Assembly (NCBI RefSeq): GCF_029318635.1
Contig: NZ_CP119676.1
Coordinates: 884,614 to 948,613 of the forward strand
Direction: 5' to 3'
DNA length: 64,000 nt
DNA from: Varunaivibrio sulfuroxidans
Lineage (GTDB): Bacteria > Pseudomonadota > Alphaproteobacteria > Rhodospirillales > Magnetovibrionaceae
How positions within the stretch are numbered: position 1 is the first letter of the stretch; every line of letters begins with the position of its first letter. The notes below the pieces were generated by a model, which was not told the DNA's origin, made no database searches, and saw only the letters and a program-made list of their open reading frames with translations. This document shows positions 1 to 64,000 of this stretch, piece after piece. A program made the translations under genes and the position numbers.

Positions 1-63
1 GTACGCTCCGAATTTTCCTCCACATCAAGGTAGAGAGGCCATCACCCAAACGGGGAAATGGGC

Positions 64-930
64 ATGAAGCGTTCACGTTTCTCAGAGGAACGGATTATTG
101 GGATTCTGCACGAGCAGGAAGCGGGTCAGAAGACGGCGGATGTGTACCTCCACCAGGCGCGAGACCGACACCTACCTCCGCAAGACCTGTGAGGTGAGTG
201 TGCGGTGGGTGTGCGGTGGGTGTGTCGCGCGACGGGCGTGGGCCACAGTTCGGTCCGTTACCGGTCGATCAAGCCGGATGATGTTTCGATTCGGGAGCGG
301 CTGCGGGCGCTATTCGCCCGACGGCGCCGGTTTGGTTATCGCCGTCTGCACCTGCCGTTAACCCGGGAGGGCCTGCACATGAATCAGAAGAATCTGCGTC
401 GCCTGTACCGGGAAAAAGGTCTTCAGGTGCGCGGCGTGCCTTGGGCACGCGGGTGCCGATTCTGCCCGAGGGACCGAACCGAAGATGGTCCCTGGACTTC
501 GTTTCCGACGTGCTCGACGACGGACGGCGGTTCCGCATCCTGTGTGTCGTCGATGACTTCACGCGAGAATGCCTCGGCCTAGCGGCCGACACCGCCCTGT
601 CGGACTTACGGGTTGCACGGGAACATTCAGCGCTGGGACAAGCCCCAAAGCGTTGTCAGTGACAACGGCGCCGAACGGACCAGCATCGCGATCCTCAAAT
701 GGCCACAGGAGCGCCACGTGAAATGGCATTACACTCAGCCGGAAAAGCCGACACAGAACGCCTTCGTGGAAAGCTTCAACGGGCAGCTGTGGGAAAATGT
801 CTCAACGAGACCCTATTTTGCATGCCGGGACCATACTGGCGGCATGGAAGCATGATGACAACCACCACCGACCGCACTCCGCCCATGGTGGGGCGACACT
901 GGTCGAGTTCGCCGAAAAAGCCGATATGAG
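64..930 (+). pseudogene. decayed IS3-family transposase (orfA/orfB remnant)
   Basis: The reading frame opens like an IS3 OrfA (MKRSRFSEERIIGILHEQE) and then breaks. Later frames carry OrfB pieces: the helix-rich RRFGYRRLHL block, LDFVSDVL (first catalytic Asp), VSDNGAE (second Asp), NAFVESFNG (catalytic Glu), and finally HHRPHSAHGG followed by VEFAEKA. These pieces sit in at least three frames with an internal deletion between the OrfA and OrfB parts, so no complete DDE transposase can be made. The IS ends were not located with certainty; the element may begin upstream of base 1. This is an old, inactive insertion. Confidence 0.85.
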
Positions 931-1225
931 GCATGCCCCATATCGGCTTGAACTAAAGCGCCCGCAACGGGCAATGCTTTGCAAGCGGGCTCTACCCCCA
1001 TAACCGGAGGGAACTTGGGAGTCACGTCACATTTTAAAAACACCACGAGAAGACGCCCCCGCCATGGGGGCCGTCGCCGCCCTCCCGTGGAAAAATAAAT
1101 ATCGCAACGCCCAACGTTCCATACCATATTTCCACTGCACCATGAGCCGAATTTGCATACCGATTTCACCTGGGCCGCGCTCAGGGTAAATCATAACACC
1201 AGAAAAGGACCGTGGGTTTAGCCCC
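931..1225. other. intergenic stretch, no gene seen
   Basis: About 295 bases between the IS3 remnant and the sensor kinase. Only short reading frames without recognisable motifs occur here. It probably holds the right edge of the insertion and the kinase promoter, but I could not define a promoter. The ribosome-binding site before the kinase ATG is weak. Confidence 0.5.
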
Positions 1226-3625
1226 ATGGTGAGAGCCGAAGTGAAAGCACCGGAATTCCCCGCAACCGAACATGAACGTCAGCGGTCCCTGGACAAGCTA
1301 AACATCACCGACACCCCCCCGGAGGAACGGTTCGATCGTCTGACGCGAATAGCAAAAAATCTTTTCGAGGTTCCCATTTCTCTGGTCAGCATCGTGGACA
1401 AAGACCGGCAGTGGTTTAAGTCGCGCCAGGGTTTGGATGCTTGCGAAACTCCGCGGGACGTCTCTTTTTGCGGTCACGCCATTTTAGGCGAAGATGTTTT
1501 TTGTGTCCCCGACGCCCTTGAGGATCCGCGTTTTTACGACAATCCGCTTGTCACGGACGCGCCACATATCCGTTTTTACGCCGGAGCCCCCCTCAGTGTC
1601 GCCAACGGTCAAAAAGTAGGCACGTTATGTATTATCGACACCGTCCCCCGGACCTTGTCGCCAAAGGAATTTCAGGCGCTGCGCGATCTGGCCGACTGCG
1701 TGCAACAGGAATTAACGCAGGCGCTATTAATTGAAACCACCGCGGAGCTTACGGCACGGGAAAGCCACTTAAGGGCCGTCCTGGACACCGTTATCGACGG
1801 CATTTTTTCAATCGACGAGAAGGGCGTCATCAAAACCGTCAATCCCTCGACGGTAAAATTATTTGGCTATGAAGAAGATGAAATGGTCGGCCACAACGTC
1901 AACATGTTGATGCCCGAACCGTATCGCAGCAAACATGACGCGTACATTCACGAATACCTTAAAACGGGCCGCGCAAAAATTATCGGCAATAGCCGTGAAC
2001 TTGTCGGACAACGCAAAAACGGTTCAACTTTTCCCCTTGAGCTGTCCATAGCCGAAATGGAACAAAGTGGACAGCGCACCTTCGTCGGGGTTACGCGCGA
2101 TATTTCCGAACGCAAAGCGGCGGAACGCCTCAAGGTCGAATTTGTCTCCACGGTCAGTCACGAACTCCGCACGCCGCTCACCTCCATCAAGGGGGCGCTG
2201 GGATTGATCCGCTCGGGCGTCATCGGCACATTACCAGACAAACTCGGCGCGATGCTCGACATCGCCTACTCCAACAGCGATCGTCTCACTCGCCTGATCA
2301 ACGATATCCTGGACATCGAAAAAATCGCCGCCGGGAGAATGCCCTTCAACAATACGGCGATGCGCTTGCCGCCCTTCATCCATCAGGCCATCGCCGTCAA
2401 TCAGGATTACGCCGCCACCCTCGACGTTCAGTTCACTTTTACCGACGAACTTCCCGACATCTCAGTCCATGCCGACCCCGACCGTTTAATGCAGGTGATG
2501 AGCAACTTGATGTCCAATGCCGCCAAGTTTTCACCCAAAGGCGCGGCTGTGAATATCGCCCTTCGCATGGTCGAGGGTCGTATTCGCGTCTCCGTTTCCG
2601 ATCAAGGCCCCGGCATAGACAAAAAATTTCAGCATAAAATTTTTGAAAAATTCACCCAGGCGGATTCTTCCGACAAACGCCAAAAAGGGGGCACCGGATT
2701 GGGGTTGAGCATAGCCAAAGCCATCATTGAACAGTTGGGCGGAGAAATTGGCTACGAGACCGAAAAAGGCGTCGGAACGACATTTTACTTCGACCTCCCC
2801 CTGGCTCCCAACAACATTTCCAACAACCGTTCGACGGCGTTGAAAAATAATACGCGCCATATCTTAATCTGCGAGGACGATCCCGATATTGCGGCTTTGA
2901 TCCAACTTATGCTCCACAACGACGGCTTCGTCGCCGATATCGCCCGCGACGCCAAACAGGCAAAACACTTACTGTCCCAAACCAGGTATAGTGCAATGAC
3001 CCTGGACCTCGACTTGCCCGATCAAAACGGCGTTTCCTTGATCCGCGAATTGCGCGACAACGAGAAAACTCGCGAACTGCCCATCATCGTTATTTCGGCG
3101 ACGGCGAACGAAGGAAAGTTGGAATTAAACGGCGATACCGTTGGTATCATCGACTGGATGCAAAAGCCGATTGATCAAACGCGCTTTTTCCAAGGGCTGA
3201 AGCGCGCCATGCGCGACACCGCCAACCACGTCCCCCAAATTTTGCACATTGAAGACGACCCCGACGTCGCCCAAGTGGTCGCCGCTCTGGTCGACGACAT
3301 GGCCGAGATCACCTCCGTCGGCAATCTTTCCGAGGCGCGGACATTGCTGGGCGACAAAATTTTCGACCTTATCATCCTCGACCTCATGTTACCCGATGGC
3401 GATGGCCAGCAATTACTGCCTTTCTTGAAAAAAACGCGCAACAGCGCGACGCCAACCATTATTTTCTCGGTGCAGGACACAACAAAAGAAACCATCGACG
3501 CCATCTACGCCTCCTTGGTGAAGTCGCGAACCAGCAACGAAACTCTGCGTGCCGTCATTCGCACCGCGATTGACGCAAACGCCCGTACAAAGGCGAATGG
3601 CGAGGGCATGCCTAATCCGGGATAA
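1226..3625 (+). CDS. hybrid sensor histidine kinase (GAF-PAS-HisKA-HATPase-REC-REC)
   Basis: A 799-residue soluble kinase with no membrane segment, so it probably senses a cytoplasmic cue. Residues about 30-165 form a GAF domain of the type found in many two-component kinases. A PAS domain of the FixL type follows (about 178-297, with SIDEKGVIKTVNPS). The phosphorylated His is H312 in SHELRTP. The ATPase domain shows the N box (LMSNAAKFSP), G1 (DQGPGI) and G2 (GGTGLGLSIAKA). Two receiver domains follow, with likely phospho-accepting Asp residues D594 (TLDLDLPDQNG) and D719 (LDLMLPDGDG). There is no HPt domain and no separate response regulator beside it, so its output partner is elsewhere. 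It is read in the same direction as upp but separated from it by about 140 bases. The ligand is unknown. Confidence 0.92.
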   Translation: MVRAEVKAPEFPATEHERQRSLDKLNITDTPPEERFDRLTRIAKNLFEVPISLVSIVDKDRQWFKSRQGLDACETPRDVSFCGHAILGEDVFCVPDALEDPRFYDNPLVTDAPHIRFYAGAPLSVANGQKVGTLCIIDTVPRTLSPKEFQALRDLADCVQQELTQALLIETTAELTARESHLRAVLDTVIDGIFSIDEKGVIKTVNPSTVKLFGYEEDEMVGHNVNMLMPEPYRSKHDAYIHEYLKTGRAKIIGNSRELVGQRKNGSTFPLELSIAEMEQSGQRTFVGVTRDISERKAAERLKVEFVSTVSHELRTPLTSIKGALGLIRSGVIGTLPDKLGAMLDIAYSNSDRLTRLINDILDIEKIAAGRMPFNNTAMRLPPFIHQAIAVNQDYAATLDVQFTFTDELPDISVHADPDRLMQVMSNLMSNAAKFSPKGAAVNIALRMVEGRIRVSVSDQGPGIDKKFQHKIFEKFTQADSSDKRQKGGTGLGLSIAKAIIEQLGGEIGYETEKGVGTTFYFDLPLAPNNISNNRSTALKNNTRHILICEDDPDIAALIQLMLHNDGFVADIARDAKQAKHLLSQTRYSAMTLDLDLPDQNGVSLIRELRDNEKTRELPIIVISATANEGKLELNGDTVGIIDWMQKPIDQTRFFQGLKRAMRDTANHVPQILHIEDDPDVAQVVAALVDDMAEITSVGNLSEARTLLGDKIFDLIILDLMLPDGDGQQLLPFLKKTRNSATPTIIFSVQDTTKETIDAIYASLVKSRTSNETLRAVIRTAIDANARTKANGEGMPNPG

Positions 3626-3763
3626 CGCCCCTGCGTCCGTCCTCATTTTCGAAGAGTCTGAAAACGCGCACCGTGGTAAGTTAGGCATTGGTTTATCCCC
3701 CCTGTTTTGTTTTACTGCCGCCACAGAAAATTCGCCGCCATCGAACATCGAAGACGAGAACCC

Positions 3764-4417
3764 ATGTCGCAGCATCTTCAATTTCCCAATCTGCATATCC
3801 TCGATCATCCCCTGATCCTGCACAAGTTGACTCACACGCGTAAAATCGGCACCTCGACCAAGACCTTTCGCGCCCTGCTCAAGGAAATTTCCTTACTTAT
3901 GGGGTACGAGATCACGCGCCGGCTCCCCCTCACGCACGAGAGGATCGAAACCCCCTTGCAGGTTATGGAAGACGCCCCCGTGATCGACGGCAAGAAAGTC
4001 GGCGTAATTCCGATTTTGCGTGCCGGGCAAGGCATGGCCGATGGCCTGTTGGAACTGATGCCCTCGGCCCGGGTCGGCCATATTGGGCTGTACCGCGACC
4101 ACGACACCCAGCGTCCGGTGGAATATCTGGTCAAGCTTCCCGATGTGGAGGGACGGCTGTTTATCGTCACCGACCCGATGCTGGCGACCGGCCACTCCGC
4201 GTCCTACGCCCTGGACGTTCTTAACAAACGCGGCGTGCCCGATGAAAATATTCGCCTGATGGCCTTGGTCGGCACCCCCGAAGGGGTTGGCGTCTTGCTC
4301 AAGGAGCATCCTAAAGTAGCGGTTTACATCGCCGCGCTGGACGACGGGTTAAACGAAAACGCCTATATCCTGCCCGGATTGGGCGACGCCGGGGATCGCC
4401 TGTTCGGCACGAAGTAA
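3764..4417 (+). CDS. upp: uracil phosphoribosyltransferase
   Basis: A 217-residue enzyme that makes UMP from uracil and PRPP in pyrimidine salvage. It shows the family's ILRAGQGM block, a PRPP-binding loop reading DPMLATGHS (usually DPMLATGGS, so His replaces the second Gly), and a C-terminal region ending in [11 protein letters not shown], as usual in this family. The start at MSQHLQFPN was chosen because it matches the family N-terminus and follows a GA-rich stretch; an in-frame ATG 57 bases upstream would add an atypical leader. It lies tail-to-tail with deoB, 30 bases away. Uracil released by pyrimidine nucleoside breakdown from the neighbouring operon would be its natural substrate. Confidence 0.96.
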
Positions 4418-4447
4418 TTCCGTCTCCGGGGGGCTTTTCTCGGGCCT

Positions 4448-5692
4448 CTATTTCTCGTCCACACCGCGCCCGGCGAGGCAATCGACGCCGTGGGCAAGCC
4501 CCTCGACCCCCAAATGCCGGGCGACGGTTTGGCCGATATCGGCGAAGGTATCGCGCCCGCCCAGATCGGCGGGCGCGACATCGGGGCCGAAAAACAAGAC
4601 GGGAATGTTCTCGCGGGTGTGATCGCTGCCCGGCCACGTCGGGTCGCAGCCGTGATCGGCGCTGAGCACGCACAGGTCGCCCGGCCTCAGCATCGCTTCC
4701 AGTTCGGGAATGCGTCGATCGAACGCCTCCAGCGCCTGGGCGTACCCGGCGACGTCGCGCCGGTGGCCGTAAACGGAATCGAAATCGACCAAATTGGTAA
4801 ATACCAGCGCCCCGTCCGGCGCGGTGCGGCCCGCGGCGACGGTGGCGTCGATCAAGCCGTCGGTATCGTCCGCCTTGACCGCCCGGCCGATCCCCTTGTG
4901 GGCGAAAATATCGGCGATCTTGCCGATCGAGATCACCTCGCCGCCGGCGTCGCGCACGTGATCGAGGAGGGTCGGGCCATGCGGCGGTACGGTGTAATCG
5001 CGGCGATGGGCGGTGCGTTTAAACGTCGCCGCGGTTTCCCCGACAAAGGGCCGCGCGATGACCCGGCCGATCGACAGCGGTTTAAGAATCTCCTGGGCGG
5101 TTTCGCACACCGCGTAGAGGCGCGCCAACCCGAAATGATCCTCGTGGGCGGCGATCTGAAACACGGAATCGGCGGAAGTATAGCAAATCGGCTTTGCGCT
5201 ATGGATATGCTCTTCGCCCAAATCTTTCAGGATTTCGGTGCCCGAGGCGTGGCGGTTGCCCAAAATTCCGGGCAAGGCGCAGCGCGCGATCAAGGCGTCG
5301 GTAACCTCGGCGGGGAAGCACGGCACAGTACGTGGAAACACGCCCCAGGCGAACATCACCGGAAGTCCGGCCATTTCCCAATGGCCGCTCGGCGTGTCCT
5401 TGCCCACGCTTTTCTCGCGGGCGTAGCCATAAGCGCCGCCGACCGGCGTCTTCGGGTCCACCCCCAAGGAGGCCTCCCCGCTGCTGGCCAGCGCCGCGCG
5501 GGCGAGGCCGAGGCGGGTCAGATGGGGCAGCGCCAAAGGGCCACGGCGCACGCCCGGAATGTCCGCTTCGCCCGCAGCGCAGGCCTGGGCAATGTGGCCC
5601 AGGGTGTCGGCCCCCGCATCGCCGAAGGCGGCGGCGTCGGGCGCGCCGCCGATGCCGAAGGAATCGATGACGATGATAAAGGCCCGGCTCAT
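4448..5692 (-). CDS. deoB: phosphopentomutase
   Basis: A 414-residue metalloenzyme of the alkaline-phosphatase-like superfamily. It interconverts ribose- or deoxyribose-1-phosphate and the 5-phosphates, linking the phosphorylases to deoC. The N-terminal [20 protein letters not shown] carries a metal-binding Asp, SGHWEMAG and [16 protein letters not shown] are typical blocks, and the C-terminal [18 protein letters not shown] supplies the second metal site. The start at 5692 overlaps the deoA stop by four bases (ATGA), which indicates translational coupling; a longer frame to 5797 runs inside deoA and is not credible. It is the last gene of the nucleoside operon. Confidence 0.96.
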
Positions 5693-7044
5693 GGCGTTTG
5701 CTCGTGCGCGACGTCGCCGCGCATTTCGCGGATCACCATCGGACGGGCGGGCGGCGGGGCGTCGCCGAGGCGGATCGCCCGGCGCAAGGCGGCGCAAGCG
5801 CCGTGATAATCGTCTTCATCGGCGGCATGGACCATGGCCAGCGGCGTTTCCGGAGTGATCGCCTGTCCCGGCGCGCACACGTCGTCAAGACCGACGCCAT
5901 GGTCGATTTTATCATCTGCCCGACGGCGCCCACCGCCCAGGCCGATCACCGCGACCCCAACCGCGCGGGCATCGACGGCGGTGATGTATCCGCCGTCCCG
6001 TGCGGCATCGCCGATCGGACAGGGCCGCACGACGGGGGCCGGGCGCAGGTGTTTTTGCGGGGCGTCGATAAAATCCTTCGGCCCGCCTAAAGCGGCGACC
6101 ATACGCGCGAAAACCTCCAACGCCTGACCACTGTCGAGGGCCGCCCGGGCCTGCTTGCGCCCGGCGTCGCGGTTCCTGGCGAGACGGCCCAGGACCAACA
6201 TTTCCCCGGCCAGGGCCAGCGTCACCTCCCGCATTCTGGGATCGCCGTCGCCCTTGAGGAAATCGACCGCTTCGACAACCTCCAGCGCATTGCCGACGGC
6301 GCGCCCCAACACCTGATCCATGTCGGTGATCAACGCCGACGTCGGCAGGCCAAGGGCGTTGGCGACCTCAACGATGCTGCCGGCGAGATCGACCGCCATG
6401 TCCATTTCCCGGGCGAATGCGCCCGAGCCGGTCTTGACGTCCATCACCAAGCCTTGCAGACCCGCGGCGCACTTTTTCGACAGGATCGACGCCGTGATCA
6501 GGGGGATCGATTCGACCGTCGCGGTAACGTCGCGAATGGCGTAAAAACGCTTGTCCGCGGGAGCCAGGCGGGCGGTCTGACCGATAATCGCGCAGCCCAC
6601 GGATTTCACCGTTTTGCGGTAGAGGGCGTTGTCGGGCGTCGTCCGATAGCCGGGGATGGAGTCCAACTTATCCAGCGTGCCCCCGGTGTGCCCCAGGCCT
6701 CGTCCCGAGATCATCGGCACATAGCCGCCGCACGCGGCGACGATCGGGGCCAGCATCAAACTGACCTTGTCGCCGACGCCGCCGGTGGAATGCTTGTCCA
6801 AAACCGGGCCGGGCAAATCCAGATCGCGCCAATCGAGCACATCGCCCGAGGCCGTCATCTCGCGGGTCAGCGCCCGGCGCTCGTCCATCGACATGCCTTG
6901 AAAGAAAACCGCCATGGCGAAGGCCGCGACTTGCCCCTCGCTCATGCTCTCGTCCGAAACGCCCTCGACGACAAAGGCGATTTCCGCATCGCTAAGAACG
7001 CCGCCGTCGCGTTTCTTGCGGATGATTTCCTGGGCCAGAAACAT
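5689..7044 (-). CDS. deoA: thymidine/pyrimidine-nucleoside phosphorylase
   Basis: A 451-residue enzyme that splits thymidine or deoxyuridine with phosphate into the base and deoxyribose-1-phosphate. The phosphate-binding KHSTGG motif is at residues 84-89, followed by GVGDKVSL. The glycosyltransferase-3 fold is recognisable from the N-terminal helical part to the C-terminal alpha/beta domain ([20 protein letters not shown]). Length fits bacterial DeoA (about 440). Its stop overlaps the start of deoB, and it begins two bases after the purine nucleoside phosphorylase stop, so it is part of one polycistronic message. Confidence 0.95.
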
Positions 7045-7046
7045 GC

Positions 7047-7874
7047 TTATTCTCCGTAGCGGGTCAAAAATCCGTGCAGCAGATCCTGCACCGCCCGGCT
7101 CGCCAAGGCGGCGTTATCCATGGTTTGTTCGTGGCTGAGCGGGACCGCGTTCATGCCGGCGGCGAAATTGGTGATGATCGACAGCGCAGCGACGCGCATT
7201 CCGGCGTGACGGGCGAGGATGACCTCGGGCACGGTGGACATGCCGACCGCGTCCGCGCCCAACATCCGCGCCGCGCGAATTTCGGCCGGGGTCTCGAAAT
7301 GGGGGCCGCAAAACCACATGTAGACGCCGTCATGCAGCGTCACCCCGATGTCGGCGGCGATCGCGTGCAGACTTTGACGCAGGGCGGGATCGTAGGCTTC
7401 GCTCAGATCGACGAAGCGATCGTCGCCCGGCGCGCCGAACAGCGGGGAAACCCCGGTGAAGCTGATATGATCGCAGATCGCCATGACGCTACCCGGACCA
7501 ACCTCGGCGTCCGTGCTGCCCGCCGCATTGCTCAGCACCAAGGTTTCGCATCCCAGCCCGGCCAATGTGCGCACCGCCACCTTCATCGCGTCCGGCGCGC
7601 CGTTTTCGTAGTAATGCGCCCGGCCCTGCATCAAGGCGACGTCGGCGCCTCCGATGCGCCCTAAAATCAACCGCCCGGCATGGCCGCCGACGCCGCCTTC
7701 GGGAAAGCCCGGCAGATCGCCATAAGCGATAGCGATCGCGTTTTCCACATTGTTGGCGAAATTCCCCAGGCCGGAACCCAGGACGACCGCGACCTTAGGG
7801 GCCAGATTCCCGGCCCGTGTGGCGACAACCTCCAACGACCGTGCGACATTCTCGTTCGCATTATCCTCGTTCAT
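7047..7874 (-). CDS. punA: purine nucleoside phosphorylase (trimeric PNP family)
   Basis: A 275-residue enzyme that phosphorolyses purine (deoxy)nucleosides. It has the phosphate loop LGSGLGNFA near residue 33, the QGRAHYYE block, the LSNAAGS motif, [14 protein letters not shown], and ITNFAAGM, where the Asn corresponds to the purine-contacting residue of the trimeric class. The family also includes XapA-like enzymes, so exact purine preference cannot be read from sequence. ATG overlaps the cdd stop as ATGA. With deoA it supplies the two phosphorolysis routes of the operon. Confidence 0.92.
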
Positions 7875-8308
7875 GATGGATTTCCTCGCGCCGGCGCATC
7901 CTCGCCGCCGTCGGCCAGGGTATCGGGGCCGAAAGACATCGGCAATAAATCGTCCAAGGTTACGGTTTTAATCACGCCCCCCGCACCGCACAGATGGATC
8001 GGTGTCGCCGCGGATGCAAACTCGCGGATGCGTTGTCGGCAGCCGCCGCACGGCGTGACCGGGGTATCCCCCCTTCCGCGCACGGCGATTTCCACGATTT
8101 CCCGCTCGCCGTCCATGACCATCGCGGCGATCGCCGCCGTTTCCGCGCAACTTCCTTCGGGATAGGCCGCGTTTTCGACATTGCAGCCGCCGTAAAGTCG
8201 GCCGTTCTTGCCGCGCACCACCGCCCCCACGGCGAACCGCGAATAGGGGGCGTATGATCTCTCGACCGCCCTATCAAGGGCTTCGCGCATGGCGTCGTCC
8301 ATGGCCAT
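7871..8308 (-). CDS. cdd: cytidine deaminase
   Basis: A 145-residue zinc enzyme that converts cytidine and deoxycytidine to (deoxy)uridine so that pyrimidine phosphorylase can act on them. The catalytic signature is present: C54-A-E56 in GSCAETAAI and C87-x-x-C90 in PCGGCRQ, giving three Cys zinc ligands and the proton-shuttling Glu of the homotetrameric class. SYAPYSRFAVGA near residue 18 is typical. The C-terminus extends about 15 residues past the fold and is rich in Asp/Gly. It begins directly after the ABC permease gene and overlaps punA by four bases. Confidence 0.96.
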   Translation of the reverse strand: MAMDDAMREALDRAVERSYAPYSRFAVGAVVRGKNGRLYGGCNVENAAYPEGSCAETAAIAAMVMDGEREIVEIAVRGRGDTPVTPCGGCRQRIREFASAATPIHLCGAGGVIKTVTLDDLLPMSFGPDTLADGGEDAPARGNPS

Positions 8309-8309
8309 T

Positions 8310-9284
8310 CTAGCGCTCCTTCACATAAGGGGTGCCGATCGCCTTGGGCGCGACCGCCTTGCCGATAAACCCGGCGAGCAGCACCACCGTCAAAATATAG
8401 GGTAAGGCCTGAATAAACTGCACCGGCACCTCGCCGATGCCGGGCAAATGAACCCCCTGCAACCGGATGGCCACGGCGTCCAACAGACCGAACATCAAGC
8501 ATGCGCCCAAGGCGTGAAAGGGCCGCCACTTGCCGAAAATCATCGCCGCCAGGGCGATATAGCCCTGCCCCGCCGTCATATCGCGCACGAACACGGCATT
8601 TTGCGCGATCGAGATATAGGCCCCGGCGAGACCGGTCAACACGCCGCACATCAATACCGCGCGGTAGCGCAGGGCGGTCACCGACAAGCCGGCGGTATCC
8701 ACCGCCTGCGGATTTTCGCCGACCGCGCGCAAGCGCAACCCGAAACGGGTGCGAAACAGGATCCACCACGTCAACGGAACGACGGCGAAGCCCAAGTAAA
8801 CAAAACCGTTATGGCCGCTGATCGCGTGTTTATAAATGGTCCCAATGATCGGAATCTGGCCCAGGGTGTCGGCCATCGGTAGGGTGATCGGCATGAAACG
8901 CGACGATGCGTCCAGGGTCGGGGTTTGCCCGCCGCGCTGAAACCAGGCGTTGCCCAGTACCGCCGTCAGACCGGACGCCAGGATATTGATCGCCACCCCG
9001 CTGACCACTTGGTTGCCCTTGTGGGTGATGCAGGCGAAACCGTGCAGCAACGCCATCGCGCACGCCGCGGCGACGGCGCCCGCCAGGGCCAGCCAGGGCG
9101 ATCCGGTCACCGCCGCGATCGCCGCCGCGACAAAGGCCGACATCAGCATCTTGCCTTCCAGGCTAATGTCGATGATTCCCGAGCGTTCGGAGAAAATGCC
9201 CGCCATGGCGCAGAAAATCAATGGGGTCGAAACGCGCAGGGTGGCGTCCAACGTAAGTACGGCCAATAAGAAAAAATCCGCCAT
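8310..9284 (-). CDS. nucleoside-type ABC transporter permease (second subunit)
   Basis: A 324-residue polytopic membrane protein of the BPD_transp_2 class (permeases that partner BMP-type binding proteins). It starts near MADFFLLAVLTLDATLRVSTPL and has the family motif FSERSGIIDISLEGKMLM plus a later RAVGENPQAVDTAGLSV loop that contacts the ATPase. About eight to ten hydrophobic segments are visible. The ATG follows the stop of the first permease gene directly (TAA then ATG). With its partners it should import nucleosides, judged by the catabolic genes in the same operon; the substrate itself is inferred. Confidence 0.9.
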   Translation of the reverse strand: MADFFLLAVLTLDATLRVSTPLIFCAMAGIFSERSGIIDISLEGKMLMSAFVAAAIAAVTGSPWLALAGAVAAACAMALLHGFACITHKGNQVVSGVAINILASGLTAVLGNAWFQRGGQTPTLDASSRFMPITLPMADTLGQIPIIGTIYKHAISGHNGFVYLGFAVVPLTWWILFRTRFGLRLRAVGENPQAVDTAGLSVTALRYRAVLMCGVLTGLAGAYISIAQNAVFVRDMTAGQGYIALAAMIFGKWRPFHALGACLMFGLLDAVAIRLQGVHLPGIGEVPVQFIQALPYILTVVLLAGFIGKAVAPKAIGTPYVKER

Positions 9285-10430
9285 TTACGCCTCCTCATGG
9301 GCGGGTTTGGGTGGGTCGGATGGGGTCGCCCCGTCGTGCAGCCGGAAATAAAGCCGCGTGATCCAGGGCGTTGACATGTACGCCAGCGCCCCCGAAAACA
9401 GGATGATCAGGCCCTGAATGGCGACCACCATCTCGCGGGTGATGTTGGGCACGTCGAACGCCAAGTCCGCGCCGCCTTGGTACAACACCCCGAACAACAG
9501 GCTGGCCAGGATGATACCCAGCGGATGGTTGCGCCCCATCAAGGAAACCGCGATCCCGGTGAACCCGTAGCCCGCCGTGAAATCGAGCAGCAATTTATGC
9601 TGCACCCCCATGATTTCGTTCAATCCGACAAACCCGGCCAGGGCGCCGGAAAGGCACATCGTCAGGATGATCACCCGCGCCGGACGCACCCCGCCGTAAA
9701 TCGCCGCCCGTTCGTTAAAGCCGACGGCGCGCAGCTCGTAACCCCATTTCGTGCGCCAGATATAGAACCACACCCCGACGCAACAAATCAGCGCCCAAAC
9801 GAGCGACAGATTGGCCGGGGATTTGGCCATCGGGATACCGAACCACCCCAGGACTTGATAGATGAACGGAAGTTGGGCGTTGGCGGCGAATTCCCGGCTT
9901 TCCGGGGATTGCTGGCCGGGTTCGATCAGGACGTGGACCATCAAATAGACCATCAGCGCCGAAGCGATGAAATTGAACATGATCGTGGTGATCACCACAT
10001 GGCTGCCGCGATAGGCCTGAAGGTAGGCCGGGATCAACGCCCACAACGCGCCGCCCGCCGCCGCCATCAAAATCGCGATCGGGATCAATAGGCCCATCGG
10101 CAGCACATGATCCAGCCCGAGCATCGCCAGCCCGACGCCGAGACCGCCGATATAGGCCTGCCCCTCGCCGCCGATATTGAACAATCCGGCGTGAAAGGCC
10201 ATCGCCACCGCGAGCCCGGTAAAAATGAAATTGGTCGCGTAGTACAGGGTGTAACCGACCCCCTCTTCATAGCCCAGCGCGCCGTGAAGCATGATGACGA
10301 CGGCGTCGATCGGATTTTCCCCGATCGCCAGGATAATGACGCCCGAAACGACCAAGGCCATGGCGACGTTGATCAGCGGTATCAGGCCGATATCGATCCA
10401 CCGGGGCAGTGTCCGCGTCTGATCGCTCAT
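9285..10430 (-). CDS. nucleoside-type ABC transporter permease (first subunit)
   Basis: A 381-residue membrane protein of the same permease class, paired with the 324-residue subunit. It has an N-terminal cytoplasmic tail (MSDQTRTLPRWIDIGL), many membrane segments, the LFNIGGEGQAYIGG motif and the ATPase-contacting loop ELRAVGFNERAAIYGG. Its ATG overlaps the stop of the ATPase gene as ATGA. The heterodimer of this and the following permease is the standard arrangement for BMP-dependent nucleoside importers. Confidence 0.9.
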   Translation of the reverse strand: MSDQTRTLPRWIDIGLIPLINVAMALVVSGVIILAIGENPIDAVVIMLHGALGYEEGVGYTLYYATNFIFTGLAVAMAFHAGLFNIGGEGQAYIGGLGVGLAMLGLDHVLPMGLLIPIAILMAAAGGALWALIPAYLQAYRGSHVVITTIMFNFIASALMVYLMVHVLIEPGQQSPESREFAANAQLPFIYQVLGWFGIPMAKSPANLSLVWALICCVGVWFYIWRTKWGYELRAVGFNERAAIYGGVRPARVIILTMCLSGALAGFVGLNEIMGVQHKLLLDFTAGYGFTGIAVSLMGRNHPLGIILASLLFGVLYQGGADLAFDVPNITREMVVAIQGLIILFSGALAYMSTPWITRLYFRLHDGATPSDPPKPAHEEA

Positions 10431-12070
10431 GGCGCCCCCCTCTTCCCGCGCGCACCGGCGGCGGGCGGGTGCTTTTCCTTGTCGTAGGCGTTGGTCATCA
10501 TCAACCCCAGGCTCTGAATGTCGGCGTCCTCGTTATCGACTTGGTGAACAATGCGGCCGTCGAACATCACCAAAATGCGATCGCTCAGCGCCATGATTTC
10601 ATCAAGCTCGACCGACACCATGACGATGGCGCAGCCCTGATCGCGCAGGTCGAGCAATTGGCGATGAATGAATTCGATCGCCCCGATATCGACCCCCCGG
10701 GTCGGTTGGCCGACCAACAGCACCGTCGGCGCCTGATCGATTTCCCGCGCCAGGATCAATTTTTGCTGATTGCCGCCCGACATGTTGGCGCTTTTGATAA
10801 ACGGCTCCGGCGGACGGACGTCGAAGCGTTCCATCAACGCCCGGCAATGACGTTCGATCGCGGGCAGATCCTGGGAAAACTCAAAGGGACCCCGGTTGAA
10901 CCGGGCGCGACGATGATAGCCCAGGATCGCCGTTTCCATGGCCGAAAAACGGGCCACCAACCCCAAGCGGTGGCGATCCTCGGGGACGTGGGCGACCTTC
11001 AGGTCGCGCAATTGAGCGGGGTCGCTGGGGTGTCGCGGCGTGATTTCCCGTCCGTTGACGACGATCCGCCCCTCGTCGATGGGCCGGATCGCGCTGAGAA
11101 CGTCCAGCAACGCGCTTTGCCCGTTGCCGGAAACGCCGGCGATGCCCACGATTTCGCCGGCGCGCACGGAAAAATCGATGTCCTTGAGAAGCGGCGCGGA
11201 CCTCCTGCGCAATACGCTGACTTTTTCCACACTCAGGCGAACCTCGCCAAGGGCCGACCCCACGCGGCGCTGTGTCGGATTGACCCGCCGCCCGACCATC
11301 AGTTCGGCGAGTTCTTCCTTGCTGGTCCGTGCGGTGTGGCGGTGGGCGACCATCTCGCCGCCGCGCATCACCGAAACATAGTCGGTCGCCGCCATGATTT
11401 CGCGCAACTTATGGGTAATCAGAATGATCGTCACGCCTTCCTTCTTCAAGGCAGCGAGAATGCGAAACAGTTGTTCGGTTTCTTGGGGCGTCAACACGCC
11501 GGTCGGCTCGTCCAAGATGAGGACCCGCGCCCCGCGGTAGAGCGTCTTTAAAATTTCGACCCGCTGCTGCTCGCCCACCGGCAAATCGCCGGTCATCTTA
11601 TCGGGGGCGACGCGCAGGCCGTAATCGTCCGCCAATTGGGCCAGTCTACGCCGCGCCGCATCGGCGCTTTCCCTCAACAGAGGGCCGGATTCCGCCCCCA
11701 GCATCACGTTTTCCAAGACGGTGAACGTATCGACCAGCATGAAGTGTTGATGCACCATGCCGATCCCGGCGTCGATCGCGGCCTGGGACGAATTGATCCT
11801 GACCTTTCGCCCATCGACCAGAATGTCGCCGCTGTCGGCCTCGTAAAAGCCGTAGAGGATGCTCATCAGGGTCGATTTTCCGGCGCCGTTCTCGCCCACG
11901 ATCCCGTGGATCGTGCCGGGGCGAACAAAAAGATGAACGTCTTTGTTGGCGTGAACGGCGCCGAAGGATTTATGGATGTGCCGCAACTCGATCGCCGGGG
12001 GCGGGCCGTGTTCCTTCTCGCCCAAGGAAACATCGCCGCCGGCCACGGTGAGCGCATTGGACACAAGCAT
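10427..12070 (-). CDS. nucleoside-type ABC transporter ATPase, two fused domains
   Basis: A 547-residue protein with two ABC domains in tandem, as in sugar and nucleoside importers. The first is intact: Walker A GENGAGKST (residues 59-67), signature LPVGEQQRVEI, and Walker B VLILDEPTG. The second is degenerate: its Walker A reads GVSGNGQSA without the Lys, and Walker B reads VLLVGQPTRG with the Asp and catalytic Glu replaced, though MSGGNQQK is kept. A weak second site is common in this family. The gene sits between the binding-protein gene and the permeases and starts 21 bases past the binding-protein stop. Confidence 0.93.
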   Translation of the reverse strand: MLVSNALTVAGGDVSLGEKEHGPPPAIELRHIHKSFGAVHANKDVHLFVRPGTIHGIVGENGAGKSTLMSILYGFYEADSGDILVDGRKVRINSSQAAIDAGIGMVHQHFMLVDTFTVLENVMLGAESGPLLRESADAARRRLAQLADDYGLRVAPDKMTGDLPVGEQQRVEILKTLYRGARVLILDEPTGVLTPQETEQLFRILAALKKEGVTIILITHKLREIMAATDYVSVMRGGEMVAHRHTARTSKEELAELMVGRRVNPTQRRVGSALGEVRLSVEKVSVLRRRSAPLLKDIDFSVRAGEIVGIAGVSGNGQSALLDVLSAIRPIDEGRIVVNGREITPRHPSDPAQLRDLKVAHVPEDRHRLGLVARFSAMETAILGYHRRARFNRGPFEFSQDLPAIERHCRALMERFDVRPPEPFIKSANMSGGNQQKLILAREIDQAPTVLLVGQPTRGVDIGAIEFIHRQLLDLRDQGCAIVMVSVELDEIMALSDRILVMFDGRIVHQVDNEDADIQSLGLMMTNAYDKEKHPPAAGARGKRGAP

Positions 12071-12091
12071 TTTTTCGTCCCCGCCCGTCGA

Positions 12092-13090
12092 TCAGTTGGG
12101 GCAGGCGTTGTCGGTGCGGTAATCGTGCACCTTGATTTTGCCGGCGATGATGTCGGCTTCGGCCTGATCGACCTTGGCTTTCATGGCCGGGGTAATCAGG
12201 CTTTTGTTGTATTTGTCGTAGGCCCACGAAACGCCGCCGTCCTTCAAACCCATGGCCTGAACGCCGGCCTTCCAATCGCCGTCCATGGCCGTCTTAAGGC
12301 TGTTATAGGCGGCGACATCGACCCGTTTGACCATCGAGGTCAGCATGGTGCCCGGATGCAGGTAATTTTGATTGGAATCGACTCCGATCGCCAATTTCCC
12401 GGCATCCGCGGCGGCCTGATAGACGCCGATTCCGGTCGCCCCGGCGGCGGCGTAGACCACATCGACGCCACGGTCGAATTGACCCTTGGCCAATTCCGTT
12501 CCGCGCCCGGGATCGTTCCAGGCCGAAGGCGTTGATCCGGTCATGTTCTGGATCACCTGGATATCGGGACGGGCGTATTTCGCGCCCTGGGCATAGCCAC
12601 AACCGAAGGCCCGGATCATCGGAATATCCATACCCCCGATATAACCGATCTTCCCGGTTTTCGACGCCATCGCGGCCAACACGCCGACCAGAAACGAACC
12701 TTCGTGTTCCTTGAACACCACCGACTGCACGTTGGGCAACTTGACCACGCCGTCGATCAGGGTGAATTTCAACTTGGGGTATTCCTTGGCCACCACGGCG
12801 ACGGCGGGGGCTTGGCTAAAGCCGACGGCGATAATCGGGCTTCTGCCGCGCTGGGCCATTTTGCGGATCGCCTGTTCGCGCTGGGTTTCGTTGGTGACGA
12901 CGAAATCGCGATACCCGATGCCGGTTTCTTTCTTAAAACGTTCCACGCCGTCGTAAACCGACTGGTTGAACGATTTGTCGAACTTTCCACCCATGTCGAA
13001 AACCACCGCCGGTTTGATTTCGGCGGCCGACGCGGAAAACGCGGACAACGAGACGATCGCCGCGCCCGCCAAACGGATAAGGGCCTTCAT
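12092..13090 (-). CDS. BMP-family substrate-binding protein
   Basis: A 332-residue periplasmic protein of the Bmp/Med (PnrA-like) family, whose members bind nucleosides. Residues 1-22 form a signal peptide (MKALIRLAGAAIVSLSAFSASA then AEIKP). There is no lipobox Cys, so it should be soluble. Family blocks include VVFDMGGKFDKSFNQSVYDG, AVGFSQAPAV, VFKEHEGSFLVG and IGYIGGMDIPMI. The start at 13090 has a good AGGAGAT ribosome-binding site; a longer frame to 13165 lacks one and would bury the signal peptide. It is the first of the four transporter genes and lies 64 bases after the aldehyde dehydrogenase gene. Confidence 0.93.
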   Translation of the reverse strand: MKALIRLAGAAIVSLSAFSASAAEIKPAVVFDMGGKFDKSFNQSVYDGVERFKKETGIGYRDFVVTNETQREQAIRKMAQRGRSPIIAVGFSQAPAVAVVAKEYPKLKFTLIDGVVKLPNVQSVVFKEHEGSFLVGVLAAMASKTGKIGYIGGMDIPMIRAFGCGYAQGAKYARPDIQVIQNMTGSTPSAWNDPGRGTELAKGQFDRGVDVVYAAAGATGIGVYQAAADAGKLAIGVDSNQNYLHPGTMLTSMVKRVDVAAYNSLKTAMDGDWKAGVQAMGLKDGGVSWAYDKYNKSLITPAMKAKVDQAEADIIAGKIKVHDYRTDNACPN

Positions 13091-13154
13091 AAACGTATCT
13101 CCTTTTACAGCAGCGCGGTGATCGCGCACCGCCAAGCAGGGCTGAAACGCCCCA

Positions 13155-15557
13155 TCATTCCCCAAAGGGGACCCAAATATTCTTCACTTCGACGCCATGG
13201 TCAAGGAAGCGCCGACCTAGCCCGAAGCGCCGGTCGGAAAAATTGCAATCCCCGGCGTCCAGCACCCAGGTGCGTTTCATGTTTCCCGCCGATAATCGCT
13301 CGACATCGGCCATGCCCGCGGGTGCGCCGAAATACCACATTCCATCGACCTGTTCATGCGCGGCCAAGGTTTCGGCTAGGACGTCCTGATCGCCGGTAAC
13401 GATGTTGACCACACCGGCGGGAACGTCGGACGTTTCCAGGACCTGATAAAAATCGGTGGCGCTTAGGGGATGGCGCGCGGACGGCGTGATGACCACCCGG
13501 TTGCCCATGGCGATCGCCGGGGCGAGCATCGAAACGAAGCCCAGAAGCGGCGCGCCGTCGGGACACGACAGGGCTAAAATGCCGACCGGCTCGTTGACCG
13601 CCAGGGCCAGGCCACGGATCGGCGGGGTATGCACGGCGCCGTCGAATTTATCGGCCCAGGCGGCGTAATAGAACAGCCGCGTGAGCGTGTCGGCGACCTC
13701 CCGCTCCGCCGCCGCGGCGTCCATCGCGCCCATCGCCTGAAGACGCCGGGCGAATTCGTCCGCACGCGCCGACAAGTTTTCGGCGATGTAATACAGGATC
13801 TGCGCCCGGCCATGACCGCTCACGGTTCCCCAAGCGGCCGCCTTGCGCGCCGCCTCGACGGCGTTTCGGATATCCTTGCGGTTGCCCTCGCCGACCTCGG
13901 CGAGAACGGCCCCATCCGCGCCCGGCACCGGGCGGCTGTAGCCGCCGTCGGGGCGAACCTGCTTGCCGCCGATATAAAGCTTGGCGGTTCGATCCACCGA
14001 AGGCCCGGCGACGGAGGACCGCTTTACTCCCGAGATCGGTTTTGTCTTGCCCGCGGCGTCCTTGGCCCGCACCGCCTTGGGGGCGCTTGGGATCGGTTCC
14101 GGGCGCAGATATTCCGCCATGCCCTCGCGCCCGCCCTCACGCCCGAAGCCCGATTGGCGATAGCCGCCGAAACCGACCGCGGCGTCGAACATGTTGGTGC
14201 TGTTGATCCACACCGAACCGGCCTTGATCGCCGGGGCGACGCCGAGGGCGAGGTTGATATTCTCGCTCCACACGCTGGCGGCCAGTCCGTAGCGGGTGTT
14301 GTTGGCCAGCGCCACCGCCTCCTCCGGGGTGCGAAAGGTCATCACCGCCAGCACCGGGCCGAAAATTTCCTCCTGGGCGGCGATCGACGACGTGGTGACG
14401 TCCTCAAGCAGGGTCGGCGGATAGAAGATCCCCGTGCTTGGACACGGCGCGGCGGGTTGCCATAATCGCGCCCCCTGGGCCACGCTCCGCCCGACGATTT
14501 CGTTGATGCCGTCCAACTGGCGGGCATCGACGATCGCCCCGATGTCGGTGCATTTGTCCAACGGATCGCCGACGCGCAGCGTTTCCATGCGCGCCTTGAG
14601 CTTTTCGGTGAAGCGCGCGGCGACGCCTTCCTGGATCAAAAGGCGCGACCCGGCGCAACAGACCTGCCCCTGGTTGAACCAGATGGCGTCAACCACGCCC
14701 TCGACCGCGCTGTCGAGGTCGGCGTCGTCGAAGACGATGAACGGCGATTTCCCGCCCAGTTCGAGGGACAATTTCTTGCCGCTGCCCGCCGTTTTTTGGC
14801 GGATGATGCGCCCGACCTCGGTCGAGCCGGTAAAGGCGATCTTATCGACGGCCTCGTTTTCGACCAGCAGCGCTCCGGTGCGCCCGTCGCCGGTGACGAT
14901 ATTGACGACGCCCGCGGGCAGGCCCGCCTCGGCGCAGATTTCGGCGAAGCGTAGCGCCGTCAACGGGGTATATTCCGCCGGTTTGAGCACCACCGTATTG
15001 CCCGCCGCCAGGGCCGGGGCGATTTTCCACGCCAGCATCAACAAGGGGAAATTCCACGGCACGATCTGGCCGATCACGCCCAGGGGCCGATGCGCCGGGA
15101 ATTCATCCTCGATCAATTGCGCCCAACCGGCATGATGATAAAAATGGCGCGCCACCAAGGGCACGTCGATATCGCGGCTTTCGCGGATCGGCTTGCCGTT
15201 GTCCAGGGTTTCCAGAACAGCCAAAATACGGGCGTGTTTTTGCACCAGACGGGCCAGGGCGTACAGATGGCGCGCACGGCCCGCGCCGCCCAGGGCGGCC
15301 CATCCCGGCTGCGCACGGCGGGCAGCACGCACGGCGTCGCCGACCGCCTTGTCCCCCCCTTGGGCGATGCTGGCCAGGACCTCGCCGGTCGCCGGATTGC
15401 AGGTTTCAAAATGCGCGCCGCCTTTGACCGCCGACCATTTGCCGTCGATGAAATGGCCGAACGTCCGCTTGTGAGACTCCAGCCAAGTATCGGCGGGACC
15501 GCGGTCCTCCGGGGCCGGTCCGTATTCCATGGTGTTCAAGATCTCCACAATATCCAT
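13155..15557 (-). CDS. two-domain aldehyde dehydrogenase (ALDH16-like)
   Basis: An 800-residue protein with two aldehyde dehydrogenase domains. The first (about 30-490) keeps the catalytic set: the oxyanion Asn in VPWNFPLL, the Glu in LELGGKSP, and nucleophile C300 in FNQGQVCCAGSR, plus EEIFGPVL. The second (about 520-790) starts at YIGGKQVRPDGGYSRP and has a shortened Rossmann half but no equivalent of the catalytic Cys or Glu, so it is probably structural. This architecture is that of the ALDH16 family. It starts four bases after the deoC stop. Acetaldehyde released by deoC is a plausible substrate (inference from context), giving acetate and NAD(P)H. Confidence 0.88.
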   Translation of the reverse strand: MDIVEILNTMEYGPAPEDRGPADTWLESHKRTFGHFIDGKWSAVKGGAHFETCNPATGEVLASIAQGGDKAVGDAVRAARRAQPGWAALGGAGRARHLYALARLVQKHARILAVLETLDNGKPIRESRDIDVPLVARHFYHHAGWAQLIEDEFPAHRPLGVIGQIVPWNFPLLMLAWKIAPALAAGNTVVLKPAEYTPLTALRFAEICAEAGLPAGVVNIVTGDGRTGALLVENEAVDKIAFTGSTEVGRIIRQKTAGSGKKLSLELGGKSPFIVFDDADLDSAVEGVVDAIWFNQGQVCCAGSRLLIQEGVAARFTEKLKARMETLRVGDPLDKCTDIGAIVDARQLDGINEIVGRSVAQGARLWQPAAPCPSTGIFYPPTLLEDVTTSSIAAQEEIFGPVLAVMTFRTPEEAVALANNTRYGLAASVWSENINLALGVAPAIKAGSVWINSTNMFDAAVGFGGYRQSGFGREGGREGMAEYLRPEPIPSAPKAVRAKDAAGKTKPISGVKRSSVAGPSVDRTAKLYIGGKQVRPDGGYSRPVPGADGAVLAEVGEGNRKDIRNAVEAARKAAAWGTVSGHGRAQILYYIAENLSARADEFARRLQAMGAMDAAAAEREVADTLTRLFYYAAWADKFDGAVHTPPIRGLALAVNEPVGILALSCPDGAPLLGFVSMLAPAIAMGNRVVITPSARHPLSATDFYQVLETSDVPAGVVNIVTGDQDVLAETLAAHEQVDGMWYFGAPAGMADVERLSAGNMKRTWVLDAGDCNFSDRRFGLGRRFLDHGVEVKNIWVPFGE

Positions 15558-15561
15558 GACC

Positions 15562-16584
15562 TTACCCTATCGGATGGAGGTAATCGGCGCTGTACGCCCC
15601 ACGGGCGAAATGATCGAGCTGGCGTTCGATGTCGCCCAATAGGCTCGACGCGCCGAAGCGGAACAGGTCGGGTCGCAGCCAGCGCGACCCCAGTTCTTCC
15701 TTGACCAAAAACAGATAATTCAGGGCGTCCTTGGCGGAACCGATGCCCCCCGCGGGCTTGAAGCCGACGCGATATCCCGTGCGTTCGAAATAATCGCGCA
15801 CCATACGCATCATCACCAACGACACCGGCAGGGTGGCGTTGGCGTCTTCCTTGCCGGTCGAGGTCTTGATGAAATCGGCCCCGGCCATCATGCACACCGC
15901 CGACGCCTTGGCCACGGCGCGCAGGGTTTTCAGATCGCCGGTCGCCAGGATCGTCTTCATGTGGGCGTCGGCGCAGGCCTCGCGAAAGGCCCGGACCTCG
16001 TCATACAGCGCCTGCCAGTCGCCGCATAAAACATGTTTACGGGAGATGACGATATCGATTTCGCGCGCCCCGGCGGCGACCGAACGCGCGATCTCCATCA
16101 CCTTCAGGTCGAACGGGGTCTGTCCGGCGGGGAATCCCGTCGAGACCGCGGCGACGGGAATACCGCTGCCCTTAAGGGCGGTCACGGCGGGGGCGATCAT
16201 TTCGTGATAGACGCAGACCGCCGCCGTGGTGACGACGCGCCCGTCCAGCCCCAGGGCGTTAAGGGTTTCGCACGACAGCGGCGCGCGCGCCTTGGCGCAC
16301 AACCGGCGCACCCGGCCCGGCGTGTCGTCCCCGGCGAGGGTGGTCAGGTCGATGCACTCCAACGCCCGAATCAACCATGCCGCCTGCCATTGTTTCTTCA
16401 CCGAACGGCGCGCGCCGATGCTCGCCGCGCGGCGCTCCACGGCGCTGCGGTTGACGCGCAAGGACGCGACCCAGTCGAGGTCCAGATCGCCGCCGGGATT
16501 GCGCGGCAGGTTCTGCGAATCCATAGCGGAAGTGGCTTCGGCGGCGGTTAATGGGGCGGCGGCCCGTTCGTCCAGCTTCGTCAT
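15562..16584 (-). CDS. deoC: deoxyribose-phosphate aldolase (long form)
   Basis: A 340-residue class I aldolase that cleaves 2-deoxyribose-5-phosphate to glyceraldehyde-3-phosphate and acetaldehyde. The Schiff-base Lys lies in ADFIKTSTGKED; a second conserved Lys is in GYRVGFKPAGGIGSAKDA. The protein is about 80-90 residues longer than E. coli DeoC, with an N-terminal extension and a C-terminal FRFGASSLLGDIE block, which resembles the animal-like long form. Its ATG overlaps the regulator stop as ATGA. It is the first enzyme gene of the operon. Confidence 0.94.
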   Translation of the reverse strand: MTKLDERAAAPLTAAEATSAMDSQNLPRNPGGDLDLDWVASLRVNRSAVERRAASIGARRSVKKQWQAAWLIRALECIDLTTLAGDDTPGRVRRLCAKARAPLSCETLNALGLDGRVVTTAAVCVYHEMIAPAVTALKGSGIPVAAVSTGFPAGQTPFDLKVMEIARSVAAGAREIDIVISRKHVLCGDWQALYDEVRAFREACADAHMKTILATGDLKTLRAVAKASAVCMMAGADFIKTSTGKEDANATLPVSLVMMRMVRDYFERTGYRVGFKPAGGIGSAKDALNYLFLVKEELGSRWLRPDLFRFGASSLLGDIERQLDHFARGAYSADYLHPIG

Positions 16585-17576
16585 GCGCCCTCTCCGTCGG
16601 CGATCTTCAATATGGACGCGGCGGTTCCCTCGTCAATGATCAAATCGGTAACGGCGCCCGTCCGTAAGGCCGCCAAGACAGCCTGTCCCTTATCCTTGCC
16701 CCCGACAACGGCGATCACCCTGCGTCCCTTCAGGTCCTCCAGGTGCAAACCGAGCGTCATCCGGTTGATCGCACTATCGACACGAAGCCCGTCGGCGTCG
16801 ATAAAGCATCCCATGATATCGCCAACGGCGTTTTTATCCTGTAGATCGCGCCATTCGTCGTCACTGACCATGCCGACCTGCTGGATGTGGGCCTTGATCG
16901 CCGGGTCGCGCCCGACGGCCCCGACGCCGATCACGTAGACATCGGCCCGGCGCGCCAGTTCCATCACGTCGGCGACGCTTTTTTGCGCAATCAGCAATTC
17001 TCTCTCCCGGGTGCTGGCGGCGATATACGGCACCGGCAAGAAATATCCCTCACCGCCCGTACGTTCCACCATGTTGTGCACGATGTCGTAGGGATTGGCC
17101 GAAAGATTGCGGGTCAGGCTGCCGGAAACCGAAACGAATTTCAGGTCGGGCCGTTCGATGCGCGGAAAATTTTGCACCATGGCGGCCAGCGAGCGCCCCT
17201 TGCCCAGACCTATCGTTAGCCCATTGCCGCCTTCCAGAACGGCGTATAGGCGCTTGGCCGCCGCCGCGCCGACGCCGGCGAAGCGAAAACGGGAGCCGCG
17301 CGCGTCGTCATCGTCGATATCGGGGGCGACGACGCATGACTGCAAGGAGAAGCGGCGCGCGATCTCTTCTTCGAACCTAAGGCATTCGCCCGGTGCGCCC
17401 TCGATAAATACACGCACCAATCCCGCCTTGTGGGCCTGGCCGATCAGGCGGTGCGCCTTGGCCGAGGACACGTCGAGCCGCCGCGCGATCTCGCCTTGCG
17501 TATAGCCACCGATATAAGACAGCCAAGCCGCCCGCGCCGCGAGGCTTTCGTCATTCGTCATCGTCGTGGACTTCAC
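16581..17576 (-). CDS. SorC/DeoR-type transcriptional regulator of the nucleoside operon
   Basis: A 331-residue regulator with an N-terminal helix-turn-helix (about 13-50, GGYTQGEIARRLDVSSAKAHRL) and a C-terminal sugar-phosphate-binding domain of the SorC family (TIGLGKGRSLAAMVQ, VIGVGAVG, IMGCFIDADG). Bacillus subtilis DeoR, which senses deoxyribose-5-phosphate, belongs to the same family, so repression of the operon relieved by a pentose phosphate is likely by analogy. It is encoded first in the operon and coupled to deoC by an ATGA overlap, suggesting autoregulation. The start at 17576 is GTG; an in-frame ATG at 17561 (MTNDES) is equally possible. Confidence 0.88.
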   Translation of the reverse strand: MKSTTMTNDESLAARAAWLSYIGGYTQGEIARRLDVSSAKAHRLIGQAHKAGLVRVFIEGAPGECLRFEEEIARRFSLQSCVVAPDIDDDDARGSRFRFAGVGAAAAKRLYAVLEGGNGLTIGLGKGRSLAAMVQNFPRIERPDLKFVSVSGSLTRNLSANPYDIVHNMVERTGGEGYFLPVPYIAASTRERELLIAQKSVADVMELARRADVYVIGVGAVGRDPAIKAHIQQVGMVSDDEWRDLQDKNAVGDIMGCFIDADGLRVDSAINRMTLGLHLEDLKGRRVIAVVGGKDKGQAVLAALRTGAVTDLIIDEGTAASILKIADGEGA

Positions 17577-17887
17577 GGAACAGCCAACCCTTCTTCACAC
17601 ACCCGCACACCCCCAAGTTGATCCTACGGACCTCGTGGGTCGCACAAACAAAGCCCTACCGGCGCGCCCTTAGGCGTCTCGAAGCGCCACAATGTGAAAT
17701 TTTTTTCGCTTGATGATTTTTTTTTCAGGGTGATCCGCGCACGCCGAAAAGTCAACGCCCAAATCGTCACGATCCCGGAAAGGCGGCGCGGTAAATTCCA
17801 GTACCCTCCCGGCGCGAACGGCGGCATACTCCCCCAAACTATGCACCGCACGCCCGTTTCACCCCAGTTATGGACACGAGGCCGCAG
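17577..17887. promoter_or_regulatory. divergent control region between the nucleoside operon and the MFS gene
   Basis: About 310 bases separate the SorC-type regulator (leftward) from the transporter gene (rightward). The middle is locally AT-rich, with T runs near 17700 and 17720, and a short palindromic CACAATGTG at 17688-17696. This is the only sizeable gap before the operon, so the operon promoter and operator should lie here. I could not define a convincing -35/-10 pair; the operator suggestion is inference. Confidence 0.45.
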
Positions 17888-19057
17888 ATGTCGTCCGCGC
17901 TCACCCCGACGGCCCGATTATCCCTGGGCATTTTTACCATTTTCCTGATGATCGGCGTCTATGTGCCGTTCCTGCCCGCCTGGTTTAAAAGCCGCGGCCT
18001 TTCCCCCCAGGAAGTCGGCGTCGTTTTCGCCGCCGCCCTGTGGGCGCGCATCCCCATCAGCCTGTTTCTCGCCCACTTCGCAGATCGCAGCGGTCGGCGT
18101 AAGGGGATTTTGATCGCCGCCGGCGCCCTCGTTTTGACAGGATTTATCGCCTTCACGTTTTTGCACGGCTACGAGGCCATCTTGATTGGTTGGATAATCG
18201 TCGGCACCGTATTGACCACCATGGTGCCCTTGACCGACAACTTGGCGGTGATCGCGATCACGCGCCACGGCGCGAAGTACGGCCAAATTCGCCTGTGGGG
18301 ATCGATCAGCTTTATCACCGCCTCGTTCCTTGGCGGACTGTTTCTCCAGGGCCGTTCCGACGACGCCATTTTGGTCCTGCTGATCGCCGCCGCCGCCGCC
18401 GCCACGGCGGGCATGGCGCTGCTGCCCGATCATCGTACGGCGCCCCGGCGCGCGCGGCGCTGGCCGGTGATCGAACTCTTATCCAACCGCCGCTTCATGG
18501 TGTTTATTTTCAGCGCGGCGTTTTTGCAATCCAGTCACGCCGCGCTCTACGGTTTCGCCACGTTGGCTTGGCGCAGCGCCGGGATCGGCGACGGAGCGAT
18601 CGGTTTTTTATGGGCCGAAGGGGTGGTCTTTGAAATTTTACTGTTTACTTTCGGGCAACGGATATTATTGCGATTTGGGGTTTGGAAACTTTTGGCGATG
18701 GCGGCGCTGGCCGGGATCATCCGCTGGACGGCACTGGGAAGCAGCGCCGATTTTACGCTCCTAATCGCCGTTCAGAGCCTGCACGCGCTGACCTTCGCGG
18801 GCACCCATCTGGCGGCGGTGACCTTTATCGCCCGCAACGTTCCCGGCGAACAGAGCGCCAGCGCCCAAGGTCTTTATAGCGGCCTCGCGATGGGCTTCGT
18901 ATTCGCGATCGCGATGCTACTTGCAGGCTGGGCGTATCAGCATTACGCCACCGGCGCGTTTTACGTCATGGTCGTCTTTTCCGCCCTGGGCGGCGTCGGC
19001 GCGCTGGCCCTGGGCGCGATGCCCCGCCCCCTTATCCCCGACCCCCTTCGCGATTGA
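17888..19057 (+). CDS. MFS transporter, HcaT/PPP-like
   Basis: A polytopic transporter of about 389 residues with roughly twelve membrane segments. The N-terminal half (LSLGIFTIFLMIGVYVPFLP, FADRSGRRKG between segments 2 and 3) and RLWGSISFITASFLGG resemble the phenylpropionate-permease-like branch of the major facilitator superfamily, which also includes LacY/NupG-like symporters. The start MSSALTP at 17888 was preferred because GAGG lies six bases upstream; an ATG at 17870 would add six residues. It is divergent from the nucleoside operon. A link to nucleoside or sugar transport is possible but not shown by sequence. Confidence 0.8.
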   Translation: MSSALTPTARLSLGIFTIFLMIGVYVPFLPAWFKSRGLSPQEVGVVFAAALWARIPISLFLAHFADRSGRRKGILIAAGALVLTGFIAFTFLHGYEAILIGWIIVGTVLTTMVPLTDNLAVIAITRHGAKYGQIRLWGSISFITASFLGGLFLQGRSDDAILVLLIAAAAAATAGMALLPDHRTAPRRARRWPVIELLSNRRFMVFIFSAAFLQSSHAALYGFATLAWRSAGIGDGAIGFLWAEGVVFEILLFTFGQRILLRFGVWKLLAMAALAGIIRWTALGSSADFTLLIAVQSLHALTFAGTHLAAVTFIARNVPGEQSASAQGLYSGLAMGFVFAIAMLLAGWAYQHYATGAFYVMVVFSALGGVGALALGAMPRPLIPDPLRD

Positions 19058-19072
19058 GCTCGCGCCGCGCCT

Positions 19073-20527
19073 TTACGGAGCAACGCGGGTTTGGTGGGTG
19101 CCGAAAACGACCCATTTCTTGTTCTTGTTGGGATCGTCCAGGGCCACCGCGCGGCGCTGATCACAATACGAAATCGCCTGATCCCAGACCGCCTGGGGAA
19201 CATCGGGACTTTGCCCATCGTAGCGCGCCAACGGCGGAATGATCAGAAGATTGAAAATGTCGGCGTCCTCAAGGGCGTACATCCCGGTTTTATTTTCCAG
19301 GTTGCCGTTGATCGTCGCCGCATCCAGAGCATTGCCGTCGCTCCCCTTTTGATCGACCTTATACGCCTGCCCCACAGGCGTCGCCACCGGGCGCTCCGTA
19401 ACCACGCCTTCGACCTGAACGAATTGAGAATCGTCATTGAGCGTGCGCACGACATACGAAGGCGCGCTTGCATCCGACGAAAGATTAAGGAACGTTTCCG
19501 ACGCGACGTCGCCACCGGGCGCTCCGTAACCACGCCTTCGACCTGAACGAATTGAGAATCGTCATTGAGCGTGCGCACGACATACGAAGGCGCGCTTGCA
19601 TCCGACGAAAGATTAAGGAACGTTTCCGACGCGACGACGCCCTGGGTCGATGGATCGACAAGCTGAACCGTCAAATTAAACAACGTCGCATCGGCGGGAT
19701 TGCGCGTGTTGTAATCGATAATAACCTGCAACCCATTACCCCATGCCCCACCGTTTTTGGCGCTCAGAACCATCGGCGCGGGATCGGCCTTCGGCGGTTT
19801 GGCGCTCGCGGCCTCGATCACCGGCTGCACGGTCGAGAAGGTTTTTGTCGCTAAGCTCGCCTTTTTCTTGTCAGGGTCGCTCGAAGCTTGCGCTTGTAGG
19901 CTCAACGTGCCGTTTTTATGGCTCCAGACGAGAAACTTGACATCCGTAATTTTCTTTCCGTCGGGAATGTTCTCGACCGCGATGGGCATCTCCAGAGTCA
20001 CCGCCTTCTCAAAGGGTATCCCCTCGTCGCCGACGATCACGGCGGGTCCGACATAAGTGTAATCCTGGCTGAACGCCTGCTGGCCGGGCGCGATAAAAAG
20101 CGTAGTGTTTTCCTTAAGCGCCTTGGGAGGATCGGTGATGACCGTCCTCCCCGCGATCTTCTCGTCCTGAGCCTGCACGGTCTGGGGGGTAGTCGCGCCC
20201 GCATTGATAGGCTGCTGCGTCGTCACCCCCACGGGAACATGGATCTGGGCCGCCGTAGCGCCTTTTTCCAACCTGACCACATAGGCGTCCGCGCCGCCAT
20301 TTTGGAAATACTGCTGCACGCTGTACGGTAGGGCAAAGGCGGCGTTCATGCCCCCGAACGCCCTTTCGAATGCGCTGAAATTCTGAACTCGAACCGGTTG
20401 ATTGACTGGCTCCATGGTCGTCCGCCCGATAAACGCCGCGACGGAGGTCGGCACACCGGCAATGGCGCGCACAGCACTGGGTACTTCCTTAATATACACG
20501 CCAGGATAAGGTATACGTCGGCGCCAT
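19073..20527 (-). pseudogene. broken contractile tail-sheath protein gene
   Basis: The N-terminal two thirds of a phage/eCIS-type tail sheath are recognisable: YPGVYIKEVPSAVRAI, GVPTSVAAFIGRT, FSAFERAFGG, then YFQNGGADAYVVRL, and later IFNLLIIPPLARYDG with ISYCDQRRAVALDD. Three lesions are visible. The apparent native start at 20527 (ATG after GGGGAGTGAG, reading MAPTYT) is out of frame with YPGVY by one base near 20508-20511. A perfect 128-bp duplication at 19379-19636 shifts the frame again. The C-terminal part of the family is missing after VFGTHQTRVAP. Removing one base and one repeat copy gives an exact 441-codon frame, supporting this reading. It may be the relic of a tailocin or eCIS locus. 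Confidence 0.85.
19379..19636. repeat. perfect 128-bp tandem duplication inside the sheath gene
   Basis: The stretch beginning CGTCGCCACCGGGCGCTCC at 19379 is repeated without a mismatch from 19507, with a period of 128 bases; two further bases match after the second copy. Since 128 is not a multiple of three, it shifts the sheath reading frame. The lack of any difference between the copies means it is recent, or an assembly error. Confidence 0.95.
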
Positions 20528-20937
20528 CTCACTCCCCATGCAAAAGTTATAAATTTCATCTTTAAGTTGATAAAGACTAACCCATAACGACAAAGCATGA
20601 CAAGCTCAATTTATCTCGTTTTACGTGTTTTTTTATAAAAATTCTATGCGAAAATATGTCACCAAAACATCATAACCAATTAAATAAAAATAAAAAATTA
20701 TATACACACCTAATGATACCGCATCATCAATAAAATAGTTGATGTATATCATTTCGAAAAAAACAAGCTAAAATGTCTACATAAAATAAAATTATTAGGT
20801 GTATTAATATAAAATAAAAAATACGCCCCTCATAAAAACACCTGCAAAACACCGCATACTCTAAAATAAAAATAAAAAAATAAATTCTATAAATACGTGT
20901 ATTAACCGCCCTCACTCCAGCTAACGCTAGATAATGA
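20528..20937. other. AT-rich intergenic island
   Basis: About 410 bases, most of them A or T (especially 20600-20930), in sharp contrast to the GC-rich flanks. Only a short hydrophobic reading frame without a ribosome-binding site occurs, which I do not accept as a gene. Composition suggests acquired DNA or a xenogeneic-silencer target upstream of the repeated modules. Confidence 0.6.
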
Positions 20938-20962
20938 TATGTGAATTTTTTCCTTTATTGGG

Positions 20963-21027
20963 TTGCCTAGGGGCGCCGTTTTAGGATATAAACTGTTCCC
21001 AACGGCGCGCCATAGGTGCGCCGTTTT
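20963..21027 (+). promoter_or_regulatory. promoter-like site and 5' hairpin of module 1
   Basis: TTGCCT (20963) and TATAAA (20987-20992) are 18 bases apart. Eight bases after the -10 box begins a stem-loop with arms AACGGCGC (21001-21008) and GCGCCGTT (21018-21025), followed by TT and C. The transcript would therefore begin at the hairpin, which could stabilise it or act as an early terminator. Experimental start site unknown. Confidence 0.45.
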
Positions 21028-21108
21028 CCTGCCGGGATACGGCGGGGAGATGGGAGATGGGAGATGGGAACGTGATGGGAGGGAGATTGAGGATGAGGGA
21101 ACCGCGCC

Positions 21109-21699
21109 ATGGTTAGGTTTGCATCGTCACGGCGCGGGCGCGTCGTCGGAGGCCTTATCGCCGCCCTAAGCGCCGTCCTCTTTTCCACCTTGGCCATCGC
21201 CGACGCCGAGGCAAAAACCACCTTCGCCGCGCGCGAGGTCGTCATCCCCGCCCCGGGATCAAAACAAGCCGCCAACCCCGACCCCCTGACCCTGGCTCCG
21301 GCATCCCTCTGCCCCAAAACGCCCTACGGAAAGTGGTACCCTTTCAGTCGTATAACGATGCCCACTCGCGGCATCATGGAGATCAAAAAAGACCGTATCC
21401 GCTTCAGCAAACTCGGCGAATTCCGCTTTAAAATTCACCGTGGCCCCCGCAACGTGCCCTATCTCGAACTCCTCGACGTGCCCATGGCTTACGGATACCC
21501 TGTTATAGAACACTACATTGTTCTTAATTATGACCATGAGGGGATCGCATTTGAATCGTGCCTTATACAGGTCAGCGCATGCGAAACGGTTAAAAAGGCC
21601 AAAAAGGTGATCGAGAACACTTGGCTCCCTCCAAAGATACGGAAATTTGGCTACTGCGCCTACGACACATACATCCCCTATAAAAATCGCCGAGAATGA
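21109..21699 (+). CDS. secreted four-cysteine protein, module 1 (putative immunity protein)
   Basis: A 196-residue protein I do not recognise as a named family. The start follows AGGGA at about eight bases. A signal peptide is clear: basic SSRRGR, then a hydrophobic stretch and an ADAEA cleavage region near residue 34, so it should be periplasmic. Four Cys residues are shared by all three copies (LCPK, ESCL, the Cys in VSACET, and FGYC), which suggests two disulphides. Residues up to about 150 are nearly identical to copies 2 and 3; about 150-187 differ, and the end YIPYKNRRE is again shared. It precedes a lysozyme-like gene lacking a signal peptide. Periplasmic immunity is inferred from this pairing; a lysozyme inhibitor or accessory factor is possible. 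Confidence 0.7.
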   Translation: MVRFASSRRGRVVGGLIAALSAVLFSTLAIADAEAKTTFAAREVVIPAPGSKQAANPDPLTLAPASLCPKTPYGKWYPFSRITMPTRGIMEIKKDRIRFSKLGEFRFKIHRGPRNVPYLELLDVPMAYGYPVIEHYIVLNYDHEGIAFESCLIQVSACETVKKAKKVIENTWLPPKIRKFGYCAYDTYIPYKNRRE

Positions 21700-21734
21700 A
21701 GATTCATGACATTGATCCCAGGCGAGTTAACCTA

Positions 21735-22788
21735 GAGCATTTCCCGCCCCTTTTGAATCGTAAGGGATTCCCTTGAGCGGCGTTTTATGATTCAAGCTAA
21801 GGGCTGGATGAGGAGGCCAGCCCCTATGGCACGAACCCTTTCAAACGATCTACGCAAACGAGTGATTGAAGCCGTTAACGGCGGGATGTCGCGGCGGGCA
21901 GCGGCGGCGAAGTATGATGTTGGTGAGGCGACGGCGATCCGCTGGGTTGCCCGGTATCGCCGGACCGGAAGTTGGGAACCGGACAAGAGGGGCAGCGGCG
22001 CTCCCCGGAGCCCCCTGGACGGGTTGCGGACGGAAATCCTGGCTTTGGTCGAGGAGCAAGCCGACATCACGCTGGGTGAAATCGTCGTTCATTTGCACCG
22101 AGCCCATGGCGTGGAAACATCGAAGAGCTCGGTGGACCGGTTCTTTGCTCGACACGGCGTGACATTCAAAAAAAGACTGCGCACGCCAGCGAGCAGGAAC
22201 GGGCCGACGTAAAGGCGAAGCGTGAGGCGTGGTTCAACGAACAACCGGACCTCAATCCCGAGCATTTGGTCTTCATCGATGAAACCGGTGTATCGACCAA
22301 GATGGCCCGTCTGCGTGGCCGATCCTTCCGCGGTGAGCGGTGTCGCGCGCCGGTTCCGCACGGGCATTGGAAAACGACGACATTCGTCGGCGCGCTCAGG
22401 CCGTCAGGGATCACCGCCCCAATGACGCTGGACGGGGCCATGACCGGCGCCGCTTTCCTGGCTTACGTAGAACAATGCCTCGCGCCGACTTTAAAGCGTG
22501 GCGATATCGTCATTATGGACAACCTGCCCGCTCACAAACGCGCCTCCATCCGAGAGGCCATTGAACGGGTCGGGGCGAGGCTCCTGTTTTTGCCACCCTA
22601 CAGCCCGGACTTCAATCCAATCGAAATGGCGTTCAGCAAAATCAAGGCGTTGCTCAAAAAGGCCGCCGCCCGAAAAATCGAAGACCTGTGGGACGCCGTC
22701 AAAAACGCCATCGACGCGATCACGCCAGGAGAAGCGAAAAACTATTTTACCGCCGCAGGGTATGAGCCAGAATAATCGGGAAACACTC
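21735..22788 (+). mobile_element. IS630-family insertion sequence
   Basis: A 1,054-base element flanked by a TA duplication (21733-21734 and 22789-22790), the target choice of IS630/Tc1 elements. The ends are imperfect inverted repeats: GAGCATTTCCCG on the left and, read inward, GAGTGTTTCCCG on the right. It carries one transposase gene in two frames. It landed between the secreted-protein gene and the terminator/lysozyme gene of module 1, and would separate their transcription. Confidence 0.92.
21826..22775 (+). CDS. IS630-family transposase, -1 frameshifted
   Basis: The first part (21826-22212, start after AGGAGG) encodes helix-turn-helix domains: [20 protein letters not shown] and [19 protein letters not shown]. 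The second part in the -1 frame carries the DDE catalytic domain: VFIDETGVS (first Asp), [11 protein letters not shown] (second Asp), and [18 protein letters not shown] (catalytic Glu). The frames overlap at a run of seven A at 22168-22174, where slippage by -1 would join FKK to the stretch reading [17 protein letters not shown]. This looks like programmed frameshifting, as known for several IS630-family elements, rather than decay, because both halves are intact. Confidence 0.85.
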
Positions 22789-22827
22789 TAGGATAACATC
22801 CCAAATTTCAACCACACCCAGTTTCTA

Positions 22828-22853
22828 AAACAGCGCTTCGGCGCTGTTTTTTT
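22828..22853 (+). terminator. intrinsic terminator before lysozyme gene, module 1
   Basis: Stem AAACAGCGC / GCGCTGTTT around a TTCG loop, followed by a T run. It lies only 28 bases before the lysozyme ATG, with the AAGGAGG ribosome-binding site in between, leaving no room for a separate promoter after it. Confidence 0.85.
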
Positions 22854-22881
22854 ATGCCTTTAACAACAAGGAGGATACACG

Positions 22882-23343
22882 ATGACTGATCACAAAAAGC
22901 GGCAAATTGATGATTACGGCCAACGATCCCTTGATAAAATATACCCCTTGGCCAGCCATTTGGAGCGCGACAAACACAATTATTACAACAACGGACGCCA
23001 CGTTCCGACCATCGGCATCGGCTACGCCGCTGTGGTTTTGGGGCGGGACGGGCGGTGGGTGGTCAAACCGACCTTGGAGGCGGACATGCGCGCGGCGAAG
23101 ATCCCGCTTGGCGATTCCCAAAAAAAGACCCTGCGCGCCATCGCCGACGAATTGAACAAGGGCGAGAACGCCGACACCAAGCGTCTCGATGGGATGATCA
23201 CCGCCCTGCGCGGCCCGGAATTGACCCCGGAGCAGACCAAGGCTTTGTTCACTCCGTCCTACGCCCGCTTTTACGACCAGACCCGCAACATCATCGGCGA
23301 TCCCCTGTTCGCCGCCCTCAGTCCCAAACGTCAGGGGGGGTGA
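22882..23343 (+). CDS. truncated lysozyme-like protein, module 1 (likely inactive)
   Basis: A 153-residue N-terminal fragment related to the 637-residue protein of module 3. It has the GH24-like arrangement seen in T4 lysozyme: E28, then position 37, then T43 in VPTIGIGYAAVV. The spacing equals that of T4 lysozyme E11/D20/T26, but the middle residue is Asn instead of Asp (YYNNGRH), so it is probably inactive. It ends at LSPKRQGG, where the intact copy continues LSPKRQGILTLV. The start follows AAGGAGG. No signal peptide. Residues 1-36 differ strongly from the other copies; the rest is nearly identical. Confidence 0.7.
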   Translation: MTDHKKRQIDDYGQRSLDKIYPLASHLERDKHNYYNNGRHVPTIGIGYAAVVLGRDGRWVVKPTLEADMRAAKIPLGDSQKKTLRAIADELNKGENADTKRLDGMITALRGPELTPEQTKALFTPSYARFYDQTRNIIGDPLFAALSPKRQGG

Positions 23344-23372
23344 CGACATATGCATTTATGTGAATTTTTTCC

Positions 23373-23434
23373 TTTATTGATCCGACGATTTGGTGTATAA
23401 GATGACCCCAACGGCGCGCCATAGGTGCGCCGTT
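23373..23434 (+). promoter_or_regulatory. promoter-like site and 5' hairpin of module 2
   Basis: A -10-like TATAAG at 23396-23401 with a weak -35-like TTTATT 17 bases upstream. As in module 1, the hairpin AACGGCGC / GCGCCGTT starts eight bases after the -10 box (23410), although the promoter sequence itself is different. The hairpin is followed by TT. Confidence 0.4.
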
Positions 23435-23503
23435 TTCCTGCCGGGATACGGCGGGGAGATGGGAACGTGATGGGAGGGAGATTGAGGATGAGGGAACCGC
23501 GCC

Positions 23504-24100
23504 ATGGTTAGGTTTGCATCGTCACGGCGCGGGCGCGTCGTCGGAGGCCTCATCGCCGCCCTAAGCGCCGTCCTCTTTTCCTCCTTGGCCATCGCCGACG
23601 CCGAGGCCGAGGCAAAAATCACCCTCGCCGCGCGCGAGGTCGTCATCCCCGCCCCGGGATCAAAACAAGCCGCCAACCCCGACCCGCTGGCCTTGGCTCC
23701 GGCGCCCCTCTGCCCCAAAACACCCTACGGCAAGTGGTATCCTTTCAGCCGCCGGACAATGCCTATTTTCGGCATTATGGAGATCAAGAAAGACCGCATC
23801 CGCTTCGGCAAGCTCGGCGAATTCCGCTTCAAAATTCACCGGGGGCCCCGCAACGTGCCTTACCTCGAACTCCTCGACGTGCCCGTGGCTTACGGATACC
23901 CCGTTATAGAACATTACATTGTTCTTAATTATGACCATGAGGGGATCGCTTTTGAATCGTGCCTCATATGGGTCAATACATGCAGAACGGCGGAATATGC
24001 TAGAGATATAATTGGAAACGCTTGGCTTCCCAAAGAAAAACAAAAAGATAATTACTGCAATGGAGATACATACATCCCCTATAAAAATCGCAGGGAATAG
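23504..24100 (+). CDS. secreted four-cysteine protein, module 2 (putative immunity protein)
   Basis: A 198-residue paralogue of the module 1 protein with the same signal peptide pattern (SSRRGR, hydrophobic core, ADAEAEA region, two residues longer). The four Cys are kept (PLCPK, ESCL, NTCRT, NYCNG). It is closest to copy 3 in the first 150 residues. The region after FESCLIWVNTCRT is distinct (AEYARDIIGNAW), and the end is the shared YIPYKNRRE. It is followed by an intrinsic terminator and then a lysozyme fragment. Same uncertain function as copy 1. Confidence 0.7.
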   Translation: MVRFASSRRGRVVGGLIAALSAVLFSSLAIADAEAEAKITLAAREVVIPAPGSKQAANPDPLALAPAPLCPKTPYGKWYPFSRRTMPIFGIMEIKKDRIRFGKLGEFRFKIHRGPRNVPYLELLDVPVAYGYPVIEHYIVLNYDHEGIAFESCLIWVNTCRTAEYARDIIGNAWLPKEKQKDNYCNGDTYIPYKNRRE

Positions 24101-24166
24101 CGAACGCAGCACCGTGCCCAAGAGGTTTACAAATTAAAGCCCCAGCCCAACTACCCTCAATCCCCC

Positions 24167-24193
24167 AAACAGCGCTTCGGCGCTGTTTTTTTT
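24167..24193 (+). terminator. intrinsic terminator before lysozyme gene, module 2
   Basis: Same AAACAGCGC-TTCG-GCGCTGTTT stem-loop followed by a T run, 28 bases before the lysozyme ATG. Confidence 0.85.
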
Positions 24194-24221
24194 ATGCACC
24201 TAACAGTATGGAGAATCTCTT

Positions 24222-24677
24222 ATGACCAAACAAAAGGCGAACCTCGATTTATATGGGCAATCCTTAAATAAAATATATTCGCTCGCAGGAGGCGCGGAGG
24301 GACCAGGGAAAACCTACTACAACGACGGACGCCACGTTCCGACCATCGGCATCGGTTACGCCGCCGTGGTTTTGGGGCGGGACGGGCGGTGGGTGGTCAA
24401 GCCGACCTTGGAGGCGGACATGCGCGCGGCGAAGATCCCGCTTGGCGATTCCCAAAAAAAGACCCTGCGCGCCATCGCCGACGAATTGAACAAAGGCGAG
24501 AACGCCGACACCAAGCGTCTCGATGGGATGATCACCGCCCTGCGCGGCCCGGAATTGACCCCGGAGCAGACCAAGGCTTTGTTCACTCAGTCCTACGCCC
24601 GCTTTTACGACCAGACCCGCAACATCATCGGCGATCCCCTGTTCGCCGCCCTCAGTCCCAAACGTCAGGGGGGGTGA
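24222..24677 (+). CDS. truncated lysozyme-like protein, module 2
   Basis: A 151-residue N-terminal fragment. The candidate catalytic set is intact (E26, D35, T41; the spacing of 9 and 6 equals T4 lysozyme). It ends at LSPKRQGG at the same junction as module 1, so the C-terminal part of the lysozyme fold, the LysM domain and the linker are missing. The first 30 residues (MTKQKANLDLYGQSLNKIYS) differ from the other copies. No signal peptide. Probably non-functional as an enzyme; it could still be translated. Confidence 0.7.
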   Translation: MTKQKANLDLYGQSLNKIYSLAGGAEGPGKTYYNDGRHVPTIGIGYAAVVLGRDGRWVVKPTLEADMRAAKIPLGDSQKKTLRAIADELNKGENADTKRLDGMITALRGPELTPEQTKALFTQSYARFYDQTRNIIGDPLFAALSPKRQGG

Positions 24678-24706
24678 CGACATGTGCATTTATGTGAATT
24701 TTTTCC

Positions 24707-24768
24707 TTTATTGATCCGACGATTTGGTGTATAAGATGACCCCAACGGCGCGCCATAGGTGCGCCGTT
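24707..24768 (+). promoter_or_regulatory. promoter-like site and 5' hairpin of module 3
   Basis: Same as module 2, shifted by 1,334 bases: TATAAG at 24730-24735 and hairpin arms from 24744, eight bases downstream. Confidence 0.4.
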
Positions 24769-24837
24769 TTCCTGCCGGGATACGGCGGGGAGATGGGAAC
24801 GTGATGGGAGGGAGATTGAGGATGAGGGAACCGCGCC

Positions 24838-25434
24838 ATGGTTAGGTTTGCATCGTCACGGCGCGGGCGCGTCGTCGGAGGCCTTATCGCCGCCCTAAGC
24901 GCCGTCCTCTTTTCCACCTTGGCCATCGCCGACGCCGAGGCCGAGGCAAAAATCACCCGCGCCGCGCGCGAGGTCGTCATCCCCGCCCCGGGATCAAAAC
25001 AAGCCGCCAACCCCGACCCGCTGGCCCTGGCTCCGGCACCCCCCTGCCCCAAAACACCCTACGGCAAGTGGTACCCTTTCAGCCGGATAACGATGCCCAC
25101 CCTGGGCATCATGGAGATCAAGAAAGACCGCATCCGCTTCGGCAAGCTCGGCGAATTCCGCTTCAAAATTCACCGGGGGCCCCGCAACGTGCCTTACCTC
25201 GAACTCCTCGACGTGCCCGTGGCTTACGGATACCCCATTATAGAACATTACATTGTTCTTAATTATGACCATGAGGGGATCGCTTTTGAATCGTGCCTCA
25301 TATGGGTCAATACATGCAGAACAGAAAAAAGAGCTAAAAACGCGATCGAGAACACTTGGCTCCCCCCAAAAAAACAAAAGAATGATTTCTGTGGTTGGCA
25401 CACATACATTCCTTATAAAAACCGCAGAGAATGA
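24838..25434 (+). CDS. secreted four-cysteine protein, module 3 (putative immunity protein)
   Basis: A 198-residue paralogue with the signal peptide and four conserved Cys (PPCPK, ESCL, NTCRT, DFCGW). Its C-terminal segment (EKRAKNAIENTWLPPKKQKN) resembles copy 1 in part and copy 2 in part. It sits next to the only full-length lysozyme gene, so if the pairing idea is right this is the cognate partner. A 3' shared block YIPYKNRRE ends the protein. The gene lies 161 bases after the copy 2 lysozyme stop. Confidence 0.7.
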   Translation: MVRFASSRRGRVVGGLIAALSAVLFSTLAIADAEAEAKITRAAREVVIPAPGSKQAANPDPLALAPAPPCPKTPYGKWYPFSRITMPTLGIMEIKKDRIRFGKLGEFRFKIHRGPRNVPYLELLDVPVAYGYPIIEHYIVLNYDHEGIAFESCLIWVNTCRTEKRAKNAIENTWLPPKKQKNDFCGWHTYIPYKNRRE

Positions 25435-25495
25435 AGATTCCAAGCAAGTTGATTTAAGGTAACATCCCAAAATTCAGCTATACCCAATTTCCAAA

Positions 25496-25522
25496 AAACA
25501 GCGCCTCCGCGCTGTTTTTTTT
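25496..25522 (+). terminator. intrinsic terminator before lysozyme gene, module 3
   Basis: Stem AAACAGCGC / GCGCTGTTT with loop CTCC instead of TTCG and a run of eight T, 28 bases before the lysozyme ATG. The stem is kept although the flanking sequence varies. Confidence 0.85.
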
Positions 25523-25550
25523 GTGCCCTTAACAACATGGAGGACAAAAA

Positions 25551-27464
25551 ATGACCGAGAACAAAATTAGCGATCCGTACAAACAGTCGTTGGGTCATAT
25601 CTACGACATTGCCCGAGGAATAGAAGGAAGAATGCAATCCACCTACTACAACGACGGTCGCCACGTTCCGACCATCGGCATCGGTTACGCCGCCGTGGTT
25701 TTGGGGCGGGACGGGCGGTGGGTGATCAAGCCGACCTTGGAGGCGGACATGCGCGCGGCGAAGATCCCGCTGGGCGATTCCCAAAAAAAGACCCTGCGCG
25801 CCATCGCCGACGAATTGAACAAGGGCGAGAACGCCGACACCAAGCGTCTCGATGGGATGATCTCCGCCCTGCGCGGCCCGGAACTTAATCCAGAACAGAC
25901 CAAGGCTTTGTTCGCGCAGTCCTACGCCCGCTTTTACGACCAAACCCGCAACATCATCGGCGATCCCCTGTTCGCCGCCCTCAGTCCCAAACGTCAGGGG
26001 ATTTTGACGCTGGTCACGTATCAGTCCCCGGCCAGCGTCCGGCGCGAACGGGACGCCTTGCAAAAGGCCCTTCGGGCGGGGGACATGAAGGACGTCGGGC
26101 GCATCCTTATCCGTATCGGCAGATACCTACACGACGAAAGTCGTGGCCTCAGTTTCGCCAAGCACTTCATGAACACCAACGAGAAAGGCACGGTTACGGT
26201 GAACAATGGGGATACCCTCGGCGCTATTTCCGCGCGTTATCACGTTCCCCTACGCGCCGTCATGGCGGCGAACCCGGACATTGCGAACGCCGATAAAATT
26301 CGCGCCGGAGACCTGATTTGTCTGCCCCGTGCGGCGTATCGGCAAAAACCCGGCGATCTTTGGGCCGACGCCCCGGCGGCGCCATCCGCCCAAGGTCCCG
26401 CACAAAACCCTTCCGACGCGCCCGGCGCGGCCTCCAAGGCGCAAGTCGGGGCGACAAAAGATGCCGGCAAAGACGGCCTGTCGGGCAATCCCGCTCCCGA
26501 TAACCGCCCCGTCCATAAATCGGGGAAAGGCGCACCGACGGACCAGGGAAACGCGCCCAAACAAGCCGTCCCCGGGCAAAGCGGCGACGGGGCGGGAACG
26601 GCGCCCCATGCCCAAAATGCGCCGTCCCAAGATGCCCCCACGGCCCAAAACAAAGTCACGGCAAAAGACAAAGCCGCCCCCCAAAACAAGCCTGCGGGAA
26701 ACGGGGAGACGAAGGAGAAGGACGCGGCCCCGGGAACGGCGGGGAAAGTTCCCGCCCCGGCGAAAACTCCCGGCCCCGATCTTTCGCAAAACGCCATCGA
26801 CCGGTTGAGCCACCTTTACGGCGACCGCGCGCGGGCATCGCGTGTGCTGCGCGGAACCATCCCCGAGCAAGTCCGAAACAAGGACTTCTTCACCCACGCC
26901 AACGACGGCGTCGCCGCCCTGAAGGCGATCTTGGCCCCCAAGATATTGGCCCCCAAGAAAAGCCCCTTGCCAATGAGCACGGCCCCAAAAAACACGGCCC
27001 CGGGAAACAGAAAAGCCGCCGCGAAAGGGGGATTTTCGCCGATCCCCACGCGATCGCCTTTTCCGTCGGCCTCGCCCGTTCCATCGTCGCCTTCATCGTC
27101 GGCTTCATCGTCATCACCCACGTCCGCCCGCGCGGCCGTTCCATCATCGAAAACGGCCGAGATCGCCGGGCTGTTGCTCGACAAGGCAATGGCCGAACGG
27201 GTGATGACGTCGAAGGCCTACGCAAGCGCCAGCCATCCGCTGCACGCCTTCGCGGCGAACGCGGTGCGCAATTTCTTCAAGGCCGCCTACGCCGACAACA
27301 CCCCCAACGCCCCGCAACGCACCACCATCGCCCAGGAACCGGGACGCGCGCGGGCCATCGCATGGATCGAACACCAGCGCGCCACCCCGCCCGCGGGCAC
27401 CCGCGCAGACCGCCTGGTCAAAATCGCCGCCCACCGAAAAACCACCGGAAAATGGCCCCGGTGA
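25551..27464 (+). CDS. full-length lysozyme-LysM protein, module 3 (putative effector)
   Basis: A 637-residue protein without a signal peptide. Residues about 10-205 resemble GH24 lysozymes (T4 type): E25, D35 and T41 in YYNDGRHVPTIGIGY fit the catalytic triad, and PEQTKALFAQSYARFYDQTR and LSPKRQGILTLVTYQSP fit the C-terminal lobe. A LysM peptidoglycan-binding domain follows (about 213-261, VNNGDTLGAISARYHVPLRA). Then comes a long Pro/Ala/Lys-rich linker (to about 410), a helical part (NAIDRLSHLYGDRARASRVL), a Ser-rich stretch near 515, and an unrecognised C-terminal domain. The start follows TGGAGGA. Predicted to cut peptidoglycan if exported without a Sec signal, for example by a contractile or other machine; the export route is unknown. 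Confidence 0.78.
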   Translation: MTENKISDPYKQSLGHIYDIARGIEGRMQSTYYNDGRHVPTIGIGYAAVVLGRDGRWVIKPTLEADMRAAKIPLGDSQKKTLRAIADELNKGENADTKRLDGMISALRGPELNPEQTKALFAQSYARFYDQTRNIIGDPLFAALSPKRQGILTLVTYQSPASVRRERDALQKALRAGDMKDVGRILIRIGRYLHDESRGLSFAKHFMNTNEKGTVTVNNGDTLGAISARYHVPLRAVMAANPDIANADKIRAGDLICLPRAAYRQKPGDLWADAPAAPSAQGPAQNPSDAPGAASKAQVGATKDAGKDGLSGNPAPDNRPVHKSGKGAPTDQGNAPKQAVPGQSGDGAGTAPHAQNAPSQDAPTAQNKVTAKDKAAPQNKPAGNGETKEKDAAPGTAGKVPAPAKTPGPDLSQNAIDRLSHLYGDRARASRVLRGTIPEQVRNKDFFTHANDGVAALKAILAPKILAPKKSPLPMSTAPKNTAPGNRKAAAKGGFSPIPTRSPFPSASPVPSSPSSSASSSSPTSARAAVPSSKTAEIAGLLLDKAMAERVMTSKAYASASHPLHAFAANAVRNFFKAAYADNTPNAPQRTTIAQEPGRARAIAWIEHQRATPPAGTRADRLVKIAAHRKTTGKWPR

Positions 27465-27984
27465 GAATGACGTCATTGTTTCGGTCCACACGACAAAGAC
27501 CGACCGGGACCCCTGATTTTTCCCGATCGGTCTTTAATGTCAAGAATGTGGTCTCAACCTTACAAATCGGTATCTTTACAATGCCTTTCCATCCGTGCTG
27601 TCTTATAACCCTAAGATGAGCATGGGATACATACCACGCACCGGACCGATAAGCCGCAACAACAAGGATCAAACCGCGAAAACGGGTTTCATCCGGTCGC
27701 GACGTGGTCCCCTTTCGCTTCTTTTGGATTTTTGAACCGCCTGTTCATGTTAATGCTTTTAAAATCGACACTGCGAGAAAACATCGTGCGTTAACCTTCA
27801 AGACAATACCCACCGCGGTCACGATACGTGGCGTTTTCGCCCACGCATCGCATGGTTCGCGCTATCACTGGTCCGGCCCGAAGTTCCAATACTCAGACCC
27901 CGTCCGGTCGATGGGCCGGGCGGACCGAATAATGCCATGACCGATTTAATCGTCGTTCAAGCCTAACTATGGAGAGCTGAATTA
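27465..27984. other. intergenic stretch with terminator, no gene seen
   Basis: About 520 bases between the lysozyme gene and the methyltransferase gene. Apart from the hairpin at 27494-27534 I find no conserved element; the reading frames are short and lack family features. The promoter of the methyltransferase gene should lie in its right part. Confidence 0.5.
27494..27534 (+). terminator. hairpin after the lysozyme gene
   Basis: Arms AAAGACCGACCGGG and CCCGATCGGTCTTT pair over 14 positions with one mismatch. Only three T follow, so termination is likely but not certain. Confidence 0.5.
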
Positions 27985-28638
27985 ATGACCGATTCACACC
28001 TTGGCGCATTTCTGCTGCAGTGGATCAAAAGTCCACAGGAAATGGGATCTCTGGTCCCCAGCGGGGGCACCCTGGCCAACGCCATGGCGCGCCAAGTCGG
28101 CATGCGTGAAAACGGAACCATTATCGAACTGGGCGCGGGTACCGGCGTGATCACAAGCGTCCTTTTAAAAGCGGTTTCCCGTGCCGACCAACTGATCGTG
28201 GTGGAGAATAATCCGAATTTGGCCGGATTGCTGCGTGGAACGTTTCCCGATGCCCAGATTGTCGAACGCGATGCCGCCAAACTGGGCGTCATCGCGCGTG
28301 AACACAATGTCGGCGAGGCGTGCGATATCGTCTCGGGGTTGCCGTTCCTGCTGCTGACACGCAAAAAACAATACGCCATTTTAAAGCAGGCCTTCGCCCT
28401 GATCGGCTCGGGGGGCACCTTTGTGCAGTTCACCTATGGCCCGAAAACACCGATCTCGCCCAAAGTGCTCAACCGATTGGGGATCACCGGAAGGCGCGTC
28501 GCCTTCGTGTGGCGAAACATGCCTCCCGCGTTCGTCTGGCGTTTTGAAAAACGCCGTACAGCGGCGTTCGAGGCCAGCCACGAAGGCGTTCTCTCCGACT
28601 CGCCCGCGCATGGCGCGCCCTCGCCGTCTTCGGCGTAA
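27985..28638 (+). CDS. PmtA-like SAM-dependent phospholipid N-methyltransferase
   Basis: A 217-residue class I methyltransferase. The SAM-binding motif I is IIELGAGTGVITSVLL, the acidic motif II ends in IVVENNP, and a VERDAAKLG block follows. The N-terminal FLLQWIKSPQEMGSLVPSG and the later SGLPFLLL and GTFVQFTYGPKTP resemble the short Sinorhizobium-type PmtA, which methylates phosphatidylethanolamine toward phosphatidylcholine. RNA-methyltransferase relatives (KsgA-like) share the fold but lack the GSLVPSG start. The start follows GGAGAG at eight bases. Confidence 0.8.
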   Translation: MTDSHLGAFLLQWIKSPQEMGSLVPSGGTLANAMARQVGMRENGTIIELGAGTGVITSVLLKAVSRADQLIVVENNPNLAGLLRGTFPDAQIVERDAAKLGVIAREHNVGEACDIVSGLPFLLLTRKKQYAILKQAFALIGSGGTFVQFTYGPKTPISPKVLNRLGITGRRVAFVWRNMPPAFVWRFEKRRTAAFEASHEGVLSDSPAHGAPSPSSA

Positions 28639-28734
28639 TCCTCTTCGAACCATCGCGACCCGAGAAACCATCCCGACCCGAGCAAAATCACCGAAACCGA
28701 CCTCGCGTTGAGTCCAAAACAAAGAAACTGCACC

Positions 28735-29313
28735 ATGAAACGATCCTTGATTACACGTTTTCTTCACCTTCTTCTGGCATCGTCGATCGTCTTCCAGCTT
28801 GTCGTCACCTGGGTCATGCGCGTTCCCCGCCCCGCCATCGGTCGCGCCGCCAATTTCGGTTTCGAACTGCACCAATACGGGGGGCTCGTCAGCTTTACCG
28901 TCATCATGCTGTTTTGGATATGGACCCTGGTCCGTCGCCGGGAGACCTCGGTAAAGACGCTGATACCCTGGTTTTCCACAAACGAGCGGCGCGCCGTCAT
29001 TGACGATCTCAAGACCCACGCCGACGCCCTGAAAAAAGGTCGCCTGCCCGAGCCCGACGAAAAATCCCCGCTGGCCAGTGCGATCCACGGCCTGGGCCTG
29101 ACCATCGCGACGATCCTCGCCGTCAGTGGAACTTTTATTTTCTTCTCGATGGCGCCGAACGGCGCCCTGACCGCCCTGGGCTGGGGCGCGGCGCAGGTTC
29201 ACGGCGCCGTCGCCAACTTGATGTGGGCCTATTTGATCGCCCACGCCTCGCTCGCGGTGCTGCACCAAATCATGGGGCACCGCATCTTGCAGCGCATGTT
29301 TTCGGTCGGATAA
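28735..29313 (+). CDS. cytochrome b561-type membrane protein
   Basis: A 192-residue protein with four likely membrane segments (about 13-29, 50-66, 115-135, 150-180). Candidate haem-binding His residues are H11, H46 (FELHQYGG), the His in AIHGLG, and those in LIAHASLAVLHQIMGH, matching the cytochrome b561/DUF4405-like pattern of di-haem b-type proteins. Possible role: quinol-linked electron transfer in the inner membrane. It follows the methyltransferase gene by about 95 bases and may be co-transcribed. No redox partner is encoded nearby. Confidence 0.7.
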   Translation: MKRSLITRFLHLLLASSIVFQLVVTWVMRVPRPAIGRAANFGFELHQYGGLVSFTVIMLFWIWTLVRRRETSVKTLIPWFSTNERRAVIDDLKTHADALKKGRLPEPDEKSPLASAIHGLGLTIATILAVSGTFIFFSMAPNGALTALGWGAAQVHGAVANLMWAYLIAHASLAVLHQIMGHRILQRMFSVG

Positions 29314-29535
29314 ATTTTTTCCCCTCAAACGTGGCGCGCCCCGAAAAACCTGCCTGGATAGGTTCGTCAAGGCAGAAATACGCCGCCAACGTCATCACGA
29401 CGTTTGCCTTCGCGGGCCGGGGGCGATATCTTGTGCCGGCGAGCCGACGTATCGTGCGCCCGGCGCGGCGGCGCGCCGGCATTTTCGCGCAAAGACCAAG
29501 CAACTGAAAAACCCCGCCGGGGAGTGGAGACGTTC

Positions 29536-30210
29536 GTGGCCGAACACAGCGAAGAAGCGCTTTTTAGGGAAATCAACGATGAACTGCGGCAGGATTCCAT
29601 CGCCAAGATTTGGAAGAGATACGGCGCCTATATTCTTGGCGTGACGATCGCCATTATCATAGGCGTCGCCGGTTACCAAGGCTGGAAAACATACGACACC
29701 CATCACCGGGAAAAATACGGCGAACGCCTCCACGCGGCTTTTACCCTGGCGGCCCAAGGCAAGATCGACGCTGCCGTGACCGACCTCAACGCCCTGGCTA
29801 AAAAAGCCGGTGGCGGATATGCGATGATCGCCCGCTTCAAGGAAGCCGCGCTTTTGTTGGAAAAAAAGGACGCCTCGGGGGCAATCGCGATCTATGACGC
29901 GCTCAGCGCGAACGCCAGCCTCGACCCTCTATATCGCGACATCGCCGCCATCGAAAGCGCGCAGGCGTCGATAAGCCTTCCCGGCGCCGAGGCGCACGCC
30001 GACGCCGTCATTAAACGCCTGCAGCCGATCGAGGCCGCCGACAACCCCCTGCGTTTTAGCGCCCAGGAAGTTTCCGCCGCCTATTACCTGAAAAAAGGCG
30101 ACCGCAAAAAAGCGCACGACCTTTTCAACGCCATCGCCACCGACGCCAGCGCGCCACAGTCGTTGCGCACCCGCGCCGGCGAATTGGCCGCGGCGTTGGC
30201 CGCTAATTGA
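29536..30210 (+). CDS. membrane-anchored TPR protein (YfgM-like)
   Basis: A 224-residue protein with one N-terminal membrane segment (about 30-48, GAYILGVTIAIIIGVAGY) and a periplasmic helical part (tetratricopeptide-like, DUF2133/TPR_21). The likely start is GTG at 29536 (VAEHSEEALFREINDEL), after GGAGA; an in-frame ATG at 29404 would add 44 residues without family support. It lies directly before bamB and der, the usual alphaproteobacterial order, and its E. coli relative YfgM works with periplasmic chaperones and the Sec translocon. A role in envelope protein handling is likely. Confidence 0.85.
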   Translation: MAEHSEEALFREINDELRQDSIAKIWKRYGAYILGVTIAIIIGVAGYQGWKTYDTHHREKYGERLHAAFTLAAQGKIDAAVTDLNALAKKAGGGYAMIARFKEAALLLEKKDASGAIAIYDALSANASLDPLYRDIAAIESAQASISLPGAEAHADAVIKRLQPIEAADNPLRFSAQEVSAAYYLKKGDRKKAHDLFNAIATDASAPQSLRTRAGELAAALAAN

Positions 30211-30220
30211 GGCTCCGAAC

Positions 30221-31612
30221 ATGACGTCAGAACGCATCGATACGCCCCCCCCCCTCACGGTCGCGCCCTTCCCACGGGCAAAACGCCGCCTGGGGGGGCT
30301 ATCGGCGCTCGTTTTGACGATGGGTGCGCTGAGCCTACTCGGCGGTTGCGACACTTGGTTCGGCACTTCCAGCGCCCCGCCGCTGCCCGGTAAGCGTATT
30401 TCCGTCCTGACCCATCAAAGCACGCTGACGCCGGACGCCCAACTCAAGGCTAAACCCATTTTGCTGCCCGCCCCCTCACCCAACCCCGATTGGCCGCAGC
30501 AGGGAGGCTATGCCAACCACGCCATGTATCACATCCAGGTCAACGCCACCCTGCATGAAGCATGGCGCGTCAATATCGGCGCCGGAGCCAGTTCGAGCCG
30601 GCGCTTCGTCACCTCGCCGATCGCGGCCGAGGGCAAAGTCTTCGCCATGGACACCGAAACCAACGTCGGCGCCTATGACGCCAAGACCGGAGCCCGGTTG
30701 TGGCGCGTCTCGCTGACCCCCAAAGACGAGAGCAGCAGCCTAATTTCGGGTGGATTGGCCTACGACCACGGACGGGTTTTCGTCACCACCGGGTTCGCCC
30801 AAGTGATCGCGCTGGACAGCGCCACCGGAAAGGTCTTGTGGCGCAGCCCGGTCGATGGACCTATACACTCCGGCCCCACGGCGCGCGGCGGGCGCGTGTT
30901 TACGGTCACCCTGAACAATACCCTGTACGCCCTGGCCGCCTCCGACGGTCGGACGCTGTGGACCCACAACGCCATCGCCGAGGGCGCAAGCCTGCTCGGC
31001 GGGGGCAGTCCCGCCGTCGATCAGGGGGTCGTCGTCGCCCCCTTCACGTCGGGCGAGCTGCTGGCGTTCAAGGTTGACAACGGACTGATGGTGTGGGCCG
31101 ATTCACTAACCTCGGTACAACGCACGAACGCTATTTCGACAATTTCCCAGATCAAGGCGTCGCCCGTCATCGATCGCGGTCGGGTTTTCGCCATCGGTAA
31201 CGGCGACGTCATGGTCGCCATCGACCTGCGCACGGGGAAACGCCTTTGGGATAAGGCCATCGGTGGACAACAAACCATCTGGACGGCGGGCGATTACCTG
31301 TATCTGATCACCAATAATCAAGAACTGATCGCGATATCGCGCGCCGATGGGGAAATTCATTGGGTGCGGCAACTGCCCGAGTACACGGACCCCAAAACCC
31401 GCCTACACCCTGTTATCTGGACCGGACCCTTGCTCGCCAGCAACCGGCTTATCGTCGCCGGATCCAAGGGACAAGCCCTCGCTATTTCTCCTTATACCGG
31501 GAAAATTCTCGGTCAGGTCGAAATGCCTTCGGGCGTTTCCGTCCCGCCGATTATCGCGGGTGGCAGCGTTTATTTCCTGACCGACAACGCACAGCTGATC
31601 GCCTATCGCTGA
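30221..31612 (+). CDS. bamB: outer-membrane assembly lipoprotein BamB
   Basis: A 463-residue lipoprotein. The lipobox LLGGC has its Cys at position 43 after a hydrophobic stretch, and the mature part is an eight-bladed beta-propeller with PQQ-like repeats (YDAKTGARLWR, LDSATGKVLWR, LAASDGRTLWT, IDLRTGKRLWD). It belongs to the BAM complex, which folds outer-membrane proteins. It begins ten bases after the TPR gene and is followed by der 45 bases later, so the three genes are probably co-transcribed. The N-terminal region before the lipobox is long (about 25 residues), so a downstream start is conceivable. Confidence 0.93.
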   Translation: MTSERIDTPPPLTVAPFPRAKRRLGGLSALVLTMGALSLLGGCDTWFGTSSAPPLPGKRISVLTHQSTLTPDAQLKAKPILLPAPSPNPDWPQQGGYANHAMYHIQVNATLHEAWRVNIGAGASSSRRFVTSPIAAEGKVFAMDTETNVGAYDAKTGARLWRVSLTPKDESSSLISGGLAYDHGRVFVTTGFAQVIALDSATGKVLWRSPVDGPIHSGPTARGGRVFTVTLNNTLYALAASDGRTLWTHNAIAEGASLLGGGSPAVDQGVVVAPFTSGELLAFKVDNGLMVWADSLTSVQRTNAISTISQIKASPVIDRGRVFAIGNGDVMVAIDLRTGKRLWDKAIGGQQTIWTAGDYLYLITNNQELIAISRADGEIHWVRQLPEYTDPKTRLHPVIWTGPLLASNRLIVAGSKGQALAISPYTGKILGQVEMPSGVSVPPIIAGGSVYFLTDNAQLIAYR

Positions 31613-31657
31613 ACAGCCAACGCCGGGCCCCAAGAGGCCTGATGGAGTTCCTGCCCG

Positions 31658-33112
31658 ATGCCCTTGACCGTCGCCATTATCGGCCGCCCCAACGTGGGGA
31701 AATCCACGCTATTCAACCGTCTGGCGGGTAAGCGTCTGGCTATTGTCGATGACACTCCCGGCGTCACCCGGGACCGCCGCGCCGCGCCGGGGCGGATCGC
31801 CGACCTCGCTTTCACCGTGGTCGATACCGCCGGACTGGAAGAAGCCTTCGACGATTCCTTGGAAGCGCGCATGCGCACGCAAACCGAAACCGCCGTCGAT
31901 CAGGCCGACGTCGGGTTGTTGCTGATCGACGCCCGCGCCGGGGTCACGCCGATGGACAAGCACTTCGCGTCCTGGCTGCGCAAACGCAAGACCCCGGTTA
32001 TTCTGATCGCCAACAAATGCGAGGGCCGCGCCGGTCAAAGCGGCATGATCGAGGCCTTCGAACTGGGCCTGGGCGAGCCGATCGCCATTTCCGCCGAACA
32101 CGGCGAGGGTATGGGCGAATTGTATGACGCCCTGCGCCCGCTGCACGATGCCCGGCGGGAAAAAGAAACATGGCAGGACAAAAAAGCCGACGCCCAATCC
32201 CACCCCGCGCCGACCACCGCCGCCGTGAATGACGATCGAAATGGAAAAGGTGAAGCCGAAGCCCCCGACACCCTCACGGACGACGATGCCGACGGCGAAC
32301 CCCGATTGATCCAAATGGCGATCGTCGGTCGCCCCAATGTGGGAAAATCCACCCTGATCAACCACTTGATCGGCGAGGACCGCCTGCTCAGCGGTCCCGA
32401 GGCCGGCATCACCCGCGACGCCATCACCATTCCCCTGCATCACAAAGGGCGGCGGGTCGATCTCGTCGATACGGCGGGGCTGCGCCGCAAGGCCAAGATC
32501 ACCGAAAAAATCGAAGGCCTGTCCAGCGCCAATACCCTAAACGCCATTCGTTTCGCGCAGGTCGTCGTTCTCGTGCTCGACGCCCAGGATCTTCTTGAAA
32601 AACAGGACCTGACCATCGCCCGTTTGGTCGCGGACGAAGGGCGCGCCTTGATCATCGCCGTCAACAAATGGGATATGGTGCGTGACAAAAAGGGCGCGTT
32701 GCAACGCCTGGCCGATCGCCTGGAAACGTCATTGCCCCAGGTTCGCGGCGTTCCCGTCGTCACTTTGAGCGCACACACGGGGAAGGGCGTCGCCGCCCTT
32801 ATTCCTAAGGCCCTATCCGTTTACGATGCATGGAACACGCGGATATCGACGGGCAAGCTAAACCGTTGGCTGGAAATCACCACGGAACGCCATCCGCCGC
32901 CCTTGGCCAAGGGACGGCGGATCAAGGTGCGCTACATGACGCAGGTCAAAAGCCGCCCGCCGACCTTCGCCGTCTTCGTCAGCCAGCCCGAGGGCATGCC
33001 CGAATCGTACCTGCGCTATCTGACTCACGCCCTGCGCGAGGACTTCGCCTTGGAAGGTTTGCCGATCCGTATCTTAATGCGTAAAGGCGCCAACCCTTAC
33101 GCCCCGGATTGA
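31658..33112 (+). CDS. der: ribosome-assembly GTPase Der
   Basis: A 484-residue protein with two GTPase domains and a C-terminal KH-like domain. G1 motifs GRPNVGKST occur twice (residues 9-17 and about 225), with DTAGL twice and NKCEG/NKWDM as G4. An acidic linker between the domains (about 170-215, rich in Asp, Glu and Lys) is longer than in E. coli, as often in alphaproteobacteria. It is needed for 50S subunit maturation. Located after bamB. Confidence 0.97.
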
Positions 33113-33219
33113 GCGGCGTCACCGAAAAGGGAGATTTTTGCCCGCCCCATTGGGCGTGCTATCCTTTTACACCTTCGATCTTCTTTTTTAACCTCTAGCG
33201 ATGTGGAACCCGTTCCCGC

Positions 33220-33927
33220 ATGTCCGATATCGGCGCCGCGTTTGTCGCGGCTTTTCATCTTATCGTCAGCATGGATCCTCGCCTGGCCGAAATCGTTTTT
33301 CTTTCGTTCCGGGTCAGCTTCCTCGCCGTCACCCTGGCCACCGTGGTCGGACTGCCGGTGGGCGCGGCGGTCGCCTTGTTCCGCTTTCCCGGGCGCAAGA
33401 TGGCGATCGTCGCCCTGAATTCCATGATGGGGTTGCCGCCCGTCGTCGTCGGTCTCATCGTGTATCTATCATTATCCCGGTCGGGTCCGCTCGGCGTGTT
33501 CGGGCTCCTATTTACCCCCAGCGCCATGATTATCGCGCAGTTTTTATTGATCACACCGATTATCGCCGCCCTCGCCCGCCAAGTCATCGAAGACCTGTGG
33601 CGTGAATACGAGGAACAGCTCCGCTCCTTGGGCGCAGGCCCCCTGCGTGCGCTGTTCACTTTGTTGTGGGACGGGCGATTTTCTCTGTTCACCGCGGTAC
33701 TCGCGGGTTTTGGCCGCGCCAGCGCGGAAGTCGGCGCGGTGATGATCGTCGGTGGCAACATCGACCATGTCACCCGGGTCATGACCACCGCGATCTCGTT
33801 GGAGGTCAGCAAGGGCGATCTGCCGCTCGCCCTCGGCCTCGGCCTCATCTTGATATCGATTTCAATCAGCGTGAACGCCGCCGTGTTTTGGATCCGCGAG
33901 CGCGCGAGCCGACACCTCTATGCGTGA
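33220..33927 (+). CDS. tupB: TupB-like ABC permease (tungstate-type)
   Basis: A 235-residue permease with about five membrane segments. It carries the EAA-like loop (YEEQLRSLGAGPLRALFTLLW) and the N-terminal stretch FLSFRVSFLAVTLATVVGLP of the TupB/tungstate group. ATP is supplied by the gene 48 bases downstream. No binding-protein gene is next to it. Specificity for tungstate or molybdate is inferred from family resemblance. Confidence 0.72.
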   Translation: MSDIGAAFVAAFHLIVSMDPRLAEIVFLSFRVSFLAVTLATVVGLPVGAAVALFRFPGRKMAIVALNSMMGLPPVVVGLIVYLSLSRSGPLGVFGLLFTPSAMIIAQFLLITPIIAALARQVIEDLWREYEEQLRSLGAGPLRALFTLLWDGRFSLFTAVLAGFGRASAEVGAVMIVGGNIDHVTRVMTTAISLEVSKGDLPLALGLGLILISISISVNAAVFWIRERASRHLYA

Positions 33928-33975
33928 GCCCTCGATCATGTTGACATCTTCCCTCCTGGTTGCCATCGTCCCCGC

Positions 33976-34737
33976 ATGATGAGCGAAATTCTCCCCCTTG
34001 AATTGAAAAACGTCTGCTTTCGCGTCGACACGATGCCCTTGATCAAGGACATGAACCTGCGCATCGAGAGCGCCAGGCGGGTATTGATTTTAGGGCCAAA
34101 CGGCGCCGGGAAGAGCCTCCTCTTGCGCATTTGTCATGGACTGGTGCGCCCCAGCGAGGGGCAAGTGATCTGGCACGGCGACGCCGTCGATCCCGCACGC
34201 CACCAGGCGATGGTTTTTCAAAGACCGGTGATGCTGCGCCGTTCGGTGCGCGCCAACGTAGCCTATGCCCTGACGCTGAGGGGGATCGACGCCCGCCATC
34301 GCCGCGACATCGTCGATGAAGCCCTCGAACGCACCGGAATCCGCCGGCTCGCCGACCGGTCCGCCCGGACGCTGTCCTTCGGCGAGCAACAAAAATTGGC
34401 GTTTTCACGCATTTGGGCGCTGAAACCCAAAGTGCTTTTTTTGGACGAACCGACCGCCAGCCTCGATCCTTCGGCGACCCACGTTATCGAGAACGTAATC
34501 AACGCCATACATGCCCTGGGGACCACCATCGTCATGGTTTCGCACGATTTCGGTCAGGCCGAACGTTTGGCCGACGAGGTGTTGTTCCTCCATCGCGGGC
34601 GCCTACTCGAACAATCTCCGGCGAAGGCTTTCTTCAAGGAACCGAAAAACGACCTGGCGCAAGCCTTCATGAACGGGAAGCTTCTGTGGTGGCGGCGGGG
34701 CAGCGGTCCGCGGCGCGACCCTATTCACAATCGCTAG
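33976..34737 (+). CDS. tupC: TupC-like ABC ATPase (tungstate-type)
   Basis: A 253-residue ABC ATPase: Walker A GPNGAGKS (with Leu instead of Thr after Ser), Q loop VFQRPVMLRRSV, signature LSFGEQQKLAF, Walker B VLFLDEPTASLD and switch His in VSHDFGQAERLAD. The signature differs from the common LSGGQ by Phe and Glu. The best start is one of two adjacent ATG codons (33976 or 33979). It pairs with the upstream permease. A tungstate substrate is inferred from that partner. Confidence 0.78.
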   Translation: MMSEILPLELKNVCFRVDTMPLIKDMNLRIESARRVLILGPNGAGKSLLLRICHGLVRPSEGQVIWHGDAVDPARHQAMVFQRPVMLRRSVRANVAYALTLRGIDARHRRDIVDEALERTGIRRLADRSARTLSFGEQQKLAFSRIWALKPKVLFLDEPTASLDPSATHVIENVINAIHALGTTIVMVSHDFGQAERLADEVLFLHRGRLLEQSPAKAFFKEPKNDLAQAFMNGKLLWWRRGSGPRRDPIHNR

Positions 34738-34960
34738 GCTGCCCGAGCATTGGGTTCCCCAAACGCCAACCTCTCCGAAACCACGATCCGGGGCGTAAAA
34801 ACGCCCAAAAAAGCGTAATTTCGTGACGATCCCTTTACATTTTTCTTTCGTGGCGTTATCAGCGCGATAAAATATTCACGCACGGACAAACGTCGCGCGG
34901 GCGGGGATTGGCGTACGTTGCGCTATTCGCCCCGACAAAATAGGACAAAGGTAGACTATC

Positions 34961-35920
34961 ATGAAGGCTCTGCGTCTTGGTCTTCTCGCCCTGATGGCGA
35001 GTATTATGCCTCTTGCGGCCCAGGGGGCGGAAAAATCCGTCGCCATTACCCAGATCGTCGCCCATCCCGCCCTCGACGCCTGTCGCAAGGGCATCAAGGA
35101 CGCCCTGGCCGACGCCGGATACGTCGCCGGGAAAAACCTGAAGTGGACGTACGAAAGCGCCCAAGGCAGTCCCACCACGGCGGCCCAAGTCGCGCAGAAA
35201 TTCATCGGCGAAGCCCCCGATGTAATCGTCGCTATCGCCACCCCCTCGGCGCAGAGCGTGGCCGCCAACACCAAAACCATCCCCTTGGTGTTCAGCGCCG
35301 TGACCGACCCGGTGGGGGCTAAACTGGTCTCCAACATGGAACACCCCGGTAAAAATATTACCGGCGTCACCGACCTGTCGCCGATCGGCGCGCACATGCG
35401 CCTGATCAAGCGCATCGTCCCGACGGTGAAACGCTTGGGGATCGTCTATAACCCCGGCGAAGCCAACTCGGTATCGCTGGTCAATCTGGTGAAGAGCGAG
35501 GCTCCCAAGATCGGGATGTCCGTGGTCGAGGCGGCGGCCTATAAATCCAGCGACGTGCTCGACGCCACCCGGTCCCTGGTCGGCAAGGTGGACGCCATTT
35601 ATATTCCCACCGACAACACCGTCGTTTCGGCCTTCGAGGGCGTGGTCAAGGTCGCCGAAGAGGCGAAAATCCCCCTCTTCGCCGCCGACACCGACTCGGT
35701 GAAGCGCGGCGCCATCGCCGCCGCCGGTTTTAACTATTACGATGTCGGGCGGCAGACCGGGGCCATGGTCGCCCGTATTCTGAACGGTGAAAAACCCGGC
35801 GACATGGCGGTCGAGGGCGTCTCCAAGACCGAACTGTACCTAAACCTTCGCGCCGCCGCCAAGATGGGCGTCACCGTTCCCACCGACATCGTCAAAGAAG
35901 CCAAGGACGTGATCCGCTAA
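34961..35920 (+). CDS. TrpX-like ABC substrate-binding protein
   Basis: A 319-residue periplasmic protein with a signal peptide (MKALRLGLLALMASIMPLAA then QGAEKSVAI). It belongs to the ABC_sub_bind family (PF04392-type, TrpX): IVAHPALDACRKGIKDAL, GKNITGVTD, VDAIYIPTDNTVVSA and GFNYYDVGRQTGAMVARIL. TrpX relatives bind aromatic amino acids in streptococci, but the ligand here is unknown. It starts a three-gene transporter operon with the permease and ATPase that follow. Confidence 0.88.
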   Translation: MKALRLGLLALMASIMPLAAQGAEKSVAITQIVAHPALDACRKGIKDALADAGYVAGKNLKWTYESAQGSPTTAAQVAQKFIGEAPDVIVAIATPSAQSVAANTKTIPLVFSAVTDPVGAKLVSNMEHPGKNITGVTDLSPIGAHMRLIKRIVPTVKRLGIVYNPGEANSVSLVNLVKSEAPKIGMSVVEAAAYKSSDVLDATRSLVGKVDAIYIPTDNTVVSAFEGVVKVAEEAKIPLFAADTDSVKRGAIAAAGFNYYDVGRQTGAMVARILNGEKPGDMAVEGVSKTELYLNLRAAAKMGVTVPTDIVKEAKDVIR

Positions 35921-35967
35921 AACGGGGTTCACGAAAAACGGGTGACACACTTTAACCAGGACGCGCG

Positions 35968-36873
35968 ATGAGTTCATTTGCCTTTCTCGGCGCGATCGAG
36001 ACCGGACTGCTGTTCGGTCTCGTTGCGCTTGGGGTCTTTCTTTCCTTTCGGGTGTTGGAATTTCCCGACCTCACCGTTGACGGCAGTTTTCCGTTGGGGG
36101 CGGCGGTGTCGGCGAGCCTGATCGTCTCGGGGGTGAACCCCTATCTGGCGACACTGGCGGCGATCGGGGCCGGCGCCCTGGCGGGCCTGATGACCGCGTG
36201 GCTCAACGTGCGCCTGAAAATTCTCCATCTTTTGGCGTCGATCCTGACCATGATCGCGCTCTATTCGATCAATCTTCGCATTATGGGGCGCCCCAATATC
36301 GCCCTGCTGGGCGACGATACGGTCTTCACGGTGCTGCAAAACTTGCCCATCGCGATGCATATCGCCACCCCCATCGTGCTCGCCGTCGTCGTCTTGGTCG
36401 TCAAAATCGCCCTCGACTTTTTTCTTTCTTCGCAATTGGGGTTGGCGATGCGCGCCACCGGCATTAACGATCGCATGGCCCGCGCCCAGGGTGTAAACAC
36501 GAAATTTCATATTCTCCTGGGGATGGCGATCAGCAACGCCCTCGTCGCCCTCGCCGGCGCCCTGTTCGCACAAAGCCAGGGCTTCGCCGACGTCACCTTA
36601 GGCGTCGGCGTGATCGTCGTCGGCCTGGCGGCGGTGATCGGCGGCGAGGCGATCGTCCCGCCACGCACCGTGTTTCTGGCGACGCTGGGCTGCGTCATCG
36701 GTTCGATCCTCTATCGCTTGGCGATGGCGTTGGCCCTGAACGCCGATTTCATCGGCCTGAAGACCCAGGATTTGAACTTGATCACCGCGGTCCTGGTGAC
36801 CCTCGCCATGGTCTTGCCGGGTATGCGCAATCCCCTACGCCCGCGCCGCGCGAAAGGGCCACCTCATGATTGA
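35968..36873 (+). CDS. ABC permease, TrpY-like
   Basis: A 301-residue membrane protein of the BPD_transp_2 class with about eight to ten hydrophobic segments. The N-terminal LSFRVLEFPDLTVDGSFPLG and ATPase-contact loop AMRATGINDRMARAQGV are typical of permeases that serve TrpX-like binding proteins. It begins 47 bases after the binding-protein stop. Its end overlaps the ATPase gene by eight bases. Confidence 0.88.
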   Translation: MSSFAFLGAIETGLLFGLVALGVFLSFRVLEFPDLTVDGSFPLGAAVSASLIVSGVNPYLATLAAIGAGALAGLMTAWLNVRLKILHLLASILTMIALYSINLRIMGRPNIALLGDDTVFTVLQNLPIAMHIATPIVLAVVVLVVKIALDFFLSSQLGLAMRATGINDRMARAQGVNTKFHILLGMAISNALVALAGALFAQSQGFADVTLGVGVIVVGLAAVIGGEAIVPPRTVFLATLGCVIGSILYRLAMALALNADFIGLKTQDLNLITAVLVTLAMVLPGMRNPLRPRRAKGPPHD

Positions 36874-37660
36874 AGCCAAGGGCCTGCACGTCACCTTCAA
36901 CCCCGGAACCCCGATGCAAACCCGCGCCATGCGTGGCATCGACCTAACCATTTCCGAAGGCGAATTCGTCACCGTGATCGGCTCCAACGGGGCCGGAAAA
37001 AGCACCTTCCTGAACGCGCTGGCCGGAGAAATCATCGTTGACCACGGCCACATCGTGATTGACGGCGACGACGTCACGAAATGGCCCACGGCGCGCCGCG
37101 CCGGGCGGGTCGCGCGCGTCTTCCAAGACCCCTTGGGGGGAAGCTGCGCCAATCTGACCATCGCCGAAAACATGGCCCTGGCCGCATCCAGGGGCAAGCG
37201 CCGCCGCCTATGGCCGGCCCTGACCCACACCATGCGCGAGACTTTCAAGGCGCGCATCCACGAATTGGACCTGGGTCTGGAAAATCGCCTCAACGACAAG
37301 ATGGAATTGCTGTCGGGCGGACAGCGTCAGGCCGTCAGTCTGCTGATGGCGACCTTGCGGCCGATGAAAATCCTCCTCCTCGACGAGCACACCGCCGCGC
37401 TCGACCCGAAGACGGCGGCCTTCATCTTGGATCTGACCCGCACCATCGTCCGCGAACGCCGCCTGACCACGGTGATGGTCACCCACTCCATGCGTCAGGC
37501 CTTGGATATCGGAGATCGCACCGTGATGCTGCACGAGGGACGGGTCGTGCTCGACGTATCGGGAAGCGAGCGCCGGGGGTTAACGATCGAAGACCTGCTG
37601 CACATGTTCGAAAAGGTGCGTGGGGAAACCATCGACGACGACGCCCTGCTCCTAGGCTAA
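36866..37660 (+). CDS. ABC ATPase, TrpZ-like
   Basis: A 264-residue ATPase with Walker A GSNGAGKST, Q loop FQDPLGGSC, signature LLSGGQRQAVSL, Walker B ILLLDEHTAALDP (His in place of the usual Pro) and switch VTHSMRQALDIGD. It is the last gene of the TrpXYZ-like operon, overlapping the permease gene by eight bases. ATPase activity for uptake of the ligand bound by the upstream protein is expected. Confidence 0.9.
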   Translation: MIEAKGLHVTFNPGTPMQTRAMRGIDLTISEGEFVTVIGSNGAGKSTFLNALAGEIIVDHGHIVIDGDDVTKWPTARRAGRVARVFQDPLGGSCANLTIAENMALAASRGKRRRLWPALTHTMRETFKARIHELDLGLENRLNDKMELLSGGQRQAVSLLMATLRPMKILLLDEHTAALDPKTAAFILDLTRTIVRERRLTTVMVTHSMRQALDIGDRTVMLHEGRVVLDVSGSERRGLTIEDLLHMFEKVRGETIDDDALLLG

Positions 37661-37783
37661 GCCCCGACGGATATACCCGCAGGAAAATTGGGGACGATTT
37701 TCAACGAAAGACGTATTATCTATTGACCAAGCGTTATATACATATTGACTTAACGATCACGAAACAAGGCGACGGCCATTCTC

Positions 37784-38812
37784 ATGGAAAAGCACGCTCA
37801 CAAGGATACGCAAACGCCATCCATGACCGACCCTTTTGGGCGGCGTATCCGTTATCTTCGCGTGTCGGTGACGGACCGCTGCGACTTCCGCTGTCAATAT
37901 TGCATGTCGGAAGACATGACCTTTTTGCCCAAAGCCGACATCCTGAGCCTTGAAGAACTCGATCGGGTCTGCAGCGCCTTCATCCGCCGAGGCGTGAAAA
38001 AACTCCGTCTGACGGGCGGCGAACCTCTGGTCCGGCGCGGCGTCATGGACTTGGTGCGCGAACTGTCGCGCCACTTGCGTAGCGGCGCCCTCGAAGAATT
38101 AACCTTGACCACCAACGCCAGCCAATTGGCCAAATACGCCCATCAGCTGGCCGGCCATGGCGTCAAGCGGGTCAACGTTTCCTTGGATACGCTGGATCCC
38201 AAAAAATTCGCCGAAATCACCCGCCGCGGCGCCCTCGATAAGGTCCTGAGCGGGATTGACGCGGCCCGGGACGCCGGGTTGAAAATTAAGATTAACACCG
38301 TCGCCTTGCGCGGATTCAATGAATTTGAGTTGGACGATCTCGTCATATGGTGCGCAAAACGAGGTTTCGACCTGACCTTTATCGAAACCATGCCGTTGGG
38401 CGATATTGGCGGCGATAGAACGGAACAATACCTCCCCCTGAGCACGGTGCGCGCACGCTTGTCGGCGCGCTGGACGCTTGTTGACAACAGCCATTTCTCC
38501 GGTGGCCCGGCGCGTTATGTCACCCTCGAAGAAAGTGGTCAAAGAATTGGCTTCATCACGCCGATGACCCACAATTTTTGCGATACCTGCAACCGCGTGC
38601 GCATAACGGCGACAGGAAAGTTATATATGTGCCTAGGTCAAGATAGCGCCGTTGACCTGCGTGAACCTTTGCGCCACAGCGAAAGCGACGTCGCCCTTAA
38701 CGCCGCCATCGACAAAGCCATCGCGCTTAAGCCCCGGGGGCACGATTTTACGATCGAGGAAGGTCGCTCCGGGCCCGCCGTCGCCCGACATATGAGCGTA
38801 ACCGGCGGATAG
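37784..38812 (+). CDS. moaA: GTP 3',8-cyclase MoaA
   Basis: A 342-residue radical-SAM enzyme for the first step of molybdenum cofactor synthesis. The [4Fe-4S] cluster motif is C33-x3-C37-x2-C40 (CDFRCQYC) after RVSVTDR; the second cluster site is C-x2-C-x13-C ([14 protein letters not shown] then LYMC). The C-terminal TGG is the usual activating Gly-Gly. The first 13 residues are poorly conserved, so a start at MTDPFGRR (37823) is possible. An upstream AT-rich patch (37700-37770) may be the promoter; I did not see a molybdenum-cofactor riboswitch. Confidence 0.95.
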
Positions 38813-38866
38813 CCAGCATCATACGCATAGGGTATACTTCCCGCGCAATCGATCCGGCGGGACCTT

Positions 38867-39634
38867 ATGAAATTCAAAACCATCGCCTTCGTCGCGGCGC
38901 GCCAAAAAGAGGCGCAGGATGCTCTCGTTCGCTTGAAGGCGCGCTACAAACATGTTCCGCCCTCGCGCGCCGACATTATCGTCGCCCTAGGCGGGGACGG
39001 CTATATGTTGCGCACCTTGCACCACTACCTCAATAGGCGCGTTCCGATCTATGGCATGAACCGCGGGACGGTCGGCTTTTTGATGAACGCCTATCGCGAA
39101 ACGGGGCTTCTCAAACGGTTAGGCCGGGCCGAACCCGTGGAGCTGCATCCCCTGCGGATGATCGCAACCGACACCAAGGGGATCGTCCACGAGGCCCTCG
39201 CCATCAATGAAGTCTCTTTGCTGCGTCAGACCCGTCTCGCCGCGAAAATCCGCATCATCGTCGATGGCGTCACCCGATTGGAGGAAATGATCTGCGATGG
39301 CGTCCTCGTCTCCACGCCTGCCGGCAGCACCGCCTATAATCTTTCCGCCCACGGACCGATCATCCCGATCGGCGCGGGCGTGCTGGCGTTGACCCCGATC
39401 AGCGCTTTCCGTCCCCGGCGCTGGCGCGGCGCGCTCCTGCCGCATAACGCCGAAGTAACCTTCGACATACTCGACCCGGCGCAACGCCCGGTCAGCGCGG
39501 TCGCGGACGGCACCGAGGTGCGCCGGGTGCAATCGGTGAGCGTACGCGAGGATCGGGCGAACAAGCCGATCCTCTTGTTCGATCCGGAACACAACCTGGA
39601 GAACCGCATTCTCACCGAGCAGTTTTTACCCTAA
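38867..39634 (+). CDS. nadK: NAD kinase
   Basis: A 255-residue kinase that phosphorylates NAD to NADP. The GGDG motif ([14 protein letters not shown]) and NE/D motif ([10 protein letters not shown]) are present, followed by [10 protein letters not shown] and a C-terminal beta region. Length fits the short alphaproteobacterial form. It follows moaA by about 54 bases and may share its transcript. The start has [13 protein letters not shown]. Confidence 0.95.
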
Positions 39635-39683
39635 ACCCGCGGACAGACCCCGATCTAACGCCAACACCCGGGAGAAAACACAA

Positions 39684-40034
39684 ATGACACCCCGAAACAA
39701 CACGATAAACTATATCGAATTTCCTCTCATCGACGCCAAGGAAACCCAGCGCTTTTATGCGCAGGCCTTCGGGTGGGAATTTACCGCCTGGGGCGAGGAC
39801 TACCTCGGCTTTAGCGGGGCCGGGATCGACGGCGGTTTCAACGCCGTGGATGACGCGAAACCGACCGAACCCGGCATCCTTGTGGTGTTATACGCCGACG
39901 ATCTAGAACGAAAAAATGAGCTCGTCGCCACCGCCGGGGGGGAAATCACCAAACCGATTTATGCCTTTCCCGGTGGGCGCAGGTTCCATTTCCGCGATCC
40001 CAACGGCAATGAACTGGCCGTCTGGTCGGCATGA
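39684..40034 (+). CDS. VOC-family (glyoxalase-like) protein
   Basis: A 116-residue single-domain protein with the pattern IEFPLIDAKETQRFYAQAFGW and FHFRDPNGNELAVWS, typical of the vicinal-oxygen-chelate fold. It probably binds a metal in a dimer. No partner gives its substrate. The start follows GGGAG with an A-rich spacer. Confidence 0.82.
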   Translation: MTPRNNTINYIEFPLIDAKETQRFYAQAFGWEFTAWGEDYLGFSGAGIDGGFNAVDDAKPTEPGILVVLYADDLERKNELVATAGGEITKPIYAFPGGRRFHFRDPNGNELAVWSA

Positions 40035-40264
40035 CCAATTCGCAAACCCAACACACACAACACTCTAAAACCCGGTAGAGCATCGGGCGACGTAAACGTG
40101 TCGTTATCGCCGCAGTCGAACGCATGCGTTCGCGGCTGTCTCCTCTTTTTGCACCCTCGACGCACAAATAAGGTGCAAAACTACAGCGCCTTGCCCACAT
40201 CTGAGAAAGGCGCCTCACGCCTGCGTTTTCGCGTAAAAAAAATAATAACGAGAGGACAACTCCC
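40035..40264. other. intergenic stretch with a 16-bp palindrome
   Basis: It contains CGAACGCATGCGTTCG (40117-40132), a perfect palindrome flanked by GCCGC and GCGGC arms and followed by TCTCCTCTTTTT. This could be a terminator for the nadK/VOC transcript or a protein-binding site. Confidence 0.5.
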
Positions 40265-40759
40265 ATGGCCGCAAAAACCGCCATAACCATAAAAACCTTC
40301 ACATTGCTTTTTGTATTCACGACCGTTCTAAGCGGCGCGCTTGGCCGCACGCCCATGGTCCACGCCGCGGACATCCCCCCCGGTCGCCCCGGCGCCCCAA
40401 CTCACGTCGATCGCACCATTACCCTAGCGATTAAGGACAAAGGCTTCGGCCCGAAAACCATCAAGGTTAGGGCGCATGAAACCGTTCGTTTCGTCGTTAA
40501 AAACCATGACAATATCCATCACGCATTCGTCCTGGGCGCAAAAAAGAACCCCGCGACGACCCCATCGGCCATGTTGGCCACGCTTGACGGCGAAGACGTT
40601 GAACTGACCCCGACGGCGCCCTGGTCCGTTGACATTCCCGCAGGCGCGAGTCGAGGCCTGATCTGGACTTTCGCGTCGGCGGGCGCGGTCACGTTTTACT
40701 GCACCCAACCCGGACACGAGGCCGAGGGCATGCACGGCACGATCTCCGTCATAAAATAA
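40265..40759 (+). CDS. secreted cupredoxin-like copper protein
   Basis: A 164-residue protein with a signal peptide (about 1-36, ending VHAADIP). The mature part is a cupredoxin: IKVRAHETVRFVV, first copper-ligand His in NIHHAF, and the C-x5-H-x4-M type second group in FYCTQPGHEAEGMHG. It may carry electrons or bind copper in the periplasm. A shortened relative follows. A ribosome-binding site AGAGGA precedes the start. Confidence 0.85.
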   Translation: MAAKTAITIKTFTLLFVFTTVLSGALGRTPMVHAADIPPGRPGAPTHVDRTITLAIKDKGFGPKTIKVRAHETVRFVVKNHDNIHHAFVLGAKKNPATTPSAMLATLDGEDVELTPTAPWSVDIPAGASRGLIWTFASAGAVTFYCTQPGHEAEGMHGTISVIK

Positions 40760-40812
40760 TTTTTCTCCCCTCAAGCCATGGAGGGGGAGCGTTCGCCCCC
40801 CCCCTTTCCCGA

Positions 40813-40843
40813 TTAGGGTCAGATTAATAGGTTCTGACCCTAA
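40813..40843. repeat. inverted repeat TTAGGGTCAGA / TCTGACCCTAA
   Basis: Eleven-base perfect arms (40813-40823 and 40833-40843) around a 9-base loop. It lies between two cupredoxin genes, after a G/C-rich stretch. No T run follows, so it is not a normal terminator; it may be a small palindromic repeat element. Confidence 0.7.
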
Positions 40844-40944
40844 ACCGACGGAAATAAAGCGGCGCGTTGACATTACGCCAACGGGAAGCTTTAGGCTCGT
40901 CTTCGATTATGACAATCAGAGTCACCGACAAGGGGGGTACATCT

Positions 40945-41277
40945 ATGAAAATGGACACCGCTTCGTTTCTCGGTTTATGCGTTTTGGTCTTAACAACGGT
41001 GCATGCGCCATCTGCGCGCGCGGAGGAATCGGTAACCTTCGGAGAAGCCGGCTCCGCCGCTCATGTCGATCGCACCGTCGTCGTCGAGATGAAGGCCATG
41101 GCGGAAAAAGGCATGACCGACACCATGACCGTACCTTGGGCGGTAAGCGTTCCTGCGGGTAAGACCAAAGAACTGATCTGGAAATTCGCGGGTCCCCCGA
41201 CCAAAATCAAGTTCGACTGCAACATTCCCGGTCATTACGAATCGGGCATGACCGGCGTTATCGACATCACAAAATAG
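40945..41277 (+). CDS. shortened cupredoxin-like secreted protein
   Basis: A 110-residue protein with a signal peptide (MKMDTASFLGLCVLVLTT, cleavage after ARA). It shares VDRTVVVEMK, the DxPAG-like VSVPAGKTKELIWKF and the C-terminal FDCNIPGHYESGMTG with the larger neighbour. The stretch of about 50 residues in the middle that holds the first ligand His in the neighbour is absent. It would therefore have Cys, His and Met but lack the first His. Start at 40945 after a G-rich site; a longer frame from 40867 lacks a signal peptide start. Confidence 0.75.
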   Translation: MKMDTASFLGLCVLVLTTVHAPSARAEESVTFGEAGSAAHVDRTVVVEMKAMAEKGMTDTMTVPWAVSVPAGKTKELIWKFAGPPTKIKFDCNIPGHYESGMTGVIDITK

Positions 41278-41291
41278 TCTTGTCGCTTCAC

Positions 41292-41324
41292 CACGCCACC
41301 GGCGCTTAATGCGCCGGTGGCGTG
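41292..41324. terminator. bidirectional terminator between cupredoxin and fadE genes
   Basis: A 14-bp perfect stem CACGCCACCGGCGC / GCGCCGGTGGCGTG with loop TTAAT lies between two convergent genes. A T run occurs about a dozen bases after the stem on the plus strand. Confidence 0.8.
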
Positions 41325-41354
41325 ATTCGGTGGGTTTTTCGCCCGCCTTGCAAT

Positions 41355-43637
41355 CTATCCCTTAAGGCCCTTGTACGTATCCGGAGAAAAGACATCAACC
41401 TGGATAACTTCCCAGCGCGCCTCTTCGGCGTCTTTGAGTTTCTGCGCTTCGTCGTCGTCGATCAGATCCGCCGCCTTCGCCTGATCGATCATATCCTCTA
41501 TCGGTCCCCTTTTCAGCGTTTTCCCACGGACCGCGGCCTGAATTTTTTTGCGCGTCGCATCCGTGGCCAGGATTTTATCCAGCGTCGCCTCAAGTCGGCC
41601 GAGGCCGTTTTTTTCGGCTTCGGGGATATGAATATCGGGGCTCAATTTTTCCCGCACCGAACTTCCGTCCGTAAGACTTCCGGCGACAGTTCTCGAAAGC
41701 GCGTCATTGACGGGTGCATAGCGCCCTCCCAGGGGGAAAATCACGACGCGCAGAAGTACGCGCGCCCACCACAGCGGAAAATTTCGCACCGCGGCGAGCA
41801 GGGCCTGTTCGCTCTGGAATAAGGCGTGCTCACATGCCCATCGCAAATGGGGCAATTGCGATGGCGGGCGTCCGTCGTCGTGAAATTGTTTGAGGGCGGC
41901 GCTGGCCATATACATCCAGGCCAACACATCGGCCATCCGCCCGGAAAAGCTTTCCTTGCGCTTCAGTGCGCCCCCCAAACTCATCAGGGCGACATCGGTG
42001 GCGAAGGCGAACCCGGCGCTGAGCCGGGTCAGGCGGCGATAATACTTCGCCTCGGGTCCCATCACCGGGGAATCTGCGAACATCGCCCCGCTAACGGCAT
42101 GGCCGAACGCCCGTCCCGCATTCTTGAAGATATGCAAGATATGACCAAAGAACGCTCGGTCGAAGGCCTCCATATCTTTGGCGGCGATCGCCTGGATTTC
42201 ATCTTGCACATAGGGATGACAGCGCATCGCCCCCTGACCGAAAACGATCAGCGAGCGCGTTAAAATATTCGCCCCCTCCACCGTGATCGCCACCGGGACG
42301 CCCAAATAACCCCGGCCCAAGATATTGCGCGGCCCCCGACAAATTTCGGCGCCGCCGCGAATATCCATGGCGTCGTTGACGCGATCGCGCATGCCCGCCG
42401 TCAGGTACGCCTTGACGATGGCCGAGATCACCGCCGGTTTTTCCCCGGCATCGACCGCGCCCGCCGTCAACCGCCGGGCGGCGTTCATGAAGTAGGCATA
42501 CCCACCGATGCGCGCCAGGGCCTCCTGGACCCCTTCGAAGCGCCCGATCGGCAGGCCGAATTGTTCGCGCACCACGCCATAGGCGCCGGCCACGCGGGCC
42601 GCCAGTTCGACCGCCCCCACCGAGAGCGCGGGCAGTGAGATCGAGCGTCCCGCCGCCAGACTTTCCATCAGCATGCGCCAGCCCTGGCCGACCCCTTCAC
42701 GCTCGCCGATCACGAATTCCAGGGGGATAAAGACCCCCTTGCCGCGCACCGGGCCGTTGTGAAAGGGCACCCCCATGGGATCGTGATGATCGCCGATTTC
42801 CAATCCTTTCAGCTTGCGCGGCAACAAGGCGCAGGTGATGCCCAGGTCCTCGACATCGCCGAGCAACCCGTCGGGATCATAGGCGCGAAACGCCAGACCG
42901 ATCACGGTCGCAACCGGGGCCAGCGTAATATAGCGCTTATCGAAATCGAGGCGCAGCCCCAAGACCTGCTTGCCGCCGTAACGCCCCTTGGCGACGACGC
43001 CCCGGCTGGCCCCGTTGGCGGCGTCGCTGCCCGCGCCCGGTTCGGTCAGGGCGAAGCAGGGAATATCGTCCCCGCTGGCCAGCTTCTTCAGGTATTTGTC
43101 CTTTTGCGCTTGTGTTCCATAGTGCACCAGCAATTCACCCGGCCCCAAGGAATTGGGCACCATCACGGTCACCGCGGCGGCGCTGCTGACGCTGGCGATC
43201 TTGGTCACCACGGCGGAATGGGCGATCGCCGAAAAGCCATGGCCGCCATATTCCTTGGGAATGATCATGCCGAATAGGCGATGTTTCTTGATCAACGCCC
43301 AGGCCTCGGGCGGCAGGTCCCGATCCTGGGCGATTAGCCAATCGTCCAGGGCGCGGCAAAATTCCTCGACCGGGCCGTCGAGATAGGCTTGTTCCTCGGC
43401 GCTAAGCCCCTGCGACGTAAAGGCGAGCAGCTTTTTCCAATCGGGTTTGCCGGAAAACAGATCGCCATCCCACCACACGGTGCCGGCCTCCAGGGCGATC
43501 CGTTCGGTCTCTCCGATGGCGGGCAACATGCGCCCGACCAAACGCATCAGCGGCGCCGAAATCAACGAGATGCGAAACGACGACACCCCGAACACCACAA
43601 TCAAGGCTATGACGATTACAATCACTATCCAGGTCAT
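41355..43637 (-). CDS. fadE: acyl-CoA dehydrogenase, FadE type
   Basis: A 760-residue protein with an N-terminal membrane anchor (TWIVIVIVIALIVVFGV). The dehydrogenase core follows: LFGMIIPKEYGGHGFS, FALTEPGAGSDAANGA (FAD/substrate site), VVREQFGLPIGRFEGVQEALA and DIRGGAEICRGPRNILGR. A long C-terminal extension of about 200 residues matches FadE of E. coli (814 residues). Oxidises acyl-CoA at the first step of beta-oxidation. The start at 43637 has AGGAGG six bases upstream; a longer frame to 43661 does not. It is the last gene of the fatty-acid cluster. Confidence 0.92.
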   Translation of the reverse strand: MTWIVIVIVIALIVVFGVSSFRISLISAPLMRLVGRMLPAIGETERIALEAGTVWWDGDLFSGKPDWKKLLAFTSQGLSAEEQAYLDGPVEEFCRALDDWLIAQDRDLPPEAWALIKKHRLFGMIIPKEYGGHGFSAIAHSAVVTKIASVSSAAAVTVMVPNSLGPGELLVHYGTQAQKDKYLKKLASGDDIPCFALTEPGAGSDAANGASRGVVAKGRYGGKQVLGLRLDFDKRYITLAPVATVIGLAFRAYDPDGLLGDVEDLGITCALLPRKLKGLEIGDHHDPMGVPFHNGPVRGKGVFIPLEFVIGEREGVGQGWRMLMESLAAGRSISLPALSVGAVELAARVAGAYGVVREQFGLPIGRFEGVQEALARIGGYAYFMNAARRLTAGAVDAGEKPAVISAIVKAYLTAGMRDRVNDAMDIRGGAEICRGPRNILGRGYLGVPVAITVEGANILTRSLIVFGQGAMRCHPYVQDEIQAIAAKDMEAFDRAFFGHILHIFKNAGRAFGHAVSGAMFADSPVMGPEAKYYRRLTRLSAGFAFATDVALMSLGGALKRKESFSGRMADVLAWMYMASAALKQFHDDGRPPSQLPHLRWACEHALFQSEQALLAAVRNFPLWWARVLLRVVIFPLGGRYAPVNDALSRTVAGSLTDGSSVREKLSPDIHIPEAEKNGLGRLEATLDKILATDATRKKIQAAVRGKTLKRGPIEDMIDQAKAADLIDDDEAQKLKDAEEARWEVIQVDVFSPDTYKGLKG

Positions 43638-43657
43638 TCGACCCTCCTTCTGTCGTC

Positions 43658-45943
43658 TCAATTGCGCAGCGGTTTTCCGGTCTTAAGAATATGCGCGATC
43701 CGGGCGCGGGTCTGGGGGGTATGCGCCAAGCGTAACAGCGCATCGCGTTCCAGGTCCAGAACACGGTCCGCTTCAAGCGGTTCCGTCATATCGCAATCGC
43801 CGCCGCTGAGCACCCGCGCCAACTGCAAGGCGACCGTTTCATCATGCGCCGTCGCCAAGCCGCGCTTGACGAAATCGTGGATCGCCAAGACCAAGGCCGC
43901 CTTCCCCGTCGGTCCGGGCAAAACCAAGGGCTGTGGAGCGGGCGGCATATAGCCCTCGACCATCTTCAGCGCCCTTTGTTTGGCGTCGAACAAGACCCGA
44001 TCCCGGTTCATGGTGGCCCCGTCGGTGGGGCGCAAGAAGCCCGCCTCGCGCGCCTGTTCGGCGGATTTGGCCACCGTCGCCGTGGCGATCAGTTCGAACG
44101 CCTTCATTACCGGCGGCATCGGTCCTCTGGGCGCGTTCTCGCGAACCGCCCAACGGGACAACATTTCCACACAGCCGCCCCAACCGGGGACGATACCAAC
44201 CCCGGCCTCGACCAACCCGATGTAGGTCTCACTATGGGCCTGTATCGCATCGCAATGCAACACGATCTCGCAACCGCCCCCCAGCGCCATCCCACTGGGC
44301 GCGGCGACAACCGGAAACGGCGCGTGTTTCAACGCCCGATAAACCCTCTGCCCCCGTTTCACCATCCAACGAACGAACGGCCACAGGCCGAATTTCCCGG
44401 CATAATGGAAAAGGCCGATATTCGCCCCGACGGAAAAATTCGCGCCCTCGTTATAGATCACCAGCGCGCGCGGTCCGATCTTCACCACGCGCGCGATCAT
44501 CGCCAACGTCAACGGGTTGATGGTGTTCATCTTGGAATGAAATTCCAGGCATAGCGCACCGTCTCCGATATCCCACAGGCTGGCGGAGCCGTTGGTCGCC
44601 AAAGGCCGGGTGCGGCGCTTGACGTCTTCCAACAGCAGAACTCCCGCCGGGCGCGTCACCGCGATATATCCAGACCCGTCGAAGCGGTGCAGGCGACCAG
44701 CCGAGACCCGGTAAAAACGGCCCTCGCCGACCGCGCTCAAAAAGGACGGTGGGGCGCTCAGGCGCTGCGCCAGCCAATGCGCCCCCAAGCGGTCGATCAA
44801 TTCAAACGGACCGTACTTCCAGTTATAGCCCAGACGCATGGCGCGATCGACGGCATCGATATCATCGCCGATTTCGCCGATCAGCGCCGCCGCGTAGGAC
44901 AGCGTCTTGCCGATCACGGAAAAGGCGTAACGTCCCTCCGGGCTATCGTGGGACATCATCGCCCTGAGGGCGCCCTTGCCCTTTTTCGCCTTAGCCGCCT
45001 TCACCGCCGCCGGAACGGGTCTTTGCGCCGGGCCGTAGGCGCCGGTAGCGAGATCGATCACCTCTTTTTCACGTTTTGCGTTGAGACGATAAAACCCCCC
45101 CTTCCCTTTACGCCCCGTATACCCATCGTCAATCATACGGGACAGGATGTCGGGCGCCTTTCCCAGGGCGTGAAAGGCGTCATCGGACGGAAGGGCGTTT
45201 TCCAAACTGCCCAGAACATGGGGCATCAAATCGAGCCCAACCAGATCGAGCAAGCCGAATACGCCTGTTTTCGGAATGCCCATCGGCCGACCGATGAGGG
45301 CGTCGGCGGTTTCGACATCAATGCCCTGGGCGATCGCCTCGGTCACCGCGCAATGCAGCCAATAGGTTCCAATCCGGTTGGCGATGAAGCCCGGCGTATC
45401 CCGACATGCGATCACCGATTTTCCCATCTTCTGGTCGGCGAAGTTGACCACGGTGTTGATGGCCTCCTGCGCCGTATCCGCCCCCTTGACGATCTCCAAA
45501 AGGCGCATATAGCGCGGCGGATTGAAAAAATGGGTGATTAAAAAGCGTTGCCGGAACGATGGCGGCAAACCTTCGCAGAGCACCGCCAAAGGCAAGGTCG
45601 AGGTGTTCGAAGAGACGATCGCGCCGGGTTTACGCACCGTTTCGATGCGTGCGTAAAGGTCGCGCTTGATGGCGGCGTCCTCGATGACCGCCTCGATAAT
45701 CCAGTCGCAATCGGCAAGCAAATCGAAATCGTCCTCGATACTTCCCGGCGTGATGCGCGCGGCGAAACGTTTGCTCATCAAGGGCGCGGGGTCGGTCTTC
45801 GCCAAGCGGTCGATCGCCTTTCGCGCCGCCCCCGGAACGACGTCGAGAAGCACCACAAGGGCCCCCGCGTTGGCGCCGTGGGCGGCGATCGCCGCCCCCA
45901 TCACGCCGGCGCCGATCACCGCGATTTTTTCAATCTCGGCCAT
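43658..45943 (-). CDS. 3-hydroxyacyl-CoA dehydrogenase/enoyl-CoA hydratase
   Basis: A 761-residue two-activity protein. The NAD-binding domain comes first (IAVIGAGVMGAAIAAHG, with IVSSNTSTLPL and THFFNPPRYM) and the helical dehydrogenase domain follows (DTPGFIANRIG). An enoyl-CoA hydratase/crotonase-like part is at the C-terminal side (LVIYNEGANFSVGANIG, APSGMALGGGCEI). This order is reverse to FadB and typical of many alphaproteobacteria. The ATG at 45943 overlaps the thiolase stop (TAATG). A longer frame into the thiolase gene is spurious. Confidence 0.92.
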   Translation of the reverse strand: MAEIEKIAVIGAGVMGAAIAAHGANAGALVVLLDVVPGAARKAIDRLAKTDPAPLMSKRFAARITPGSIEDDFDLLADCDWIIEAVIEDAAIKRDLYARIETVRKPGAIVSSNTSTLPLAVLCEGLPPSFRQRFLITHFFNPPRYMRLLEIVKGADTAQEAINTVVNFADQKMGKSVIACRDTPGFIANRIGTYWLHCAVTEAIAQGIDVETADALIGRPMGIPKTGVFGLLDLVGLDLMPHVLGSLENALPSDDAFHALGKAPDILSRMIDDGYTGRKGKGGFYRLNAKREKEVIDLATGAYGPAQRPVPAAVKAAKAKKGKGALRAMMSHDSPEGRYAFSVIGKTLSYAAALIGEIGDDIDAVDRAMRLGYNWKYGPFELIDRLGAHWLAQRLSAPPSFLSAVGEGRFYRVSAGRLHRFDGSGYIAVTRPAGVLLLEDVKRRTRPLATNGSASLWDIGDGALCLEFHSKMNTINPLTLAMIARVVKIGPRALVIYNEGANFSVGANIGLFHYAGKFGLWPFVRWMVKRGQRVYRALKHAPFPVVAAPSGMALGGGCEIVLHCDAIQAHSETYIGLVEAGVGIVPGWGGCVEMLSRWAVRENAPRGPMPPVMKAFELIATATVAKSAEQAREAGFLRPTDGATMNRDRVLFDAKQRALKMVEGYMPPAPQPLVLPGPTGKAALVLAIHDFVKRGLATAHDETVALQLARVLSGGDCDMTEPLEADRVLDLERDALLRLAHTPQTRARIAHILKTGKPLRN

Positions 45944-47082
45944 TACACCCGCTCCATCACCGTGGCGATCCCCTGTCCGCCGCCGATACATTGCGTCGCC
46001 AGCGCCCAACGCCCCCCGGTGCGCCCAAGAAGCGCCGCCGCCTTGCCCGTAATCCGCGCCCCCGTCGCCCCCAGGGGATGGCCCAGGGCCAAGGCCCCGC
46101 CGTCGAGGTTGACCTTCGCCGCGTCCAGGCCCAACTCCCGGATCGAGGCGATCGATTGCGAGGAAAACGCCTCGTTCAATTCGACGACATCCACATCGCC
46201 GACCTCGATCCCGGCCCGCGCCAGCGCCTTGCGCGAAGACTCGACAGGGCCGATCCCCATAATTTCCGGGGCGCAGCCCGAGGTCGCTATCCCACGCACG
46301 TAAGCGAGCGGTTCGAGACCGTATTTTTCGGCGTACTCGGCGCTGCACACCAGTACCGCCGTCGCGCCATCGGTCAACGGCGAAGCGGTTCCCGCCGTCA
46401 CCACCCCGTTTTGGTCGAACGCCGGTTTCAGGGTGCTCAGACCTTCCATGTCGGTGCCGGGACGGATACAGCCGTCGGCTTCGACGCGCGCGCCGCCCGG
46501 AGTCGTGATCGAGACAATTTCGTCGCGCAACAATCCGCCTTCCTGAGCGGCGGCGGCCTTGCGGTGGCTTTCAACGGCGAAGCGGTCCTGCGCGTCGCGC
46601 CCAATATCCCATTTCGCCGCGACGTTTTCCGCCGTTTCCCCCATCGACATGTAGGCCTGGGGGTAGCGTTCGGCCAATCCGGGATGGGGCATCGGATTAA
46701 AACCGGTCATTGGAATCCGGCTCATCGATTCGACCCCGGCGCAGATAAACGCCGCGCCAGCGTTCATCTGGATCGCCCCCGCGGCGATATGGATCGCCTG
46801 CATCGACGATCCGCAAAAGCGGTTGACCGTCATCCCCGATACCGAAAGCGGAAGATCGGCGAGAAACCCAACCAAACGACCGATATTGAAACCTTGCTCA
46901 CCTTCGGGAAAGGCGCACCCCAAAATCAAATCTTCGATACTGTCGGGAGCGACGCCGGTGCGCACCATCAGAGCGCGGACGACCTGGGCGGCCAGGTCGT
47001 CGGGTCGGGTTTTCACCAACGCGCCCTTGTTGGCGAAAGTAAACGGTGAGCGGACATAGGCCGCAATCACGACAGGTTTCAT
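45943..47082 (-). CDS. acetyl-CoA acyltransferase (thiolase)
   Basis: A 379-residue thiolase for the last step of beta-oxidation. The nucleophile is C90 in VNRFCGSS; the His is in ALGHPLGATGARI; the second Cys is in QCIGGGQG. N-terminal VIAAYVRSPFTFANKG fits the FadA/FadI group. AAGGAG lies ahead of the start. Its stop overlaps the start of the dehydrogenase/hydratase gene, so the two are translationally coupled. Subunit composition cannot be told from sequence. Confidence 0.94.
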   Translation of the reverse strand: MKPVVIAAYVRSPFTFANKGALVKTRPDDLAAQVVRALMVRTGVAPDSIEDLILGCAFPEGEQGFNIGRLVGFLADLPLSVSGMTVNRFCGSSMQAIHIAAGAIQMNAGAAFICAGVESMSRIPMTGFNPMPHPGLAERYPQAYMSMGETAENVAAKWDIGRDAQDRFAVESHRKAAAAQEGGLLRDEIVSITTPGGARVEADGCIRPGTDMEGLSTLKPAFDQNGVVTAGTASPLTDGATAVLVCSAEYAEKYGLEPLAYVRGIATSGCAPEIMGIGPVESSRKALARAGIEVGDVDVVELNEAFSSQSIASIRELGLDAAKVNLDGGALALGHPLGATGARITGKAAALLGRTGGRWALATQCIGGGQGIATVMERV

Positions 47083-47148
47083 GAACGGGCTCTCCTTAAC
47101 GATGTTGTTTCTTTACGCGCGCGACCACCTCCGTCGCCCGCGCGGTCT

Positions 47149-48840
47149 TTATTCCGGCGCGTCGTTCGGGTTTCGATTTTTCGCCTTTTCCTCGTGCACC
47201 AGTTCTTTTTTCGAGAGTTTTCCGATCAAGGTCTTCGGCAGTTCGTCGCGGAACGCAATCTCGGCCGGACGCTCCATCGGCGTCAGATGCTCGCCGACGA
47301 AGACCTTCAGGGCTTCTTCGTCCACCGCCGCGCCCGGGCGCACTTTGACAAAAGCCTTGGGCACTTGGCCGCGCAGAGGATGATCGATGGCGATGACCGT
47401 CGCTTCCTCAACCTCGGGGTGACGCATCAACACCTCCTCGATATTGCGCGGGTAGACTTTATACCCTCCGGTGATAATGATGTCCTTCAGGCGATCGATC
47501 AAGAAAACATAACCGTCCTCATCCATATAACCGACATCGCCCGTCCTCAACCATTCTCTGTCCAAAACCTGCTGCGTCGCCGCGGTATTTTGCCAGTATC
47601 CGACCATCACCTGGGGGCCGCGAACGACGATTTCGCCTTTTTTTCCGCGTTCCAAAACAACGGTGGGGTCTTCCAGGTCGCGCACCTCGATATCGGTCCC
47701 CGCCAACGCGGGGCCGATCGATCCTGCTTTTTGCACCCCGTCCGGTGGGTTGAACGACACCACCGGCGAGGCTTCGCTGAGGCCATATCCTTCGATCAAG
47801 GGACACCCGGTCAGTCCCTCAAACGTTTCCTTCACCGCCAACGGCAGCGGCGCGCCGCCCGACACGCAATGGCGCAACGAACTGAAATCATGGTTCCGCA
47901 CACGGGGATGGCCCGCCAACGCAGCGTAAACCGTGGGCACGGCGGCGATCAACGTCGCCTTCTTGCGCGAGATCGCCTTCAACAATTGGTCGGCGTCGAA
48001 CCTGGGCAATAAGATAAGCTGCGATCCCGTGGCGATCCCCAAATTCATCAACACGGTCATGGCGTAGACGTGAAAGAACGGGATCACGGCGACAAATTTT
48101 TCCTGACCGTCGCACAGCGCCCCCAGCAAAATACGCACCTGCGCCGTATTCGCACGGAGATTGTAGTGGCTCAGCATCGCCCCCTTGGGGGCGCCGGTGG
48201 TGCCGCCAGTATACTGGATCACCGCAAGATCGCGCCTAGGATCAATCGCGGGCGGCGTGAAAACGCCATCGTTATGGATCAGGGCGTCGAACGCAATATG
48301 CCGTCCGTCTTTGGGCATGGCGGCGATTTCCCGGCGCTTGAAAATCGAAAACAGCCCCTTTTTAACGAAGGGCAAGGCGGCGGCGAACCGACAGACGACA
48401 ATCTTGCCGACATTGCTTTGCGTCACCTTGGACAGCACCGTTTGAAGGTCGAGCGTCAACATGATTTGAATTTTCGAATCGCGGACCTGAAAATCGATTT
48501 GCTCGGCGCTGTACAGTGGGTTGAAGTTGACCACCGTCCCTCCCGCTTTCAAGATCGCGAAATAACCGATCACATAGTAAGGACTGTTGGGCAGACACAA
48601 CCCGACATTGACGCCGCGCCCCACGCCCAAAGACATCAACCCCTTGGCCGCACGATCGACACGCCGGGCGACGGCCCGATAGTTCATGGTGCGACCGAGA
48701 AAATCCAGACATGGCCGGTGCGGCCAGCGGGCCGCGGCATCGTCGAAAATAGCGTGCAGGGGGCCATTCGGAACACGAAATTCCCGCCCGCCGGTATCCG
48801 GCGTTTCGGGTGCGTCCGAGATATTGCTATCGTGCGTCAT
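47149..48840 (-). CDS. fadD: long-chain acyl-CoA synthetase
   Basis: A 563-residue AMP-forming ligase that activates fatty acids with CoA. The P-loop is YTGGTTGAPKGAMLSH; further motifs are GYGLSEASP and TGDVGYMDEDGYVFLIDR with LKDIIITGGYKVYP. The start has GGGAGG five bases upstream. The gene stands 84 bases after the acyltransferase/hydrolase gene and 66 before the thiolase gene. It fits the feeding step for the beta-oxidation genes downstream. Confidence 0.93.
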   Translation of the reverse strand: MTHDSNISDAPETPDTGGREFRVPNGPLHAIFDDAAARWPHRPCLDFLGRTMNYRAVARRVDRAAKGLMSLGVGRGVNVGLCLPNSPYYVIGYFAILKAGGTVVNFNPLYSAEQIDFQVRDSKIQIMLTLDLQTVLSKVTQSNVGKIVVCRFAAALPFVKKGLFSIFKRREIAAMPKDGRHIAFDALIHNDGVFTPPAIDPRRDLAVIQYTGGTTGAPKGAMLSHYNLRANTAQVRILLGALCDGQEKFVAVIPFFHVYAMTVLMNLGIATGSQLILLPRFDADQLLKAISRKKATLIAAVPTVYAALAGHPRVRNHDFSSLRHCVSGGAPLPLAVKETFEGLTGCPLIEGYGLSEASPVVSFNPPDGVQKAGSIGPALAGTDIEVRDLEDPTVVLERGKKGEIVVRGPQVMVGYWQNTAATQQVLDREWLRTGDVGYMDEDGYVFLIDRLKDIIITGGYKVYPRNIEEVLMRHPEVEEATVIAIDHPLRGQVPKAFVKVRPGAAVDEEALKVFVGEHLTPMERPAEIAFRDELPKTLIGKLSKKELVHEEKAKNRNPNDAPE

Positions 48841-48924
48841 GACATCCTCCCGAACCCTCTTTCACGTTTTATAAGTAAGGCGTCTTCTTACGAAGACGAG
48901 CGATCCTTGAGCCCACCCCTGAAA

Positions 48925-51222
48925 TTACGATGTCCCACTGTCGTCGGCCTCCCAGGGTAGCCCCTTCAAAAAATTCGCGACCCGATCCTGAGCGCCCGCG
49001 ATATCTTCCAATAATATGGCATGACGGGTGGAGGGAACGTAAACAAGCGTCTTTTGCGAGCTGCCTAGCCGATCGTGAATGAGCGTCGCGCTTTCGGGAT
49101 CGACGACCGGGTCGCGATCTCCTTGCACAATCAGCGCCGGGCACCGTACCGTGGGTAAAACATGCCGGGTTTCCTCCACCAATTGACGCAATTCGTAAAC
49201 GCCACGCGTCGGGATGTTTTTGTAATTTATCTCGGGATGTTCACTCGCGTTTTCATGAAAGGGCATGACGCCATCGAAAGACGGCAACCATTCGGTCAGG
49301 GTATTCAGACGGTGCACCAGAGGCACGAACGCCATGCGCCGGTCCAAGAAGCGCATCGGCGCGCTGACCACGGCGACGCCCACCAGGGAACGCGGCGCCT
49401 CGCTGGCCAGACGTAACGCCAAAACCCCACCGCCGGAAAATCCGACCACGGCGATTTTTTCGCAAAACGCACCCAATATGGCGCAGCCCCGGCGCACCGA
49501 TTGGAGCCACTCGCGCCAGCTTCGGTGCTGCAAATCCCAAGGTGACGTGCCGTGTCCCGCCAGCCGCACCCCGATCACGGGATGCCCCTTTTGCACCAAT
49601 TTTTCACCGAAGGCGCGCATTTCCGCGGGCGAGGCAAGGAAACCATGAACCAGAACGACGCCGACCGCCGTGATCTCTTTTGGGATCAGCAGAAAAGGCT
49701 CCCCTGAAAGTGTCGCGGTTTCCTTGGCGTTAATCTCGTGGTGGCGTTCCCCCCGATAGTGCGCGTGGTTCCACTGGTGCGCGCGCAATTCGTCGTCGAA
49801 TTGGTCGGACGCCAATTCTTCATCTAGCACCCGTCCCGCCCTTTCGAGGGCGTCGTTCAGGGTCGCGCGGACGGCGGCGATGGGGGCGACCTCGTTGGCG
49901 TAGACCATGATCGGATTGTCAATCCTGATCCGATCGAACGTGCTGTCCGCACTTAAGCTATCCAAAAAACGATACTTGCTTGGCGTCCGTCCGATTAGGC
50001 CGGCCTGTTTGGTGGTCCTGAGAAACTGTTCCAGGGCGTCGCACTGTCCGTCGAGCAAACCACGATAGCTTTCGGGCGCGAGCAGGCTGCGGTGCAGGCC
50101 CACGCCTTCGGCGTTTTGCAGGTTTTTGATGGCCAGATAGAGCGCCTTGTGAAATTCTTCCTTACCGATTTCCCGTCGCCCGGCGGCGACCAGATCTACA
50201 ATCAGGCGTGAGGCGAGGTGGCTGAAATTCACCGTCGTCACCGAATACATCCCGGCCATGTAGGCGTCGCGGATGCGCATCGTTTCGTCCTGTATACAAC
50301 GGTTCATCATTTTTTCCGCCCAACCGACCGCCCCGTCGCGCATGGCGAACAGTTCCTCCAAGGAATCGATACGCTCAAACACGGATTTCAACAGGACGCG
50401 TTCCCACCAGCGCCATTTTTTAGCGGCCATCACCGGTGGCGCAAAGCGGATGTCCATGTCGGTGTCTTTCAGCAGAATATTGCCCTCGATCAGCAACTCT
50501 TCGGAAAAACGCCCCGACATGTCTTTCATCAACAATTCCATGCCCCGATGGAGAATATTCTCCGTCACCCTTAGAGGGTAAAACGTGATGTTGGCGGGCA
50601 CGATCATCGTCGGCTCGCGGGCGCGTTCGAGAAGCTGATCGACGCTCTCCAAGCCCAAGGCGTCCACCCACCTGTGAAGGCGCTCTTCCTCCGCGTGTGC
50701 GTGGACGCTGAGAATGCGATTCTTGAAGGTATCGAGAGTCAAGGCGATCACCGCCGCCCCCCGGTGGTGCTTGCGCCGTTCTTGGGCGACCGGCGAATAA
50801 ACATTGTAGGCCCCCCTTTTATCGAGGACGCGGCGGTCTTTGATCATGCCCCCCTCGGGGAACACGACGATCTTGCGCCCGCGCAAGATTTCGGCGGCCA
50901 AAAACGGCATCAAACCGGCGGTTGTGTTGGGAACCCCCCCGACGCCACGCAGGAATTTCGCGAACATCTCGCTGCCCTCAAAGAGGGTGTGATCGGCGAC
51001 CGAACGGCAATACCGCCCACTGTGCTTATAGACGAGATACGGTGGAATGACCGTTTCGAAACGGGCGAAATGATTGAACAGAAAAATTTGCCCCTGAGCA
51101 AGAAGTTCGGGGGACGAATGCAGTTTTATTTTCAGGCCGAGGTGCCGTTCCAGGCGTGAAAAGGCGCCGACACACCATTCGTAAACACTGGTATTGATCC
51201 TGTAGGCTTCGAGATCGACCAT
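48925..51222 (-). CDS. acyltransferase-alpha/beta hydrolase fusion
   Basis: A 765-residue bifunctional protein. The N-terminal part (about 40-300) is a PlsC-like acyltransferase: FNHFARFETV (HX4E in place of HX4D) and VFPEGGMIKDRR. A helical middle part resembles lipid-related glycerol-phosphate acyltransferases. The C-terminal part (about 540-760) is an alpha/beta hydrolase with VVLVHGFLASPAEM, nucleophile motif GFSGGG, Asp in GDRDPVVD and His in RHAILLED. The start at MVDLEAYR (51222) is chosen by domain fit, with a weak ribosome-binding site; a frame to 51327 exists. It may recycle acyl groups of membrane lipids and feed the following fadD. Function inferred. Confidence 0.82.
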   Translation of the reverse strand: MVDLEAYRINTSVYEWCVGAFSRLERHLGLKIKLHSSPELLAQGQIFLFNHFARFETVIPPYLVYKHSGRYCRSVADHTLFEGSEMFAKFLRGVGGVPNTTAGLMPFLAAEILRGRKIVVFPEGGMIKDRRVLDKRGAYNVYSPVAQERRKHHRGAAVIALTLDTFKNRILSVHAHAEEERLHRWVDALGLESVDQLLERAREPTMIVPANITFYPLRVTENILHRGMELLMKDMSGRFSEELLIEGNILLKDTDMDIRFAPPVMAAKKWRWWERVLLKSVFERIDSLEELFAMRDGAVGWAEKMMNRCIQDETMRIRDAYMAGMYSVTTVNFSHLASRLIVDLVAAGRREIGKEEFHKALYLAIKNLQNAEGVGLHRSLLAPESYRGLLDGQCDALEQFLRTTKQAGLIGRTPSKYRFLDSLSADSTFDRIRIDNPIMVYANEVAPIAAVRATLNDALERAGRVLDEELASDQFDDELRAHQWNHAHYRGERHHEINAKETATLSGEPFLLIPKEITAVGVVLVHGFLASPAEMRAFGEKLVQKGHPVIGVRLAGHGTSPWDLQHRSWREWLQSVRRGCAILGAFCEKIAVVGFSGGGVLALRLASEAPRSLVGVAVVSAPMRFLDRRMAFVPLVHRLNTLTEWLPSFDGVMPFHENASEHPEINYKNIPTRGVYELRQLVEETRHVLPTVRCPALIVQGDRDPVVDPESATLIHDRLGSSQKTLVYVPSTRHAILLEDIAGAQDRVANFLKGLPWEADDSGTS

Positions 51223-51360
51223 CGTGCACACCTGTAGTTTACCGCTTATCAAGACGTAAGCACGTCCCGCCCCTTTTACGCTCAGATATTCTCCTTGGAT
51301 GAGACATCGCCATGCGCAAACACCCAAGAATTCGGGGTAGGTGGCGGCTTCGTGCGCCGC

Positions 51361-52509
51361 TTAAAAATCTTCTGTGCTACCGCGCCGCCCGATGGTCACG
51401 TCACGATGGACGTGCACGCCCAGCAGCAAGCCGAAACCAATCAACAACGTCAGCATGGCCGTCCCGCCGTAGCTGATCAGCGGCAGCGGCACGCCGACCA
51501 CCGGAATGAGACCCATGACCATGGCGATATTGATGAAGACATAGAGAAAAAACGTGGTGCTGACCCCCATCGCCACCATCCGGCCGAAGTGGCTGCGCGC
51601 GCCCAGCGCTATGGCAAAGCCATAGATGACGATCAAAGTGTACAACGCCAGAAGCGTAAGCCCGCCGATCATTCCGAATTCTTCGGCCAGCATGGTGAAA
51701 ATAAAGTCGGTTTGTTTTTCCGGTAAGAAGTTGAGGTGACTTTGACTGCCCATCAAAAATCCCTTGCCAAAGACCCCCCCCGAACCGAAGGCAATCTTGG
51801 ATTGGATGATATGGTATCCGGCGCCCAGGGGATCGTTTTCCGGGTTAAGGAAGGTCAGTACCCGCTGTTTTTGATATTCGTGCAGAAAATGCCAGCCGAC
51901 AGGAGCGGAAATCAAGGCGATCAGGGCGACCACGGCGAACATCCACATGCGCACCCCGGCGACGAAAAAAATGGCGGCGCTGGCCAACAACAGCATTACC
52001 GTGGTGCCCAGGTCGGGTTGACGCAAAATCAACGCCGCCGGCCCAAGCACGATCATGATCGGAGGCAGTAAAAATAAGGGTTGGCGAATTTCGTCCACCG
52101 AGGCGCCGTGAAAATAACGCGCTAACGTCAAGACCATCGCGATCTTCATCAACTCGGACGGCTGCAGGTTGAACGCCCCGAGGTTGATCCAGCGCTGCGC
52201 CCCCATGCCGACGTACCCCGCGACATCGACCGCAATCAGCAAAAACAGGGCGATGCTGTAAATCACATAGGCATAGCGCATCCAAATACGAATATCGATC
52301 AGCGCGACGCCAATCATCAATACGAAGCCGACGGCGAACCGCAGCATCTGGCGCGACGCCCACGGATTGAAACTTCCGCCGCCCGCCGAATATAGCATAA
52401 CAAAGCCAATGCTCGCGGTTAGCACCAAAAGCAGAACGAAAAACCAGTGGATATGCAGAAGCTTTTGCCCGACGGTCATCTGCGATTGGGTAAAACGGCT
52501 GGAATGCAT
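51361..52509 (-). CDS. rodA: rod-shape SEDS glycosyltransferase RodA
   Basis: A 382-residue polytopic peptidoglycan polymerase of the SEDS family, with about ten membrane segments. Signature stretches are GAQRWINLGAFNLQPSELMKI, RQPDLGTTVMLL, ENDPLGAGYHIIQSKIAFGSGG, and PLPLISYGGTAMLT. The start is MHSSRFTQSQ at 52509, four bases after the mrdA stop. It works with PBP2 in side-wall growth. Last gene of the mre operon. Confidence 0.96.
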   Translation of the reverse strand: MHSSRFTQSQMTVGQKLLHIHWFFVLLLVLTASIGFVMLYSAGGGSFNPWASRQMLRFAVGFVLMIGVALIDIRIWMRYAYVIYSIALFLLIAVDVAGYVGMGAQRWINLGAFNLQPSELMKIAMVLTLARYFHGASVDEIRQPLFLLPPIMIVLGPAALILRQPDLGTTVMLLLASAAIFFVAGVRMWMFAVVALIALISAPVGWHFLHEYQKQRVLTFLNPENDPLGAGYHIIQSKIAFGSGGVFGKGFLMGSQSHLNFLPEKQTDFIFTMLAEEFGMIGGLTLLALYTLIVIYGFAIALGARSHFGRMVAMGVSTTFFLYVFINIAMVMGLIPVVGVPLPLISYGGTAMLTLLIGFGLLLGVHVHRDVTIGRRGSTEDF

Positions 52510-52513
52510 AGCG

Positions 52514-54418
52514 TTACCCCTTGGACTCGGCGCGATGATAATTCCTCGCGTCTTGTTCAATGACCGCCGGGCGCGCGGACTTGCGTTTTTGCGCCTCCAA
52601 CAGCACGTCACGGGCGATGGGCGCGGCGGTCGATGACCCGCCGCCACCGTGTTCGACGACCACCGACACCGCATAACGGGGCGCATGGACCGGCGCATAG
52701 GCGACAAAAAGCGCGTGATCGCGCGCCAGCCAAGCCAAATCCTTGTTCTTGCGCACCCCCTGTTCGCGTTCGAGTTTGGTGATTCTACGCACCTGAACGG
52801 TGCCGGATTTTCCCGCCATCTCCATTCCCGCGATATCAATCCGCGAGCGATGCGCCGTTCCATGAGGGGAACTGACCACGGCCGTCATCCCGTCAAGGAC
52901 CACTTTCAGATGGTCGGGATCGAGTCCGACCGAGGGGAAATCGCCACTTTTACGCGGCGTCACCTTTTCCGGGGTCACGATATCGTGCGCCAGATGCGGA
53001 GTCACCGCGATCCCGCCATTGGCCAAACGCGCCGTCATCACCGCCAATTGCAGGGGGGTCGTCAGAACATAACCCTGCCCGATTCCCGCGATCAAGGTTT
53101 CCCCCGTTTGCCACGGCGTGCCCATGGCGCCCATTTTCCATTTGCGGGTCGGCATCAGGCCTGTGTTCTCTCCAGGCAGGTCGATCCCCAACTTGGCGCC
53201 CATCCCCAATCGATTGGCCATCGCCGAGATGGCGTCGATACCCAGCCTACGCGCCACTTCGTAAAAATAAACGTCACACGATTGAGTGATCGCCTTTCTC
53301 ATATCCACCCGACCGTGTCCGGACCTTTTCCAGCAATGAAAAACGGCGTTGCCCAGGGTCAATGAGCCCGAACAAAACAGCTCGTTGGTCGAGGAAATCA
53401 CCCCCTTTTCCAAAGCCGCCAACGCCACCACCATCTTGAAGGTCGATCCCGGAGAATATTGCCCGGCGATCGCCTTATTGGTCAGTGGCGCCATCGGGTT
53501 GGAAACCAAGTCCTGCCATTCCTGGTTGGACAATCCGCGATTGAACGCGTTGGGGTCGAAACTGGGTGTCGAAGACATCGCCAGGACGCCTCCGGTATGA
53601 ATGTCCAACACCACGCACGCCGCGCTCTGTCCGGCCAATCGTTTGTTGACCATGCGCTGGAGTTCGATATCAATGGTCAATTGCAGATCGACGCCGGGCT
53701 GACCTTCCTGGCGCGATAATTCGCGGATTACTCGACCGAGAGCATTGACCTCGACCTGGGAGCTGCCCCCCGTACCCCGCAGCGCCAAATCGTAAACCTT
53801 CTCGACGCCTGCCTTGCCGATGCGAAATCCCGGCAATTCCATCAACGGGTCGGAGTTGATATCCTTTTCGCTGACGCTGGAAACATAACCGATAACATGG
53901 GCGACTTCTCGCCCGTCGATATATTTCCGGCTTTGCCCTTCGTCGATCATGACGCCGGGAAGATCCGGCGTGTTGACCTCTATGCGCGAGACCTCGTTCC
54001 AATCCAAATTATCGCGTACCGTAACCGGAACGAACGCCCGTTTACGACGAATTTCACGCAAAATCCGTCGTTTATCGCTGGGGCTGATGGCCACGATTTG
54101 GCCCAGACGCTCCAACGTCATCTCGACGCTCGGTGTTTGCTCGGGCACGAGAACGGAACGGTAGTTCTGGCGATTAACCGCCAGAGGCCGACCAAAGCGA
54201 TCGACGATGGGGCCTCGGGGTGGAAGCAGAAGGCGAAGGTTAATCCGGTTCTCATCGGCCAGAGTGGCGTAACGGGCGGCTTCGACCACCTGCAAATAAT
54301 ACATGCGTCCGACCAACCCGGACAGCAGCAACACCTTTCCCCCCGCCAGCAGGGCGACGCGTCGGTTGAACAGTTTCAGTCGCTCGGAATCTCTGTGCAT
54401 GACCACGTCCCCGCTCAC
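52514..54418 (-). CDS. mrdA: penicillin-binding protein 2 (elongasome transpeptidase)
   Basis: A 634-residue transpeptidase with one N-terminal membrane segment (LLAGGKVLLLSGLVGRMYYL), a dimerisation domain and a transpeptidase domain. S325 is the active Ser in SPGSTFK; SCD is the SxN-like motif; KSGT is the KTG motif. Partner of RodA. The start used is GTG at 54418, directly after the mreD stop; an ATG at 54400 (MHRDSERLK) with GGGGA upstream is equally credible. Part of the five-gene mre cluster. Confidence 0.96.
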   Translation of the reverse strand: MSGDVVMHRDSERLKLFNRRVALLAGGKVLLLSGLVGRMYYLQVVEAARYATLADENRINLRLLLPPRGPIVDRFGRPLAVNRQNYRSVLVPEQTPSVEMTLERLGQIVAISPSDKRRILREIRRKRAFVPVTVRDNLDWNEVSRIEVNTPDLPGVMIDEGQSRKYIDGREVAHVIGYVSSVSEKDINSDPLMELPGFRIGKAGVEKVYDLALRGTGGSSQVEVNALGRVIRELSRQEGQPGVDLQLTIDIELQRMVNKRLAGQSAACVVLDIHTGGVLAMSSTPSFDPNAFNRGLSNQEWQDLVSNPMAPLTNKAIAGQYSPGSTFKMVVALAALEKGVISSTNELFCSGSLTLGNAVFHCWKRSGHGRVDMRKAITQSCDVYFYEVARRLGIDAISAMANRLGMGAKLGIDLPGENTGLMPTRKWKMGAMGTPWQTGETLIAGIGQGYVLTTPLQLAVMTARLANGGIAVTPHLAHDIVTPEKVTPRKSGDFPSVGLDPDHLKVVLDGMTAVVSSPHGTAHRSRIDIAGMEMAGKSGTVQVRRITKLEREQGVRKNKDLAWLARDHALFVAYAPVHAPRYAVSVVVEHGGGGSSTAAPIARDVLLEAQKRKSARPAVIEQDARNYHRAESKG

Positions 54419-54934
54419 CTACACCATTGCCAGAACGGACCGTTGCCAACGCAGTAAAAGCCACGCGACGAGAGGGAAAAAACCCACCGTCAGGAGGTAC
54501 TGGAAGACCATCGGCCAAACACCGATCAACGATGTGTAATACAGAGACATCACCACCCAAAACATAAGCTGCGTGCCCGCCGCCACCAAGGCGAAGCCTA
54601 ACCAGTGAATGGCGAACGATTTCCCCGTGAAAAAGACCTGCTGACTGAGCACCATGATATGAACCATCAAAAACACCAGGACGCTCACGCCCATCGGAAG
54701 GCCGACGAGGGCGTCCTGCAACACACCCAGGGCGAAGACGGCATACACCGGCAACAATTGAGGGCGATAAATCGTCCAGTGGTAGATCGCCATGATCGGC
54801 AGCACCGGCGCAACCTCCGGCAACCCGGGGATGCGCACGGGAATAACGTTCAAGATCACCGTCAAAACGGCAAGCGCAAAGGGCGTAAGACGGCGCAGCA
54901 TGGCGTCCATGCGCTGAAATAAAGTCGATCTCAT
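54419..54934 (-). CDS. mreD: rod-shape protein MreD
   Basis: A 171-residue hydrophobic protein with about five membrane segments. PEVAPVLPIMAIYHWTIYRP and ALGVLQDALVGLPMGVS are the MreD pattern. It links MreB/MreC with the cell-wall machinery. The start MRSTLFQRMD is chosen; a longer frame is not supported. It lies ten bases after mreC. Confidence 0.92.
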   Translation of the reverse strand: MRSTLFQRMDAMLRRLTPFALAVLTVILNVIPVRIPGLPEVAPVLPIMAIYHWTIYRPQLLPVYAVFALGVLQDALVGLPMGVSVLVFLMVHIMVLSQQVFFTGKSFAIHWLGFALVAAGTQLMFWVVMSLYYTSLIGVWPMVFQYLLTVGFFPLVAWLLLRWQRSVLAMV

Positions 54935-54944
54935 TTTTTTTGGC

Positions 54945-55832
54945 TCATCGCTTTTGGCCGCTTTTCGGCGCCAGGGTGGACGACGAGACATCCAAAACAC
55001 CCCGCAGGCCATAATCGACGACCCGCACGTACTCCAGGCGGTAGCGATCGACAAAGGGCTGAACCACGATCGACTGCTCATCGACCGCCGCCACCAACCC
55101 CACGGGAAGACCGGGAGGGAAAGCCCCCCCGCTTCCCGAGGTGACGATGCGATCGCCGGGCGATACCGTCCCCCCCGGGGGAAGATGAATAAGGGTGGGA
55201 CGGCTGGTATTGTCGCCGGCCAGGATCGCGCGCGTACGCGACGCGGATATGAGCACCGGAATTCGAGAGTTCAAGTCGGTCAGCAAAAGGATCCGGGACG
55301 ACCGCCTGCCGACATCAACGATGCGCCCCACCAAGCCGTCGCCGTTGACCACCGCCAGTCCTTTGCGCACGCCGTCGCGCCGTCCGGCGTTGACAAGCAA
55401 GCTGTTGGCGAACGCCCCGCCGGTATCGGCGACCACCCGCGCGGCGATATACGTGGCCGCGCCCTCGGGCACGTAATGCAGCAGAGCTTTGAGACTGCGG
55501 TTTTCCGCTTCGACGGCGCGGGCGACCTCTTGCCACTGCAACAAGCGGGCGCGCTCTTCGCGAAGGCGCGCATTCTCGGCGCGCACCGACATCAACTCGC
55601 GCAGCTGATTGCTCCAATGATTGACGTTGGCGATCGGCCGCGACACGACATCCAGGACCGGCGAGAAGGCGTCGGAAATCAAGACGCGCATGCGATCAAC
55701 CACATTGACGTCGGCCTTGGCCATGAAAATCAGGGCGATGGCGACCACGACCAGCAGCGCCGAAGCAACATTATGCTGCGCCCCTCGCGCGGAGGGGGAA
55801 ATACCGTGTCCGAATCGTGGGCGAGATTTCAA
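54945..55832 (-). CDS. mreC: rod-shape protein MreC
   Basis: A 295-residue periplasmic protein with an N-terminal membrane segment (VASALLVVVAIALIFMA), a coiled-coil (about 78-115, rich in Arg, Glu and Leu) and the beta domain (GRRDGVRKGLAVVNGDGLVG, VTSGSGGAFPPGLPVG). It starts with TTG at 55832 after AGGGGG. A mini reading frame of 17 codons (55882-55829, MYRNTFERFA then RSGQGVP) ends in a TGA that overlaps the TTG, which may couple translation. Confidence 0.93.
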   Translation of the reverse strand: MKSRPRFGHGISPSARGAQHNVASALLVVVAIALIFMAKADVNVVDRMRVLISDAFSPVLDVVSRPIANVNHWSNQLRELMSVRAENARLREERARLLQWQEVARAVEAENRSLKALLHYVPEGAATYIAARVVADTGGAFANSLLVNAGRRDGVRKGLAVVNGDGLVGRIVDVGRRSSRILLLTDLNSRIPVLISASRTRAILAGDNTSRPTLIHLPPGGTVSPGDRIVTSGSGGAFPPGLPVGLVAAVDEQSIVVQPFVDRYRLEYVRVVDYGLRGVLDVSSSTLAPKSGQKR

Positions 55833-56178
55833 GGCACCCCCTGTCCGCTGCGCGCGAACCGTTCAAAGGTGTTACGATACATATCCGTCGTAACGATAGT
55901 CACGATCGGTTGACACCACGTTAACATACGATGGCAAAACAGAAAAAGTACGGCGCCCGGCTTTTTTCAGGCCCCGAATTTTTTCGGGCCAGGCCATAAC
56001 AAAACCATGCTGTCCATTATGGCTTTTTATCGTGGCCGTTTTAAGGCGTCGTTCACTTCCCCATGCGAATTCTTCCCCCCCACGCGGCCCCTTCGCCGGT
56101 GCGATCCATTTGAGAAATCGCCTCCCCGCGCAAGGCGCGCCGGCACGCGCCCCCGAAAATCCCCGCGCCGAGATCGGA
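55833..56178. other. mreB-mreC gap with a mini reading frame
   Basis: About 346 bases without a long gene between two genes normally close together. It holds the 17-codon frame overlapping the mreC TTG start and may hold a second promoter for mreCD-mrdA-rodA. No clear terminator was seen. Confidence 0.5.
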
Positions 56179-57225
<1,047 letters not shown>

Positions 57226-57302
57226 TCACACCTTGTTGGGAGACGCCATTCAAAGACGCCGCGGGGTCATGCGTCAAGGACCATTCATTAAATTCGGGTC
57301 CA

Positions 57303-57344
57303 CTCATTGGACAATGAGCGCCGGGGGTGGAACCCCGGCGCTCA
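57303..57344 (-). terminator. overlapping hairpins after leuA
   Basis: CTCATTGGACAATGAG (57303-57318, perfect palindrome) overlaps the larger stem TGAGCGCCGGGG / CCCCGGCGCTCA (57315-57344). They share TGAG, so only one can form fully. No T run follows on the minus strand. Likely the end of the leuA message or a control site for mreB. Confidence 0.5.
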
Positions 57345-57372
57345 CAATATACTCAAATCCCGTTCATCAAAG

Positions 57373-58962
57373 CTAGGCGGAAAGCGCCGACGGGGCAGTT
57401 TTTTCCCGTTTCACCAATAACTTGTTGAGCGCATTGATATAAGCCTTAACCGAAGAGACCATGGTGTCGGTATCCGCCGCCTGGCCAATGACGGTGCGCC
57501 CGTCCTCTTCGAGACGAACGGTGACCTCGGCCTGGGCGTCGGTACCCTGGGTCACGGCGTGGACCTGATACAACTGCAGGCGCGCCCGGTGGGGGAACAA
57601 CGCCTTGACGGCGTTGAACGCGGCATCGACCGGCCCGTCGCCCGTCGCGGTGTGACTTTTTTTCACTTCGTCGATGCTCAATTCCAATGTCGCCTCGGGT
57701 GGGTTGTGTTTGGTCCCGCACAAGATTTCCAGCGAGACTAATTTCAAGTAATCGTTGGCGCGCATGACCTCGTCATCGACCAGGGCGACAATATCGTCGT
57801 CGAAAACGTCTTTCTTCTTGTCCGCCAGGTCCTTGAAGCGGCGAAAGGCGTCCTCGACGGCGTTATCGCCGAATTCATAACCCAGGTCCTTCAGTTTTTC
57901 CTTGAAGGCGTGACGTCCCGAATGCTTACCCAAAACCAGTTTCGACTGATTCAGACCCACCGATTCGGGCGACATGATTTCGTAGGTTCCCGCGTGTTTG
58001 AGCATGCCGTCTTGGTGAATACCCGATTCGTGAGCGAAGGCATTGGCCCCGACGATCGCCTTGTTGGGCTGCACCACAAAGCCGGTCACCGCCGAGACCA
58101 GGCGCGACACCTTGGTGATCTGCTCGGTCTTGATCTCGGTCGTGAACGGCAACCTGTCGTGGCGGGTCTTCAGCGCCATTACGGTTTCTTCGAGCGCCGC
58201 GTTGCCCGCCCGCTCGCCCAGGCCGTTGATGGTGCATTCGACCTGGCGCGCCCCCGCGTTGACGGCGGCCAACGAATTGGCGACCGCGACCCCCAAATCG
58301 TTATGGCAATGCACCGAAATGATCGCCTTGTCGATGTTCGGCACGCGGTTTATCAGCATCGCGATCAAGGCGGCGAATTCGTCGGGCATGGCGTAGCCCA
58401 CGGTGTCGGGTATGTTGACGGTTCCCGCCCCGGCACGAATGGCGGCCTCGACGCAACGGCAAAGGAAATCGTGCTCGGTGCGCGAGCCGTCCTCGGCCGA
58501 CCATTCGACATCGTCGCACAGATTGCGCGCCTGGCTCACGCTTTCGACGACTTTTTCAAGCACCCGCTCCGGGGCCATCTGCAACTTGTACTTCATGTGC
58601 AGCGGGCTCGTGGAGATGAAGGTATGGATACGCTTCCTCGCGGTCGGGGCCAACGCCTCGGCGCAGCGTTCGATATCGCCCTTGGCGGCGCGCGCCAGAC
58701 CGCAGACCGTGGAATTTTTAACGACTTTGGCGATTTCATGGACGGATTCGAAATCGCCGATCGAGGCGATCGGAAACCCGGCTTCGATAACATCGACGCC
58801 GAGTTCTTCCAGGGCCAGGGCGATGCGCAGTTTTTCATCCAGGTTCATCGACGCGCCGGGCGATTGCTCGCCGTCGCGCAAGGTGGTGTCGAAAATGACG
58901 ACCCGCCGGGGGTCGGCGGCGGACACACCATCCGCAGCGGATGGGGACGATTGTTCGGTCAT
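57373..58962 (-). CDS. leuA: 2-isopropylmalate synthase
   Basis: A 529-residue enzyme for the first step of leucine synthesis. FDTTLRDGEQSPGASMN carries the metal Asp and catalytic Arg; SVHCHNDLGVAVAN gives the HxH metal ligands; GLGERAGNAALEE is typical. The C-terminal LeuA allosteric domain (about 395-510, LELSIDEVKKSHTATGDGPVD) binds leucine for feedback inhibition. A hairpin (58988-59013) lies 26 bases upstream of the start. It is separate from ilvC by a terminator. Confidence 0.97.
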   Translation of the reverse strand: MTEQSSPSAADGVSAADPRRVVIFDTTLRDGEQSPGASMNLDEKLRIALALEELGVDVIEAGFPIASIGDFESVHEIAKVVKNSTVCGLARAAKGDIERCAEALAPTARKRIHTFISTSPLHMKYKLQMAPERVLEKVVESVSQARNLCDDVEWSAEDGSRTEHDFLCRCVEAAIRAGAGTVNIPDTVGYAMPDEFAALIAMLINRVPNIDKAIISVHCHNDLGVAVANSLAAVNAGARQVECTINGLGERAGNAALEETVMALKTRHDRLPFTTEIKTEQITKVSRLVSAVTGFVVQPNKAIVGANAFAHESGIHQDGMLKHAGTYEIMSPESVGLNQSKLVLGKHSGRHAFKEKLKDLGYEFGDNAVEDAFRRFKDLADKKKDVFDDDIVALVDDEVMRANDYLKLVSLEILCGTKHNPPEATLELSIDEVKKSHTATGDGPVDAAFNAVKALFPHRARLQLYQVHAVTQGTDAQAEVTVRLEEDGRTVIGQAADTDTMVSSVKAYINALNKLLVKREKTAPSALSA

Positions 58963-59392
58963 GGAACTATCCTTGTCTTCTTAGGCTACGCTTTCTTGTT
59001 CTCGTGAAAGCGTATCATCGTTACTCAAAGCGTATGAACGGAGCTACTCATCCCCTGAATACCCGGCGCAAAATGCGTCACAGGCGATACTCAGGGGCGC
59101 CTAAGTCGAAGGAGGCCACCAAGCAGGGGCGTGGCGGAAAAACCGGCGACGGGACGGCTTCCCTCCAGGGGGACATTGAGCGCGCGCGTCGGCGCCGCCG
59201 AGGAAAATTCCCCGCCCGCCGCCATCGCAACCTGCATCCACCTATAGCTCACCGTTATCGCACTCGCTTCTCTGGGGTGTTCGCGCCCCCATAAAAGGGA
59301 AAAGGCGCAAACCTTAGCCGTGCGCCAGGATATAGCATTCTCGGGCGCTGACAACTTTTTTTCACGCCGCCGACGGCGTATATCGCCCGTTT
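58963..59392. other. leuA leader region
   Basis: About 430 bases upstream of leuA. It holds the stem ACGCTTTC / GAAAGCGT (58988-58995 and 59006-59013) and a nearby direct repeat AAAGCGTAT. I looked for a leucine-rich leader peptide and found none. One 87-codon frame on the minus strand lacks any family trait. Confidence 0.45.
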
Positions 59393-59424
59393 AAAAGGGC
59401 GGAACCGAAATGTTCCGCCCTTTT
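59393..59424 (-). terminator. intrinsic terminator of the ilv operon
   Basis: A 13-bp perfect stem AAAAGGGCGGAAC / GTTCCGCCCTTTT around CGAAAT; in the minus direction the right arm ends in TTTT. It lies 30 bases after the ilvC stop. Confidence 0.85.
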
Positions 59425-59453
59425 CGAAAAATCCACGGCGCTGGGACGCGGGC

Positions 59454-61050
<1,597 letters not shown>

Positions 61051-61159
61051 TATCTGTATCTCGCTTTATTATCACGCACCGGATGCAAGGGCGGTCGATG
61101 CGGACGGAATGTCAAGGGTCACGGACGGTTTTAAGGGTGGCTTGAACGCGGCGCGGGGC

Positions 61160-62926
61160 CTACACCAGGACCATGCCTTCTTCGGAAATGGGCTTGGCCG
61201 ACGTATCGTCGGGACCGAAAAGCATTTCATTGTGGGCCGCCCCCGAGGGGATCATCGGAAAACAGTTTTCCTTTTCATCGACGCAAATATCGGCGATCAC
61301 TGGCCCCTCCGTGGCCAACATCTCGGCGATGGCGCCATCAAGGTCGGCCATTTTTTCGGCGCGCACGCCGTGGGCGCCGAACGCCTCGGCCAATTTAACG
61401 AAGTCGGGCAGGCTTTCCATATAGCTTTCCGAATAGCGCCCGCCATGGAGCAGTTCCTGCCACTGGCGCACCATGCCCATGTACTGGTTGTTGAGAATGA
61501 AAATTTTGACCGGCAGACGATACTGCACCAGCGTCGCCATTTCCTGGATATTCATTTGGATCGACGCCTCGCCCGCGATATCGACAACCAGCGCCTTGGG
61601 ATGGGCGACCTGGACGCCGAGCGCCGCGGGCAAGCCGTAGCCCATGGTGCCCAACCCGCCGGAGGTCATCCACCGGTTCGGCCTGTCGAATTTGAAATAC
61701 TGCGCCGCCCACATTTGGTGTTGGCCGACCTCGGTGCTGACGTAGACTTCCTTGCTCTGCTTGCGGGTAAGTTCGTATAGACGCTGGATCGCGTATTGCG
61801 GTTTGATGATGGTGTCATCCAGATTGTAGCGCAGGCACTGGCGATCGCGCCATTTATCGATTTGCTTCCACCAGGACTTCAACGCCTTTTCGTTCATCGC
61901 CGCCTGACTCGTCTTCCAGATTTTGAGAAAATCTTCCAAAACGTGCCCGACGTCGCCCACGATCGGCAGATCCACCGCGATACTCTTGTTGATCGAACTG
62001 GGGTCGATGTCGATATGGATTTTACGCGAGCCGGGCGAAAAGGCATCCAACCGACCGGTGACGCGATCGTCGAAACGCGCCCCGATGCACACCATGACGT
62101 CGCAGTCGTGCATCGCCATGTTGGCTTCATAGGTGCCGTGCATCCCAAGCATCCCCAGGGACAACGGATCGTCTCCCGGAAAAATACCCAGTCCCATCAA
62201 GGTGGTGGTGATCGGAACCCCGGTTAAGCGCACCAAATTGGTCAAAATAGTGCTCGCCCCCGGACCCGAATTAACGACGCCGCCGCCGGCGTAAACGATC
62301 GGGCGCTTCGCCGAAGACAGCATTTTCACCGCTTCTTTGATGGCGGAGATATCGCCCTTAACCGTGGGGCGGTAACTTTTGTGCTTGATCTTACCGGGCG
62401 CCAGATAATCCCCAAGCCCCATCGCCACATCCTTGGGCAGGTCGATCAATACCGGGCCGGGCCGACCGGAGCGCGCGACATAAAAGGCCTCGTGCACCAC
62501 CCGCGCCAGGTCATTGGCGTCCTTGACCAGATAATTGTGCTTGGTGCACGGGCGGGTGATCCCGGTGGTGTCGGCCTCCTGAAAAGCGTCGTTGCCGATC
62601 AGATGGGTCGGCACCTGGCCGGAAATGCAAACCAGGGGAATGCTGTCCATCATCGCGTCGAGCAGACCGGTGACCGCGTTGGTCGCGCCGGGACCGGAGG
62701 TCACCAGCACGACGCCGACCTTGCCGGTGGAGCGGGCGTAACCTTCCGCCGCGTGGACGGAGCCGCCTTCCTGGCGCGAAAGGATGTGACGAATGCGATT
62801 TTGCTGAAAAATGACGTCGTAAATCGGCAGCACGGCCCCTCCGGGATAACCGAAAATGGTATCCACGCCCTGATCCGCCAAGGCTTGGATCAAGATTTGG
62901 GCGCCGGTGAGCTGCTTATGTGACAT
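61160..62926 (-). CDS. ilvB: acetolactate synthase large subunit
   Basis: A 588-residue ThDP enzyme that makes acetolactate and acetohydroxybutyrate. FGYPGGAVLPIYD, RQEGGSVHAAEGYARSTGKV with catalytic Glu, LVTSGPGATN and the central FAD domain are present. The metal/ThDP motif reads AGEASIQMN with E453 in place of the usual Asp, followed by NNQYMGMVRQWQ. AGAGG lies nine bases before the ATG. First gene of the ilvBNC group. Confidence 0.97.
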   Translation of the reverse strand: MSHKQLTGAQILIQALADQGVDTIFGYPGGAVLPIYDVIFQQNRIRHILSRQEGGSVHAAEGYARSTGKVGVVLVTSGPGATNAVTGLLDAMMDSIPLVCISGQVPTHLIGNDAFQEADTTGITRPCTKHNYLVKDANDLARVVHEAFYVARSGRPGPVLIDLPKDVAMGLGDYLAPGKIKHKSYRPTVKGDISAIKEAVKMLSSAKRPIVYAGGGVVNSGPGASTILTNLVRLTGVPITTTLMGLGIFPGDDPLSLGMLGMHGTYEANMAMHDCDVMVCIGARFDDRVTGRLDAFSPGSRKIHIDIDPSSINKSIAVDLPIVGDVGHVLEDFLKIWKTSQAAMNEKALKSWWKQIDKWRDRQCLRYNLDDTIIKPQYAIQRLYELTRKQSKEVYVSTEVGQHQMWAAQYFKFDRPNRWMTSGGLGTMGYGLPAALGVQVAHPKALVVDIAGEASIQMNIQEMATLVQYRLPVKIFILNNQYMGMVRQWQELLHGGRYSESYMESLPDFVKLAEAFGAHGVRAEKMADLDGAIAEMLATEGPVIADICVDEKENCFPMIPSGAAHNEMLFGPDDTSAKPISEEGMVLV

Positions 62927-63195
62927 CGTTCTGGCCTCTTTGCCCGAAGGCGGTTAACGCCCCCCACCCAATGCGGAGCGGCGCGTGTGAATGGTCTAAA
63001 GACGTCCCCACACGCGCCGACCTCAGTCGACTCAAACCGTCACGCGGGGCGGGGAGCGCCCTCAAATTTCGTGAAGTCGCCTTTGCGTCGCACCCCCATC
63101 CCGAGGGCGACGCGAAGAAACACCTTATAACGCAACAGGGCCGCCCTCAAGGGGCGGTCCCGAACCGCGAATAAAGGAAACCTAGTCCCTCAATT
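62927..63195. promoter_or_regulatory. ilvB leader with strong hairpin
   Basis: Ten-base perfect arms GGCGCGTGTG (62980-62989) and CACACGCGCC (63009-63018), plus a second stem of ACCGCCC-type arms near 63139-63162 after miaA. No clear leader peptide rich in Ile, Val or Leu was seen. It may hold the miaA terminator and ilvB control. Confidence 0.5.
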
Positions 63196-64000
63196 TTATC
63201 GGGTCAACAAAAACTGGCGAATAAATGAAAAGATTTCCGGCTTTAGGCTTTCTGAATATTGCGTGTCTATGCGCTTCGCCCGCGATACTTGTCGTCGCAG
63301 CCAAGTCAATTGTCGTTTCGCGTACCGCCGGGAAAGCGTTTTCGCCGCGCTCACGGCATCCTCCAAACGAAGTGTACCCTCCAGATAAGCCTTGATTTGT
63401 TCGACCCCGACCGCGTTCATCACCGCCGCGCCGGGCGGATACCCCAAAGCCAGCAGGGCGCGCACCTCGTCCACCGCGCCCCCCGTCATCATGGCGTCGA
63501 ACCGCCGCTCGATGGACGGATACAAAACGCTCCGCTCGGGCGTCAGCGCAAGGATGTGGAATTGCATATTTTCCAACGTCGCCGCGCGCCGCCGGGGCGC
63601 GGCGCGCCAGGCCGAAAACGTCCGCCCGGTCTGGTGGTAGATCTCCCAGGCGCGGATTAGGCGCTGGGTGTCCCCGGGGGGGATCCGCCGGGCGGCCTCG
63701 GGATCGAAAGCGGCGACTTCCTCGTGGAATGCCGCCGCCCCGAGGGCTTCGCGCCGCCGCGCCGCCCGCGCGCGCATTTCGTCCGGAATATCGGGCATCG
63801 GCGACAACCCCTCGATCAGGGCCTGAAGGTACATCCCCGTCCCGCCGACGACGATGGGCAGGCGCCCCTCATCCTGGGCGGCGCCGATTTCCCGCTGCGC
63901 CATGTCCAGCCAACGCCCAGCGGAACATCCCGCATTCCCAGGCAGAACGCCATACAAACGATGAGGGGCGCACGCTTCCTCTTCGGCGCTGGGACGCGCC
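63196..64000 (-). CDS. miaA: tRNA dimethylallyltransferase MiaA, partial
   Basis: The C-terminal part (268 codons including stop) of MiaA, which adds a dimethylallyl group to A37 of tRNAs reading UNN codons. ARPSAEEEACAPHRLYG, VVGGTGMYLQALIEGL and RRYAKRQLTWLRRQ are diagnostic. The reading frame stays open to the window edge, so the N-terminal P-loop part lies beyond base 64000. The stop is followed by about 270 bases before ilvB. Confidence 0.95.
   Translation of the reverse strand, partial: ARPSAEEEACAPHRLYGVLPGNAGCSAGRWLDMAQREIGAAQDEGRLPIVVGGTGMYLQALIEGLSPMPDIPDEMRARAARRREALGAAAFHEEVAAFDPEAARRIPPGDTQRLIRAWEIYHQTGRTFSAWRAAPRRRAATLENMQFHILALTPERSVLYPSIERRFDAMMTGGAVDEVRALLALGYPPGAAVMNAVGVEQIKAYLEGTLRLEDAVSAAKTLSRRYAKRQLTWLRRQVSRAKRIDTQYSESLKPEIFSFIRQFLLTR

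Follow-up and report, generated by a model that had tools for sequence, protein, structure and literature searches.

Gene organization of the locus

The window, i.e., the whole stretch of 64,000 nucleotides of Varunaivibrio sulfuroxidans DNA analysed here, carries a set of five beta-oxidation genes in the order fusion gene, fadD, thiolase gene, fadB and fadE. These genes, and the protein features located below, lie on the minus strand. The fusion gene (48925-51222) starts with an ATG at 51222, has its stop codon ending at 48925, and encodes a protein of 765 aa composed of an acyltransferase, a middle domain and a hydrolase similar to monoacylglycerol lipases (MGL). It is followed by fadD for a long-chain acyl-CoA ligase (47149-48840), the gene for a thiolase, acetyl-CoA C-acyltransferase (45943-47082), and fadB (43658-45946), all three assigned by Pfam and NCBIfam, and then by fadE for an acyl-CoA dehydrogenase (41355-43661, from the putative TTG start of the listed ORF). 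The start of fadB at 45946 is presumed, and its open frame extends to 46348. A preliminary description of this DNA had given identical limits for the fusion gene and had placed it at the head of a beta-oxidation cluster, and both statements agree with the present reading; fadE, absent from that description, makes the set complete.

The gaps are 84 bp between the fusion gene and fadD and 66 bp between fadD and the thiolase gene, and overlaps of 4 bp were found between the thiolase end and the presumed fadB start and between fadB and the listed fadE ORF. Based on these short gaps and overlaps on one strand, we infer that the five genes are probably co-transcribed.

Directly upstream of the fusion gene, on the same strand, is rodA. 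The combination of rodA and pbp2 upstream of the fusion operon (cf. positions 51361-57219 of the window) was also seen in loci L067 and L079, at distances of 2.7 and 4.1 kb, respectively, in two genomes from one other family; in L067, mreB, mreC and mreD were also upstream.

A perfect 7-bp inverted repeat, CGTCTTC-4-GAAGACG, is situated between the fusion gene and fadD (48881-48898). It was the sole match in the window at up to 2 mismatches, with 0.26 expected and at least one match in 26 of 100 shuffles, and is possibly an operator or attenuator, or a product of chance. A promoter scan found 2 candidates against a shuffle mean of 3.9, i.e., no excess, and terminator-like sites numbered 18 against 13.7 (sd 3.5) in shuffles.

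Domains of the fusion protein

In the Pfam search, residues 41-161 (50740-51102) matched PF01553 (Acyltransferase) with 25.7 bits, over the gathering cut-off of 23, and residues 522-739 (49006-49659) matched PF12146 (Hydrolase_4) with 81.7 bits against a cut-off of 27. The middle domain, for which we set the borders at residues 266-505 (49708-50427), matched no Pfam family at its cut-off, and no AMP-binding match was obtained with the fusion protein of the window. With NCBIfam, the whole protein had no listed family at its cut-off, and its N-terminal 500 residues gave zero matches at E 0.01. The sequence NHFARFE (HX4E) occupies residues 50-56 and GFSGGG residues 594-599, so that the two-domain composition and both motifs reported in the preliminary description were found where they had been claimed. 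Homologues of about 710-780 aa, with 26-65% identity and the same layout, occur in two phyla, indicating that the fusion is not a chance product, as judged from sequence.

The closest solved relatives of the hydrolase in sequence searches were bacterial MGLs and Est30-type carboxylesterases. In the structure model of the full-length protein, the hydrolase region was better than the poor N-terminal half and was the only region relied on; it gave VIA Z scores of about 29 with up to 32% identity, and a Foldseek E-value of 3e-17. The domain has the MGL fold with a Ser-Asp-His triad. This fold does not fix the substrate, and the carboxylesterase 1r1d matched equally well (Z 29.6). The C-terminal 260 aa thus share fold and triad with the MGLs of Bacillus sp. 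H257 and Geobacillus (PDB 3rm3, 4ke6, 5xks). In contrast to these, which are separate proteins of about 250-270 aa, the domain here is fused behind an acyltransferase, and its catalytic serine is missing in 2 of 50 family members (see below).

Distribution of the fusion

Genomes were sampled from the relatives, class and phylum of the window genome, from the Sulfurimonas family and from an order of another class, and the samples overlap (shared genomes: the window genome, G045, G062, G075 and G619). With the fusion protein as the query, 45 of 100 relatives matched at E 0.001, including 28 full-length fusions (the window genome among them), 16 matches to the hydrolase part only, and one split gene. 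The split gene, in G017, was read as two overlapping pieces or adjacent ORFs and may reflect a frameshift or an assembly error. A 12-row profile gave matches in 17 of 385 alphaproteobacterial genomes (E 1e-40), in 4 of 119 genomes from one order in a different class of this phylum, the four belonging to a single genus, and in 6 of 398 genomes of the phylum sample (E 1e-30). Five of these six were full-length; the sixth (L049 in G480) was a stand-alone hydrolase and was excluded from the fusion count. In the Sulfurimonas family, 21 of 101 genomes matched at E 1e-30, with 15 as one near-full-length match, four of which were flagged with one stop within the match. A contig scan gave five loci, four from Sulfurimonas (26-27% identity) and one, L004, from an uncultured Rhodospirillales bacterium (65%), which is the named locus closest to the window.

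Whole-genome sampling covered the phylum of the window and the Sulfurimonas family. Within this range, the fusion occurs in scattered alphaproteobacterial families, one genus of another class, and Sulfurimonas relatives (Campylobacterota). As to the domain survey proposed in the preliminary description, the acyltransferase-hydrolase layout recurs in two phyla among these samples. One alphaproteobacterial member, L073 (genome G447), grouped with the Campylobacterota rows (support 99), where it forms a long branch, and its operon is rearranged; from this tree position and operon, gene transfer is possible.

In a search of plasmids, 155 records matched, none across more than 80% of the query; in each of the 20 listed, the match lay from residue 442 onward. 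A search of 200 genomes for N-terminal halves occurring on their own gave two fusions (one being that of the window) and two marginal matches (E 2e-4 and 5e-4); the longest ORF at the second marginal locus (L095) encodes an acyltransferase-AMP-ligase protein.

Conservation of the beta-oxidation operon

Besides that of the window, 49 fusion loci were read. They were drawn from overlapping samples: 14 of the 27 other full-length relatives, 14 of the 16 others of the class, G619 of the phylum sample, the 3 others of the other-class order, 12 of the 21 Sulfurimonas-family genomes, and the 5 contig-scan loci. With neighbours called by BLAST at 80 bits or more, fad genes accompanied the fusion in 39 of the 49. 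In 37 loci, two or all three of thiolase, fadB and fadE lay on the same strand as the fusion; L150, close to a contig end, had fadE alone beside it, and L065 was linked solely through its fused FadD. No fad neighbour was called in the remaining ten (L004, L005, L050, L059, L060, L063, L076, L153, L154 and L155), including two (L005 and L063) in which contig ends cut the informative side. Since L004 and L050 are the nearest relatives of the window on the tree, loss or displacement of the link occurs even among close relatives.

Two gene orders were observed. In Alphaproteobacteria, the order is fusion-(fadD)-thiolase-fadB-fadE, with fadD and thiolase on the opposite strand in L073. In the Sulfurimonas group and 2 of the 4 other-class loci, the order is (fadD)-thiolase-fadB-fadE-fusion, with the fusion gene last. 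Thirteen loci from Sulfurimonas and its family (L006, L007, L008, L144-L149, L151, L152, L157 and L158) contain thiolase-fadB-fadE-fusion, fadE being called in loci of this type by Pfam plus BLAST, and fadD opens the operon in six of the thirteen. Split genes, as two adjacent ORFs, were noted for fadB in L149 and for thiolase in L151, from a frameshift or an assembly error. The same gene content in two opposite orders argues for a functional link between the fusion and the fad genes, beyond inherited position alone.

Natural fusion to FadD

The counterpart of the fadD product is part of the fusion protein in four relatives. In L053, L054, L065 and L068, the fusion continues into FadD as a single ORF, with AMP-binding and AMP-binding_C matches following Hydrolase_4 in all four (Pfam); at the E-values applied, PF01553 was listed for just two of them, L065 and L068. 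The ORFs of L054, L065 and L068 are 1317-1397 aa long, and that of L053, whose N-terminus is cut by a contig end, has a minimum length of 1216-1283 aa, according to which start codon is taken. The ligase part of L054 matched NCBIfam models for long-chain-fatty-acid-CoA ligase below the cut-off. Three of the four loci have a beta-oxidation operon setting.

These members form two pairs, each within one family, and the pairs fall in different supported clades of a 50-row tree, which was built by a 'quick' method, with SH-aLRT as its sole measure of support, after the FadD-fused group had been named. The label requires two changes on the tree when all 50 rows are labelled and one when 26 unlabelled rows are not counted. 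A single clade of the four was rejected by the AU test (p 6e-60). The pattern fits two fusion events, or a transfer plus a fusion; repeated fission of an ancestral three-part protein, which would require a larger number of steps, is also possible.

Conservation of catalytic residues

In an alignment of 50 members, the putative catalytic dyad H51-x4-E56 (HX4E, 51055-51072) was found in 49 of 49 readable members, and N50, H51, R54, E56 and T57 were each present in 49 of 50 with one gap. The gap at N50-T57 was taken to be L053, which lacks its N-terminus; L013, with the identical protein, has the gap as well. Motif 3, P122-E123-G124 (50851-50859), and the motif-4 proline P209 were invariant (50 of 50), and K128 was present in 49, with R in one. 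In the hydrolase, the nucleophile S596 in GFSGG (49435-49437) was S in 48 of 50, G in one and A in one, the triad acid D704 (49111-49113) was D in 48 and E in two, and H734 (49021-49023) was present in all 50. The catalytic residues of both domains, the dyad and the triad, are present in the window protein.

The two serine losses, in L058 (GFG, genome G041) and L070 (GFA, genome G354), occurred in proteins with an intact acyltransferase dyad and in intact five-gene fad operons. Among 28 alphaproteobacterial rows (L053, L073 and L074 left out), the same two had the lowest ratios of hydrolase to acyltransferase identity, 0.729 and 0.753, the third-lowest, with the serine present, being 0.768; with ranks at random, occupation of the two lowest has a chance of 1 in 378, in a comparison made after the losses had been seen. 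We read this as relaxed constraint on the hydrolase, which is open to loss, and retention of the acyltransferase. With the dyad in all 49 readable members, and the serine lost in the two whose hydrolases have diverged most relative to their acyltransferases, the main function appears to be that of the acyltransferase, with the hydrolase as a dispensable accessory partner. The window protein has the residues for the deacylation postulated in the preliminary description, and the two serine losses, with dyad and operon retained, speak against an essential role of this half.

Nature of the N-terminal half

PF01553 matched 39 of 40 N-terminal halves at E-values up to 0.5. According to an excerpt of PMC8753187, AGPATs have the motifs xHxxxxD, GxxFxxR, xxEGxx and a proline, and motif 2 belongs to a set of four that glycerophosphate acyltransferases need for recognising the substrate and for activity. 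In the fusion family, motif 1 deviates in having Glu as its acid, with H-x4-E in each of the 49 readable members; an excerpt of PMC3087551 gives HX4E as the LpxM dyad. Motifs 3 and 4 are conserved in E123, G124 and P209. Motif 2 was absent from all 50 members, with P or S at the F position in every one and zero Arg at the R position among the 45 of 50 residues shown. Nine of ten PlsB-family control loci have this motif, the tenth having been read as a wrong ORF. At alignment residue 104, 21 of the 50 rows have Arg and 29 have Leu; in a set of twelve rows, Arg belongs to the Sulfurimonas-type, other-class and L073 members. This residue might be a displaced Arg of motif 2.

Structure models covering the N-terminal half had mean pLDDT values of 52 and 47. 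For the low-confidence model of residues 1-500 (mean pLDDT 47), the best VIA-align match was human GPAT1 (Z 9.2, rmsd 5.6), with 308 residues over model positions 7-453, spanning the acyltransferase and the middle domain; the next unrelated row scored 6.0 and squash GPAT 5.7, and models having no true match can reach Z 7-8 in this program, or 14 if helical. The top Foldseek match was this same GPAT1 entry (E 7e-3, probability 0.89). With the full-length model, GPAT was absent among the best 50 matches listed, because hydrolase matches fill the list. These matches are a lead towards a GPAT-like layout, as far as a low-confidence model can suggest one.

The sequence relationship to PlsB and GPAT was sub-threshold. 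Matches to GPAT_C, in one and the same part of the profile, were seen in only 2 of 40 members, the distant homologues L005 (16.9 bits) and L048 (13.9 bits), against a cut-off of 25. Profile-profile comparison of the N-terminal half with PlsB gave probabilities of 1.6 and 1.4, against 99.9 for a true GPAT-like control; the PlsB sets consisted of the longest ORF per locus, which for L086, if not for others, was the wrong one, slightly weakening the profiles. A search of the N-terminal profile against PDB sequences retrieved two unrelated chains (E 0.12).

In the window genome, no PlsB (TIGR03703) or GPAT_C (PF19277) match was found, and TIGR00023, which we take to be PlsY, was matched. Two other PF01553 proteins of this genome scored 74.5 and 65.3 bits, against 29.5 for the fusion, and one of them (L001) has the sequence NHVSYLD.

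Compared with AGPAT/LPLAT proteins (PlsC, GPAT1, PlsB), the N-terminal half is alike in its PF01553 match over the cut-off and in H-x4-acid, xEG and Pro in this order; the low-confidence model adds a weak match that may point to a GPAT1-like fold. It differs in having E for D in motif 1, no motif 2, a middle domain with no family assignment, and no NCBIfam match at E 0.01. The term 'PlsC-like' in the preliminary description can be applied at the superfamily level only; motif 2 of PlsC/GPAT is missing, and the GPAT1 match was obtained on a low-confidence model.

Because Pfam, NCBIfam, profile-profile and fold comparisons were all sub-threshold or of low confidence, PlsB/GPAT membership was rejected as an assignment and kept as a rival. 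The N-terminal half would then be an acyl-CoA:glycerol-3-phosphate (or dihydroxyacetone phosphate) acyltransferase channelling FadD-made acyl-CoA into membrane lipids, bypassing PlsY, with the hydrolase trimming the products. The GPAT1 matches of both programs, the GPAT_C traces, and a genome having TIGR00023 but neither PlsB nor GPAT_C favour this route; we nevertheless consider it unlikely, given the low confidence of the model and the Z scores that models having no true match can attain, the two of 40 members with GPAT_C, the PlsB probabilities far below the control, and motif 2 in nine of ten controls and in none of 50 members.

Proposed role of the fusion protein

By sequence, the protein joins an acyltransferase-superfamily domain to an MGL-type triad hydrolase and is tied genetically, and sometimes covalently, to FadD, thiolase, FadB and FadE. 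The reading we prefer, and to which we give an even chance, is that the beta-oxidation operon here includes a bifunctional enzyme of acyl exchange, acting between lipid esters and the FadD/beta-oxidation pool. FadD would make acyl-CoA, and the acyltransferase may shift acyl groups, in either direction, between CoA and an acceptor hydroxyl, probably that of a glycerolipid. An ester resembling a monoacylglycerol or a lysolipid would be cut by the MGL-like domain, and the fatty acid set free could be reactivated for FadE, FadB and thiolase by FadD, next to it or fused with it, so that the two domains jointly would set the esterified and burned shares of the acyl pool. Domains, residues, neighbourhood and FadD fusions in this scheme are observed, and the substrates, direction and coupling between the sites are presumed. 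The absence of motif 2, the ten of 49 loci having no fad neighbour, and the poor N-terminal models speak against it. The hand-over of fatty acids to FadD that the preliminary description suggested is favoured on its genetic side by the 39 of 49 loci with fad genes and by FadD fusion on two branches.

A neutral-lipid cycle, in which the acyltransferase would esterify glycerol, monoacylglycerol or another uncharged alcohol for storage and the MGL domain would mobilise the product for FadD and beta-oxidation, is in our view rather improbable. It would suit the MGLs as nearest hydrolase relatives, and the loss of motif 2 could mean an acceptor lacking phosphate, if the role given to this motif in the excerpt of PMC8753187 applies; the MGL fold, however, leaves the substrate open, with 1r1d matching as well. 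That the acyltransferase domain is non-catalytic, binding acyl chains or the membrane and docking lipase and FadD, is very unlikely: HX4E in place of HX4D and the missing motif 2 would agree with it, but across two phyla H, E, PEG and the motif-4 Pro do not vary and K128 hardly does, residue loss in two members hits the hydrolase instead, and HX4E serves as the dyad of LpxM (excerpt of PMC3087551).

An extension of the acyl-exchange reading, which we regard as tentative and somewhat doubtful, is a one-chain clearing house in which an acyltransferase, a lipase and, in two lineages, also an acyl-CoA ligase would convert a fatty acid between its ester, free and thioester forms and so choose between lipid and beta-oxidation, the acyltransferase-lipase arrangement being common to Alphaproteobacteria and Campylobacterota. 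With domains for attaching and cutting acyl groups, a fatty-acid-burning operon around them, and fusion to FadD in some relatives, the protein may be a point at which the choice between keeping and burning fatty acids is controlled. To our knowledge, the decision between the two is poorly resolved in bacteria beyond a few model species. The fusion offers one testable protein for it, with esterifying-type and de-esterifying-type domains inside a beta-oxidation operon and FadD fused on two branches. It also adds a beta-oxidation gene having no name as a unit in Pfam or NCBIfam, found even in relatives of Sulfurimonas, a genus usually described as chemolithoautotrophic.

Comparison with known systems

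A word search of the open-access literature (titles and abstract starts) revealed no acyltransferase-lipase fusion in a bacterial beta-oxidation operon among the matches listed. Both domains are of known kinds; the acyltransferase-middle domain-MGL architecture, its place in the operon and the three-part form with FadD were absent from these matches, which is weak evidence that the literature lacks them. In Aas, the 2-acyl-GPE acyltransferase/acyl-ACP synthetase, the acyltransferase is fused directly to the synthetase. The four FadD-fused members are similar in having an acyltransferase and an AMP-binding ligase in one protein, and differ in the MGL-like lipase between the two (L053, L054, L065 and L068), the CoA-ligase-type ligase (L054, below the cut-off), and the beta-oxidation operon in three of four. 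The plant phytyl ester synthases PES1 and PES2 have a hydrolase part, with the domain order reversed relative to the window fusion. They resemble it in an esterase/lipase-type family name (ELT family) and an acyltransferase domain, the latter being nearest to cyanobacterial MFAT and DGAT2 (excerpt of PMC12048435).

In Staphylococcus aureus, fadXDEBA is a complete beta-oxidation operon, for which the abstract of PMC12369327 describes no acyltransferase-lipase, and which has a FadB with an unusual orientation of its two domains. The domain orientation of FadB is shared: in the window FadB (43658-45946), the 3HCDH domains precede the crotonase domain, and the best-scoring model was Staph_FadB, at 471 bits, below its cut-off of 999.
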